From positions 36,448,001-36,512,000 of the forward strand of contig CM051511.1 in assembly GCA_028015205.1 (NCBI GenBank): DNA of 64,000 nucleotides, read 5' to 3'. Below, piece after piece: positions 1-64,000 of this stretch (the first letter of the stretch is position 1; each line of letters opens with the position of its first letter). The translations under genes were made by a program, and so were the position numbers. This DNA is from Mytilisepta virgata. Taxonomy: Eukaryota; Mollusca; Bivalvia; Mytilida; Mytilidae. Under the pieces are notes generated by a model. It saw only the letters and a program-made list of their open reading frames with translations, ran no database searches and had not been told where the DNA came from.

Positions 1-630
1 TAAAAAGCTTGTTTTGCAGTATGGATACAAGGCTCATATTAAAGGCTGAACAACCAACACATTTTTTTTTTTTTTAAATGTACAGTAAAACCTGCTATAA
101 AGGGCACCTCTGTATAGCAAATCACTGTCTACAAAGGGCACAGTGTGAAAATGCCCCTTTCATGCACAAAGCATATAAAATTAACTCCTGTACATAAAGG
201 GTGCATTTTTCTTGTCCCTTGGGTGCCATATACATGTATATACAGGTTTGACTGTATCTCGACCTCTTTCCTTTTCTATTAAAAACTTGCATGAAATTTA
301 CAATCTTTTTTGTTAAATATACCACTCTTTAACATTTTCTTGATGTAAATTTCATTTTAAGTTACAATTAATGAAACATGAAGATCCAATATGAACAAAC
401 TTTAAAACATCTATACCCCTTCAATTTTGTAATTTTATATACCCGGTACTTAGTTTTGTCATTCTAGCTCATATTTATTGACAGCTGAAAACTTTGTTCA
501 CTTTGTTATATTATTCTGAGAGAAACGGATGTCGGCTATGTCATAGTTGACCTTTTGGCTTTTCTGGGATCACTTATTTTGTTTGAATAATTGATATTTA
601 AAATAAACTAGAATACTAACATTGTCAGAA
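1..630. other. AT-rich intergenic stretch, no gene seen
   Basis: I see no coding exon, RNA gene or complete element here. Between about 85 and 240 there are repeated phrases of the type 'aaagggca', which look like a fragment of a dispersed repeat; a loosely similar stretch lies near 15120-15250. Confidence 0.5.
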
Positions 631-1071
631 AGGGCCCCGCCGGCTTGTGTTAGTGAACTCATGATAATCAAAAACACTTCAAAATCTAGTTGTGATTTCA
701 TACATTCATTTGCTGTTGGCAAATACAAAGAAGGTGCTAATTACTGTTACAGTGTACTTAAATAAGGGTTTTATGCCATGTGGTGATACATGTATTGTAG
801 GATAAAATTTATGAAAATCTATGAAGGCAGTCTGAAGTTATCATACGAAAAAAGGTTAATGCTCAAAATATGCATTTTTTCATATAAAAACTAAGTTTTC
901 CCCAAAAATTGTTGTCCGATTTTCCTCAAATCCGAAAGGACCTTCCTTTGGTCAAGTCCAATATTGCGTATAAAAATCATAAAAATATGTGAAAACAATC
1001 AAGTTATCGTACAACAAAGGAAATGCTGACGGACAGACAGATTACTATAGGGCACCGCCATGGCGGGGCCC
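631..1071. mobile_element. Non-autonomous element with GC-rich terminal inverted repeats
   Basis: The left end reads AGGGCCCCGCCG and the right end TGGCGGGGCCCT, an 11-bp inverted repeat in otherwise AT-rich DNA. The interior holds no ORF of note. Close to the right end is a 'ggacagacagatta' phrase that also occurs near the ends of other repeats in this window (about 19200, 19740, 45180). The superfamily is not known. Confidence 0.6.
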
Positions 1072-1486
1072 TAATAATATGGTTACCTTAGAGTAGATGT
1101 ACTTTATATACTTAACATCAATTTCCTTTTTTTTCCTTTACTCAAAATATCATATAACTTCAGGCTTTCACTCTGATGGAGGCACAACCAGAGTCAACCC
1201 ACCCCCCTCTCAAATCGTGCTCTTTACTTCATTGTTAGTCAGGTGTGCCCCACAAATGACAACATCTAATTATACAATGGATTAACAGGTCCTCTAAGGG
1301 GCAAATTCTTTACCTGTATATATCTACCCCAGATATACATGTAACTAAGGAATGATACACGGTCATATAGGTTTTTTATTGTTAAGCATTAAAATATCTT
1401 CTGTTTGTTTGATAAATATATGTAATAAACTACAATGTATTTTGTTACAATTTAAGTCATTATATATATAATATAAAATATCAAAG
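1072..1486. other. No recognisable feature
   Basis: AT-rich unique-looking sequence. The short open frame at 1097-1285 has no sensible composition and is taken as chance. Confidence 0.4.
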
Positions 1487-1757
1487 GTTAATAGCAAGTG
1501 CAGCAAGTGCTATAGGAGCATATGAATTTCCTACATATGGGTCATTTAGAAAAGTCTTTGTTTAATGGGGGCAGTCATATTGTGCTACATACTAAGGCTA
1601 GAAAAAGTTTCGTACTCCTCAAGTAAGTACATGTTTTGTAAACTAAGGGAAATAACTTGCTTCAAATTATAATTTAAGAGTCAGAATCGTGATACCGAAA
1701 ACGAGTTTCTGGAAAGGGCTAATATTGCTGTGCTCGCATCATTGGCCATGCCAACAG
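1487..1757 (+). repeat. Dispersed repeat A, copy 1
   Basis: A block of about 270 bp containing 'gggaaataacttgcttcaaa' and 'agtcagaatcgtgatacc' recurs in reverse orientation at 14563-14818 inside a GIGYF intron. The two copies share most of their length with small gaps. No coding potential is visible, so it is a dispersed repeat of unknown class. Confidence 0.75.
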
Positions 1758-2886
1758 CATGTTATATATATATAGACTGATATAAATATAATATTTTATT
1801 ATTTATTTATTTAAATTATAATTAAACCAAAAACATTGTAATTGGATTTTTTTTATTATATAGTGAGTTGAGTAAGTAGCCCAAGCTATTGAGTATTATT
1901 ATATATAACTGACTGAAGATCCTGACTAAAAAAGACTTATTCTCTATGTAAAATATAATTTATAAAATATTTTTATAATATAAATTGAACTTTGTCTGAA
2001 AATTTTACTGTAAATTTATAAATCTGTATAATATTCAATTGGTCAAAAATTGTTTTGTAGTGTTCTATTTCATTTTAAGTAAATATGTTTCACTTTACCA
2101 ATAAAAATGTCAGATTTCTAATTTTTTAAAACCAGAGAGCTTACTTCAGGTAAATAGACGTGGGAGGTTTAGAGCCCTGTTAAACCTTGTTTAATCCACC
2201 CTTTCCATCAGAAATGCTTTTACCAAGTCAGGACCATAATGCTTATTTCCAATTTTCCTATGCTTGCCTTCATTTTGCAAGTTATATTATGTATGGACTA
2301 CCCTTCTTTTTTGTGCTATTCCTTTTGACAACTGCCATGGAGTTTGATAATTTGGTTACTACCTTCATTTATTAAGTAGACCTCTTAATACCTTTTCTAA
2401 TTATATGTTATTTTAGCCCAGTAGTCATTCGGGGAATAAACCGTTAGTCATTTACCTTTTGTGCTGTATGTCCCAAAAACAGATGACTCAATTTTCAGAA
2501 AAATCTCAAAATATTGCTGTTATACATGTATATATCACTATACAAGTGTCTTTACAAACCCTTGGATATTTCTAATTATAATTTAATATTGGATGTAAGA
2601 CATCATTTGATTGGTCGCAATATTTTTTATCTAACATATCATAGACTAAATTTTTTTTTCTACTCTGACATCATTTAAGGGAATCCTGACGTTTTAGACG
2701 TTAAAACAACCTTTGGAATTAAATAACATGTATAAGGATTGACAGTAATTTTGTGTTCAGTCTTTTCGAAATAACCTCAATGCACATCATGCACTCTTTC
2801 AAATAACCTGCTGCACGAGTTATTTAGTGTGCACCACATGATTGAGGATATTTCTTCATAGAATGAAAAAAAAATACAGTAAATCC
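1758..2886. other. AT-rich intergenic stretch, no gene seen
   Basis: Includes TA-rich runs (about 1770-2000). The open frame at 2187-2375 has no support from splice sites or recognisable protein motifs. Confidence 0.4.
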
Positions 2887-3168
2887 TTAAGGTGGTACCC
2901 AACACCTTGACTAAAATAAATTTGGCTCGTTTAATTTTCATAAAATTTTTAAGAAATATTTACTTTGACCTGTAGACATAAATGTTGAATTTTTTTAGTA
3001 AATAGAGTTTCACACTTCATGGGAATAATTTCATTGAATATATAGCAGTTTGGCAAACATCAATTTTGATCACGGAGAAGCTTAATTTCTCTGTACTTAT
3101 TAAATTTGATTAAAACGCTCTGGTGATTTTTAAGAGTTATCTCCCTGTAGTGTTGGGTACCACCTTAA
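2887..3168. mobile_element. piggyBac-like MITE (TTAA ends, perfect 19-bp inverted repeats)
   Basis: The sequence starts TTAAGGTGGTACCCAACAC and ends with its exact reverse complement GTGTTGGGTACCACCTTAA. If the outer TTAA is read as the target duplication, the terminal inverted repeat is the 15-bp GGTGGTACCCAACAC. Total length is 282 bp and the interior is AT-rich with no ORF. TTAA target duplications are characteristic of the piggyBac superfamily, but Kolobok also uses TTAA, so the assignment is inference from the ends alone. Confidence 0.8.
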
Positions 3169-4854
3169 ATAAACAAGAACGAATCTTGCATTTTTTAATT
3201 TGATTAACTGTATTTTTGACTAGCTTTTAAACTTTTAAACCATGTCAAGTTTTAGGACATACCTGATTCTTTTATCTACAATTTTTTCACCAATTTATTT
3301 CTTTCGGAGGAACACAAAACACTTTACATACTTCCAATCTTAGAGACAATCTATTCTATCTTTGTTTACATGTATACATCACATGTAGGTATTAAAAAAA
3401 AAAAAATTTTATACAAGGGTGAAAATTGTCATTAGATTTTTAATAAATAAAATGAATGGATTAAAGTTATCAATGATGTTTCACTTACTATAATATAATT
3501 AATGTTCTGTACAAATACATGTGTACAATGTATATTGTGTAAACATAATAATTTTTAGGACCTTGGTCCTTGTCAGCCCTGGATTTGAGTAATTAAATTT
3601 CTCTATTGTATAATCACTGTATTTATGTAATACCTTCAAAAATGTATAAATGTTTTATTAATCTTTTTTACTTTCATTTGTCAAGTACCTGTTTTGTAAT
3701 CATTTAGTAAAAGACGTCAAATTAAATGACACAACAGCCAAAATCATATAGATGTCAGGCCATATCAAACTGGTTTGTCCTTTTTCTTTTTCTGTTTAGG
3801 CTTAAATTTTTATTATTCTTTTCTCTCAATTTTCCTGAGGTCCAAACTTAGATGAGGGAAATTTGTTTTGAATTTTAATTCCATAAAAACTTCAGATTTC
3901 AGAAAGGTTAGCTAGAGCTCCAGATAATTTTTTGGTCAAAGGTGTATTTACTTCCTATTTTGAATTCAGTGCCGAAATTGAAATTTCGACAGGGTAAACT
4001 GACCCCTGAAAATATAAAACTCAATGCTTAAATAAACGAAATTGAAAACACCAGTCTACAGAACTAATCTGAATATCATACTCAATAGAAGCAATATTTT
4101 AACTTCCAGCTTCATTGTACTCAACAAGTAATAACTATAAATCTTTGTTTCATTGTGTATATATATGAGTGATGTGGAGTGTTTCATTATCACTTTGAAG
4201 TGTTTGATCATTTTATACCTGAAAGGTAGCAATGTCAGTCAACGCCAGGGGGAGCTGTTTTGGGGGACGTTATTTGAAAACTGGAGGTGTCCCCAGATGG
4301 AATTTTTAGACACCGAATAAGTGAAAACTGAGGTGTCTGCCGAGTTATCTGGCAGTCCTGAAAACTTGTTTTGGAAGTTCCCGTTTCTAAATTTAGATTA
4401 CAACATGTACTATTTTATTAAAATTACAATAATAACATTATTACCACATAGCATAAAGTTCTAACAGTTTAACAAAAATTGTAAGGACTGGCTGAACAAC
4501 TATATGTAGAAAATTTCATACATAGCAAGCCCTGTGGTCTGGTAGTTTTTTTGGGAGTTTCAAACCCTGATCTTGAGCTCTGAAAGATGGTACTAATGGT
4601 AGTATTAGCTAAATTCAAAACTTTTAGTCAGGCTTAATTTTTTAAGAGAAAGCAAATCCTTTAGAAATTATTTTAAATAATTTTACCTGTTACTTGCACA
4701 AATGTATCCATTTTGATAGCTTGTTAGAAAAGAAAAAGTACATTTTCTATTAATTCTACACTATTTTTTATTCAGCATGCTTTAAAAATGTCATGGTGGA
4801 AAATCTCATTTTGTTAACTCTGTTAAGCAGAATAGATGTTAAATAATTGTCAAT
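3169..4854. other. AT-rich intergenic stretch, no gene seen
   Basis: No exon-like or element-like structure was recognised. Downstream exons of the gene that starts at 6029 could be hidden here if they are short, but I found no convincing acceptor-exon-donor trio. Confidence 0.35.
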
Positions 4855-5580
4855 GGTAAACATTGAGATAAAGGGAGACAACCCATTATCTCTATTTCTC
4901 ATTGCTTAACCTGGATATACATGTACATGTGATGGAGACAAGTCATTATCTCCCCTGGGTAAATTAGTTCAGCTAAATTTTTCTCAGTAGTAAACTTGGC
5001 TTGAACAGGAAACAATTCATTGTTCACCCTAGGTGACTTTGCTACAGGCAGAAACAAATGTTTCTTAAGGATTGTTTTTAATTTTGGATCAGCTTATATG
5101 ATATAAAATTAACCTACTTTCAGACAGTTTACACTTCATAAACCATGAGGCGGTTTATGTTTAAGCGTAAATTGACCAAAGTAGGTTATACAATTAAAAC
5201 CTGTTCGAAATTGAAAACAATCCTTATAATTCAATTTGTAAAAAAAATTCTCTGATCCAAAATTACGGATATAAATATTAGAATAACTTTGAATAACTTA
5301 TTTCACTCAGGAATATCTAAATCTCGGACTGTGAATCAATATGTTGGTGATGTCACATGTACATTACCCAAAGTTGATTATACATTATATCGTAACTTGC
5401 CCAATTAACCACTTATCAAATTGTCTGTTATAATTCAAATTTAATTATTATTAATTAATAAACCTAACAGGAAACAATTCATTCTCCCCCTAGGTAACTT
5501 CGTTATGGCCAGATAGCCAAAGTTTCTCATCAGTAAAGCTGGATCTAAAGGGAGACAATTCATTTTTTCTCTGGCATTAA
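4855..5580. repeat. Degenerate tandem repeat interrupted by a foldback
   Basis: Variants of the phrase 'gggagacaattcatt' recur at about 4873, 4936, 5010, 5470 and 5549. Several are followed by 'ccctaggtgactttg'-like text, suggesting an old tandem array with units of about 75-80 bp. The foldback at 5065-5228 sits inside the array, between two recognisable units. Confidence 0.5.
5065..5228. mobile_element. Foldback MITE of about 164 bp
   Basis: The left arm begins AAGGATTGTTTTTAATTTT and the right arm ends GAAATTGAAAACAATCCTT, matching 17 of 19 as inverted repeats. Inner segments also pair (AACCTACTTT with AAAGTAGGTT, and ATAAACC with GGTTTAT), so nearly the whole element can form one long hairpin. 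No ORF. Confidence 0.65.
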
Positions 5581-5808
5581 TTTTTTGTGCATGTATGTTA
5601 ACAGAAACACAAGTGCTACTTTTCTTGTCTTAACATAGGCTCAGTTTGAGCCATAAAATGTTTATTACCCCTCTTATTAACTCAGTTAAGGGGTTACCCT
5701 CATTTGAGCCATTGAGCTGTTGAGGGTTTGTCCCCAGCCTGATTTATACTTTGTTTCGTTACTTTGGTTTGGGTTACATAATGTAAACAAACAACATTTA
5801 ATTAATAC

Positions 5809-6029
5809 CTGTTTCTTGATAATTTAGGTGGCATTTTCCGAGGTGGAATTGTTGTTGCGAAACTGTCTTTGTCGGTATTATTTTCACCTTGGCTTTCGCT
5901 AATCTTGAAATTACTCATTCTCTCTTCCAAATCCAAATTACTGTCAGTATTTTTTGGTAGCGGCTCTTTCATTGAATTTACTTTCCTTCTCAGTGCGCTG
6001 GAGTTCCCAGCATTCTGTTGTTCATCCAT
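5809..6029 (-). CDS. First coding exon of an unidentified gene (partial)
   Basis: An open frame begins at ATG 6029 and runs 73 codons plus two bases to a good 5' splice site, CAG|GTATTA (donor 5803-5808). The peptide is hydrophilic and looks disordered: it starts MDEQQNAGNS, is rich in Ser, Asn, Lys and Glu, contains a basic LRRKVNSMKEPLPK patch near residues 13-26, and ends with a proline/basic stretch PPRKMPPKLSRN. No signal peptide or membrane segment is visible. The upstream sequence has an ETS-type site, which supports a real promoter. I do not recognise the family, and the later exons were not found; they lie either as short exons below 5800 or outside the window. It is transcribed in the same direction as GIGYF, downstream of it. 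Confidence 0.6.
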
Positions 6030-6140
6030 TTGATGAAAATTGGTTCTGTCGATATATTGTTAACGTCTTTCCACACAAAAATCAGACGAAAAAAACACAC
6101 AGATGCAGAAGTGTTTACATTTCGTGCTACTTCCGGATTT
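6030..6140 (-). promoter_or_regulatory. Candidate promoter / 5' UTR of the 5.8 kb gene with ETS site
   Basis: About 100 bp upstream of the ATG at 6029 the minus strand reads CCGGAAGTAG (plus-strand ACTTCCGG at 6128-6135), a match to the ETS/GABP core common in TATA-less housekeeping promoters. No TATA box is evident. The transcription start itself is not determined. Confidence 0.45.
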
Positions 6141-7010
6141 CATTGTGTTCTCTAAAGTGTTCATTTACTTAAGGATGATCTCTGGTCTAATAGGAAATAA
6201 ATAGGATTTGAAATAGGTGATTTAGTTTGAGAGAACATATGAATAGTAAACAAATAAGCAAGAAAACATATAGGTTCATGTGCTAATTTTAGAGTTATAA
6301 GGCTTGAAAATTTGCAGGAAATGTGTTTTCTCTGGATTTTTCATTGTTTTTGCATTGACAACTTCAGTCTCTCAAAGATGTATGAAAAAATAAAAAGGAT
6401 TTCATAAAATTTTGTCAAATACCATTTTAAGGTATATATGATTGAATAATAAAAGCAAAAGTGGTGGTTCATGGGCAAAAAAAAATCATGTTTAAGAAAA
6501 GGATAAAACCCGAGGATTCCGAAAATCTGACAAAAAAGACCAAAACATGACCAGAGAGCATCCTTAATTTCAAAATGGATATATATTTTTTTAAGTTTTC
6601 CTCATTTTGTCTATACACATTATCATTTCATTTACAGTTCAATTTTTGCCAATATACTGTATGGTTCAGAATCAAAATAATTAAATCAGAAGTGTAGCCG
6701 AAACAAAAGGAAAAACATATACAACTTGACCCCAATTTTCAGCTCCACTTGACCTAATGACCTCGTAGAACAATTGCGTTTTTAATTGTGACGTCATAAC
6801 TTTTCTTTGTGATGTCAAAAAACTTTAGCAATTGCGGACGCTACTGTCAACTCGGGTATTTTTTCCATTTTGTTTCGGTTACACTTTTGATTTAAATAAT
6901 ACCATATGCACATATAAACAGTTGTGCACAAAATGGGACTACCCAATTCTTACTCTTAAAATTCATCGTTCTATAATAAAATGTGTAAATATACTGAAAG
7001 ACGGGTTGGA
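6141..7010. other. Intergenic stretch with one CRE-type site
   Basis: AT-rich with no gene seen. A perfect CRE/ATF palindrome TGACGTCA lies at 6789-6796; whether it is used is unknown. The two small open frames near 6832-7014 lack support. Confidence 0.35.
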
Positions 7011-9370
7011 CTGACCGAAAATGCATTGAGGAAGTTTCGAAAATGGAACATTAGTGCCTTTAGGAATCTTCTTAGATAGAATCTGATTCCATTGAATAAT
7101 GTTCTCGGATGAAACCTAAATGCATTGTTGAAGGTTCTTACACGGGGCATTAGTGCATTGGAGGTTGTTAAATGGGACATTATTCCATTGGAGAAGGTTG
7201 TTAAATGGAACATTATTCCATTCGAGAATGTTCAAAGGTGGCTCATTTGTGCATTGGGGAGATTCTTATAGATAGACATTATTGCATATGATAGGGTTTT
7301 AGATGGGACCTCAATGCATTTAAAACGGTTCTTAGATGGTTTCTCCATGCAATTTGGAAAGTTGTTAGAAGCGGAATATATCATTGCAGAAGGTGCATGC
7401 ATACATTGGACTTTACTTCATTGAAGAAGGTTCATAGATGGGAAATAATGGCATTTGAGAAGGTCCTTAGATTGGACATTAATGAATTTGTAAAAAGTTC
7501 CTTAATGTGACCTCAATACATTGGGTAAGGTTCTTAGATACGACATCAATGCAGTGGGGAAGGTTTTAGCAGGGACGTTACTGCTTTGGAGAGGGGTCTT
7601 AGATTGGACCTCAGTATATTGGAGAAGGTTTTAAGATGGGACCTCAATGAATTTTGGAAAATTAATCCATTTGAGAAGGTTTTTAGATGGGACATCAGTG
7701 CATTGGGAAAAAAATATCTATACATGAGACCTCGGTACATTAATTCAGTTTCTCAGATAGGATATTAATGCAGTTTGGAAGGTTTTATATATAGGTCGTT
7801 AATATATCAAGGAAGGTTTTTAGATGGGATCTTAATGAATTCGGGAAGGTTCTTAATTAAAAAATTAATCCATTGGCGAAGGTTTTAGACGGGACCTTAA
7901 TGCATTTGAAAAGGATCCTAGAAGGAACCTTATTGCATTTGAGCTGGTTCTTAGATGGGACATCAGTGCATTAGGAAATGGTATAAGATTGGACATCAGT
8001 ACGTTGGGTAAATACCCTTAATGCTTTGGAGAATGTTCCTACTTTAGACTTTAGTGCATCGGTGAAGGTTCTTTGATTACACTCTAATGCATTATAGAGA
8101 AGGTGGGATATAAGTGCATTGGGGAAAGATCATAGGTGGGACCTTATTGCACTAGAAAAGGATCTTAGATGGGACATTAGTGCATTAGTCAAGGTTCTTA
8201 AATAGAATCATAATGAATAATAGAAGATTATTAGATGGAACCTCAATGCATTATAGAAGGTTCTAAAAAGGGAACTTCATGCGTTGGGGAATGATCTTAG
8301 ATGGGACATAAGTGCATTTGGGAAGGTTCTTAGATGGGACCTTAATGTATTAAAGAAGGTTCCCACATGGGCCTCAATGCATTCTTCAGAGAAGGTTCTT
8401 CAATGGGGCCTTAATGCATAGGGAAAGGTTATTAGTTGGAACCTTAATGCACTATAGACAATTCTAAAAAGGGACCTTAATAAATTGGAGAAGGTTCTTA
8501 GATGGGACAGTAATGAAATTCGGAAGGTTCTTGGATGGTGTCATAATGCATTAGAGAAGGTTCTTAGATTGGACATTAATGAATTTGTAAAAAGTTCCTT
8601 AATGTGACCTCAATACATTGGGTAAGGTTCTTAGATACGACATTAATGCAGTGGGGAAGGTTTTAGAGAAGGTTCTTAGATAGGACCTTAATGCGTTCGA
8701 AGGGTTCTTTAATGGGATCTTAATGCATTAGAAAAGATTCTTAGATAAGACATTAGTGCATTGGGGAAGGTTCTTAGGTAAAACATTAATGAATTTGGGA
8801 AGGCTCTTAAACGGGAACTTAATGCATTGGAGAAGATTCTCATATGAGACCTTAATGCTTTAGAGAAGGTTGTTAGATGATACCTTACAACTTTGGAGAA
8901 GGTTACGACCCAACTCCATTAGAGAAGGTTCTTAGATGGGACCTTAATGCATGCACTGGATATCTTTATACGGGACCTTAATGCATTAGAGAAGGTTCTT
9001 AAATGGGATCTTAATGTTAATGCACTTTATAAGATTCTTATATGGGACCTTAATGCATTGAAGAAGGTTCGTAGATGGGAAATCAGTGCATTGGGAAATG
9101 TTCTTAGATTGGGACTTAAGGCATTGGAGAAGGTTCGTAGATGGGAAATCAGTGCATTGGGAAAGGTTCTTAGATGGGGAATTAATGCACTGGAGAAGGT
9201 TCATAGATTGGAAATCAGTGCACTATGAAAGGTTCTTAGATGGGAACTTAATGCATTGGAGAAGGTTCGTAGATGGGAAATTAGTACACTGGGGCAGGTT
9301 CTAATATGGGACCTTAATGCTTAGGAGAAGGTTGTTAGATGAGACCTTACTCTATGCACTTCGGTCCCAT
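7010..9370. repeat. 33-bp tandem repeat array (about 70 degenerate units)
   Basis: The unit is close to 'gaaggttcttagatggga' followed by 'ccttaatgcattgga', 33 bp in all and so 11 codons. This explains the repetitive open frames on both strands (for example an EKVLRWDLNAL-like period at 8947-9228); frequent stops elsewhere show it is not a gene. Around 9060-9300 two unit types alternate (one with 'ggaaatcagtgcattggg', one with 'ttaatgcattggagaagg'), giving a 66-bp higher-order period. A block of about 100 bp at 7467-7568 reappears nearly unchanged at 8564-8666, showing a later duplication with an offset of about 1.1 kb. Confidence 0.9.
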
Positions 9371-9599
9371 TTAAGAACCTCGCTGTAGGCAATAGTCCCA
9401 ATGAAGAAGCCTACTTCATTGCGACAATACGTGAAACCCTTAAGGCAGCAGTTTGTATGTTTACATTCAGTACTGAGTGCTTTAGTTTGAAGAATATTTT
9501 GAAGTATGGTAAATTGGAGCAAAAACTTCAACAAGATTGATTACATAATTTTTGAATTTATAGTAGTACATTTATATGGCAATTATAATATGTATATCA
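9371..9599. other. Short intergenic stretch, nothing recognised
   Basis: Sequence between the 33-bp array and a SINE. The open frame at 9352-9534 (minus) overlaps the array edge and has no supporting signal. Confidence 0.3.
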
Positions 9600-9852
9600 G
9601 GGCCCAAAAATGTTGATGCAAAATGAATATAACCCTGCTTTTTTACTAGACCAACATATTGAACTTGATTTTAAACGTATTAGCTCAAAAGACAAAGGTC
9701 GACAGGAAGTCATGCCAACCAACCTCGCACATTATTCCAAACTCCCAGCCGCCCAGTCTTTGCATATACTCCTAAATACATCATCCTTAGTTAAAAAGCA
9801 GCAAATATCAATTTTAAAGTCTTTGGTTGACCTGACAAGGGATTGAAACCCA
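9600..9852 (-). mobile_element. SINE family 2, degenerate copy
   Basis: Shares 'actagaccaacatattgaac' and the following 'attagctcaaaagac...caggaag' with the better copies at about 17310-17590 and 32722-33050. It is oriented with its tRNA-like head at the high-coordinate end, ending near 'gggattgaaaccc', a degraded B box in reverse. The open frame at 9610-9846 lies wholly inside it and is not a gene. Confidence 0.6.
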
Positions 9853-9994
9853 AGAAAAACCCTAAAGCACAATGAAGTATAAATATGTTTTACACTGCAA
9901 CATTTTTTATACTATGCATAACCATGTATTTTAATTTATCGTATTTCCCCATGCCTATATCGACCTGCTGAGGCCTTCACAATTTCCCGTATTT

Positions 9995-10100
9995 CGGCAC
10001 TGTGACGTCGTAAAGAGTTGACCCGACCCTAATATGAGCTGACCCGAATATATCAGCGACGTCATAATGTTTGACCCAACGTTGACCCGAATATATCAGG
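9995..10100. promoter_or_regulatory. Pair of CRE-like sites and a direct repeat
   Basis: TGACGTCG at about 10002 and GACGTCAT at about 10061 flank 'tgacccgaatatatcag', which itself occurs twice (about 10039 and 10083). This cluster of GC-containing motifs stands out from AT-rich surroundings. No adjacent gene start could be found, so function is uncertain. Confidence 0.3.
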
Positions 10101-10196
10101 AAAACATCCGGTTATAGGGAGATGGCCATTGAAAAGTAAGAAATTCCATTAAGATAGCTTGTTAACAATACGATAAATTTATCATCAAGTTTTCTT

Positions 10197-10324
10197 CAAA
10201 CAAATATTGTAAAATATAAGCCGCTCGACACAATATGAAGCTTTTTAGCTCGTTCGCTACGCTCACTCGCCGAAAAAAGCTTCACATTGTGTCTCGCGGC
10301 TGATATTTTACGATATACGTTTGC
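10197..10324. repeat. Foldback / hairpin of about 128 bp
   Basis: The left arm (CAAATATTGTAAAATATAAG, then the CCGC and CACAATATGAAGCTTTTT segments) pairs with the right arm (AAAAAAGCTTCACATTGTG, then GCGGCTGATATTTTACGATA). The loop region is 'gctcgttcgctacgctcactcg'-like. The words 'cgttcgctacgctcactcg' resemble the 'gcgctcgctgcgctcatt' end of dispersed repeat A, so the two may share an end. Confidence 0.6.
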
Positions 10325-10329
10325 AGAAA

Positions 10330-13300
10330 ACCTGATAATATGTACTGGTTGTCTAATGACCCCTTATTTCCTTCCACAAGTTTTTTTCAGCAAAATGTAG
10401 GAATTTTGTGACCTTTGTTGCTTGTTTTCTAGTTTGGAATGTTGTCATTCTTGAAGGCTATGTTTGCCATCTTCAATTAAACTGCATATTGACTCAGGAG
10501 TGCATATCCCATATCAAGACCACTGCAGCAGTTCAACAAGATTGAGAAATCCCTGTTTTGTATAAAAATAACAGTAAAACTAACATTAACAAATTAATTC
10601 ATTTTATTTTTAACAACTCAGCTTTGTAATGACAAGTCCTTTGTGAACACAAAAGCCTGCATCTTTATCACAATTCAATATTGGTATCATATTTAACTAT
10701 TTGTTTTAGGAAAACCATAAGGAAAAATATTTTCCTAACCAAAGACATGTTTTCCAATTTTAATTCAGATTTTTAAAAAGTGTGCATCATTCTAAAACAA
10801 AAAAAAATGTTAAAAACTACGGATACTTTGTATAAATCTTCAAAATACTGAAACTTAATTTTTAAAATCATATCTGCTGAAACTGAATTTTCACTAAACA
10901 TTGCAAATAAATTATAGACTTCTTAAGCAAATTTTTCTTTCCATATATTTTTATATATCAAATCACCAGTATTACAAAAAAAAATATTTGTGGCATAAAG
11001 TATCAGAATTCCTACGATTTTATATACCATTTCAGAAAGTACGTAAAACAAAAATCAAATAATATATTACTTAGCTGACAATAAACCAACATCTTTTATA
11101 AGTGCTTCCTGGCACACCAGACAGGATTCGTACATATTTTCTATCATAAATTCACATATTCCTCCCCCTACCTCCCAAGACTATTTCTAGGACCCAATCT
11201 CAAATGATAGGTACTTTTTCCTTTCTACTAAGACAAAAAAACAATGACAGTAACTCTGGAAATACAAGAAACAAGTTGTGTATTTTACACTGGTACATAG
11301 TTTTTCTGACATTTTTTCAATAATTACAGAGGCCATTGTAATTCTTCAGCATAGAATATCCAGGACATAAGGATATATATAATCACATGGTCATTATTTA
11401 CGATCTGGATATTTTAACAATTCATTTAGTCTTCCCTTTCCCCTAGGAAAAAATATGCTTTGACTAGTACAAATTAGTTGTATGATTCCCCCCCCCCCCA
11501 ACAAAAAAAAAAGGAAATGAATGATATGAAAATTTTACAGTGTCTGCAACTTTGCTTCATTACTTAATACAAATATGGCACAATTTTTTGGTTATATCAA
11601 AGTGGAATAGGACTATACATACATTTGTTCCATACAGGAGGACATATGGTAAGGCTACTCTCAAGAGATTTTCTGAATTTGTGGATTATTACTTAAAACT
11701 ATTTTGTACTTTGTATGTATGCATTCTACATCATTCCTTCTAGACAGATATTGTTGATGATGTCATAGTGATAACATTGGTGTCAAAGTCTGCTAAATAC
11801 GCTTACCACAAAAGGTAGTAATCGATGTTGTAATGGCCTTGTAAATATTTACAGCAAGAAAGTGGCCTTACCATATCTCCCCATATTGTAAGTTATACTG
11901 GCCATTATAATATTCTGACAGTTTTTGAGATCAGAAACACACCCCACTTGTACACACTAAAGAAGACAGGCTTTACAAAGGGAAATTCTAGTACAATAAG
12001 ACACATACAAGGTGGTTTGTCAGATCCATGTTTGTGCACCAAATATGCCATTGTGTTTCAAATAATTTAAATCTTCTGACACACTAAATAAAAATAAACA
12101 TACAATGAAACCTTTGTAGATGTTAATACAACATTGTACATTTTTAATGTTTTATGTTAGATTAGAGTGTTATTTTCTTGATCTTCTGGAAAGTGAGATG
12201 GGATAGTCTTACAAACAGGGGACTAAACTTCAGAATGTAAGTTTTAAGAGGTTAAAACATTTTGAAAAATATAATTTCTAAGCCTGAATGACATAGAATT
12301 AATTCAAATATTTCCATCTCTTTATTCCAATCAAGTGCAGAATTATTTATTCTAAATAGAAATCAGAAACATAATTGAATTATCTACCATTTCCAAGTTA
12401 CCCAAGGGAGATAATTTTAATATTTACCCTCTTTAGTCCTTTGGGAAAGAGGAAGGTTATTGATTACCTCCCTTATATAACTCTGTTAAGGGTAGGTAAA
12501 TCAAAAATGAATCTTACTGTGATGTTAGAAAAAAAAATTATCTCCAGGAATGCAAGAAATAAAACAATCTCTTTAATGGAGGTAGAATCTGATATTAGAA
12601 TCAGAAATATTTATTGTCAGTTCTGTTTAGAAAACTTTATTTTCTCATGCAAGGCCATTTTGGAACAAGGACCATCTAATTTGGCACATAACACATACAT
12701 ACACATACACACAAACATACACTTTCATTCTGTTAACAATCTTCTAATTATAACAACTCACACATACATTATTATCAGCTACTTCTGGAGGGACAGAATC
12801 TGTCTCCACACTATTTATCATTCTGATTTTTTGGCATTATTGTATTTCTCAAGCTGATGATATGCACTTAATTTATCACTGTTGTAATTATCAATAGAAA
12901 TATGATATAAGATTATTTTTTCCAATGCTGATTTTAAATGATTATCTTCATTCAATTAAATATATCAAAATTTGCAAAAGCTTGAGAAAACAGGAGTATA
13001 GGTACACAGGAAAATTATTAAGTTTTCTGTTGTTAATCTTTTGGTTTTTTTTTCCAGTTTAAATTACGTTCATTTATATATGTATAATCAGCAATGGGGC
13101 TTTTTTATTTTTGTCTTTAGTACATGAAGATTAATTTTAATACATGAAAACTTTTTTAGATGAATGTACTGTTGCAGGAGAATATAATAGCAAATTGGGC
13201 CAGATTTAATATTTATTATTTAATATTCAGTCATTCTTTCTTGTAAGCATACATCTGTCTGCTCTTTATAAAATATAAAATTGTTTTAAGTGCATATTGA

Positions 13301-13767
13301 TTAAATAACTTCATTTTTAAGATCTAAAACTGTTTTAGATAAAATAATTGGTTCTTTAAATCTTGTTTTAAAATGTTTGACTGCATTAAAATTATTCTTT
13401 TTCCAATCAGACTTTAATATTTTTGCCTAATACTGCAACATCAGCATATTAAATCATTCTATTAATAGCACTATTTGCTGTATAATTTTTCCATAATAAA
13501 ATCCATCATTTGATGTTCTACAATCCATCAGCAATATTTTGGATACAAACCGTTTTGTCAAAACTCATTCCAACATTGGCAGCTGGGCCAGAACGCATAC
13601 TTCCAGTGGGACTGGATATAAAGCCAGTTCTATATTTAGATATGGAAACGGTTAAATGCGACCAAAACCCGAACATTTAAGACCAACCTTAACAAAATAC
13701 CAACAAATACAAATAACATCATTATCTTTAGTTCTTAAAAACACTGTTGATAAAAGCAGTAAAATTT
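10330..13767 (-). other. GIGYF: Probable long 3' UTR and downstream flank of GIGYF
   Basis: Continues directly from the GIGYF stop codon and contains none of the repeat families that fill the rest of the window, as expected of a transcribed 3' UTR. Minus-strand AATAAA signals (plus-strand TTTATT) occur at about 13212, 12652, 12610, 12348, 12320 and 10604; which one is used cannot be decided from sequence. The 160-codon plus-strand open frame at 12375-12857 is AT-rich and antisense to this region, and I treat it as chance. A C10 run lies at about 11490. Confidence 0.45.
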
Positions 13768-13968
13768 TCATTTTCCGTCATCGTCAAGTTCTCCAACGTT
13801 CTTCCGTTCTGGGTCGGCACTGACAGTGAACCCTAGGATACTGCTGTCAAGTTTCATCATCTTCTTTTTCTTTTTTCCTCCTTTGTTTTTTTGGGTTTCG
13901 AAATCAGATTGTTGGTTGGTCACCTGTTGTCGGTAATCACGGGCCGGTGCAGGTCCCCATATGCTCTC
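13768..13968 (-). CDS. GIGYF: GIGYF coding exon 28 (last, with stop)
   Basis: Residues 1177-1242 and TGA (13768-13770). Starts ESIWGPAPARDYR after acceptor TTAACAG, carries the basic run KGGKKKKKMMKLD, then the conserved SSILGFTVSADPER and an acidic end, matching the KKKKKQK...LLGFSV terminus of vertebrate GIGYF2. The intron before it (13969-14377) holds nothing recognisable. Confidence 0.95.
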   Translation of the reverse strand, partial: ESIWGPAPARDYRQQVTNQQSDFETQKNKGGKKKKKMMKLDSSILGFTVSADPERKNVGELDDDGK

Positions 13969-16900
13969 CTGTTAAAATGAAATATCTATGAAAACTTTTT
14001 TTCTTTTCCACAGAATTTTAGAGAAATCAAAATAAAAAAATTCTTTCGGACTATTTCTGATTATAGAATAAAGAAAAATCCAAGAAGACCCTTGTTTGCA
14101 CTTCTGACCACTTTATCTCTAAAACAAAATGGTTGTTGAAAAAAAACATGCAGACTTTACTGAAATCTCTCAAGAGATATCAAATAGAATTAAAATCTCA
14201 AAACTGGAGAAAAAATATATATTTTAGATATAAGAGAAATAATTTTGTCAAATATAAAGACATATAATATCATGCATTCACAAAATCTATTTTTTACTGA
14301 CTGAATACAAGGTAGTATCTTATATTTACATAAACAAAATATCTGGTAATGTAAAAATAAAAAATCACAGTACATACCTCAACTACTGGTTGTTTGGCTT
14401 TATTACGAGACTGGCTTCTCTTTTCCAAGAACTGTTTGGCAAAGTCCTTAGAAGCCTTACTTTCACCAAGGTATGACCTCACATAGTCATGAACCTACAA
14501 TATTTCAGGATATATATGTATGATAATAGTTCGTTGTTGTCTTTATTTAAAATGCTGTTTGCGTGGCTCGTGATGCGAGCACAGCAATAGCCCTTTTCAG
14601 AAACTCATTTCCGGTATCACGATTCTGACTCTAAAATTATAATTTGAAGCAAGTTATTTCCCTTACTTACATTTCCGGCAAATGAAACTTTTTTCTAGCC
14701 TTAGTATATAGCACAATATGGCTTCCCCCATTAAACAAAGACTTTTCTAAATGACCCATATGTAGAAAATGCATATGCTCCTATAGCGCTCGCTGCGCTC
14801 ATTAATAATCAAACCTTTGTTTTATTGTGTATGACACAACTGATGGAGAAAAAAAATCCCTTTTAACAATATTTAAAATATGCTCACTGCACAACTGAGT
14901 CGTAAATCAACGAAATGTGCACATCTTGTGTAATAAAATTGTTATCATAGTATTTCAACTTTTTCACAAGTTAAAAATTATTTAATATAATGATTTCTTT
15001 ACTCAGTAAATCACATTAATATATCAGAAGAGTGAAGATATCTTTTTCTCACTGAAATTTCTACAGATAAATCTACTGTATAGGATCCCTCTACATATTA
15101 CTGTCATCAATGGAAACTTGGAAAATAGCCCTTTCATAAACAAATGCTGTAAAACTACCCTCTGCATAAAGACTGTTTAATTCTTGTCCCTTCCATTTAA
15201 AGTTTTGTTTGTCTTATTCTATAATAATAAACCTTTACGAAAGGGACACGTTATAACTAAACAAGACGCTCCCAAGAGCCTCAATTGCTCACCTGTTATC
15301 TTTTGTGTACCAGTAGATTTTGCATCAATGATTTTTTTCTATTTAATGTATACCATCGCAATTTTCTCCTTAATCCTGAACCCAAATAGATATGGTTGCT
15401 AGGGACTTTTTCATCGGTAGCTATGGACTTTTTCAATGGCATTGACTCTTGACCTTAAATTATGACTTGAACAGGTATATTGTAGGGTCCTGAACCCAAA
15501 TATATATGGTTGCTAGGGACTTTTTCATCGGTTGCTATGGAATTTTTTAATGACCTTGACCCTTGACCTCTCTTATTGACTTGTACAGGGAAATTATAAG
15601 GTCCTTAACCCAAATATATATAGTTGCTAGGGATTTTTTCATCAGTAGCTATGGACTTTTTCAATGACATTGACTCTTAACCTTAAATTTTGACGAACAG
15701 GTAAATTGTACTTTCCTGAACCCAAATATATATGGTTCCTTGGAACTTTTTCATCGGTTGCTATGGACTTTTTCAATGACCGTGACCCTTGACCTTTCTT
15801 TTTGACTTGTACAGGTAAATTATAAGGTCCTTAACCAAATATACATGTATATGGTTGCTAGGGACTTTTTCATCGGTTGCTATGGAATTTTTCAATGACC
15901 TTGACCCTCCATTTTACTTGTACAGCTACCATTTAATTTATTTCAAGTAATGCCCTAAACATATGTGACAATGTCAGACCATTATTTTCTGTTTACATGT
16001 AAATAATCTTTCAAGGGCAAAAACTGCTGTAAGGGGTCAACTGACGATGTTGGTCAGGTTGACTTATTTGTAGATCTTACTTTGCTGAACATAATTGCTG
16101 TATACAGTTTGTCTTTATCTATAATAATATTCAAGCTAATAACCTTAAACTGCAAAATTGCCTTAAAATTAACAATTTAGGGGCAATAACCCAAAAAATG
16201 GGTTGACCATTTGGTCTGAAAATTTTATGACAGGTAGATCTTGACCTCATAAACATTTTTACTACTTCTCAGTTTTGCTCTAACTGCTTTAGTTTTCGAG
16301 ATATGAGCCAAAAAGTGCATTTTCACCTATGTTCTATTTTTAGCTAGGGCAGCCATGTTTCTCGATGGACAAGAAAATAAGGATCTATAAGCCTAAGTTT
16401 GGCTGAAATTGATTCTGTAGTTTCAGAGAAGATTTTTAAAAGTTTACAAAGATGACGGAAAAAATGTGAAAAATTAACAATTCAGGGGCAATAACCCAAC
16501 AAAGGGTTGCCTGATTTGTCTGACAATTTCACGTCTGGTAGATCTAGACCTGTTGAACATTTTTACAGTTTTGCTGTAAATGCTTTTGTTTTTGAGATAT
16601 AAACCAAAAACTGCATTTTACCCCTATGTTCTATTTTTAGCCATGGTGGCCATGTTTCTCAACAGACAAGAAAATAAAACATACACTTTAATCTAGATAC
16701 CTTAAGGATCATTCAGACTAAGTATGACTGTAATTGGTTCAGTGGTTTCAGAGGTGAAGATCTTTGAAAAAGTGATGGCAAAAGCTCACATGTCCTTATA
16801 GGACAGGTGAGCTAAAAATGGCTCTTTAACCAAAACTTCAAATCCTATACTAACCTCATAAGGTGATTCCACTTCTGTCAAAAAGGCTACAAAAGTTGGT

Positions 16901-19900
16901 ACTGAAAAAAAAATACAGAATTGGTGTGTAGTAAATTAAATGAGATACTTAAACATAACCATTATTTGAATATTACTGTTATAAGAAAGAAGGAATATGG
17001 TACCTAAACATGTACATAACAATTTTATGGTTGTTCTTCATTTTAAAGTCACTGTGAGGAGACCTTCAACATGGCAAAAAATCTCTCATTCATGCAACAT
17101 TTTCATTATAGTAATATTTCCTAACAAATTTGAAATTAAATATTTTTAATGTATATGCAACTAAAAGTTTTGCAATGAATTGTTTATGGTCAGAATTAAC
17201 ACAACTGGTAAAGAAAATTTCCTGATGCCACAGAAAATCGATTACCTCAGGGATTTTTGACCAATCATCTCAACTTGAGGAACAAATTTGAAAATTTTTC
17301 TCACAATGCATTAGAAGAATGGATGAATTATTGTTCAACATCCCATGGCAATTATTATATGGGTATCAGTATGAGAACATGTTGGTGTTGGTCTGCCATG
17401 AATATGGACCCTGCTTTGTACTAGACCAACACATTGAACTGGATTTTTAACGTACTAGCTAAAGTAACAGTCTGCAGGAAGATATATTCCCCCCCCCCCA
17501 CCCTCTTTGGTTTGACACACCCAGAGATTGAACCCACGATCTTCCCCACTTGATGCAAGCACGCTACCACGAAAACACTGACGCATTAGAAACACTTCAC
17601 TACTTACTGTCTACAGATGTATCCAGACTTTTAAGTGCCTTTTCACACCACTGTGAAAAATCATTTTCCTGAGGTTTTGGTTGTTTAAATAGCCTTTGTA
17701 CAGCTTCCTAAAATAATCATAAATATGTTACATTTCTTACAATTTTTATTCTTCTTACTCATTACTGCCAATAAAATTATACTTCTGTACTATCATTTTT
17801 CATATTTCACTAGTGGCCTTGGGTCAGCGGTCAAGATTTTTCGGTACCGTCTAATGATTACTAGCCTGTAAAAACTAATAATGTAAGTTTGAATACAATG
17901 GCAAGATGTGCCAGATTCTGACCTTAACCGACAAAGACTGCCAGTTTTCCTGCAGGTCAATGGTTTCTCAGCTTCCTCCACCAATAAAAACTGGCTGCTA
18001 CAGTATAGCCCAACTGTGCTAAAGTAGCATAAAAGCCAAATAAACAGAATTGTACATGTATTTCTCTTCTCCTATTGACACCTACATATACTTCAGTAAA
18101 AAATATCTTTTAACTCTGTGGTTCCTATAAACAGAAGACCTTTTATAACATAAATATTAAATTGAACATTTTTGCAAAGATTACAATGTACAACTGACAT
18201 CTACAAATTCTGAAAACTGACTTTTTAAAAAGCAGCAGACATATTTCACAATGGAAAATTCACAAAAGAAAACTTACCTCCTCTTTCTTCATCTTTGAAG
18301 GTTTTTGTGTCTTTGACACAGGCACTGAAGGTGTATTCATAGGATTGCCTCCCTTTAATGCTGGAAATTCAGTAGGGTTGCCTTGCATACTGAAAAAAAA
18401 AGATTTAATCAAATATTATATGTAAATGTCTTCATTCTATCACTATGATTTCATGATACTGGGAAATATTTTTGCTGTATTTCATGCAAGAAGATGTTTG
18501 ATGAATCACATGTACTAACTAGAAATTAGTGCCTTCAGAAATGATGTCAATTCCCGCCATGCACAAGTCAAAAAACAATTAACAGTGAAAAATTAGCAAT
18601 TTAACAATTTCAGTCTGAAAATTGGAACCCTGAATCAAATTTCAAAATTGAAAACCTTACTGCACATCTACACATAGTGAAGAACAATATTATACACAAA
18701 TGAAACCACTGAAACAAAAAATGAATGAGTATTTCCAGGGACAAAGCAAAATTAGCAATTTCACCATTTTTGGTCCCAAAAATTTGATCCCTTAATAGAT
18801 TTTCAAAATTAAAAACCTTTTCGCTTATCTTCAGAAATTAAAGAACAATATTATATATATACAATTAATTTGTTAAATCTAAATGAAAAATGAAAGAGGA
18901 GTTTAAGGCACAAGCTTAAATTCACTATTTCCGAAATACAACCCCTGTGGGCCTCAAGTTGTCAAAATCAAAATTCTAAAACCTTATTGCACATCTACAT
19001 ACAGTATGCATGGTATGTGACAATAGTGTATAGAAATTAAAAGCATAAAATGAAAAATTAATAAACAGTTTAGTTTAAATTTCCAGTTTTCAAAATTTTA
19101 ACACCTTATTGCCCATCTACATACAGTTTGTGACAATGCTGTATAGAGATTAAATGCATGAAATTAAAAATGAACGAGGAGTTCTGGAGACAACACTATC
19201 TAACAGACAGATGCATAGACAGACAGACAGATTACAAATATCCCTGAACTTCATTCGAATTGCGGGGATAATTGTATTATATTTTAAGCAATGGTTACAA
19301 TCTTGACTATCCCACACAGTTCTATTTTTTAAAACTTGATCACAATGAAGGATGTAACATCAAGGGACAGTTGCATCTGGTAGGTAAACTAGAAATCTGG
19401 ACTGTCGGAATCGACAATGATCCCCGCACCCCCTGTAAGTAGTTGGGCCACTTACCTATAGTCAAAAATATAATACCTTATTCCCATCCAAAAATAGTAT
19501 TTAATCATTCTATAAAAAAAATTAAATCAATAAACCTAATGAAAAATGAAAACTAGATGTACTGTGACCAAAGCTCACAAAGGATACCCCCGCTTTGAAG
19601 TCCAATTATCTCCCTTGTGTGATATTGGAAAGCAAAGATTTTTCTTCATGCACATCTTTGGATGATGTACTTCCTTTCTGTAAAGTTTTGTTGAAATCCA
19701 TTGAGCAGTCTAGGAGGAGTTGCGCTTACAAGATATATGGACAGACAGACAGACAGACGGAGATTAGGTCACAAGCTTAAATTGACAGTTTTTCGAAAAT
19801 CGACCCCTGTGGGCCCCAATTTTAGAAAATCAAAATTCTAAAACCTTATTGCGCATCTGCATATGCTGCATAACAATACTGTAAAGTGTGACGGACGGAA

Positions 19901-22900
19901 GGAGATAATTGCTATATCCCAGAACTTTCTTCGAAAGTGAGGGGATAACTATAGTGGACATACATGTATATGGATTACAAAAATCAAAATTCTAGTGAAT
20001 TCAGAATAAAATAATCCCTGTATCCAACTTTTGATCACTGCATAAACTTGCAATAACATGTTCATTTGACTTGAAATCTTCCACAGTATATTTACAAAAA
20101 ATAAAGACATATTCAAAATAACACAGCTGTCCCCCATCACATTTATTTAGGGGTAAAGAATTAATCCACCATATCTCTTAAGTTAATATACATACTTTTT
20201 ATTGATAGCAGAAGGTGCTCTTTTAGACGATATGATGGCATCATCCCAGAAGCCCAGAGATCCAGATCCATTCTGATTGCCAATATTTCTTGCCTGGTTG
20301 CCCCATGCACCTTCACTAGCCCAATGTGTTGATGCTGTCACACCACTCCAGGCACTTGCTGCAGATATTGATAAGTTCTGCCAAACAAAAAATGTCATTA
20401 TAGTTTTTATGAAATTTGTGCTGGAAGTTTTTGAAAATTTGTACCATAAGAAACAATTATGTCAGCATGCCATTTTTATTCTTTTTTCTCATTTTTGCCA
20501 ATAAAATACGATTTTGTACATTTACTTTTCATATTTTCCTAGAGGCCTTGGCAAATGGTTGTCGAGGTTTTAAGTATCACCCATTTATTTGATAGATCAT
20601 CATTCCCGCCCACCCCTTGAAAATCTGCACAACCCAATTTTTTCATTTCTTCAGAAATATTTTGTGTCCGTTTCCGGTAATTTATGATTATTTCATGGCT
20701 TTACTTCCAATCCATGGTAAATAAATGGCCTTTGCCATTGTACGTGTTGTTGGACAAGAATTGAAGAACTTGAATTGGCCTTAAAATAATCATCTGAAGG
20801 TAACTGATGTGTTAAGAGTGTGCATTGTGTATGGTCAAATTCATGAAAAGCAATGAATCACTTTGCAACAATCATAAATATTTATCCCAGAAACTTTACA
20901 GAAGAGTATTTACCTTGGCTTGTGTTTGTTGTTGCTGTATTTTTCGTTGTCTGTCTAAATCTAGCTGCCGAGCTTGTTCTTCTTGTATTTCAATTAAAGA
21001 CTTAGAACTTGATTGATTTGGAAATCTGTGAAAAAAGAAGATCCAGCATATAAAGTACTAAAGTACTAAATATAAAAAAAACAAGACGACAGAAAGTGAT
21101 CCCTATGTGTCGACCATGCATTCCGCAGGCGACACAAACACAAACAAGAGGCTCCCAGGAGCCTGAATCGCTCACCTGGTCCTTAAGCTTTAAGGGAGTC
21201 TTTCATGAGCTATTACCCCTATAATGGATCATCTGACAACTTCGACCCAATTCAGGCTTTTGTAGAGCTCAATGAGCTGATTGTTTAAGCAAACAACAGC
21301 TTTTCTCTATTGACAACAACTTAATAAGTACAAATTTCCAAAAAAAATCAAGAAAAAGGGCAATAACTCCAACATGGGTTGTTACATCTTCTTCAAAATT
21401 TCAAAGCAGGTAGATCTTGAGGTGTTGAACACTTTAGCTTCCCATCAGAATTTTCATATCTGTCACCATTTTTGAGTTATTTGCAAAAAACTGCAATTTA
21501 CCCCTATGTTCTATTTTTAGCCATGGCAGCCATGTTTTTTTACAAATCAAAAATCCAAACGATAGTTTAGTAGCACTCATGCCAAGGAACAACTACACTA
21601 AGTTTGGTTGCAATTAAACTTATGGTGTAAGAGGAGTTAACGATTTTATTACAATGAATAAAGACTGCAAAAATGGTCAATTTTGATGATCTAAGGGGAA
21701 TAACTCCTAAAAGGAATGAACCTACAACTTCGATCCTGTTACAAATTTTGTAGATCTTTGTGTGCCTAACAATATGAAATTTAAATTTTTCAAATTTCCT
21801 TTATAGTATCCAAGATATTGAGCTTAATAAGTGCAAAATTTGGAAAAAATGCAGAAAAAGGGCAATAACTCCTACATGGGTCGTTGGATCTTCTTCAAAA
21901 TTTTAGGGCAGGTAGATCTTGAGGTGCTGAACACTTTTACCCTATGCCAGAATTTTGATATCTGTTATGGTTTTTGAGTTATTTGCAAAAAACTGCAATT
22001 TACCCCTATGTTCTATTTTTAGCCATGGCGGCCATGTTTTTTTACGAATCAAAAATCCGAACGATAGTTTTGTACACATAATGCCACTAAACAAATGTAC
22101 CAAGTTTGGTTGCAATTGGACTTATGGTGTCGGACAAGTTAACGTTTGAAAAATTGTTAACAGACGACGACGACGACAGACGACGACGACGGACGCCAAG
22201 TGATGGTAAAAGCTCACATGGACCTTTGGTCCAGGTGAGCTAAAAAGTTTATCTATTACATGTACCGAATTAAATATTTATTATAGAAAACTGTGGATTC
22301 ATTTATTTTCGTGGATAGAGAAAAAAAAAGCATTTCATGGGATACGTAAATTCGTGGATTGCTGGCTTAGAAAAATCTTTAAAGATGTTGAAATACTTAA
22401 ATTCCTGGTTTGGCACATCAGATATCATGAAAATACTGCGACAAAATTTGCCGATCAGACTCTGATATTGTACAGTAAAGTATTGATTTTAAGCGCTTAT
22501 TAAACAAAATCTAACTAACAGATTCACTGTTAGCAACTCCAAAATGTTTAATTATCATTTGATTGCATGATTAATATTTAACAAGATTAACAAAATTAGT
22601 AATTACTTACTTGTAAGGTTAATCAGGTGTGAAATATATATTGACAAAATTACAATCGCTTGTCACCAAATACCTCAGGGCATAAACATACATATTTTTA
22701 ATCTGATTACAGTCAATTATTTCTGCTTTATAATCTTTTTACAAGATGTTTTTACTGTAATTTATGAAAAAGTATGTATTGATTTGGCCTACTTAGGATT
22801 AATATTTTTCTTGAAATACTTCAAAAATAAAACCGGAAGTGAATACCGCGACAATTTACAGTCAAAATACTTTAAAAGAAATATCATCATATGTCAGTAT

Positions 22901-25900
22901 CCAAGCACATGTCGTAAAATGCAATTGTTTAATGTTGTCTCGGAAAGGTACATCAAAACTCTGTGTTTTCAAACTTCAGTGAATTTGAGCTAAATTAAAA
23001 ATATATTATTTTTCGTTGGATATTTAAATTTGTGGTTTACCGGGACCCACGAAAACCACGAAAATTAGTATACAACGAAAAATAATGAATTCACAGTAAC
23101 TAATCTTGAAATTCAAATACCTAAATTTACAAGAGGACCAAACAATACATTAATTCAAGAAAGTGTATAGTGCCTGACTGAATAATTAGTTGATTAGTGA
23201 TGAATTGTTGATTTCTGGTATATAATTGTTATGTTAATAACATTGTCAAAATTAAAATATTTTATCTGAAAAATAAGGAATTTTATTTTCATGTGACTAT
23301 GCATTGAAGATTGTACAGCTGTGATATCACTTCCTTGAGTGAGTGAAAGAACAATATCTATTTCACATGTGAATTATAGGATTTTCTTTCACTAGGAAAT
23401 TATATTATTTCACCAATCATGATTTAATAAACTTGTACAATATCTTCTGTTCCCTTAAATAAATTATTGCCTTTACCTATGATTTTATGGTTCAGGTTTT
23501 TGATAAGGGTTGTAATCAACTATTTCATTTTTATTTTTTTTTTAAAGTATTCCATCACCAAACATCAATGTTACATTACTGGACATCATTTGGACATATA
23601 TTTTCTGGAGGTAACTGAAGGGTCAAAGAATTTAAGAATACATGAATGTTTCAGTTTATAATAATGTGCCTTACACCTGCCCATGACACCTTTTAACCTT
23701 ATACTTACACCTGTCCTGACCATGATTTCTGTTGTTGTTGTTGTTGTTGTATAGCTATCATTTGTTGTCTCTGTGCTTCTAATTGTCTGTGAATCTATTC
23801 AACACAAAGAATCAATCTCAACATTTCATAAATAATAAATATAGGGCCAGCCTTAAAAATATGATTGTTTGCCCTTTACCACTCTAGCCTTAAAGGTCTG
23901 GGTAGGTAAAGCAGGTAAATTATTGAATTTTTTTTTTTTATAAAGTGGGTTTCATAAGTCATATTTTATGGCAATCGGAACAATTGGGACTATAGATTTC
24001 TAAGTAACAATGACTCACGAAATGTTCCAAAAATAATTTTACTAAATACGAAACCAATGTCAAAATAGGAATCTTTCCAGAAATGCCAAATCGTTAAAAA
24101 AAAACTTCACAGAACAGTATCATTTTTTCATCACAGAAAATTCCACAAGTCGCCTGCAAAGGGGAAACAAATAATATTTTAATTTAGGCCTAGTGTAAGT
24201 TACCTTTAAAATTCGAATACCTACATGTACATATCTACAATGAGTGACCAAATAGCACATAGATTCACAGATGCATGTAATACATGAGTAATTAGTGTTC
24301 TATTTATCATGACTTGTATATTCTTCTTTTTACACAGTCAAAATGATGATATATTAAAGAAAATATGACTATACCTCAATGTTCGTGTGAGTTATCACAC
24401 TTCCTTGAGTGAAAGAAGTGTTTATTTTATGTGTGAAATATCAATTTTTGTTTCTCTGGGAAACCATGGTATTTCAGCACTCTCAATATTAACAAGGAAC
24501 ACCTCAGCCTTTGAAAAATTCATTCCAATATTCCCATAAAAACTACGATAAACATTAATGGCCAACTTAGATTTAATTTATTTTCAATGTTTCTATATCT
24601 ACATCTACAGAAAAAATAAACATTTTGAATATTACACAAATATATACAATCGATAGGATGAGAATCTCAATTTTATCTAAGCTAAGGTTTACTTTGAAGT
24701 ATATGTTGCTTTTTTCATTGCTGAGGAGTTATATTGATATATTAACCCATGTGTTTTAATGATGCAATCCCTCATCTGATTATCTCCCTTTAGTGACTTA
24801 CCTCCTCTTGTTTCTGACGTTCCCTTTCTTCCTGTTCCTGTATCTCTAGTAATGACTTGGCTTTCTGTTGTTCTGTTGCTTGTTGTTGACTTGCCCACTG
24901 TGCATGTTGTGGTAACTATAAAACACAACTATGGCATTAACAAGCAGCAGTACATGTATATTAGATGTTCTCATGGCATTATGGCTATCAATCTGAGGTT
25001 TTTTAGATTAGTTTGTCTTTAGCTGGTATCAAAGAAAGCTAATGCTGTATCATGCTTTTCAAAAGTACAATAAACAACTGGGATGACAATTTCAGTACTG
25101 TTTCAGCTGTAGGTAATATGCAGTCTAAAATTATACGCACCCCTTTTCAAGCTCTTATATCGAGGAAAAAAATTTAGTTCTATTATATTATACGCATGGA
25201 CACTTTGGCAACAAAGTCCAAGTTGTGGTCATCATGAGATCAGTGTTTTCATAATTTTCAGAACTGAAACATCTTTTCATTTTCGTTGAGTCTTTCAATT
25301 TGTTTTATAAATGTTTTTATGCAATTAAAATAAAAGATAAATTAGGAAAATGCTTTAAGACAAATTGATTAATTATTGACAACGGAAATCAACTACGACC
25401 TTCTAATTTCCAAATTGAATTTAGAACGACTTGTTTGTTTGCGCGATATTAATTTAAAATTTAGTGAAACAATATGTAAACTAAAGGCTCAGAGGGCTGA
25501 GCCTGTATTGCCCACCTGGAATGAAAGCCATTTTTATTGATGTACCTCAGAGAAGTCATTTCTCCCTATCATTATGAAGCAAGGTAAGCCTTGTAGCAAC
25601 CAAATTTTTCTTTATGAAAGTCCTTCTACTTACAGGTCAGGATATTTCTCCAGAAAATTTTTGCATGTATTTCCCATAGGGTCTTATGTAAACCTAAGTC
25701 CTCTGCTGAAGGCCATTTTGAATTAGGGATCGGCACCAGAGTAACAACACTTGGTGAGCACCTTAAGGGGAACATTCAGACCATGTTTGATTTCAAGCAA
25801 TTCTGCGGTTTTGTAGATTTTTGTTATATGTCTTAGACACTTTCTGACAAGTTTGGCTCTATTTGGCCAAGCGGTTTAAGAGAATTTTTTTTTTTTTAAA

Positions 25901-28900
25901 TCAACCAATCAGAAACAAGAATTGCCCATGGCGGCCATGTTTGTCGCCTGATCTGGACAAAACGAGGAAACTTTGCAAAAAACCTCCAACAGATGCTTCC
26001 TGTCAAGTCTTATTCCCTTAGGCCAAGCAGTTTCAAAGAAGAAAATTATCAACCGATTAAAGACAAGAGCTGCCCATGACGGCCATGTTTGTTGCCTGAT
26101 CAGGACGAAATGAGGAAACTTTGTATAGAACCTCCCAATTATATGCTTTCTGTCAAGTTTCATTCAATTTGGCCAAGCGACTTCAGAGAAGATTTTTTTA
26201 TATCAGCAAATCAGAAACAAGAGCTGCTCATGGTGGCCATATTTGTATTCCGATCGGGACAAAATGAGGAAACTTTATAAAGGACCTCCCATATATGCTT
26301 CCAGTCAGGTTTCGTTCCATTTGGGCAACTATTTCAGAGGAGAAGATTCTTTTATATAAGCCAATCAGAAACAAGAACTGCAAATGGTGACCATATATGT
26401 ATTCCGATCAGAATGAAATAAAGAAATTTTGTAAATAACTTTCCATAGATGCTTCCTGTAAAGTTTCATTCCATTTGACCAAGCAGTTCCAGAGAAAAAA
26501 CAAATTTTTAATCAACCTATGAGAAACAAGAATTGCATATGGTGGCCATGTTTTTTGTCCGATCGGAATGAAATGAGGACACTTTGTAAATAACATCCTA
26601 TAAATGCTTTCTGTCAAGTTCTGTTCCATTTTGCCAAGCGATTTCAGGGGAGATTTTTTTTATATCAACCAATCAAAAACAAGAACTGCCCATGGCGGCC
26701 ATATTTGTAGTTCGATTGGGATGAAATGAGGAAACTTTATAAAGGACCTCCCATGTATGCTTCCAGTCAAGTTTTGTTCCATTTGGCCCAGCAGTTCAAT
26801 CAGAAACAACAAATGCCCATGGCGGCCATGTCTGTTGTCCGATCAGGACGAAATGAGCAATCTTTATCAGGGCTCACCACACTTGAAAATAACAGGGAGA
26901 CTCAGAGTCTCCCTCAGGGTAGCAACAGGGAAACTTCAGGGCATGACAGGGAGACTTCCAAGTCTACCAGGGAGACTGTGTTTTTTCCCCCAATTTGTAG
27001 CCTGTCAAGTAAATACCTGTTATTTTGTGTCTTATAGTGTATACTATACATTCCTTTATTGTGTTTTATCCTGTATTGTTTGAGATTTGATCTACATTTA
27101 CTCCATATCCTTCTGTTTTAGTCATAATCTGAGATTTTGTCAGAGATTGTGAGTTTGTCTTATCTACAAATGTACATTTGATTTGTATACTTGGAGATGT
27201 TTAATACTTTTTTACTATTTTTGCAGGTTTCCTCTACAGTTATGATGATATCTTGTAATAAACTGATTAATTTATATTTGAAACTAGAGGTACTGTTGTC
27301 ACAGGAGTCCAGCATGCTGGACTGTTTTAGCACGCTAAAACTGATGTCTCCCCTTCCATACCCATAGTTTTTTTAACATTTTTTAGGGATCATCAAGGTG
27401 GCAAATTAAGAGCTATGGTACATAATACATGTAGTTACCTACAGATATGTGCTTCAACAAGGAATGAATAAGGTAATATATAGTTTTGGGGAAGGGATCT
27501 GAACCATTTTTAAGATAAATTAAGGTTTCTGGTCTTGAGGGGTAGGGGATGACCCCCGGGGCTCAGATGTATACTGCATTCAACTTGTCTTGTTATCATG
27601 AATAATAAAATATATGGTTTAAGGGTGGGGATTTCAACCCTTTCCAAGATAATGTAGGCTAGGGGGTGGGGACTGACCCCCAGGGACCCAAATGTGGTAA
27701 TCTGCACTCCGCCTTGACCTGATGCATATACCTTCCAAATACCATGAGGCTAGCTCAAGAAACAAAAAAGTTATGTTCCGGACAAAAAATTTGATTAGAA
27801 GAGGAAGAAGAACACTATTGGGTTGGGATCTCAATGGTTTTCAGAATATTTAGTATTTTATCATTTGAGGGGGTGGGGCATGACCCCCCTCAGACCCCCC
27901 TATGGTACCAAATGATTTGTCTTATCATAAGGAGTAATAATATATATGGTTATAGGGTGGGGATCACAATGGTTTTCAAAATATTAAGTATTTTATCATT
28001 TAAGGGGGTGGGGCATGACCCCCCCCTCAGACCCCCTATGGTACCAAATGATTCGTCTTATCATAAGGAGTAATAATATATATGGTTATAGGGTGGGGAT
28101 CTCAATGGTTTTCAGAATAATAAGTATTTTGTCATTTGAGGGGGTGGGGCATGACCCCCCCTCAGACCCCCTATGGTACCAAATGATTCGTCTTATCATA
28201 AAGAGTAATAATATATATGGTTATTGGTTGGGGATCTCAATGGTTTTCAGAATATTTAGTATTTTATCATTTGAAGGGGTGGGGCATGACCCCCTCAGAC
28301 CCCCCTATGGTACCAAATGATTCGTCTTATCATAAGGAGTAATAATATATATGGTTATAGGGTGGGGATCTCAATGGTTTTCAGAATAATAAGTATTTTG
28401 TCATTTGAGGGGGTGGGGCATGACCCCCCCTCAGACCCCCCTATGGTACCAAATGATTCGTCTTATCATAAGGAGTAATAATATATATGGTTATAGGGTG
28501 GGGATCTCAATGGTTTTCAGAATATTTAGTATTTTATCGTTTGAGGGGGTGGGGCATGACCCCCCTCAGACCCCCCTATGGTACCAAATGATTTGTCTTA
28601 TCATAAGGAGTAATAATATATATGGTTATAGGGTGGGGATCACAATGGTTTTCAAAATATTAAGTATTTTGTTATTTTAGCCTACATTTTACAGGCTAGG
28701 GGGTGGGGACTGACCCCCAGGGACCCAAATGTGGTACTCTGCACTCCGCCATGACCTGATGCATATACCTTCCAAATATCATGAGGCTAGCTCAAGAAAC
28801 AAAAAAGTTATGTTCCGGACAAAAAATTTGATTAGAAGAGGAAGAATAATAACTAGGTATGATTGTGATCGCCAGCGAGTCACAAGATGTCTCCCAAACA

Positions 28901-31900
28901 AACCCCCATTGCCACTATCTAGAGCTTATCAGAAACCCCCTAAATTCAAATTATTGCAATGTCCTATATAATGACCTTTGAAACGGCGGCCATTTTGAAA
29001 ATTTTAAAAGTCGTTTGCAAAACTTCAGGTCACCCTTAACATATTCCCAAAGTTTCATATTGATTGGACATTGCATCTTTGAGAAACGTCGCGGACAACA
29101 TTGAACGGAAAGAAAAAGGAAAGAAGAAGAAGAAGAAGAAGAAGAAGAAGAAGAAGAATAATAATAAGAAACCGGACAAAAACAATATGTCTCCCAAAAC
29201 TTTGTTTGGGAGACATAATAATCACTAAAACAATATGTCTCCCTTCGAGAAGGGGAGACATAATGAATAAAACTCAATTTCTGATTTTCATATTTTATTT
29301 ATTTGATATTTGAATCCAGCATAACAGACATAATAAATATATGACTAAACAGGGTTCTCACAAAGAATTTCACCACTTTTTTAACGTACATTGCTGCATG
29401 ATTTTGACCATGGTAGGCCTATTGTACTATTGTTAAAGTTTAATCAAAATCATGTGCTGCCTTAAAATACTGACGAATATAATTTGAAATAAAAAAAAAT
29501 GAAATAATGCAGTGGTGCTCCGAACTTGAAAGAAACTTTCTGTTACAGATATGAGCAAAAATATTTGTACCTTCTGACACAACTTATTTATTATTGCCAT
29601 TTTATTTTTTAATATTTATTTATCTATATTATCTTTACTATTATTTTTTCTCAAAAATACTCTTAAAATCCTTCCATTCACCTTGCTTGAACACTTAATA
29701 ATCAATACATGTATTGACAAAATTTCCATTTGTGCATAGATATGTCAACATCCGCTAAATTTATTTTTAAATAAGGTCTACAGATTGTTACCAGTCGGTA
29801 AAAAACACTGTGACCAATGAAAAATTACGAGAATTCCGATTGCCGCCATTTTTCTAGCTTACTTTTTGTCGTTTCTTTCCCCTTCCCCTTTGATCTCCAA
29901 GAAAAAATGGCGGCTCGAGATTTGTAATGAAAATAACGGTCTTCAGACGCAGCTGATTACGTACGTTGTTCGGAGGCGCCTTACTTAAAAACACAGGGCG
30001 ACTCATTTGTCGCTCTGGAGCCGATGACAGGGCGACATTGGCGAGCATTAGCCGACTTAATCGCCCTAATCGCCCAGTTTGGTGAGCCCTGCTTTATAAA
30101 GGACCTTACATAGATGCTTCCTGCCAAATTTAATTCCATTTGGCCCAGTGGTTTCAGAGGATAAGATTAAAATGTGAAAAGTTAATAATGGACGGACGAC
30201 AGAGACCAAGTGATGAGAACTTTGGCCAGGTGAGCTAACTAGTGCTGTCAAATGTCATAAATTACAACGGTAATGTTATTTTATTACTGAATATTGTGTC
30301 AATCATTTATAAATGTCGATTACGCAACGTCTCTACCTTCATCTGAACCGGAATAGTTCAGTGAATAAAAACGAAATATGACACCATGAACCAGACAACG
30401 GTACAAACAAAAATGGCGGTTCAAAAATCAAAATCGAACAGGAATACTTTTTCATTGTCTTAACGCTCTTTTGAAGGAGTTATTAGAGGTATGAATTTTA
30501 ATCTCAGTTGTTGGTTTCAATATCTTTTTATCAAATATGGGTATATAATGTCGACAATGGTGGCGATCGATTGTATATAAGAAGTTGTTCTCTTGAACTG
30601 ACATCGAAAAGTCGCCAGAAAAAAATCTTGTGGGCCGGTTGTACTAGATAATACGCACCCCTTTCTCAGCCTTATTTCTAGAGGTAAAGAAGTGCGTATA
30701 ATCTACAACTGTAAACGGTAGTAAATCTGACTCTTCATCTGCTAGCTGATTTGGAAATCCTGTGAAACCAGTTTTTGGCAAAAGGGTTAAAAAACGAGCA
30801 CAAAACTTAAGCATGATGGACTGACAGATACAGTAAAACCCCAAAGTTTGTTATCTAGCAGCCACTTGCTCTTCTATGATGATAAGCAGTCAACATAACA
30901 AAACAAATAATACTTTTTATCCTGTATCTGGTCTATTTACTAGCCAAATAAAGGGTCTCCAAATTTTTGTTTACAATATTCGCCTAGTAGCATAATATCA
31001 TCTCCTTGTTTTCACTTGCAATGAAAGTTTGTATTGTGTTCACAGTGTCTATGACATCCTGTTTTCCATAGATTGCACAATAAAAATCGTCTTCTTAAAA
31101 CAGGCTATAAATGTGCTATTTTCATGACTTTTCTAGATAAAAGATAACAATTTATCATTTGGTGAAAGGGTTAAACATCTCTTTGAACCTCAGACTGTTT
31201 ACTATTTAAACAAAAAAGTTTTTGAAGATGTTTTTTTTCTGCAAAATTTTAATTAAAATTCATTATTTCTTTATTTTTATTTATTTAATTATTGTTGCTT
31301 GACTTTGTATCAGGTTTCACCAACTACAATTTAAATTCCAAACACCATTTTGTTTGTTGAAATCTTTATTGTAGAACATATTTTTTTAGTCAGACCATCG
31401 ACTTCAATTTGCTGCTGAACAAAATTACGTTTTAATGGGGTACCCTCTTGATTTTGAAAGTTGAACAAAAAGCTTTTTTTTCTCCATTTTCAAGTACCAA
31501 AAAATATGTGTTTTATACACACCAAGAGACGGTTTTAGTAAATCGTATGTAGCTACCACCTGCAGTGTATTTAGATATTACCTGCATATTAGCCAGTTGT
31601 TCCTGTTGTAATCTCTTTAAGGCTTCCTGTTGCTGTCTCTGTCTCTGTATTTCCTGTTGTCGTAGCTCCTCCTGTTAAGAAGTAAACATATGGTGATCAT
31701 AGAAACTTTTACTTAAATGCTCATTCTTCCACATTTGCAAAAGTTCTAAAATACCCTGTTCTTTTGCTTTGCAAATAATGTATCGCTTATGTACAACTTC
31801 AAAACTACTGATCAAGACACACAAGGCATATCTACATGTATTTCCCCGCTCTAAGTTACAGCAGGGGACAAAAATTGGTCAAAAGTTTGTTATTTACATA

Positions 31901-34900
31901 AGGATGCATTACGACCTGGCATCTATGTAACAAGAACTACCTTAACCAAGTAAACTAAGGGAAATAATCCTTGTTTCCTACCTGGCGTCTTTGTGCTTCC
32001 TGTTGTTTCTGACGTTCTTCTAATTCACGTTGTTTTTGTTCTAGAAATTGTTTCTGTCTCAGCTCCTCGTCCCTCCTAAAATTTATTGATAAAAGATGTC
32101 TGAAATGGTGTTCACATTACAAGAAAATGTCACACAACATAATTTAAGCGAAAGAAAACTGTTTCAGGCCTATCACGATACAGTTTTGCCTTCAAACTTT
32201 TCTCATCTGGAGGATACTGACAGAAACCAAATATTTCACAAAATTTAAAACGCCTTTAAATGGCAAATCCACGGAATCAATATTAATTTGTAACCGAAAT
32301 TTTGAATTTGATCTCAGTATAATAGCTTCTAATCTTTATAATGTATTTTAAGTCTGAATAAGTTACCCTTTTCACAGTTTTAAACATTGAACCAATCATT
32401 TGGATGTGGCAATGTATGAAATATTTAAGGTCTGATTAGACCCTTTCTATGTCCATTTCAAAACAATAAACGATCCTACGCAATAAATTTTGAATTATCT
32501 GTGTGTTTTCTATTTTTAATACAAAACCTGGCAAACAGGATTAAATTACAAACCTCATTTCCTCCTCTCTCTTTCTCCTCATGAGTTCCTCTTGTTTCTG
32601 TCTCATTTCTTGTTCCTTCCTCATTTCTTCTTCCTTTCTTCGTCTCTCTTCTTCCTCTGCTTCTCTTCTCTTTCTATGTTCTTCCTCCTGATTCCTTCGT
32701 CTTACTTCTTCTAATCTCTATATTTAACAGATGATGGATGAATTATTGTTTAACGTCCAGTGGCAACCATTAGGTACATATCAGGACGAGGACAATTTGA
32801 TATGATATGAATATGATCCCTGCTTTGTACAAGACCCACACGCTGAACCGGATTTGGATATGCTAGCTCATGAGGTAACTGTCCGCAGGAAGACATATCA
32901 CCCCACTCAGACACATTTATACTTACTCCAAGCTGACCTGTCCTCTGCTCTTACTACTAGATACCGTGTGCTTGGCGTAGAAGCAGCAAATACAAATTGA
33001 ATGTCTTTTGTCAAACCCACAACCTTCTGCACTTGATACATATACTTAAATATCACTGCTAAAATTCATATATCTACTAGATGTTTTGTGAACTGTTGTT
33101 ACTAATGTGTAAACCAGCTCCTTCTGGCTGACAGAAAACAAATGTTATGGCATGTATTGTGGACTTTTGTTAAGTTTTAAATTTAAGGCTGACATTTGGA
33201 TCTTTATTTTACATTTTTTCATTCATGTGAATATGATATAGATGTAGGTGCTTAACTTCAAGCTTGATATGAAATTACACAAGCTTTGTTCTGTAGTCGA
33301 GAAAAGTGTAACAAAAATTTTGTATGCTTACATAAGTAGTATTGTATTGTAGATTTTTGGTATTTAAATTACCAAAAAAAGGCCCGCCTACAATCCAACA
33401 TATATTAGAATTTTCTAACAGATATGACAAATGTTTTTACAAACCTGTAATTCAAGTTGCCTTTGTTTTTCTATTTCTATTTTCTCCCTCTCCATGTCTT
33501 CCCTTCGTCTTTGTAATTCTTCTTGTTCTTTTAACATTTCTTCATGTTTTCTTTTCAATTCTTCCTGTAATCTTTTTTCCTCTTGTTCTTTTTCCAGACG
33601 TATTCTTTCCAACTGTTCTTCTTTTTCCTGCAAATTACCACATTAGAATTTCAATGTATTCATGCATTTTCTGTGTATCTACAGTTTAGTGCCATGGTGA
33701 TGCATCAACAAATTCTACTACTTCACAATAATTCACTGTATACCAATTTTGGTGTGTTTCATGGGTGAAGTATTCCACAAAATGCATTCCACGTACAGCA
33801 AACATCATTCTTTGGAGTCGCACAACCACCTACCCACGCATAGTCTATCACTAATCTAATAACCAGTTGTTCAAAAGTTTACAATTTCCAGTTTTAAATT
33901 TTCACTTCTTTAGTTATGCCTAAGGACTGAAAATTTTCTGATGGGTTAATCCTAGGACTTTGTGTGTCTATGCCAAATTTTGTACAGAAATATTACTTAA
34001 CAATTGAAATAATGGAAAGTGAAAAAAGTAACTTTTGAACAACTGGGCCAAGAGATTTTTTCTGTTGGAAAATCTAGTTAAAAATGATAGAACCACAAAT
34101 ATCTGTATCCTGGTATCAACATTTTTCTCAACCAAGAAAAAAATCTAAATATTTGACTTACATCAAATGAATACAGTGATTGGATTGCTTGATACATAGC
34201 TTAAAGTTGATGGCCCATGAAATTATATGATGGCCCATCATACTATTATTACTAGCTTTGTTATAGAAGGCACTACAAGTATTAGTTGTAGGACGTATTT
34301 ACATGCTACACTGGGCTGTTATTCAGAACAGTTTCGAGTCGGCCAATGGCCGACGAGAATTCTGTTCTGAACGGCAGGCCGTTGTAGTATGTAAATCGTC
34401 CTACAACGGGCTTGTATATTGATTGGTCGATTAGATCAGGGGCATCAACCTTTTCTCCCCTTTCCACGAAATGGGTGTTAACGAAATCGGCCTGCATGCT
34501 TTCTGATTTCGCAGGAATCTTCATAGTGGTGGTAGTTTTCGTCATGGCTGGTCAGAATTTGGTTGAGGTGGAATTTTTGTTTGCCACATATTAACATGGA
34601 GATATAACGCTTTCACAAACCTGCGAAGTTATTGAAAATGAACACTTGGCTATGGAAAGAATGGGCGATTTGTTGATGCAAGAGAATAATGATCAGGAGA
34701 ACGTTACACTTTCACTGTGCTATGGTGCTTTAGGGGGTACCAGATTCCTAGATTTGGAGGAAACTTCGCTCTCCAAATTAATGCGAGATTATGATACTGT
34801 TGATTTCGGAACTTTCACGATGGAAACTGGCGACGCAAGTAAAATATTAAGAAGAAATTATCGGAAATAAACGATGAAACGTTCAGATTTGCAGATCCTG

Positions 34901-37900
34901 TGACCGACCAGTATATTAAAGAATTCATAGAGAGATCAGGAGAACAAAAATACAAAGAAAAATACAGCCTTTTCTGTTGGTGTGTTTGAGAAGCGGAAAC
35001 TTTATCGCAGAACTGGAGTGAAGTCACATAACCCGGTTGTGGAGTTAAAATTTATGACTAGATTGCTATTTTCAAAAAATTTATTTGATTTGTAATTATC
35101 AGTAAATGATACGAAATACAGAATATGTCATTGTTAATTCATCTTGTTGCTTAGGGAGAGGTTTCTCTTTGTCGTTTTATGTTTTCTTTTTTTTGAAAGG
35201 GTCATTTTGTTCGGCAATGCAGGTTTTGTTCCTTATTTATATTTTTTTTTCATTTTTAGCAATGCCATGAAAATAAACGTCCAATGCAAGGAATCTATAA
35301 ACACTGGGTAAAATTTAGGTTTCTAGGTCACTGTAACTGTGCTGGTTATCAGGATTTAATGGAAGTTGTAGTACGTTCCCTCTGAACTACAACATCCTTA
35401 TATTAGAAGTTTTAGTACACTTAAGCTCCGCTTCCTGTAAGGGTATCAGGATTTAAAGAACAACCGACTTCAAAGGAATTCGCATCTCATCATGATACAA
35501 TGGCCCATAAATATTTTTTGTCATAGGGCCCAAAGGCCCATTAAAATTTGTCTTTCCTAATGAGTGTGTAGAAGTATCCTGGTAGTTTAATGTATGAAAT
35601 ATTCAGATATTTGTAACTATTTGTTATATTATTAGAATTACAATTGATAAAGAATATTTTACAGCTTTTACTGGTGTGTAAACATTGCTTTTCACAAAAC
35701 ACAAGAGTTGACACACAAAAATGTCTCGCCTATCGTGCATTTCTAATGAAAGTAAATATTATCAGACATATTGCATACAGTATTCGAAAAACAGGCCAAA
35801 ACACAAAAACTTAACTATAACCACTGAACCATGAAAATGAGGTCAAGGTCAGATGACACCTGCCAGTTGGACATGTACACCTTACAATCCTTCCATACAC
35901 CAAATATAGTAGACCTATTGCTTATAGTATCTGAGATATGGACTTGACCACCAAAACTTAACCTTGTTCACTGATCCTTGAAATTGGGTCGAGGTCAATT
36001 GAAAACTGTCTGACAGGGATGAGGACCTTGTAAGGTACGCACATACCAAATATAGTTATCCTATTACTCATAATAAGAGAGAAATTAACATTACAAAAAA
36101 TCTTAACTTTTTTTTCAAGTAGTCACTGAACCATGAAAATGAGGTCAAGGACAATGTACATATGACAGACGGAAACTTCGTAACATAAGGCATCTATATA
36201 CAAAGTATAAAGCATCTAGGTCTTCCACCTTCTAAAATATAAAGCTTTTAAGAAGTTAGTTAATGCCGCCGCCGCCGGATCACCATCCCTATATCGAGCT
36301 TCTGCGACTAAAGTCGCAGGCTCGACAAAAACAAAGTCAGCATTTAGTATGTTTTAATATCAGTAAACTTCTTTAGGTCTATTCCATTAAAATGAATGTG
36401 GGAGTGTAGGAAGGGACTTTCAAAATACCCTTACAAATTACAAACTTTTTTTAGATAACTTTACACACATCTGATAGGCACACACTAAAAATGACACAAG
36501 ACAATAAAACTTCCAATCCTACCCTCCCACATCCATTTTAATGGCATAACCCTCAAGAAGAAATGGGCAAATTATCAGCAAATCTGATTTTCCTTTGTGG
36601 CTGTCTGGTGCCTCTTGCCTTTACTTGTCTACACTTACTTTCCTGGCCTTCTCAAGCTGCATTTCTAAATCTGTATTAGATATAGCATTTTTTGGATCTA
36701 AATCCCATACACTTGTCGGTTGTGACCATACTCCTACAATACATTTAACATTACAATAAGTATAAAACAAATCTGGAAAGACCCATTATGGTTTAAATAT
36801 TATCTGGTTCTTTAATAAATGTATACATACAGTAATATGCAAAATAGGTCTCATTATGTGAAAATATATATAGCAAAATCTTTGTACTTATAGCACATAT
36901 ATGGCAGTGATTTTCACACAGGTGATTAATATTTTTTGTGGTCTTTCAGTTTTCCTAGGAATCCTATCAGTATTTTGAGCTGCCTATCAGTAACATTTCA
37001 AATTTGATTAGGTACTTTCAATATTCATTCGATCGTCTGGAAATAAATGATGAAGATGAGGAATTCTGAAACAGAAGTCTTCCAAACACATTTGGAGTAT
37101 GATCAAAACATTCAAACATACAAACATTCTAGTGACACAAAGGGTCAAAAATTAATTTCAGCATGATAACAGAAAGCTAAATTTAGGCACCCAAGTCCAT
37201 ATTAAGCATTTAAAATCTGTGTGTAAACACCTTGGTTCTTATGCCCTTTCATAGCCTTTACCAAAGAACAAAATATTTTGAGCAATCTCCTGATGTATGT
37301 TTGGTTTTTTCTGAAATAGTCAATTATAATGAAATACTAAACAGTTTAACTCATTAACTTTTTCCAGCTACAGATACTATTATCAGTGATTATCACCAAT
37401 ACCAAATCTCAGAGAGGCCACAATACCAAATCTCAGAGGGGCCACAATACCAAATCTCAGATAGGCCACAATACCAAATCTCAGATAGGCCACAATACTA
37501 AATCTCAGAAAGGACACAATACCAAATCTCAGATAAGCCACAATACTAAATCTAAGATAGGTCACAATACTAAATCTCAGAGGCCACATTACCAAATCTC
37601 AGATAGGTCACAATACTAAATCTCAGAGAGGCCACAATATCAAATCTCAGATAGGCCACAATACCTACCCATATTTTTTGTGTTTGTGTCCCATATAGAT
37701 GCCCCCTCTTCTGTTGATGTATTTGGTTGTGAGACAGATCTATGGAAAGCTGGGTGACTAGGATTCGATGGCAATACTGGTTCTGTTGGTGGAGATCTAC
37801 TGCAAAAAAATAGAAAATATTTGGCATAATTTTTTCTGTATGTGACTGTTCTACAGTTTTATGAAGATGTTATACACTTGTTAATAGATATTCACGTTCA

Positions 37901-40900
37901 CATGTAGAGCAATACACAAATGTACTGTAGGACCCTCCTTTGAAGGCCCCAAAGGAAGGAAGGTTTCCTTGTAACATTCTCTAAACCTTTGGCAAGATTT
38001 CTTTGCTGCTGTTGGTCCCAAAACATTATTATTGTCATTAGTTGGTCTGGTCTGATCTGTCTTCTTGGACATGCTCCCCGCCATATTGATTTATTTAACC
38101 TCTTCTCAAAGGCGCTTTAAAGCATAAATATTCTGCTGCTTTCAAGCATTTAAGTGATCCACAGGGAATTTTACACATTTTGTAACAAAACGAAAATTTT
38201 CCAAACAAGCAAATTGACAACCATAGATTTTGAAATGAAAATCATAGCCGTAATTTTTCACTAAAATCCGTAGAAACTACGGCAAAATCGTAGATGTAAA
38301 CACCTCTGAGGGTATAGTTACAGTACAAAACAAATTTATGATTGAGTTACATATATAAAACAAACATGTATGACAAATGTATGGTATATAGTGACTATTG
38401 CATTACTAGACTATTACCTGGGTGATGATTTCTGTATTTGTGATTGTTATATGAATGCAGATTATTAACTGGGGGATAGTTTCTGTATTTGTGACTATTA
38501 TATGACTGTAGATTATTACCTGGGTGATGTTTTCTGTATTTGTGACTATTATACACTGTATGACTGTAGATTATTACCTGGGTGATGTTTTCTGTATTTG
38601 TGACTATTATATGACTGTAGATTATTACCTGGGTGATGTTTTCTGTATTTGTGGCTATTATATGACTGTAGATTATTACCTGAGTGATAGTTTCTGTACT
38701 TGTGACTTTTGTATGACTGTAAATTATTACCTGGGTGATATTTTCTGTATTTGTGATTGTTATATGACTGTAGATTATTAACTGGGGGATAGTTTCTGTA
38801 TTTTTTTACTGTTGTATGACTGTAGATTATTACCTGGGTGATAGTTTCTGTATTTGTGATTGTTGCATGACTGGTACCGGTGACTGTTTTACTATATATT
38901 GCATGGCTAATTGTTGTTGCTGTAAAGGTGGTAGATTTTTAAACTGTTCATTTTCCTGCAACTGCTGCATCACTTGTTGTATCTGTTGCATTTGTAATTG
39001 TCTACAATAAAATCATTAAACTTTAAACATAAAATAATTTTCTGGACCAATTTTCCCAATGTAAATATGTTTGGGTGTTACATATATTTTTCTACATTTC
39101 TAAATATTTTGGTTGCTCTAAAATGAGTCCTATAAAAGATTTGGAATGCTTCAAGTTTTTCAAAGAGACCAATAATATGAAGGCCATAGATATATAAAGT
39201 TTCTCAGTATTAAAGAAATATGATACAGTATCAAGGGGAGGTAATGCCATACACATTGTGACATTATAGTATCTCTCCAAGAATACTTTTTTAACATCCT
39301 AAAAGGTTTTCCTTAAATATCTCCGTAATAAGCACATGAACCCCCACTTTTTAGTTCGCCTGAACAAAGTTGAGGGGGACAAATGGAGTACCCCTGGCGT
39401 CCACGTCCACAGCAAGTTCGCAGTTACTAGTTGACATAGGCTAATATCTTTTTTGTGTTCTGGTGCATTTTGAAGAGACTGACCATGTGACATAAGATGA
39501 AGGTCACATGACCCATATTATACGGTTGACTGGCTTTTAAGTTTTGTCAAAAATCAAGTGACCTACAATCATATTACTTGGTGTGAGTGTGCATCTCGGA
39601 GAGTAACACAGCCTTTCATCAAAATTAGGTCACACTGACCTACTTATTGCACTTCATCGACTTAGGTTAAGTTTTACATCCAAGTTGTTCTCTGATACCA
39701 AGGGACCTACAATCATATTACTTGGTGTGACAATGCATCTCGGAGGGTAACACAGCCTTTCACCAAAATTAGGTCACTCTGACCTACTTATTGCATTTCA
39801 TTAACTTAGGATAAGATTTACGTCCAAGTTCAGTTCTCTGATACCAAGGGACCTACAATCATATTACTTGGTATCAGGGTGCATCTCCGGGAGTAACACA
39901 GCTTCCCACCAACACTGTCCCTCTGACCTAGTTATCCCGCTTCAATAATTTAGGTTAAGTTTATGTCTGAGTTCAGTTCCCCGAAACCAACGGACCTACA
40001 ATCATATTACTTGGTGTGAGGGTTTCATCTTGGGGAGTAACAAAGCCTTTCACCAAAATTAGGTCACTCTGACCTACTTATTGCCCTTCATTGACTTAGG
40101 TTAAGTTTTACGTCACAGTTCATACTAAGGGACCTACAATCATATTACTTGATGTCAGGAGTAACACAGCTTCCAATCAAAAATTAGGTCAGTCTGACCC
40201 ACTTTATCGCTGCAATAATTAGGTCAGAGTGACATAATTTTGGTGGGAAGCTGTGTTATTCCCGGAGATGCACCCTGACACCAAGTAATATGATTGTAGG
40301 TCCCTTGGTAGGTATTGGAGAACGGAACTCTAATATGATTGCAGGTCCCTTAGTATGTTAAAACTGATTTTTGACATAAAATTTAAAAGCCAATCAACCG
40401 TGTAATATGGGTCACGTGACCTTCATATTTATTCCACATGGTCAGTGTCTTCAACGAGCACATGCACACAAAAAATATGACCCTGTGTCAACTAGTAACT
40501 GAGAACTTGCTGTGGATGTGCATATGCGAGGGGTACTCATTAGTCCCTCTCAAAACCAGATATTCCTTTGTTACCATTTGAAACCATCCAAAAGCCATAC
40601 ATTGTAGAAACTAATAGATTATTTCCATTGGAATATCCAAATAACAACTCACAAACTTACAGTAAAACTTACCTCATTAAGAATTGTTGTTGCATGAGCT
40701 GTTGCTGGACAAGTAATTGCTGTAAGGCCTTCATCTGTTCCTGTTGTGCAGCTTCTGTGTTAGCTTGACTGACCGGTGTATTCTATCAAATTTACAATAC
40801 AAATGTCTTTGTAAATGGAAAAGAATTGATTTTTCTGTATATATTAAAAAGAAAATCCTGACACTATTCCTAGACAATTTTAAAAAACAACAAATTATGC

Positions 40901-43900
40901 ATACCAGAAACAGCAAAATTTAACAAAATGGCAAAATTCATATCCATGAAAATGAATGAAACCATAGATAAAACTATCTTATTAAAACAAAATACAGCCA
41001 AAAATCTTATAAAAGTCACTCTGTATTGCATCTTATTTTACAGCTATACAGATATGAAGCATTTTATAATAATTTTCTGAAACGGTCCACTCTCGATAGG
41101 AAAATGTAACAATTGTGGGATACATAATAAGGGCTTTTCCCTTAAAATGGATGTGGAAGGGTAGGAAGGGAACTTTTATTATAGGATATGTGTCTTTTGT
41201 CACTTTTAGTGTGTGCCAATCTTATGTATGTAAAGTTATCTAAAAAAACGTTTGTTGGTTGTGGGGATATTTTGAAAGTCCCTTCCTATCCTCCATCACT
41301 TTAATGGAATAGCCATAATCGCAGTTTTCATGATATTGAAAAGACTACTTTTAAATAGTATAATCTTTCGCAGTAACAGTTTCATCTAGGTGGCAGCACA
41401 AAAGGAGCTATTAATGTTGGAAAAAAATGTTACCTAAGGCTCCTTACGAGATCGGTCTAAATAAAGCCTTCAGTCTATTTAATGTTTTGGCAATTTCATT
41501 TGGTTCCTTCTCTGTGCAAACTTTTACACTACATGGCTTAATTCTTTATAGAGAAAAAAAGATACAACATAACACAACTGAACATATGAACTTTCTGTTA
41601 TACTTACCAATGCTGGTGGTGGCGAAGGTCCAGGCAAAAATGGAACTCTGCCCCAACTTTTAATAAGTTCTCCTGCAATGAAAATTTATCAAAAATTATA
41701 TGTTAGTCATAACCCAAATTTTCCTATTTGCTTCAACTGTTCATAATTTCCTGAGGACTGATATTTACATTAATGGTTAACTTAATCCTACCTCTGGTTA
41801 ATGACAATTTTCCAACAGGTATGTTTTTCCACAAAATTTTGATTTCACAAAGCAAATATTTTCATGTCAAAATTTTAATGATGTTTAATGATAATTATCC
41901 CTGAACGACCTCAGATCATGCAGGGGTAATTTAACATGGGCAGCATGGCGGGTGTCCTGCAGGAAGCAGAGACTGCTTACTCTTCCGGAGCACCTGAGTC
42001 TACCCCCAGTTTTTTGGTGAGGTCCATGTTGTTCATGTATTTTTAGTTTTTAATTGTAATGTATGTATTGTTTTGGGTCTTGTCTTCATTGTTCTCTGGA
42101 GTTTGTCAGTTGTTTTGATTTTTCCCTCCTTCATATATCCCTTTGGTATTTCTTTGACTTTTACTTATTCATAAAATGCCTAAAATGAACTTGCACTTAT
42201 AAAACATGTCTGTTTACAGTTACCCATCTGACCCTAATTTGAGCGCCAAACCTAAGCTGTTTTATTTCAGTTGTTAAGTGAAGATTAAGTACTAAAACAG
42301 CAACACTTCGTTAAATTCTATCACAAAACTGAAAGAAAAAGTTAACAATCATGCTTGTCCCTCTAAGTCATTCTGGCATTTGACTACAGGACCTAAGCTT
42401 TGCAAGCGAAATTACTGATTCTGTTAAAAACAACATGGAAATGGCAATGGATTTGTATGTATATCTGTCTTGGCTGGATTTTGGTAATCCTGGTCTTGTA
42501 CTCTCTCCCTGGATTTTCAATTTCTGAAGCTGTCTTTTCTTGTTGCTTTGGTAATCTTCCTGATATGACCTTTTGCAATATCAATGTCTCATCTCTTCAA
42601 ATATTTTAAACTTTGATGATCACTGACTATTTTTTTGCAGATTGTGATCTTTCATTTTAAACTTTACAAATTGCAAATATCTGAGATGACCTTAAACAGA
42701 CATATGATTTTTTGGGGTCTTATATAAAGCTTTAACTGTTCCACTGCATCTTTACCAAAAGAGATGAAACAGGTATGATTTAATTTTTTTTTAATAAACA
42801 TTCCACTCTAATGAAAAAAATTTTAAATGTGGAAAACTTATCTGTAATTTCAGAAGCCTGTGTATAAAGAGCAGAAAATGCACAAGAAACAAGAGGCTCC
42901 CAAGAGCATGAATCGCTCACCTGTTATCTTTTGTGTACTGGTAGATCTTGCATCAATGATTATTTTTGCTAATTAATGTATACCGTTGCAATTTTCTCCT
43001 TTATATTGACCTGTACAGCTAAAATATAGAATCCTGAACCCAAAAGATATGGTTGCTAGGGACTTTTTCATCGGTTGCTAAGGACTTTTTCAATGGCATT
43101 GACTCTTGACCTTCCATTTTGACTTTATATGAAGGTTAAGATTTATTCATTACAGGGTCATTTTTGCAGTGCCTTTTTATAAGGGTATCCTTTAAAACAG
43201 GTCTGACTGAACTATTAAAGGCATATGCTCCGTTCTTCTTAAAATGGACCTTACCTAATGGAGATATTTTTTCATCACACCCTCTTTTGACCTGTAAATT
43301 CATGGTAAAATATCCAGCACTAAACCATTCTGCCATTTCATTTGATGTAAACGGACCTACAAAAGATACAATTATCACTGTATTGGCCATTGACACTAAC
43401 TAGTACGGTTTGATATGCACAACCTAACAGATGCCCCCCCCCCCCCCCACCCCCCAATTTAGACGGTGGCCATCTTTCATTTTTCAAAATGGGCATCTGT
43501 AACATTGTTGATGGTGTTGAAAATTTCTATGCTAATATTGGAGCTATCCAGAATTGTTTTCTATTCTTTCAGAATTTTTTTAAACTTTGAAGGCGGCTAT
43601 TTTGAAAATTTTAAAATCACCCTGCACATCTACTAAATGGTGCCCTCTTTTTGTGCCAAGTTTAGTATTGATCGGTAGCCATCTCCGAGAACACTCGCGA
43701 ACAAAAAGTGGCTAGAGAAGAAAAATAAAAAGAAACAAAGTAAAAACAATACTTTTCTCCATCAATTAGTGGGGGGAACATAATAAGGTGGAAAACTGTT
43801 GTGTTTAAACACTGTCAACATGTAGATATCTAGTTTATTTGAAACTTTTCAGTTTTTCTGGAAAATGTTGTAAGCAAAAATTAAATATACAGTGAAAATT

Positions 43901-46900
43901 TAATGATATTTCTGGATTAATTTTGTTTATATAGGAAATCTTGGTCAATTGGGAAAATATATAGATACATCTATATACTACAGTGAACAATGTAGGAAAG
44001 CTGTTGATGCACGTCTTTTCTTAGAGTGCAATATAAATTTTCCATTGAATAGTGAATAATCAGATTTTTTTCTCTCTTGATAATGCAGCTTTTCACCTAT
44101 CTAAACATAATCACCCTCTTGTTTTGGTCTAGTAACTATTAAGTAGACATTATTTTTTCAGTACCTAAACTATACGAACACTAATATATTAAATCTCCAT
44201 CATCAATATATGTATCAACAATTGTTTAGCGCTAGCTGTATGAAATACATAATTCTAGTGTTGGACATTTCCGGTAATCATGTAATACTCTTTTCAATGC
44301 GAAGACTAAAAAAAATACCTTGCATCTCTCCCTGAGGATCTTTGTAAAACCATTTTTGTGCATCTTCATGGTCTAAAGGTAATGCTGTGGAAACTCTTGG
44401 CTTTTCTTTCTCCTCATCCTATAATAAAAATTATTGCAAATATATAGTCTCAATTACTGTGTCCATATGCATATAGCAAAAAATTACTATATATTTCACT
44501 TTTATTATAACATTATTAAAGTGCCATGCAGTCAAATTGGCTTTACGGAGCACCTCCTTAAGTCTATCTCTCAAATGACACTTCAATGCAAAAGATGTGA
44601 AAATTTTGTCCATTTGCAACTCATTGATTGTGCGCACAGCCTAACTTTTTAATGCTGAAAGCCACAATAACAACCCCAAAACTTTAAATATCAAATTCAA
44701 ATGCAAAAAGACAAAAAAAGCTATACTCTGTAAATAGTTTTTAAAAAATTTAATATTTTTAATTTAAAGAATGGAATGCTAGTATTAAACTATAACTGTG
44801 AGTGACCTCACTTAGCGATATCCCCCACTTGTAATACTAGTTGTGTTTACAAGCTTAAACATCTAAAACCCTAAAGTTATATTATCTCCCTTTGCAAGCA
44901 TCCGGTGATAATTTTCTTGCTTCGTGCACATCTACACACATGTATGATGCCCAACTTTCATATAAAGTTTCATCCAAATCCACTGAACGGTTTAGGAGGA
45001 GTTGTGCTTACAAGCTTTACACATGTAAAACCCTTAAGATGGATCATCTCCCTTTGCAAGCATCCAGCAATAATGATCTTGCTTCATGCACATCTACATA
45101 TGATGCACAACCTTCATATAAAGTTTCATCAAAATCTAATGAACGGTTTAGGAGGAGTTGCGTTTACAAGGTACATGGACAGACGGACGGACAGGGTGAT
45201 TTCTATATACCCCCAAAAACTTTGTCTGCGGTGGGGGTATAAATGTACTTGACACCGAGTTGCTGATACCCTTCCAGATATATTCAACCAGCAGAGGCAT
45301 CCACTCAGAATAGGCGATATTTGAGCACCACAGGTAGTTATGTAAAAAACATTGAGGTGAAAGCAATGTGCACTTCCATACTAAAATGCCAACTTGATAT
45401 TTATAAATGAAACTCCAAATTTACATTTTTTTGCAGATCTAAATATACTTTGTCAGGAGAAAGTTTGATCACTGTAAACGATGGCTTCCTATTGGTTACT
45501 TTCATAGATCATGTGACTGATGATGCTTCCAAATATTCCCATATTCTCTAATACAACTTTTGATACACAAGATGTGCATATTTCATTTATAATGGTCTAG
45601 ATGTTTCCCTAGACCAATTTAGCATGGCACTGCACCATGCCTCCATTTTCAAGCACCATGCTGCCCTCATCATGAATTTCACAATGTGCCCCCAGGTAGC
45701 CAAACCTAACTTTCAATTTTTAGTTTAATCTACCTTTAGGAAACTGATTCGCATTTAATCATGTACCCTTGTTGTGTTGGCACACTTTTATGACACTTTA
45801 ACAACATCAAACTAGGGTGAATGCTGTTTATTGCAGGTTTTGATAAATATACTGCCCTCATGTCAAGGTGGGGTACCCCCACTAATCTTTTTTAACCACT
45901 GATTGCGCTCAAAATATGAAATTTACCTTGCCTACACAATTATCTGGGGAAAGCACTATGGTCTATAGTGATAATATAAATATTCTTTTCCAGTCAGGTT
46001 CCTCGTCATATTCAATCTAACAGCTAGAATCTGTTATAAATGATTTTTTAACTTGAGCACTTCACATTGTTTGTGTTTGATTTTTACATTGTACTTTTGC
46101 CATATTTGTAAATCCAGGATGAGTAACACAATACATTTGGCCACATTATGTTAGCAATGGTATGTCATGGGCCTATTCTACAAGGATACACCTAAACCCA
46201 AAGAACAATTCAATTTGTAAAAATAACGTTAATTCACACCAATGCATAATGTGAATAAAATTATTTCTGAGCCAACATATTGATGTAATCTCAATACATA
46301 CATGTAAATTATTCATAAATGCTTGAATTTATACATCAATACCGTATAGGACTTCTTTTCTAAAAAAAAAAAAAAAATCAAGAGCCTTAATACCTTGAAA
46401 TACATTTATGTCAAGGTAATATTGTAAAATTTGAGCAGTCCCTTTAATTTTGAAATAATAAGTTGACATAACCTTCATTTACTTTCATTCTGTTATTTTT
46501 ACCATCAAATTGTTCTCTGGGTTATTTTATTTGTACCTCTGCCGTCATGGCTGACAAGACCACGTTTTCGGCAGCTTCCTGCAGCCTTGCTAGCGTCTCC
46601 GCTTCGGCTGCTTCTTTCTTCAAACTTACTTTAGTCTCTTCATTTTTCACATTCTGACAGTCTATAGTTTTGTTTTGAGCACTATTATTTTCTTTTGAAT
46701 CTTTCACCTCAGTCCTGGTTTCCTGTTTGACTGGTTCTGAATTCACTTTTGTAGGCTTAGAAGTCTCTGTCTTCTCTTTTGTTTCTGATCTTTTATTTAT
46801 GACATGTTCATTTTTCTTTTTACTTTCACTTTGTTTTTCTTCCTTTTTGACCTGTGGTGGAGGTGTTTTCACTTTATCTTTAGTTTCTACTTTCTGTTTT

Positions 46901-49900
46901 GTATCTTCTTTCTGTTTGTCTGGTGTTTTATTTTTATTATTGTTTTTCTTCTCTACAGCTTCAGCAGAATTATTTTTAGTGTCACTATTATCATTTCCTT
47001 TTTCACCAGGCTTTATCTAAAAATAAAGTTTTTGTCTAATTATAGACTATACATATATAATGATGAATATTCAAACAAAAATCAACTTTAGTGTGAGCCT
47101 GATGCCTCAACAATGCACTGTGTCTGATTTTAAACTATCTGAGGCCAACATAATACCCTATACACTGAATGTATACTTGTTTGTAAACATTTTTGAATTT
47201 CTTTCATTCCAAGGCTGCCGAGTTGTTTAGGTAAATAGTAATGACCACTAGCCTGTAACACCAAGGTTGTGAGTTTAAATCAGACCTGTGGCAAAGTGTG
47301 TCGACTCCAGTCAGAATTGGCTAGAATTTCCTGAATTAGTTCTCAAGACTCCACCAATAAAAAATTGACAGAACAATATAGCAAATTGTGCATAAAACCT
47401 CAATAAACATGACAGTCTTTCCAATATCATAATAACCTAATGAGTTTTCCATCAATTACAGTTTTCACCAAGAGTGGATTTTCCATTGTTGAATCAATTT
47501 TTGTGTCTGTAATATGATCTGTTCCTTATTTTAGCCATAGCCTACATAACTCACCTTATTTGATACAAAAGCACCACTTGAATCAAACGACCCCACATCA
47601 TTCCCTTCTGTGTCTGCCATACTCCATTCTGGTAAATTTTCTGATGGCAGAAAGTGAATAAATGATCACAAAATAATTTAAGATTTAAACTGTTTTTTTG
47701 ATTGACTAACAAGTTATTTTTCAATAAATCAAAATTATCTGTTGTCATGACATCAGGCACTGCTCAGGGCATCATTTATATTTTATAACTTCCTTGTTTG
47801 CCCTATTTTATCCCAAATCTTTTCTACCTATAATCAGCTGAAACTGAATTAACCAAACATATACAATCAAATGATTAATTCTATTTGAATTTGCTGTAAA
47901 GATTTTAAATCTTTTCTTGTATTAGAAGGATTCTCCATCTAACATAATAATTTTTTTTCACACCTTTAAAAATATCCCAAATCATAAAACTGGGTATGGT
48001 ACAAATACCTTCTTCATCCCATGATTCGCTTATTCTGTTTCTCTGATATGATCTCCCTTTGTCCCTGTCAAACCCTCCACGCTGAATACCATTTGGCTGA
48101 TGTCTTTCTGAATCAAATCCACCACGATCCACTCTATTTAAGGGTTCTCTCCAGTTACCTCTATCTGTAATAGACATTATATGTAGTGTTCAATATGCAG
48201 AAAATCCTAGTAAGATACTTACTGAATTAATTAAAACATGCATTTAATTTTCAACAAGTACTTTGCCAAACTACAAACAGGATTTTTTCCATTGGAAAAT
48301 CCAATTAAGGTAAGGTAGGTAGGTAGAGAGAACACTATATTTTGTCCAAACATTCTATTTTAAGGAGACTGCAGGGATAATGACCAGCCATGCTTTTTCA
48401 TCCTGGTCACTAAAACTCTTTTAATATTACACAAGAAATGTTAACATCAAGTATTTTGATGATAATTTTATATTTTTTTGTCGATAAAATATTTTTGTGT
48501 CACAGTCAAAAATCAGGTCAAAAATGAAACCATAAACACTCAATTTTTTGTTTCAGGTTTCATTTGAATGAAGGAAGTTGTTTATTGAGGCAAACTAAAA
48601 TTGAGCGTAAAAAATTTCTCCATTTTCAGAAACATGCATTTAGAAACTACCAACATTTTCCAAAAAGTATAATAGGAAACATAGTATAGTGGCCAAATTT
48701 TTGGAAAAAAATTACCATCCAACCAGCCCTATTTTTTGGCATCATTACCATCTTAAAACCATCAATTTTGCTGATTTCCCCTTTTTAAATGTACATAACT
48801 CCTTGATTCATTATTACATCTGAGGATTAGAAGATTCATGAGATGATTTCTTCCTGTAATTTTTTTCATAGACATCATCTGAATTGAATTTCACCATGAT
48901 AGAGAAAACTTCTCTAGAAAAAGACAACATAACCTAATATTTAATTTTCCAAATACATGCATTTCATTGTTTCATATTTTTCATGCCGCCTTTTGTGGTA
49001 AAATAACGTGTTTTAACAGCAGCCAGCTTCAAAAAGACATCCATGAGTGTTGACCTTAAAATTATCATTCTTAATCAAAGTGTATAGCACTGCTAGGGTT
49101 AGGTTGCTAGCATTTGACTTTTATTTGTACAAACATTGCTGATGATTATTTCAATAAATATGCACTAATCAATCAAAGAAAGCACGAGTCGGCTAACGCT
49201 TCTTGAATTATCACTCTAAATTGAATTTTTTAAAAAAGACAAACGCATAATAATGATTTGATCAATTAAAATAAACAGAAATCAAAGGTCTTCAAGTTAT
49301 TAAGGTTATATAAAAAGACAAAGTTTGGACAATTGTAGAAGGGGGTCATTTCTACAATATATTTACACTACATTGCGCATGTGCAGGTAGATCAGAACGT
49401 AAACATTCAAGCTTTCAATTAAAATAAACCCATTATACTTTCGATAATACCGTTTTCTAAATTAATGATAAACACATTGTTTTTCAATCTTAATGTGCAA
49501 GTTGTCGGCATTTCAAATAACCTGTATGCAATTCTATCACTGACCAACAGGTTTGACAAAATGAAGTCATGATGATCAGGTCAAAAGGTTAATCAAATAC
49601 ACAAAATACCATCAGAATTACAAGAAGAATAAGCAAATAATGTGCAAAATATGTTCTGTATAAGTTAACAATCACGTTCACAACAAAAATGGAACTTACC
49701 TTTGAAATCTTTTGAAAATAAACCTGATTGTAATCCTTCCCAAGATATCCGTGCAAATGTAAACATTCAAAATCCTTACGCCGATAGCATTGTACATTTT
49801 AAAAGGCGCGAATACTTTATACGGCTTTCAAAACAAAAAGGAAATCGTCAATAAAACACATCTTTTATTAAATAACTGGACAATTACACTTCTCGGTGTG

Positions 49901-52900
49901 TTTCAGTTACATTTCTATTAAAAAACAACTACAACAGCAACAACAAATATTAGGACTATTTTACCGCGGAATGTTTATTTTCTTATATGATATTCAAATA
50001 TAAACATAGTCGTAATTCGGAAAATATGGAGGTTTCTTTGCGCATGTGTCATCTCAAAATCGAAATAAAAAGCTGCTTAACTAGCCTTGCTTAAGCTTCA
50101 ATCCTAGATAAGCTTGCATATTTACTCATAAAAACATAGTTTCAAAAACTTCTGGTCCAACTTTTTCCACAAAACACCAGATTTCCAAAGTTTCCTTCAT
50201 TGTCCAACCAAACGACCGACGGCATAAGGGTTTTGGTTGCTTAGCAACCTAACCCTAAAAATGATTTTTAAAAAACAACAAAAAAATATAACATAAATGG
50301 GTTGCCCTTTCAGTGTATTCATTGGTCCAGTATTGTTTATAAAATAATTGTTATGCACACACATACATAACTAACAAATTACCTTTTGCGATTTTACACG
50401 TGGGAAATGGAAAGATTTGTTTATATCTGAATGCGCATGTGCAGGGAAACGCAATCAATCAATAAACGAACAGAACAAATTTACCAAAAAACTCCGTGGT
50501 TTTAATGTCAATTTGCACATTTAATGCATTATCGAAACAAGTAACAACATTATTGCATTCTAAATCAGTCCATACCAATGTACAAATGAAGATTTGACAA
50601 AAATGACGAATTGTTTATATTTTTTGCGCATGTGTTCTAGTTCTATGTTTGTTAAACACAACCTATGACTATGACAGTAATAACATACCTGATAAAGATC
50701 AAATTTTCTAAAATATCATCAACTTAAGTCGGCAGTCTCAAATAAAATGGGTATCTATTCACAATGTATAAAATAATACGACCTGGGCAGCTCAACAGTC
50801 AATACCAATGACAATGTTTTTACACTTTACTGCGCATGTCCGTATTGAATCAGCACTAATCAATCAAATAAAGCACGAGTCAGCTTACGCTTCATAAATT
50901 ATCACTCTAAATTGATTTTTTTTAAAAGACAAGCACATAAGAATGATTTTCCGAAATAAAATAAACAGTAGTCACAGGTCTGTAAGTATTTAAGACAAAC
51001 TTGGCACATGGTATGATGGATATTAAATCCATGCAAATTTTGTGAACAGTATATAAGCGCATGTGCAAGTATCGATCCCAAAGTTTAAAATTAACCCGTA
51101 GTGTAACAAATAATTACATACCAGAATAAAATTCTATAAAATATAATCAACTAGTCCACAGTCTTTTTTTTAAAACGTATATTTTCGCAACACAGTGTAT
51201 CTGAGCTGAAGGTTCTACTACTCAACTTTACAGCGCATGTCCGTACATAAATATGCACTAATCAATCAAAGAAAGCACGAGTCGGCTAACGCTTCTTGAA
51301 TTATCACTCTAAATTGAATATTTTTAAAAAGACAAACGCATAATAATGATTTGATGAATTAAAATAAACAGAAATCAAAGGTCTTCAAGTTATTAAGGTT
51401 ATATAAAAAGACAAAGTTTGGACAATTGTAGAAGGGGGTCATTTCTATTTACACTACATTGACACTCACAGGTAGATCAGAACGTAAACATTCAAGCTTT
51501 CAATTAAAATAAACCCATTATACCTTCGATAATACCGTTTTCTAAATTAATGATAAACAGTGTTTTTCAACCTTAATGTGCAAGTTGTCGGCATTTCAAA
51601 TAACCTGTATGCAATTCTATCACTGACCAACAGGTTTGACAAAATGAAGTCACGATGATCAGGTCAAAAGGTTAATCAAATACACAAAATACCATCTGAA
51701 TTACAAGAAGAATAAGCAAATAATGTGCAAAATATGTTCTGTATAAGTTAACAATCACGTTCACAACAAAAATGGAACTTACCTTTGAAATCTTTTGAAA
51801 ATAAGATCGGAGTCGAAAATATCCGTGCAAATGTCACAGTAAACATTCAAAATCCTTACGCCGATATCTGGTACATTTTAAAAGGCGCGAATACTTTACA
51901 CGGCTTTCAAAACAAAAAGGAAATCGTCAATAAAACACACATCTTTTATTAAATAACTGGACAATTACACTTCTCGGTGTGTTTCAGTTACATTTCTATT
52001 AAAAAACAACTACAACAGCAACAACATATATTAGGACTATTTTACCGCGGAATGTTTATTTTCTTATATGATATTCCAATATAAACACAGTCGTAATTCG
52101 AAAACAAATTTGTTTCTTTGCGCATGTGTCATATCCCAAAATCGAGATAAAAAGCTGCTTAACTAGCCTTGCTTAAGCTTCAATCCTAGATAAGCTTGCA
52201 TATTTACTCATAAAAACATAGTTTCAAAAACTTCTGGTCCAACTTTTTCCACAAAACACCAGATTTCCAAAGTTTCCTTCATTGTCTAACCAAACGACCG
52301 ACGGCATAAGGGTTTTGGTTGCTTAGCAACCTAACCCTAAAAATGAACATGCCTTGGATTAAAGTTCAACAAATTTTTGTTCAAGTACATTTTTTACAAG
52401 TTAAGTGAGTACCCACTCCATTTTGATCCTGCCTTTCTCCAATCCCCATCTTCCTCCTCGTCATCCCCACTCCTGTCTCTCCAGTTCTCATTACTTAGAG
52501 ATCTGTGGAACTGTCTTTGTGGACCTGTAGAACTATCGTCAAATCGTGACTGGTAATTTCTCTTTGAACCACTGAAATTTCATAAGATTTTATCAAGAAT
52601 GAATTATCTAACTATTTTTGTATTTGTGGTAGTGTTGTTCAACCTGTAATCAATTATATATTAATACTGGTTGATGTCAACAAACCTTCAACAATTGCTC
52701 GATGTCATGCTTTGCTAAAGAGGAAGATGCTCTCTTCATATACATCTATGTATCTACAAAGTACATTTTAAATATCAGTTTTTGAAAATCCCAAATGTGT
52801 TATAATTATGTGTACATGTATGTAAGTCAATGCTTGGAAAAAAGTGTATTATCAACAACCTCCTCTTTCACATGGATCTCTGGGTCTGCTATTTCATGTG

Positions 52901-55408
52901 CTTTTCACTATAACATCTTTGGTACTTAAAGAGTTTTTTATATTAACCTCAGCTCAGAAGAATTGTCAAATGCAGTTCAAAATCAATGCCCCCATCTATT
53001 TCTAAGGACCCTCGTTACCACATTAAAATGTCTAATTTGTATTCTCTATGCTTTACTAAGTAAATATTTATACATTATTTTGCTCCAGACAGAGGAGACA
53101 AATTGCTTCCAGTTACATCAAAGTGATTATAATGTAAATAATACCACTATCATCCTCGACATGGAAAATTGGACATTTTCTGCATAAATTTGATATCTTT
53201 TTAAATGTGTACATAACAAATTCTGACATTGCATTTTTCTTTGTTTTTCAACCTACGATCATATTCATATGTAGTTTTACCACAGAAAAGGCGAAAACAG
53301 GGATAAATCTGTTATCTATTTTATTTACTTTATTCCTATTGGGTATAAAATTTATGGTTTCAGCTCCGCCTCCGGCAGCACAAAATATGGCCTTTGTATA
53401 ACACAAACATAAAGACTACTAGTACCCTTTATCAAATAAATCTCTTCATTGACTGAAATAAGTTACCATGGACATAAATTTTCCCAACATTAACTTTCTA
53501 TACCCTGTTGGAATAAAGACAATTCTTAAAAACCTACACTTCTTCCCAGCCGTCTGATCTGGAGTGACTTGGAGGCCGGCCAAATCCCCCACCCTCTTCA
53601 GCTGACATACCTCTCTGTAGGAAACCACCTTCACCCCGGCCTCGACCTGTAGAATAAAAAGAATTCTTCATATGATGAAATAACTTGCTGCAAAAATTTG
53701 TAGAGGAATACACAAAAGTCAGTGAATGAAAAGCTGGATTTTAATTCTCAGCACTCGTAACAGTAAAAATCCCAAAAAACTAACTTGACCTGTATCTTAT
53801 GTTTAAATTCATCCAAAAAATATAAATATGATGGACAAAAGAATGAGAAAGAGGATCCCTATACACCTCTGCCACCTTGAGAAGTTTTCAATAAATGGTG
53901 AATATTATTAATTGTCCAAAACAGATATAATCTTCATACCCACCATAAATCTGTTATTTTGTGTTAATGTATAGTATATATATTATACCTCTGCCTCTAC
54001 CTCTCTCCATGCCTCCTCTTCCTCCCCGGACCCCAGGAGGACCACCTCTCCCAAACATTCTTAGAACTGCTGTACTGTTAACTGACTGTGACATCAGCCT
54101 CTGTAAGTAATTATTGTATAATTTATGTGCCTAGATCTAAGAATATAAATCATCATTTGGACATTTTAAATATTCTAAATATTATCAATTAAGGTGTCAA
54201 ATAAAGGTAATGAATTGATTCTTTTGAAAAACTTAAATTTTTTTTATAATTATTACAAAAAGACCATACTATCATTTTTGATAGGAAAAATACTAAACAA
54301 CCCCCCCCCCCTTTTTTCGACCTTTCATTAAAGAACTTTTTTTACCATCTCAATTATCAAGCCAATTTTTCTTCTTTGCAGCAGTGATGGTCAAATAATG
54401 AAGATACTACGAATGCATCTTTAATCAAACTCACTTGTCTTTGTGTCACCTCCAGACAACATATCCATAGTTAGACTCGTATGAAAAATGATAATTTATC
54501 TATACAAATTATATGGGTTATGCACCAAAAAACTATCAATACATATTGGAACATATATCAGTTTTTATCATCCTTCCCTGTGATTCTATCAGCTTGTTGA
54601 GCAGCTCCGAAAAATTCATATCAAGGAGCGTGTCCCAAGCTTCATATTCTGGCTCACGGGATGATATTTTACGATATCTAGCTGTCAAAATGCAAATGAT
54701 ATATGCGTATATACACAGTTGCAACTCTTTATTAATCTAACCTGTTCTTCTTCTGTCAGTGACTGTAATGATAATGGCTCTTGTGCTTTCTCAACATAAA
54801 TGGCAGTCAGTTTTTTCAGTTCCTCGGAAGGTACTGTACAATTTGGATTATTTAAAGCTAACATCTCCTCTCTTCCATACCGGTAATCTGCAAGTTTGTA
54901 TTTTCCAGGTATACCTGGTGAAGGGGGCGGTGTCCCAACACTGTTTCCATCTGACAAGGCTCTAAGCCTGTAAAATATGTCCATGTAAGCCACTACAATA
55001 TTTTAGGATCAAAGGTCATGTGATTACAAGATCATCAAGATTAATGATTTATTAGTAAGGTCAAAATGGGTTTTTTTTTTGGTAAACTAAAGAGAATTTT
55101 TTCATTTATCCAAGTTTAAATATAATCCATGACAAAAAAATATATCACATTTATTGAAAGAAGGGAAAAAAGAGTAGCAGGTATTGTCTGTCTTTCAATT
55201 CTTAGACAAAAGTTTAAAGCTATGTTTCAAACTAACTAGGGCAAGAAAGAGACTCAAAATTCAGATAAAAGGGATCCTCAAAAATCCTTTAACATGATAA
55301 TATTCAACTTCTACCAAACAAACTTTTTAAAGATTTGACAAAAATATATATGCTGAACATAGATACTAAAACTTACCACTCTGGACCAAAGTTAAGTGTA
55401 TCTGCCAT
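13768..55408 (-). CDS. GIGYF: GIGYF: GRB10-interacting GYF protein (28 coding exons, whole gene)
   Basis: Translational-repression scaffold that binds the cap-binding protein 4EHP (eIF4E2); in animals it acts in the cytoplasm in mRNA silencing and ribosome-collision responses and was first described as a Grb10 partner. These roles are family knowledge. The spliced frame is 1242 residues (human GIGYF2 is about 1300, GIGYF1 about 1035). Visible parts: MADTLNFGPEW start; 4EHP motif YRYGREEMLA at residues 39-48; SVNSTAVLRM and an RG-rich stretch at about 95-140; LPEW and FDSSGAF near 266-290; Lys/Glu-rich linker 293-450; GYF domain about 474-535 (W475, GPF 486-488, GYF 500-502); Gln-rich 542-620; charged helix about 695-925 with Gln-rich continuation to 990; SLGFWDDA near 1030; C-terminal domain about 1090-1170; KKKKK tail and LGFTV. 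All 27 junctions follow GT-AG and phases match. Protostomes normally have one GIGYF gene, so I do not assign it to GIGYF1 or 2. Confidence 0.97.
14378..14494 (-). CDS. GIGYF: GIGYF coding exon 27
   Basis: Residues 1138-1176, phase 0 at both ends. VHDYVRSYLGESKASKDFAK followed by QFLEKRSQ is the most conserved part of the C-terminal domain (human IRAYLGDTSEAKEFAKQFLE). Acceptor TTGTAG, donor GTATGT. The preceding intron (14495-16854) holds dispersed repeat A copy 2 and a CTCACCTG-type element. Confidence 0.96.
14563..14818 (-). repeat. Dispersed repeat A, copy 2 (inverted relative to copy 1)
   Basis: Reverse-complement match to 1487-1757, including 'ggtatcacgattctgact' and 'tttgaagcaagttatttccc'. 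It ends with 'tatagcgctcgctgcgctca', which copy 1 keeps only in decayed form. Lies in the intron between exons 27 and 26. Confidence 0.75.
15259..16818 (+). mobile_element. CTCACCTG-type non-autonomous element with two internal tandem arrays
   Basis: Left end 'gctcccaagagcctcaattg' then CTCACCTG; right end GGACAGGTGAGCTAAAAA, so the ends are inverted (CTCACCTG / CAGGTGAG). The left half holds five units of about 112-116 bp, each with 'atatggttgctagggact' and 'ttttcatcggttgctatgg' (starts about 15382, 15493, 15609, 15719, 15834). The right half holds two units of about 320 bp with 'ggggcaataaccca' and 'gttctatttttagcca'. No transposase ORF. Relatives lie at 21143-22245, 25479-30238, 42889-43115, 55631-56530 and 59609-60487. 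Confidence 0.75.
16855..16901 (-). CDS. GIGYF: GIGYF coding exon 26 (47 nt)
   Basis: Residues 1122-1137, a very short exon encoding IPTFVAFLTEVESPYE (human VPTFVSFLKEVESPYE). Acceptor TTTTCAG|TACC, donor GAG|GTTAGT. Too short for ORF finders; identified by family alignment and phase (2 nt + 15 codons). Confidence 0.96.
17310..17592 (-). mobile_element. SINE family 2 copy with tRNA-like head on the minus strand
   Basis: Read on the minus strand, it begins with a tRNA-like segment: 'gtggtagcgtgcttgc' resembles an A box and 'gatcgtgggttcaatctc' a B box. The body carries 'gttcaatgtgttggtctagt' and the far end 'aacaataattcatcc'. A C-run at about 17490 sits in the middle. Copies at 9600-9852 and 32722-33050 share the body. 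Confidence 0.7.
17608..17707 (-). CDS. GIGYF: GIGYF coding exon 25
   Basis: Residues 1089-1122. EAVQRLFKQPKPQENDFSQW followed by CEKALKSL aligns with human KLFQG...FTQWCEQMLHAL, the start of the C-terminal helical domain. Acceptor TTTTAG, donor GTAAGT, phase 0 to 1. Confidence 0.96.
17738..18010 (+). mobile_element. SINE family 1 copy
   Basis: Contains 'ggccttgggtcagcggtcaa', then 'actagcctgtaa' and 'gtaagtttgaataca' (a decayed B box), and ends near 'ctccaccaataaaaactggc'. The same order occurs at 47205-47400, where the tRNA-like part is better kept. The 5' flank from 17738 is also shared with a truncated copy at 20460-20590, so the family unit may be longer than the tRNA-derived part. Confidence 0.6.
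18278..18389 (-). CDS. GIGYF: GIGYF coding exon 24
   Basis: Residues 1051-1088. MQGNPTEFPALKGGNPMNTP, then a Ser/Lys-rich KTQKPSKMKKEE linker. Acceptor TTTTCAG|TATGC, donor GTAAGT. The linker position corresponds to the variable NKNK.../RQNKK segment of vertebrate GIGYF2. Confidence 0.93.
18540..19262. repeat. Degenerate tandem repeats ending in 'gcggggataat'
   Basis: At least three units of roughly 170-190 bp share 'tcaaaattgaaaacctta', 'gcacatctacatacagt' and 'gaagaacaatattata' phrases. The block ends with 'acagacagacagacagatta' and 'cattcgaattgcggggataa', an end phrase typical of these elements in the window. No coding content. Confidence 0.55.
19425..19946. repeat. Related element remnants with 'ccccgc' and 'gaggggataac' ends
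   Basis: Starts near 'tcgacaatgatccccgcacc' and ends near 'ttcgaaagtgaggggataac'. Inside, 19575-19775 is a unit shared with 44800-45245 ('ggaggagttgcgcttacaag', 'ggacagacagacagacag'). It looks like two overlapping insertions. Confidence 0.5.
20196..20377 (-). CDS. GIGYF: GIGYF coding exon 23
   Basis: Residues 991-1051. Trp-rich: SAWSG, HWASEGAWGNQ, then SGSLGFWDDAIISSKR, matching human NMGFWDDAVKE. Acceptor TTGGCAG, donor GTATGT with AA left over (phase 2). Confidence 0.96.
20460..20595 (+). mobile_element. SINE family 1, truncated copy
   Basis: Matches 17738-17850: 'tgccaataaaat', 'tttcatatttt', 'ggccttgg' and 'gtcgaggtttt' are in the same order. The 3' part is missing. Confidence 0.45.
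20914..21025 (-). CDS. GIGYF: GIGYF coding exon 22
   Basis: Residues 953-990. FPNQSSSKSLIEIQEEQARQ, then LDLDRQRKIQQQQ; human has TTKSLLEIQQEEARQMQ. Acceptor TCACAG, donor GTAAAT. Confidence 0.95.
21143..22245 (+). mobile_element. CTCACCTG-type element with duplicated 520-bp core
   Basis: Left end 'ggctcccaggagcctgaatc' then GCTCACCTGG; right end CCAGGTGAGCTAAAAA. Two internal units start at about 21340 and 21860, each with 'gggcaataactcc', 'ggtagatcttgaggtg' and 'gttctatttttagccatgg'. A CGA-rich microsatellite sits at about 22160-22195. The left 650 bp recur at 59609-60487. Confidence 0.75.
22291..23096. mobile_element. Element with CTGTGAATTCATT-type inverted ends
   Basis: Left end CTGTGGATTCATTTATTTTC and right end GAAAAATAATGAATTCACAG are inverted repeats with a few mismatches. 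Next to each are 'cgtgg' / 'ccacg' phrases ('aattcgtggattgc', 'ccacgaaaaccacgaaaatt'). About 806 bp, AT-rich interior, no transposase. Confidence 0.6.
23709..23794 (-). CDS. GIGYF: GIGYF coding exon 21
   Basis: Residues 925-953. IHRQLEAQRQQMIAI, a run of seven Gln (six CAA and one CAG), then KSWSGQ. The exon must end GT before GTAAGT so that its phase fits exon 22; the alternative GTGTAA would break the frame. The Gln run is a likely site of length variation. Confidence 0.93.
24802..24915 (-). CDS. GIGYF: GIGYF coding exon 20
   Basis: Residues 887-924. LPQHAQWASQQQATEQQKAK then SLLEIQEQEERERQKQEE; human has LPSSSTWGQQ...SLAEIQKLEEERERQ. Acceptor TTATAG, donor GTAAGT. The intron before it (24916-31581) is the largest in the gene and holds the nested insertions. 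Confidence 0.96.
27830..28685 (+). repeat. 135-bp tandem repeat, six units
   Basis: The word 'gtaccaaatgatt' recurs at 27905, 28041, 28175, 28310, 28445 and 28581 (spacing 134-136). Each unit has GGGGTGGGGCATGACCCCCC, which can fold into a G:C hairpin. The open frames at 27834-28680 come from this periodicity (135 = 45 codons) and are not genes. Confidence 0.9.
29125..29166 (+). repeat. (GAA)n/(AAT)n microsatellite
   Basis: About eleven 'gaa' units followed by a few 'taa'. Explains the Arg-run and Leu/Ser-run open frames on both strands at 29055-29313. Confidence 0.9.
31582..31671 (-). CDS. GIGYF: GIGYF coding exon 19
   Basis: Residues 857-886. EELRQQEIQRQRQQQEALKR then LQQEQLANMQ, matching human RQRQQQQEALRRLQQQ...LAQMK. 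Acceptor TTAACAG, donor GTAATA, phase 0 both ends. Confidence 0.96.
31982..32075 (-). CDS. GIGYF: GIGYF coding exon 18
   Basis: Residues 825-856. RDEELRQKQFLEQKQRELEE then RQKQQEAQRRQ; part of the long charged helix. Acceptor TTTTAG, donor GTAGGA. Confidence 0.95.
32554..32717 (-). CDS. GIGYF: GIGYF coding exon 17
   Basis: Residues 771-825. RLEEVRRRNQEEEHRKRREA continuing as an Arg/Glu-rich helix to LMRRKREEEM. Acceptor AATATAG, donor GTTTGT with AG left over. Extreme charge and no Pro or Gly fit a single-alpha-helix or coiled-coil segment. Confidence 0.95.
32722..33050 (-). mobile_element. SINE family 2 copy
   Basis: Shares 'ggatgaattattgtttaacg', 'atgatccctgctttgtac', 'gctgaaccggatt' and 'ctgtccgcaggaagacatat' with the copy at 17310-17592. 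The tRNA-like head at the high end is decayed ('aaacccacaaccttctgcac'). Inserted a few bases from exon 17. Confidence 0.65.
33445..33627 (-). CDS. GIGYF: GIGYF coding exon 16
   Basis: Residues 710-770. EKEEQLERIRLEKEQEEKRL on to ERE-KIEIEKQRQLELQ: start of the main charged helix. Acceptor TTTGCAG, donor GTTTGT, 183 nt, phase 0 both ends. The plus-strand open frames here (33342-33689) are its antisense. Confidence 0.96.
34285..34407. repeat. 123-bp near-perfect hairpin
   Basis: Left arm GTTGTAGGACGTATTTACAT pairs with right arm ATGTAAATCGTCCTACAAC; 'ttcagaacag' pairs with 'ctgttctgaa'; the centre CGGCCAATGGCCG is itself a palindrome. It lies in the intron between exons 16 and 15. Confidence 0.8.
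34640..34995 (+). pseudogene. Possible broken coding fragment, unidentified
   Basis: The frame from ATG 34646 gives about 74 codons with a protein-like composition (acidic, Leu-rich, stretch LDLEETSLSKLMRDYDTVDF), then stops at 34870. A +1 shifted frame continues at about 34851-34990 with a similar composition (ETFRFADPVTDQYIKEF). The join suggests a frameshifted old gene or element protein. A faint resemblance of the second part to the N-termini of tyrosine-recombinase-like (DUF3504/crypton-related) proteins in bivalves is only an impression. Confidence 0.3.
36379..36549 (+). mobile_element. MITE B, copy 1
   Basis: Left end 'ctattccattaaaatgaatg' with 'tgggagtgtaggaaggga'; right end 'cctaccctcccacatccatt' with 'ttaatggcata': long inverted ends. 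About 170 bp. A second copy in the opposite orientation is at 41131-41315. Confidence 0.7.
36639..36733 (-). CDS. GIGYF: GIGYF coding exon 15
   Basis: Residues 678-709. VWSQPTSVWDLDPKNAISNT then DLEMQLEKARK; human has GGSVWDLPLDT...LEQLQQLEKAKAAK. Acceptor TTGTAG, donor GTAAGT. Confidence 0.95.
37390..37667 (-). repeat. 24-bp minisatellite starting at the exon 14 splice donor
   Basis: About eleven units of GGCCTATCTGAGATTTGGTA then TTGT (24 bp, 8 codons) run from the donor of exon 14 into the intron. Because 24 is a multiple of three and few units contain stops, open frames exist on both strands (37383-37827); they are not coding. The units include GGTATTGTGG, which resembles the donor context GTAGGTATTGTGG, so the array seems to have grown from the exon 14 5' splice-site region. 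Confidence 0.85.
37669..37799 (-). CDS. GIGYF: GIGYF coding exon 14
   Basis: Residues 634-678. RSPPTEPVLPSNPSHPAFHR, then SVSQPNTSTEEGASIWDTN; human has RSVSVPDTGSIWELQ. Acceptor TTTGCAG, donor G|GTAGGT. Reading on into the intron meets a stop after ten codons. Confidence 0.95.
38405..38833 (-). repeat. 51-bp minisatellite that copies the exon 13 splice donor
   Basis: Nine units (counting the exon boundary) at 38414, 38465, 38516, 38574, 38625, 38676, 38727, 38778 and 38830. On the minus strand each reads like the end of exon 13 plus intron: CACAAATACAGAAA, then CATCACCCAG|GTAATAATC, TACAGTCATATAA. Seven units keep AG|GTAATA; two (38465, 38778) have AGTTAA, so the GT is lost. Spacing is 51 except one 58 (7-bp insertion) and one 52. 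The plus-strand frame with period MTVDYYLGDVFCICDYY is a by-product. Confidence 0.9.
38834..39001 (-). CDS. GIGYF: GIGYF coding exon 13
   Basis: Residues 578-634. Gln-rich QLQMQQIQQVMQQLQENEQF, then LPPLQQQQLAMQYIVK and VPVMQQSQIQKLSP. Acceptor TTGTAG, donor AG|GTAATA (38828-38833). Its last 35 nt are the sequence multiplied in the adjacent minisatellite. Use of any later donor would read AGG TAA and stop at once, so only this one gives full-length protein. Confidence 0.93.
39370..40556. mobile_element. Foldback element with 170-bp inverted ends and internal tandem repeat
   Basis: Left end (39422-39540) 'gttactagttgacataggc' ... 'gaccatgtgacat' ... 'ggtcacatgacccatatta'; right end (40385-40500) is its reverse complement with modest divergence. 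Inside, five units of about 143 bp start with 'gacctacaatcatattactt' (39560, 39704, 39850, 39993, 40131), then one partial unit in reverse at about 40205-40310. No ORF. Lies in the exon 12-13 intron. Confidence 0.75.
40673..40782 (-). CDS. GIGYF: GIGYF coding exon 12
   Basis: Residues 542-578. NTPVSQANTEAAQQEQMKAL, then QQLLVQQQLMQQQFLM: Gln-rich segment right after the GYF domain, as in human. Acceptor TTGATAG, donor GTAAGT with AG left over. Confidence 0.94.
41131..41315 (-). mobile_element. MITE B, copy 2
   Basis: Opposite orientation to 36379-36549: starts 'cccttaaaatggatgtgga' and ends 'catcactttaatggaatagc'. Shares the middle phrases 'gtgtgtgccaatc' and 'aaagttatctaaaaa'. Confidence 0.65.
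41608..41672 (-). CDS. GIGYF: GIGYF coding exon 11
   Basis: Residues 520-541. ELIKSWGRVPFLPGPSPPPA: end of the GYF domain (human DIMKMWGRVPFSPGPAPPP). 65 nt; acceptor TTGCAG, donor GTAAGT. Confidence 0.96.
42889..43115 (+). mobile_element. CTCACCTG-type element, truncated
   Basis: Matches the left end and first internal units of 15259-16818 ('aagaggctcccaagagcat', CTCACCTGTTATC, 'atatggttgctagggact'). It stops about 140 bp short of exon 10 with no right end. Confidence 0.7.
43255..43356 (-). CDS. GIGYF: GIGYF coding exon 10 (core of GYF domain)
   Basis: Residues 486-520. GPFTSNEMAEWFSAGYFTMN, then LQVKRGCDEKISPLG. Contains the diagnostic GPF-x4-M-x2-W-x3-GYF pattern of the fold that binds PPG-phi peptides. 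Acceptor TTGTAG, donor GTAAGG. Confidence 0.98.
43434..43790 (+). mobile_element. Fragment of a core-repeat element, C-run at left
   Basis: Begins with a C16 run and 'gacggtggccatctttcatt'. The right part 'tctccgagaacactcgcg', 'gaacaaaaagtggc' and A-rich 'gaaaaataaaaagaaac', then 'aaaaacaatacttttctcc' and 'gtggggggaacataataag' parallels the 3' end of 27287-29262 ('gagaaacgtcgcggac', GAA run, 'aaaaacaatatgtctccc', 'gggagacataata'). Confidence 0.5.
44319..44418 (-). CDS. GIGYF: GIGYF coding exon 9 (start of GYF domain)
   Basis: Residues 453-486. DEEKEKPRVSTALPLDHEDA, then QKWFYKDPQGEMQ. The WFYKDPQG stretch is the W-x-Y start of the GYF fold (human MQKWYYKDPQGEIQG). Acceptor TTATAG, donor GTATTT. 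Confidence 0.98.
44800..45245 (+). mobile_element. Short element with 'ccccc' ends and two 150-bp units
   Basis: Left 'gcgatatcccccacttgta'; right 'gcggtgggggtataaat'. Two units share 'atctccctttgcaagcatcc', 'gcacatctaca' and 'ggtttaggaggagttg'. A 'ggacagacggacggacag' run precedes the right end. One unit is also at 19575-19775. Confidence 0.55.
46537..47016 (-). CDS. GIGYF: GIGYF coding exon 8 (large Lys/Glu-rich linker)
   Basis: Residues 293-452, 480 nt, phase 0 both ends. Starts IKPGEKGNDNSDTKNNSAEA, is dominated by Lys, Glu, Thr, Ser and Asn (low-complexity, disordered), and ends with a helix ETLARLQEAAENVVLSAM that corresponds to human LKHLEQQAEKMVAYLQ. Acceptor TTTTTAG, donor GAG|GTACAA. 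Plus-strand open frames here are antisense shadows. Confidence 0.94.
47205..47405 (+). mobile_element. SINE family 1 with tRNA-like head
   Basis: 'aaggctgccgagttgttta' resembles the A-box side of a tRNA-Leu/Ser, 'actagcctgtaacaccaagg' its variable arm, and 'ggttgtgagtttaaatc' a B box (GGTTCRANTC) with changes. The 3' part has 'ctccaccaataaaaaattg'. Not a functional tRNA: the acceptor and anticodon stems do not pair well. In the exon 7-8 intron. Confidence 0.7.
47555..47640 (-). CDS. GIGYF: GIGYF coding exon 7
   Basis: Residues 264-292. NLPEWSMADTEGNDVGSFDS, then SGAFVSNK; human has LPEWCLEDAEEEMGTFDSSGAF. Acceptor CATCAG, donor AAG|GTGAGT. Confidence 0.97.
48009..48164 (-). CDS. GIGYF: GIGYF coding exon 6
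   Basis: Residues 212-264. RGNWREPLNRVDRGGFDSER, RG/RD-rich, ending RISESWDEE; equivalent to human WREHMERRRRFEFDFRDRD. Acceptor ATTACAG, donor GTATTT. The preceding intron (48165-52416) holds the large duplication. Confidence 0.94.
49155..50263. repeat. 1.1 kb duplicated block, copy 1
   Basis: Near-identical to 51247-52346, offset 2.09 kb, with a few small indels. Ends with GGTTGCTTAGCAACC then TAACCCTAAAA. Just left of it, at about 49093, lies 'gctagggttaggttgctagc', an inverted match to that end, so the block may be an element with TAGGGTTAGGTTGCTA ends. A partial older copy is at about 50851-51000. Confidence 0.9.
49370..52130. promoter_or_regulatory. Cluster of eight GCGCATGT sites (NRF-1-like)
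   Basis: GCGCATGT occurs at about 49375, 50041, 50431, 50625, 50831, 51058, 51232 and 52121, mostly in the context TGCGCATGTG or TGCGCATGTC. It resembles the NRF-1 site (YGCGCAYGCGCR) with the second half decayed. Elsewhere in the window GC-containing octamers of this kind are rare. Two copies (50041 and 52121) are paralogous through the 1.1 kb duplication. Function is inference. Confidence 0.4.
50235..50249. promoter_or_regulatory. RFX X-box-like palindrome, copy 1
   Basis: GGTTGCTTAGCAACC is a perfect inverted repeat that fits the X-box pattern RYYNYY-N-RRNRAC recognised by RFX proteins. It is next to a telomere-like CCTAACCCTAA. Repeated at 52317-52331. Confidence 0.4.
51247..52346. repeat. 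1.1 kb duplicated block, copy 2
   Basis: Second copy of 49155-50263, ending 70 bp before exon 5. It lacks the inverted TAGGGTTAGG end at its left side. Both copies keep, on the minus strand, CTTTGAAAG... more precisely ATTTCAAAG|GTAAGTTCC, a consensus splice donor, at about 51781 and 49699. Confidence 0.9.
52317..52331. promoter_or_regulatory. RFX X-box-like palindrome, copy 2
   Basis: Same GGTTGCTTAGCAACC as at 50235-50249, conserved between the two duplicates and 86 bp inside the intron after exon 5. Confidence 0.4.
52417..52571 (-). CDS. GIGYF: GIGYF coding exon 5
   Basis: Residues 160-212. GSKRNYQSRFDDSSTGPQRQ, then FHRSLSNENWRDRSGDDEEE and DWRKAGSKW; human has FIRSESENWRIFREEQ..EDGGWRLAGSRR. 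Donor taken as TGGA|GTGGGT because its phase fits exon 6; the nearby GTACTC would break the frame. Confidence 0.92.
53538..53646 (-). CDS. GIGYF: GIGYF coding exon 4
   Basis: Residues 124-160. RGRGEGGFLQRGMSAEEGGG, then FGRPPSHSRSDGWEE; human has GRGECGFYQRSFDEVEGVFG. Acceptor TCTACAG, donor GT|GTAGGT. Confidence 0.94.
53989..54100 (-). CDS. GIGYF: GIGYF coding exon 3
   Basis: Residues 87-124. RLMSQSVNSTAVLRMFGRGG, then an Arg/Gly-rich run (RGG and RGRG motifs, possible arginine-methylation and RNA-contact sites by family analogy). Human has RNFSMSVNSAAVLRLTGRGG. Acceptor TTACAG, donor GTATAA. Confidence 0.96.
54742..54967 (-). CDS. GIGYF: GIGYF coding exon 2 (4EHP-binding motif)
   Basis: Residues 11-86. 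LRALSDGNSVGTPPPSPGIP, then KYKLADYRYGREEMLAL with the Y-x-Y-x4-L-phi motif (Y39, Y41, M46/L47) that contacts 4EHP. After that the sequence diverges from vertebrates until SLQSLTEEEQ. Acceptor TTTACAG, donor CAG|GTTAGA. Confidence 0.98.
55377..55408 (-). CDS. GIGYF: GIGYF coding exon 1 (start codon)
   Basis: MADTLNFGPEW, identical to the start of vertebrate GIGYF proteins. ATG at 55408; donor TG|GTAAGT joins with G of exon 2 to make Trp11. An acceptor TTTTCAG lies only 7 nt upstream (exon 55377-55415), so the 5' UTR is spliced and the promoter is farther to the right, unplaced. Confidence 0.97.
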
Positions 55409-55630
55409 TTTTTATCTGAAAATATATAAATATATCAAAAGTAAAATTTCTGTTTCATGTAAAAATTTGATTGGAAGAAGTTCTAAATAGAACTAGAGCA
55501 TGGGTCGCGCTGCCATTCTAAAACTTGTTGCCAAAATTCCCCAAAGCATCATTTTTGTCGCCACTTTCAAAAATTTGTTCGCCAAGTCACTCTCCCCCTT
55601 TTTTAAACTTTTATTCATGACTATTTTAAA

Positions 55631-56530
55631 CTAGAGGCTCAGAGGGTTAGCCTGTATCGCTCACCTGGCAGAAACAAGAATTGCCCATGGCAGCCATGTT
55701 TGTCGCATGACCTGGACAAAATGAGAAACTTTGTAAAAAACCATCCACAGATGCTTCTTGTCAAGTATTGTTTCATTTGGCCAAGCAGTTTCAGAGAGGA
55801 AGAATTCTTGATATCAGCCTATCAGAAACAAGAATTGCCCATGGCAGCCATGCTTGTCGTCCAATCAGGATGAAAAAAATTGATTTCATAAAAGACTTTC
55901 CATAGATGCTTCCTGTCAAGTTTGGCTGACAGTTTTGGCCAAGTAGTTCCAGAATTTTCTTTTTTTTTATAAATCAACCAATGAGAATCAAGAATTGCCC
56001 ATAACGGTCATGTTTGTTGCCAGATTGGGACAAAATGAGCAATCTTTGTAAAGAACCTCCCATAGATGATTCATGTCAAGTTTCGTTCCATTTGGCCAAG
56101 CGACTTCAGAGCAGAAGATTGTTTTATATCAGCCAATCAAAAAAAAAGAACTGCCCATGGCGTCCATATAAGTAGTCCAATTGGGACGAAATGAGGAAAT
56201 TTTATAAAGGACCTCCCATATATGCTTCTTGTCAAGTTCCGTTTCATTTGGTCCAGTGATTTCAGAGAGGATTTTTTTATATCAGAAACAAGAACTGCCC
56301 ATTTTGACCATATTTGTAGTCCGATCGGAACAAAATGAGGAGATTTTGTTCAGAACCTCCCATAGATGCTTCCTGTCAGGTTTCATTCTATCAGGCTTAG
56401 CAGTTCCAGAAAAAAAAATTTTCAATCAACCAATGAAACAAGAATTGCCCATGGCAGCCATGTTTGTTGCCCAATCGAGACGAAATGAGGAAACTTTGTA
56501 AATAACCTCCAATATATGGTTCCTGTCAAG
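55631..56530 (+). mobile_element. CTCACCTG-type element with 150-bp units, truncated right end
   Basis: Left end 'ctagaggctcagagggttag' then GCTCACCTGGCAG. Six or so units with 'gcccatggcagccatgtttg', 'tgcttcctgtcaag' and 'ttggccaagcagtt'. Sibling of 25479-30238, without the later insertion. Confidence 0.7.
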
Positions 56531-58235
56531 AAGATTTTTCAAAATTTGTCAAAAATGTAGGCTCGGAAAATTGCAGGACAGTATGTATATTGGAATCAAA
56601 TTGTCGTAAATTTTGGAAGAAAAACATTGTGCATTTATCCACAATAGTTTAAAGGTTGGTGCAGAAAAACTTCCAGTATCCAAGAAAAAAAATTGCTCCT
56701 TTGTTATCTCGACTTTTTTTCGCCCTTCAGTATTTAATTTCGTTGCTGAATATCAAGGATAAAATTTTTATATCTTGGATAGTAATAATTTGCTTTTGTA
56801 CATGTATAAATATATTTTTTGTATTTCTTTTGCTTCTCTGAATGGTTACCTATAGCTAAAACCCTTCATTTACTCGGAAGAAATACTTGTAGATATTTAT
56901 CAGTGAAGAATTTCTAGGGCTCCATTAATTCAGCGATTAAGTTATAATTGTTGTAAAAATTAATATTTTTACACAATAAGGTAACCGATTTCAGTTAAAC
57001 TGTCCATCCTTTAATTAAACTATTGTTATTCTTTATAAGATTATTTTGCACATGTTTTGTGATTATACCATTTTAAGCACTTATTTTTAAGAGTTTAAGG
57101 TTCTATGTTAAACAAATTTTACCTGTGGCGGCCATCTTGGAGGCTGTCTGGGTCATTTGGGTACAATTCTGAAAGAGGACCACCTATTGACCATTGTTAC
57201 CAAGTTTGGTTCCAATTGGCTAACAAGTTTCAGACAGGGACATATTTAAGTGAAATTTATTTACCACCAAATGGTTTTAAAAGCTCATTTTAGTCAGATT
57301 TCTAATGAATTTATGTTTGCCCTGACCCTGACCTGAAGTGAAACATTTTTTCTGAATACCTTTGGAGTCAAGTATGAGAGGAGTTTGTGAATTCCAAATG
57401 ACCTCTGGAATGGATGTGTCAAATTTTGCAGAATTTTATACAAATGTTTGTCAGTTCATCAGAAATCTGACTTAAATGAGCTAAAACTGTTTGGTGGGAA
57501 ATAAGGGGTAATAGGTAGGCATTTTGTTAAAATCAGAGTTCGCGAAAATCGTAGGTCCTATTGGTCCTGACCACCAAAATTTCATAAGATTCGTATATGA
57601 GTGTCAGATTGTCCGACATCTTTTGAATTTCTTGGAAAAATGTATTTTCCAAAAGTGGCAAAATCTCTTATTTTTCAATTCACAATTGTTGTGAAGTCGG
57701 AATTTTCAAAATTATTCACCAACTGAATTAGTTTTTGTCATCATCGAGTCTTCCATTCCTCAAAAGAAATAAGTTTATTCATCCAAAACATGAAAATAAT
57801 GTTATAAATACAAAATTTTTAACAGATTCAATCGATTTTATGCACCTGGAAGTTAGGTTAAGATAGTAACAACAAAATAAAGTTCGGTATAACTACGCTT
57901 CCAATTTCCTGTTAGATACGAGGATGAAATTTAAATCAATATTACAAAATTAAACATACATGTATTCTACTTCTCGAGTTCACATTTCCTTTTCTCTAAC
58001 CTATAAATTGAATTGACATGATCTTATACGAAGATGAAAGAAACAAATCAAATAAATATTCACACTGTTCCGTTCCAAATCCAGATTACGACCACATGTT
58101 GCCCACATGTCAAAACATGGCAGGTTGTTTGAAGTTTTTTATTCGTTGTTGTTTACGAATTTAAAATGGCAATTTTCATTAATGTTGATAATGAATTCAT
58201 GAAAAACAAATGAAGTAACAACTCTGAAAGTATGG
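56531..58235. other. Non-coding flank with repeat traces
   Basis: 57115-57300 contains 'gcggccatcttggaggct' and 'caagtttggttccaattgg', phrases shared with the tandem units of other elements here, so it is probably an old fragment. The rest shows nothing recognisable. A 5' UTR exon of GIGYF could be hidden here. Confidence 0.35.
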
Positions 58236-58237
58236 GC

Positions 58238-59420
58238 TTTAATTATACCCCCAAAAAACGAAGTTTTGGGGGGTATATAGGTTTCAGTCTGTCTGTCTGA
58301 CCGTCTGTCCGAACCTCGTGTACATGCTTTGTGTTATTGACGGCGATTTGACTGATAGTAGAACTTTCGTCTTTGAAAACGCTCATAAGATTTTGACTCG
58401 GTAGCATTTAATGGCGGCATGATGAAGCCAGTAAAAAAAATGCCAGCCAAACGTGAATACACTGATCTTTGGAAATTCCTTCAATCTTCATCAAAAGGCG
58501 AAACCTTTATATTATTCATGTCAGTCAGTGAAGTCTCACAAATATTTCCATGTGCTCACGGAGGTAAATTTTACTGGTGAAGTCTCACAAATTTGGAAAA
58601 GTGCCAAAAATCGGAAGAGGACAAAACGAGGGCGGCTGATGATGTGCACAATCATAGCTCAAAATGAATTCCCATTTAGTAAAGCTCCGCTCTTTACAAT
58701 TTGCATTAAGGAAATGTTTACAGATTAATGACTTGCTGCAGGTATATAGATCATTTTATCAACTATCAACATAAAAACACTTTCTCACAAAGACAAGTAA
58801 GATTTCATTAGGATAAATGAAATTTGTCCCAGCTTGTCTTTCACTCTCTCTCTCTTAATTCCCTCTATTATGGTCTGGGTGATGGGAAGGGGGGTAAAAA
58901 AGCGTATTTTCTAGGGGTCACTATGCCCAAATTTTTTTCAAGTTTGGGCTTAGTTTTTTTCCAGCATTTTTTCCAGCAAATTTCTCCCCCCCTCCCCCCT
59001 TTAAGAACTTTGACTTATCCTTGCGGCACTTCGACTGATGGTAGAACTTTCGACTTTGCAAACGCCCATAGATTTTGACTCAGCATGTTTTACTGGTGAT
59101 TTACATACCTGCAGCAAGTCGTTAAGATTTTCTATCATCATTTTTCATTTTGAACTTGCTCATTTTCCAACAATATTCTATATGAAGAGTACCCATTTTG
59201 TGTAATCAACTCCTCTTACAGCTTTAAATCAATGGTCTGAAACTTTGCAGGGTGTTTCATCTACTCCTCTAACAGCTTTTACTTTCTAAAGTGCAGAGGG
59301 CTCAACAGATGCATGATCGGGGGGTATCAATAGTCCGTTAAGGACAGATTATGTGGACAGGTTTACAAAGCAGTTGGTGCGGGGGTATTTGTGGCCCACT
59401 AGACCACAGTAACTCTAGTT
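58238..59420. repeat. Element(s) with 'ataccccc' / 'ggggggtata' ends
   Basis: Starts 'ataccccc', then a small hairpin 'aaaacgaagttttgggg'; contains two similar phrases 'actgatagtagaactttcg' (about 58350) and 'actgatggtagaactttcg' (about 59033), so it is internally duplicated. Ends near 'gggggtatttgtggcccact'. Confidence 0.45.
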
Positions 59421-59608
59421 TCGTCTTGTTTTACTTACCATTCATTACACAAATTCATCTATTGGAAGTCAACAACGATCCCATAACAACAAAAATTTTA
59501 CATCAGTTTTTCTAATTCCTAAATACATGTATTAAATATGACTGACAGAAAATTTGAGGTATTCGCGAACTCTGTAAAATTTAATCTTTTTACTGCAGAA
59601 ATGAAAAA

Positions 59609-60487
59609 AACAAGAGGCTCCCAGGAGCCTGAATCACTCACCTGGTCCTTAAGCTTTAAGGGAGTCTTTCATGAGCTATTACCCCTATAATGGATCATTT
59701 GACAACTTCGACCCAATTCAGACTTTTGTAGAGCTCAATGAGCTGATTGTTTAAGCAAACAACAGCTTTTCTCTATCAACAATAGTTTTCATTCTATAGG
59801 GCAAAAACAAGAGAAAACGCTATTTTTGACATTTAAAGGGTCATCTATAAGGCATCAACAGTTATTTTGACATTTAAGGGACAAAACTTTAACTCCTAAA
59901 GGGCTCATTTAAACATTTTGCAAACTAAGGGAAATGCTGTGAAAAAGGTCAATTTTGATGTTCTAAGGGGAATAACTCCTAAAAGGAATGATCATACAAC
60001 TTAATAAGTACAAATTTTAAAAAAAAATCAAGAAAAAGGGCAATAACTCCTACATGGGTGGTTACATCTTCTTCAAAATTTCAAAGCAGGTAGATCTTGA
60101 GGTGTTGAACATGACTTTAGCTTCCCATCAGAATTTTGATATCTGTCACCATTTTTGAGTTATTTGCAAAAAACTGCAATTTACCCCTATGTTCTATTTT
60201 TAGCCATGGCAGCCATGTTTTTTTACAAATCAAAAATCCAAACGATAGTTTAGTAGCACTCATGCCAAGGAACAACTACACTAAGTTTGGTTGCAATTAA
60301 ACTTATGGTGTAAGAGGAGTTAACGATTTTATTACAATGAATAAAGACTGCAAAAATGGTCAATTTTGACGATCTAAGGGGAATAACTCCTAAAAGGAAC
60401 GAACCTACAACTTCGATCCTGTTACAAATTTTGTAGATCTTTGTGTGCCTAACAATATGAAATTTAAATTTTTCAAATTTCCTTTAT
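59609..60487 (+). mobile_element. CTCACCTG-type element, left part only
   Basis: About 90 percent or more like the left part of 21143-22245 ('ggctcccaggagcctgaatc', 'ggtccttaagctttaaggga', 'gttctatttttagccatgg'), with one extra stretch (about 59780-60000). The match breaks at 'cctttata', followed by a different sequence. Confidence 0.75.
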
Positions 60488-60509
60488 ACAGAACAAGTAT
60501 AACGGATTG

Positions 60510-60600
60510 CGCAATGCCCACGTTCTTTGACGGAAGCCCACCAACTATCCGATCCACGTTGGCTAGTTATTGTCCACGTTGAACGTGGGCATTTATCAGG
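60510..60600. repeat. Small inverted repeat with CCCACGTTC / GAACGTGGG
   Basis: 'atgcccacgttc' at about 60517 pairs with 'gaacgtgggcat' at about 60581; 'ccacgtt' recurs in between. It starts exactly where the preceding element copy breaks off, and may be a separate insertion or rearrangement scar. Confidence 0.45.
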
Positions 60601-61359
60601 TGAAAGTTCGTTTTTGACTGTGGAAAAACATGGTGGACGGTCAGCAGATCGATATAATAAAACGGGTTAAAAATTTACGTTATGTGTTCTTTAATACCAG
60701 AATTATTAATTTAGTTCCAATCCTTTTCATAATTATATAATTTTATATGCAGTCGGGAGTTGTTTTATGTTCATAATAACAGATTTGTCCAATATCGGTG
60801 TCAGCATAAATAAATGGGTCATCCTGTAGACTAGACAATGATTGACAATAATCTTGACCGCGGTATATTGTTTGAAGTAACAGGTCAAGGTATTATGGAT
60901 TACAAGGAAGGCGTGGTATATCGATGATTTGTAACATGTATTGATTGACAAGTGTCAAATTATGTACCTGTGACAAGACCACACAATTCTCGTGCAAAAA
61001 CTGGCGGGAAAGTATATGACAGTACGATAAAATCTTCAATCAATACAATTTGGAAAAATAACTTGTATGGTACATGTTATATTGATTTTTTACTGTGTAC
61101 TTCTTAAATAAAAAACAAATTAAGATACATGTAGTTTTATCAAATATTGCGGCAGACGAAATTTTTTGTTTTTGCTTAGGACTATTTTATAAATGGAGCA
61201 ACAAACCGCATAAGATCGTTAGAAGATAAAATAAGTTTTAGTTTTTCAAAAGTTGAATAATTATTTATACTTGGCTGTATTTCTATGATGTTATTGAAGT
61301 ATTAAAATAAAAAATAATACATTTGTTCTATTACTAATCCTTGTGCTCTCTCCTTAACC

Positions 61360-61461
61360 CATTGTCGGAAACTCACGGCCAGTCGCGCTTACGCTTTGCT
61401 TCCACTTCCCGAAAGTGGAAGGAAAGCGTAAGCGGGACCGGCCGTGGGTTTCCAACGATGT
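61360..61461. repeat. GC-rich hairpin of about 100 bp
   Basis: 'attgtcggaaactcacggcc' pairs with 'ggccgtgggtttccaacgat'; 'cgcttacgctttgcttccac' pairs with 'gtggaaggaaagcgtaagcg'; loop 'ttcccgaaa'. Strikingly GC-rich for this window. Confidence 0.8.
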
Positions 61462-61469
61462 TCTTAACC

Positions 61470-64000
61470 TTATTTTTTCTTTTATTTCATACCGTATAAA
61501 ATATTGTTCCTTTAAAATATTAGAATGAACTGCAATCTTTGCATGCTTTTTTTTTTAATGAGAATTAATGTTTAGAGATTCTCCTTTCCCTCCTTTTTAT
61601 GTTATATTTTTCTCTAAACTTTATGTTTCCATCGTCTGGCAGATAAGGGTAGGTATACACATCTATAACAAAACCCTTGGTCTGGTAAATGTATAATAAA
61701 CACAGGTGTCAAAAATTAATCTGTCCATTACCTTACAACAATTCAAGCGAATCTCCTATATATTACGTTTGAAACAACAACTTGTTGATTAACATGTGAA
61801 TAATTAAATGTACACGTGTATAAAACATTTTAATCCAAAGGATATTGAGTTTTTTGTAATAAATATCTGTATTTAAAAATCACAATGTTTTTTTATATTA
61901 ATACAATGCATTGAAGAATTACGCAATTAAGGAAAAAACTAGTGTTGACAAAGTATTGTGTATTAATTTATAATTTCGAAATTATAGTTTTGAAGGGTAG
62001 GCAATGTTTTAATATTTAAAGTTCTGAAAATCCACTTAAGACCTTCAGCATCTATTCCATATTACATGTAGATTTATATAATTACCGGTAACACAATCAT
62101 ACTCTGAAATCACGCTTTAATCATAAGCTAACAATTAACCCCTTCAGTTTGAGTAACAGGTGTGTTGTAAGGAAGAAATACATGTTAATAAACAAAATTA
62201 TTTTTTCTTTTATTTCATACCGTATAAAATAGTGTACCTTTCAAAAATTAGAATGAACTGCACACTTTGCATATTTTTTTTTAATGAGAATTAATATTTA
62301 GGGATTCTCCTTTCCCTCTTTGTAGATTTTTATTTCTAGGTATATTTTTCTCTAAACTTTATGTTTCAATCTTCCACAATACCAAACAGCTTGACGTCTG
62401 GCAAATGAAGGAAGGTATACACACCTACATGTATAACAAAACCTTGAACACAGGTGTCAAACATTAATCTGCCATTACCTTATAACAATGCAGTGAATCT
62501 ACTATATATTACATTTGAAACAACAACTAGTTGATTAACATGTGAATAATTAAATGTACACATGTATAAAACATTTTTATCAAAAGGATAATGAGCCTTT
62601 TCTAATAATTATCTGTATTTAAAAATCGCAATGTTTTTATATATTAATACAGAAATGCATTCGTTGAAGAATTGCGCAATTAAGGAAAACTAGCGTTGAC
62701 AAAGTATTTTTCGTGTGTTTTTATAATTTCAAAATTATAGTTCTGAAGGGTAGGCAATGTTTTAATATTTAAAATTCACTATAGATCTTCTATGACTATT
62801 TATTCCATACTATATGTATAAAATTACTGGTAACACAATGTTACTCTGAAACCACGCTTTAATCGTAAGCTGATAATTAACACCTTCAATTTGGAATAAC
62901 AGGTGTGTTGTCAGGAAGAAATACTTTTAATAAACAAAATTATATGAAAACTCACTGCAACTACGCAGTATTTGGACATTCCAAATGAGAAAGTATACCT
63001 AGTTGTATTTACGATTGACACTGACATTCTCGGAAACGTTTTTTTTTTTTTTTTCTCAGAAACGTTTTTTTTTTTCTTCTTAGAAACGTAACTCACCTGA
63101 ACAAGAAAAATAATTAGTATGTAGCTACATGTGTAATCAGTGCACTTTATTAAAAATAAATAATTGATCATAATTACATTGAAAACAATTGAAGCAATGA
63201 ACTCTGTTGTTACCGGCGTTTAAGGTAACAATGGATAAATTACTAATACCGCAGACGCCAGAATAAACAATGACACATTTTTATGACACACCTGAACACC
63301 TGTGGTGTTTACCCCCAAAAAATATCCGATTTTAAACGTAAAAAACACGGGATTGTTAAAACAATAATCGCTTTAAAAATACGTTCAAATTGATAATATT
63401 CGTCCAGTTAACCCATATGTTTTTGCGTCCGTGATCGTATCTAAACTTTATGTTTCCGTCGTATGGAAGATAAAGGTAGGTATGCACCTACATCTATAAC
63501 AAAAACCTGTCAGATAATAAACACAGGAGTAAAAAATTAATCTGTCAATTACCTTACAATGACTATTTGTTCCATACTAGATATATATAATTACTGGTAA
63601 CACAATCATACTCTGAAACCACGCTTTAATAGAAAGCTGATAATTAACACCTTCAATTAGGAATAACAGGTGTGTGGTCAGGAAGAAATACTTTTAACAA
63701 ACAAAATTATATAAACACTCCCTTCAGGAACTACCCAGTATTTGGACATTCCAAATGAGAATGTATACGTAGATGAATTACATACATGTATTCACAACAC
63801 ATAAGAAGATGTATTTACGATTGACACTGACATTCTCAGAAACGTAACTCACCTGAACAAGAAAAATAATTAGTATGTAGCTAATCAGTGCAGCACTTTA
63901 TTATAAATAAATAATTGATCATAATTACATTGAAAACAATTGAAGCAATGGACTCTGTTGTTATTGGCGTTAAAGGTAACAATAGATAAATTACTAATAC
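61470..64000. repeat. Tandem duplication with units of about 740 bp, running off the window
   Basis: Unit A occurs at about 61480-62200, 62200-62940 and, shortened, 63438-63710 ('tctaaactttatgtttc', 'cacgctttaat', 'aataacaggtgtgt', 'ggaagaaatac'). Unit B at about 62940-63250 recurs at 63710-64000 ('ttggacattccaaatgaga', 'aacgtaactcacctgaac', 'gaaaacaattgaagcaatg'). T-rich runs at 63040-63080 are found only in the first B. No ORF. Confidence 0.85.

What the first reader, a model, noticed from the sequence alone, without database searches (positions are those of the whole stretch)
38405..39001. A minisatellite that multiplies a 5' splice site of GIGYF
Nine 51-bp units on the minus strand each contain the end of exon 13 fused to the start of its intron. 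Seven keep a good donor (CACCCAG|GTAATA) and two have lost the GT (AGTTAA). The units are in direct line with the real exon end, so the spliceosome meets one correct donor followed by six competing ones at 51-nt steps. In the exon frame every donor is followed at once by TAA TAA, so use of a later donor would insert a stop and yield a protein cut just after the Gln-rich region (about residue 634), lacking the charged helix and C-terminal domain. This could be harmless, a decoy array, or a tunable switch whose strength depends on repeat number.
Basis: partly seen in the sequence, partly recalled or inferred. Interest (0 to 1): 0.75.

Follow-up and report, generated by a model that had tools for sequence, protein, structure and literature searches.

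The report
Mussel minisatellite copying a splice site
In a mussel-like GIGYF gene the last 37 bases of an exon and the first 14 bases of the intron have been copied in tandem, so the true splice site is followed by six look-alikes; similar repeats are known in two human genes, and nothing here shows that the extra sites are used.

Summary
A 51-bp minisatellite (minus strand, 38407-38873, nine units) starts inside exon 13 of a bivalve, probably mytilid, GIGYF gene. Its unit is 37 nt of exon end plus 14 nt of intron start. The true donor (38834) is followed by eight copies: six keep CAG|GTAATA, two lost the GT. CAGGTAA occurs nowhere else in about 37.5 kb of this gene's introns. The protein across exons 13/14 matches bivalve GIGYFs, so the first donor is ancestral.

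A later donor, or one 37-nt cassette, brings a premature stop, which predicts nonsense-mediated decay rather than a stable 634-residue protein.

The donor motif is not specially conserved among units, which fits passive growth. The kind is known: human IFI6 (6-16) and the CBS 31-bp VNTR. No RNA, population data or sister-species DNA could be reached, so use of the decoys is untested. The locus is a natural test of splice-site choice by position alone.

The parts
38834..39001 (-). GIGYF exon 13 (168 nt, ends in phase 2, ...CCC AG)
   Evidence: protein matched by relatives
38407..38873 (-). 51-bp minisatellite, nine units; the first unit is the end of exon 13 itself
38825..38836 (-). true 5' splice site, CAG|GTAATA, last exon base 38834
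   Evidence: U1 duplex -8.4 kcal/mol; protein continuity across exons 13/14
38725..38733 (-). decoy donor CAG|GTAATA, last exon-like base 38731
   Evidence: U1 -8.4
38674..38682 (-). decoy donor CAG|GTAATA, last exon-like base 38680
   Evidence: U1 -8.2
38623..38631 (-). decoy donor CAG|GTAATA, last exon-like base 38629
   Evidence: U1 -8.4
38572..38580 (-). decoy donor CAG|GTAATA, last exon-like base 38578
   Evidence: U1 -8.4
38514..38522 (-). decoy donor CAG|GTAATA, last exon-like base 38520
   Evidence: U1 -8.4
38412..38420 (-). decoy donor CAG|GTAATA, last exon-like base 38418
   Evidence: U1 -8.4
38776..38784 (-). lost donor (CAG|TTAATA)
   Evidence: U1 -1.7
38463..38471 (-). lost donor (CAG|TTAATA), same variant as at 38782
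38520..38767 (-). five consecutive exon-like cassettes bounded by an acceptor-like TACAG and a decoy donor: 38767-38731, 38716-38680, 38665-38629, 38614-38578 (37 nt each) and 38563-38520 (44 nt)
38384..38417 (-). worn, partial tenth copy
37669..37799 (-). GIGYF exon 14; begins TAGATC after GCAG, so a cassette of 37 nt would put TAG in frame

Best explanation
A local minisatellite born from the exon-intron border. A 51-nt stretch spanning the end of exon 13 was duplicated and the array then grew into the intron by slippage, unequal exchange or block copying (inferred; units 2-3 and 8-9 share variants). It now offers the spliceosome one true donor and six copies of equal intrinsic strength and nearly equal flanks (shown). 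Splicing mostly uses the exon-adjacent donor; what escapes to a decoy or cassette gains a premature stop and is removed by nonsense-mediated decay (inferred, not shown). Net effect: mainly passive, with some splicing leakage.
For: The protein across the exon 13/14 junction is that of other bivalve GIGYFs (LSP followed by (S)R in 17 of the 23 relatives aligned, among them all 12 rows named as bivalves), so the first donor is the old one. Decoys equal it in U1 pairing and matrix score. The donor core is no special block of conservation: 14 of 51 nine-column windows are at least as conserved. The two lost donors share one variant, as expected of copied neutral changes. Related transcript-like proteins P0001-P0003 carry the full-length form, which speaks for the exon end, not for this array.
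Against: Local context gives the true donor no advantage: 18-20 of 21 bases around each GT copy match it, and folding does not hide the copies (five GT decoys 0.55-0.60 unpaired, the true donor 0.59, the last decoy 0.31). Published work describes factors that favour the intron-proximal site (PMC5585400, passages), so 'first donor wins' is not given. CBS and IFI6 precedents show that such arrays can have effects. No transcript of this species was found.
Confidence: 0.6

Rival explanations
1. A leaky poison-donor array: a sizeable share of transcripts uses decoys, all lead to a premature stop, and GIGYF output falls as repeat number rises, as reported for the CBS 31-bp VNTR.
For: Equal donor strength and flanks; every later donor retains the in-frame TAA; more CBS repeats were reported to go with lower enzyme activity (PMC5188458, passage); two downstream IFI6 repeat units are said to act as donors (PMC4526556, passage).
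Against: No RNA; GIGYF is a conserved gene, so heavy loss should be selected against (inference).
Confidence: 0.23
2. A regulated switch: splicing factors shift choice between the first and later donors, lowering GIGYF in certain tissues, possibly with feedback through GIGYF's own role in repressing mRNAs with premature stops.
For: An upstream donor giving the full protein and a downstream donor giving an NMD target is a known regulated design (Hps1 and Ptbp1, PMC4222953, passages); GIGYF2-EIF4E2 represses a subset of NMD targets (PMC8555832, abstract).
Against: No special conservation of donors among units; no RNA data; conservation of the array in other species untested.
Confidence: 0.07
3. 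A cassette array: intronic units act as 37- or 44-nt micro-exons through their own acceptor-like and donor sites, most of them frame-shifting.
For: Acceptor-like TACAG at seven of eight intronic unit starts, scoring 5.8-7.6 (21 real acceptors: -3.6 to 10.2); five cassettes in the array against four purely intronic ones elsewhere in the gene.
Against: 114 intronic AGs elsewhere score as high (3.07 per kb); neighbouring cassettes lie only 14 nt apart; micro-exons usually need help to be recognised (recalled).
Confidence: 0.04
4. A helper array: extra U1 sites strengthen recognition of exon 13 or guard the intron against premature cleavage and polyadenylation.
For: Six added U1 sites of -8.2 to -8.4 kcal/mol directly after the exon; U1 is known to suppress intronic polyadenylation (abstracts in the listing).
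Against: No sign that this exon or intron needs help; no special conservation of donors.
Confidence: 0.04
5. An assembly artefact in copy number or in the array itself.
For: Tandem arrays are prone to it (general knowledge); no reads were available.
Against: The units differ from one another, with 52- and 58-nt lengths among them, so false stacking of one unit is unlikely; copy number may still be off.
Confidence: 0.02

Closest known systems
CBS 31-bp VNTR, c.1444_1467+7(16_21), human cystathionine beta-synthase, exon 13/intron 13 boundary
   Same: A minisatellite whose unit is exon end plus intron start (24 + 7 nt by its name), so the donor is repeated. Seen in passages of PMC2630376, PMC5188458 and PMC1395315; the original report (Lievers 2001) was not read.
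   Different: 31-bp unit, 16-21 copies, known to vary between people and reported to lower activity; here 51 bp, nine units, variation and effect unknown.
IFI6 (6-16) minisatellite, 'provides multiple splice donor sites' (Turri, Cuin and Porter 1995)
   Same: A minisatellite that supplies several donors. Title seen only as a reference; PMC4526556 says two downstream repeat units serve as donors (passage). The paper itself is not held.
   Different: Human, unrelated gene; use of later donors is reported there. Here use is untested and later donors bring a stop.
CBS 844ins68
   Same: A tandem duplication across an intron-exon junction that doubles a splice site; one of the two is strongly preferred (PMC2630376, passage).
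Hps1 alternative donors under Ptbp1 (AS-NMD)
   Same: Upstream donor gives full-length protein, downstream donor an NMD target (PMC4222953, passages).
   Different: Two unlike donors with a known regulator; no repeat.
Internal tandem repeats at exon-intron boundaries of human duplicated genes; ABCA7 intronic VNTR
   Same: Tandem repeats that alter splicing (PMC2812944, passages; PMC5954066, abstract).
   Different: In the first, repeats can form new introns; in the second, length tracks exon skipping. Here the exon and intron are old and the donor itself is copied.

Membership tests
Minisatellite/VNTR that multiplies a 5' splice site (IFI6/CBS kind) | Tandem unit that contains exon end plus intron start | tested here: met
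   37 + 14 nt, nine units
Minisatellite/VNTR that multiplies a 5' splice site (IFI6/CBS kind) | Several units keep a consensus donor | tested here: met
   six of eight intronic copies, equal in U1 pairing and matrix score to the true donor
Minisatellite/VNTR that multiplies a 5' splice site (IFI6/CBS kind) | Later donors used in RNA | not testable with these tools
   no RNA data; no own-species transcript protein found
Minisatellite/VNTR that multiplies a 5' splice site (IFI6/CBS kind) | Copy number varies between individuals | not testable with these tools
   one assembly only
GIGYF | GYF domain of GIGYF type | tested here: met
   chains 7ruq_A (GIGYF1) 5e-35 and 7rup_A (GIGYF2) 2.2e-33; PF02213 in the listed relatives
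GIGYF | Collinear relatives over most of the protein | tested here: met
   81-85% to the four best mussel-like proteins over the region searched; exon matches from residue 695 to 1232 of P0001
Regulated AS-NMD (poison donor/exon) | Alternative site brings a premature stop upstream of an exon junction | tested here: met
   (in silico)
Regulated AS-NMD (poison donor/exon) | Conserved and regulated use | not testable with these tools
   no sister-species genomic DNA and no RNA reachable
Recursive splice sites (AG|GT) | A good acceptor directly abutting the donor | tested here: not met
   AG|GT (or AG|TT) points score -4.3 to -0.1 as acceptors; 20 of 21 real acceptors score 2.2 or more
Intron gain by tandem AGGT duplication | The intron is new, made from duplicated exon | tested here: not met
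   the intron's first codons are stops in the exon frame and relatives' proteins run straight across the exon 13/14 junction; intron positions in relatives were not seen. The potato case PMC4974935 was seen in a listing only

The most novel reading that the evidence does not exclude
The array is a copy-number-set rheostat for GIGYF: each unit adds an equal poison donor (and a poison micro-exon), and because GIGYF itself helps repress mRNAs with premature stops, the gene feeds back on its own decoy isoforms. Repeat number would set the strength of the loop and vary between mussels.
Probability: 0.05. Interest if true: 0.8.

Novelty: new member of a known kind. Interest (0 to 1): 0.42.

Why it matters
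Whatever its function, the locus is a natural experiment: seven donors of equal strength in one intron, the six copies matching the true site at 18-20 of 21 flanking bases. Junction counts would show directly how far position alone (first made, nearest the exon, or nearest the acceptor) decides 5' splice-site choice, a question otherwise studied with built minigenes. If repeat number varies in wild mussels and tracks GIGYF level, this would be an invertebrate counterpart of the CBS VNTR in a translational-repression gene. If only the first donor is ever used, it shows that a strong rule overrides equal competitors.

Tried and rejected
Recursive splicing (AG|GT ratchets): rejected on acceptor scores. 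Intron gain by AGGT duplication, and an exon end supplied by the repeat: rejected because relatives' proteins match on both sides of the junction. RNA structure hiding the decoys: not supported (only the last decoy, 0.31 unpaired, is less open than the true donor by much). Structured RNA family: no Rfam match at gathering threshold in the window. Selection for or against the donors among units: no signal; that script used eight intronic units with the 1-nt insertion of unit 2 and the 7-nt insertion of unit 7 taken out. A seed repeat for the first duplication: I considered CAGTCAT, which stands in the exon and again 51 nt on, but in a tandem array each unit start repeats by construction, so this is no evidence. 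Arrays tending to start at donors: 2 of 7 intronic arrays of 200 bp or more do, simulated chance 0.059 and post hoc, so not claimed. Related DNA in viral contigs: none with two patterns. Own-species transcript fragments: none; the four hits are weak or short. Earthworm metallothionein intron repeats (PMC12783039, passages): not a repeated donor in what I saw. hTERT VNTR paper (PMC2915984, one passage): cites Turri only. PMC8724738 (passages) gave nothing on which donor wins. Literature: all 10 searches used; none of the papers listed is a mollusc case by title and abstract start, but the lists were cut (15 of 39) and the library is open-licence only.

Full report
What the sequence shows. The array was read on the minus strand, found independently by Tandem Repeats Finder as 38407-38873, period 51, nine copies, and split at its donor points. 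The last exon-like bases are 38834, 38782, 38731, 38680, 38629, 38578, 38520, 38469 and 38418. Seven are followed by GT and two (38782, 38469) by TT. Spacings are 52, 51, 51, 51, 51, 58, 51 and 51. A worn tenth copy follows at 38417-38384. With up to three mismatches the 31-nt core occurs nine times in the window, all here, and never in 100 shuffles.

The gene. Exons 1-17 join without a stop into 824 codons. The further eleven exons are placed by alignment only, some with approximate limits. The GYF domain matches solved GIGYF1 and GIGYF2 chains at E 5e-35 and 2.2e-33. The protein search found 1,329 relatives and listed the best 120; the best are 85% identical over the region searched, and Mytilus edulis GIGYF is 81%. 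The window is therefore probably from a mytilid mussel outside Mytilus (inference). Exon 13 is 39001-38834.

Which donor is the real one. I aligned the window with 23 relatives taken from the top of the list (one more had no anchor and was dropped). In 17 of 23, among them all 12 rows named as bivalves, LSP is followed directly by R or SR, which is just what joining exon 13 at 38834 to exon 14 at 37799 gives. Of the other six, three have RLSP without the R, one has KISP-R, and two (both gastropods by name) have neither. So the first donor is the ancestral one and the repeat was built from it. The intron position in relatives was not seen. P0001-P0003 sit on contigs of 4.1-4.4 kb that hold whole or long reading frames and look like transcripts (inference from length).

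How unusual the donors are. CAG|GTAATA pairs with U1 at -8.4 kcal/mol (38680: -8.2), inside the range -4.2 to -11.1 of the 20 gene donors compared (exon 13's own among them; two further donors were left out there). On a matrix from 21 other donors of the gene it scores 6.7; their own leave-one-out scores run from 0.4 to 11.9, six of them lower. Outside the array the introns hold 31 GT sites of -8.2 or better in 37,546 nt, ten of them at or near modelled exon ends, so 21 others, 0.56 per kb; the 429-nt array interval holds six besides the true donor. CAGGTAA is absent from the other introns, and the rest of intron 13 has no GT site of -7 or better. By the matrix, the densest other 429-nt stretch has three such donors. 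The flanks are nearly equal too: 18-20 of 21 bases around each GT copy match the true site.

The first 14 intron bases end in TACAG at seven of eight intronic unit starts. These score 5.8-7.6 as acceptors on a matrix from 21 acceptors of this gene, whose leave-one-out scores run from -3.6 to 10.2. The array holds seven such sites (16.3 per kb) against 114 elsewhere (3.07 per kb). Five units in a row are thus bounded by an acceptor-like and a donor site, enclosing 37 nt (four) or 44 nt (one). The same rule finds ten more in the gene, of which six touch modelled exons and four are purely intronic. Neighbouring cassettes lie 14 nt apart, too near for an intron (recalled), but 38834 to 38767 would leave 66 nt. 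One 37-nt cassette shifts the frame so that exon 14 starts with TAG; the 44-nt one shifts it without a stop in the stretch shown. This is structure, not evidence of use.

Consequences of decoy use. Every later donor retains AGG TAA TAA, so translation ends at R634. For the six GT decoys the stop lies 102-415 nt before the new exon junction, and the model has 15 junctions after it. By the usual rule (recalled) this marks the RNA for nonsense-mediated decay. A stable truncated GIGYF is less likely than loss of message.

Origin and selection. The unit straddles the border, so the first event was a duplication across it; later growth went into the intron (inference). Units 2-3 and 8-9 share variants, both lost donors among them, so the two losses probably trace to one mutation copied as a block. 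The donor core is not specially conserved among intronic units: 14 of 51 circular nine-column windows are at least as conserved. This fits passive growth. It does not exclude function, because eight young units give little power.

A second array. The next intron also begins with a minisatellite, 24 bp x 11.3, 4 nt after the exon 14 donor. Its first donor-like site, 37665, has -7.1, the next best -6.1 and the others -5.2 or weaker; the real donor has -11.9. Two of seven intronic arrays of 200 bp or more start at a donor; the simulated chance is 0.059, tested after the fact, so it is a lead only.

What is known. Minisatellites that multiply a donor are described. The CBS 31-bp VNTR is named c.1444_1467+7(16_21), that is, 24 exon plus 7 intron bases (PMC2630376, passages), and more repeats were reported to go with lower activity (PMC5188458, passage). 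The IFI6 minisatellite 'provides multiple splice donor sites' by its title, seen as a reference only (paper not held), and PMC4526556 states that two downstream repeat units act as donors (passage). Tandem repeats at exon-intron boundaries alter splicing in human duplicated genes (PMC2812944, passages), and an intronic VNTR tracks ABCA7 splicing (PMC5954066, abstract). The present array is therefore a new member of a known kind. I saw no mollusc or GIGYF case among the papers listed by my ten searches, whose lists are cut and whose library is open-licence only.

How it most likely works. I favour a passive minisatellite with the first donor dominant and leakage removed by decay (0.6). Against it stands the lack of any local advantage of the true site: papers on competing donors describe factors that favour either the near or the far site (PMC5585400, passages; PMC4222953, passages). 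A leaky array that lowers GIGYF output is the main rival (0.23). The boldest reading, a feedback rheostat, rests on the report that GIGYF2-EIF4E2 represses a subset of NMD targets (PMC8555832, abstract) and has no direct support here (0.05).

Limits. The search of the window's own genome did not complete (11 tries). No sister-species DNA was reachable, and no RNA or population data are on hand. Repeat number rests on one assembly. The species is inferred from protein matches.

Noticed in passing
37397-37665: A 24-bp x 11.3 minisatellite starts 4 nt after the donor of the next exon (exon 14); its donor-like copies are weaker than the real donor. Two successive introns thus begin with a minisatellite.
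   Followed up: partly
37796-37803: Tandem acceptor GCAG|TAG at exon 14. P0003 (NLSPSRSPP) and P0004 of Mytilus edulis (NLSPRSPP), otherwise nearly alike here, differ by exactly the serine this would add or drop.
   Followed up: partly
48160-48166: Exon 6 keeps the frame only if its acceptor is the second AG of ACAGATAG.
   Followed up: partly
25891-26792 and 55669-56530: Two separate arrays of about 155 bp share a similar consensus (CAGAAACAAGAACTGCCCATGGCG...), so one repeat family lies at two places in the window.
   Followed up: no
15374-15908 and 43051-43092: The motif GGTTGCTA(G/A)GGACTTTTTCATC occurs in two distant arrays.
   Followed up: no
34595-34867: A 91-codon plus-strand open frame inside a GIGYF intron has only a Pfam match below its cut-off (16.3 bits against 25), probably chance.
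   Followed up: partly
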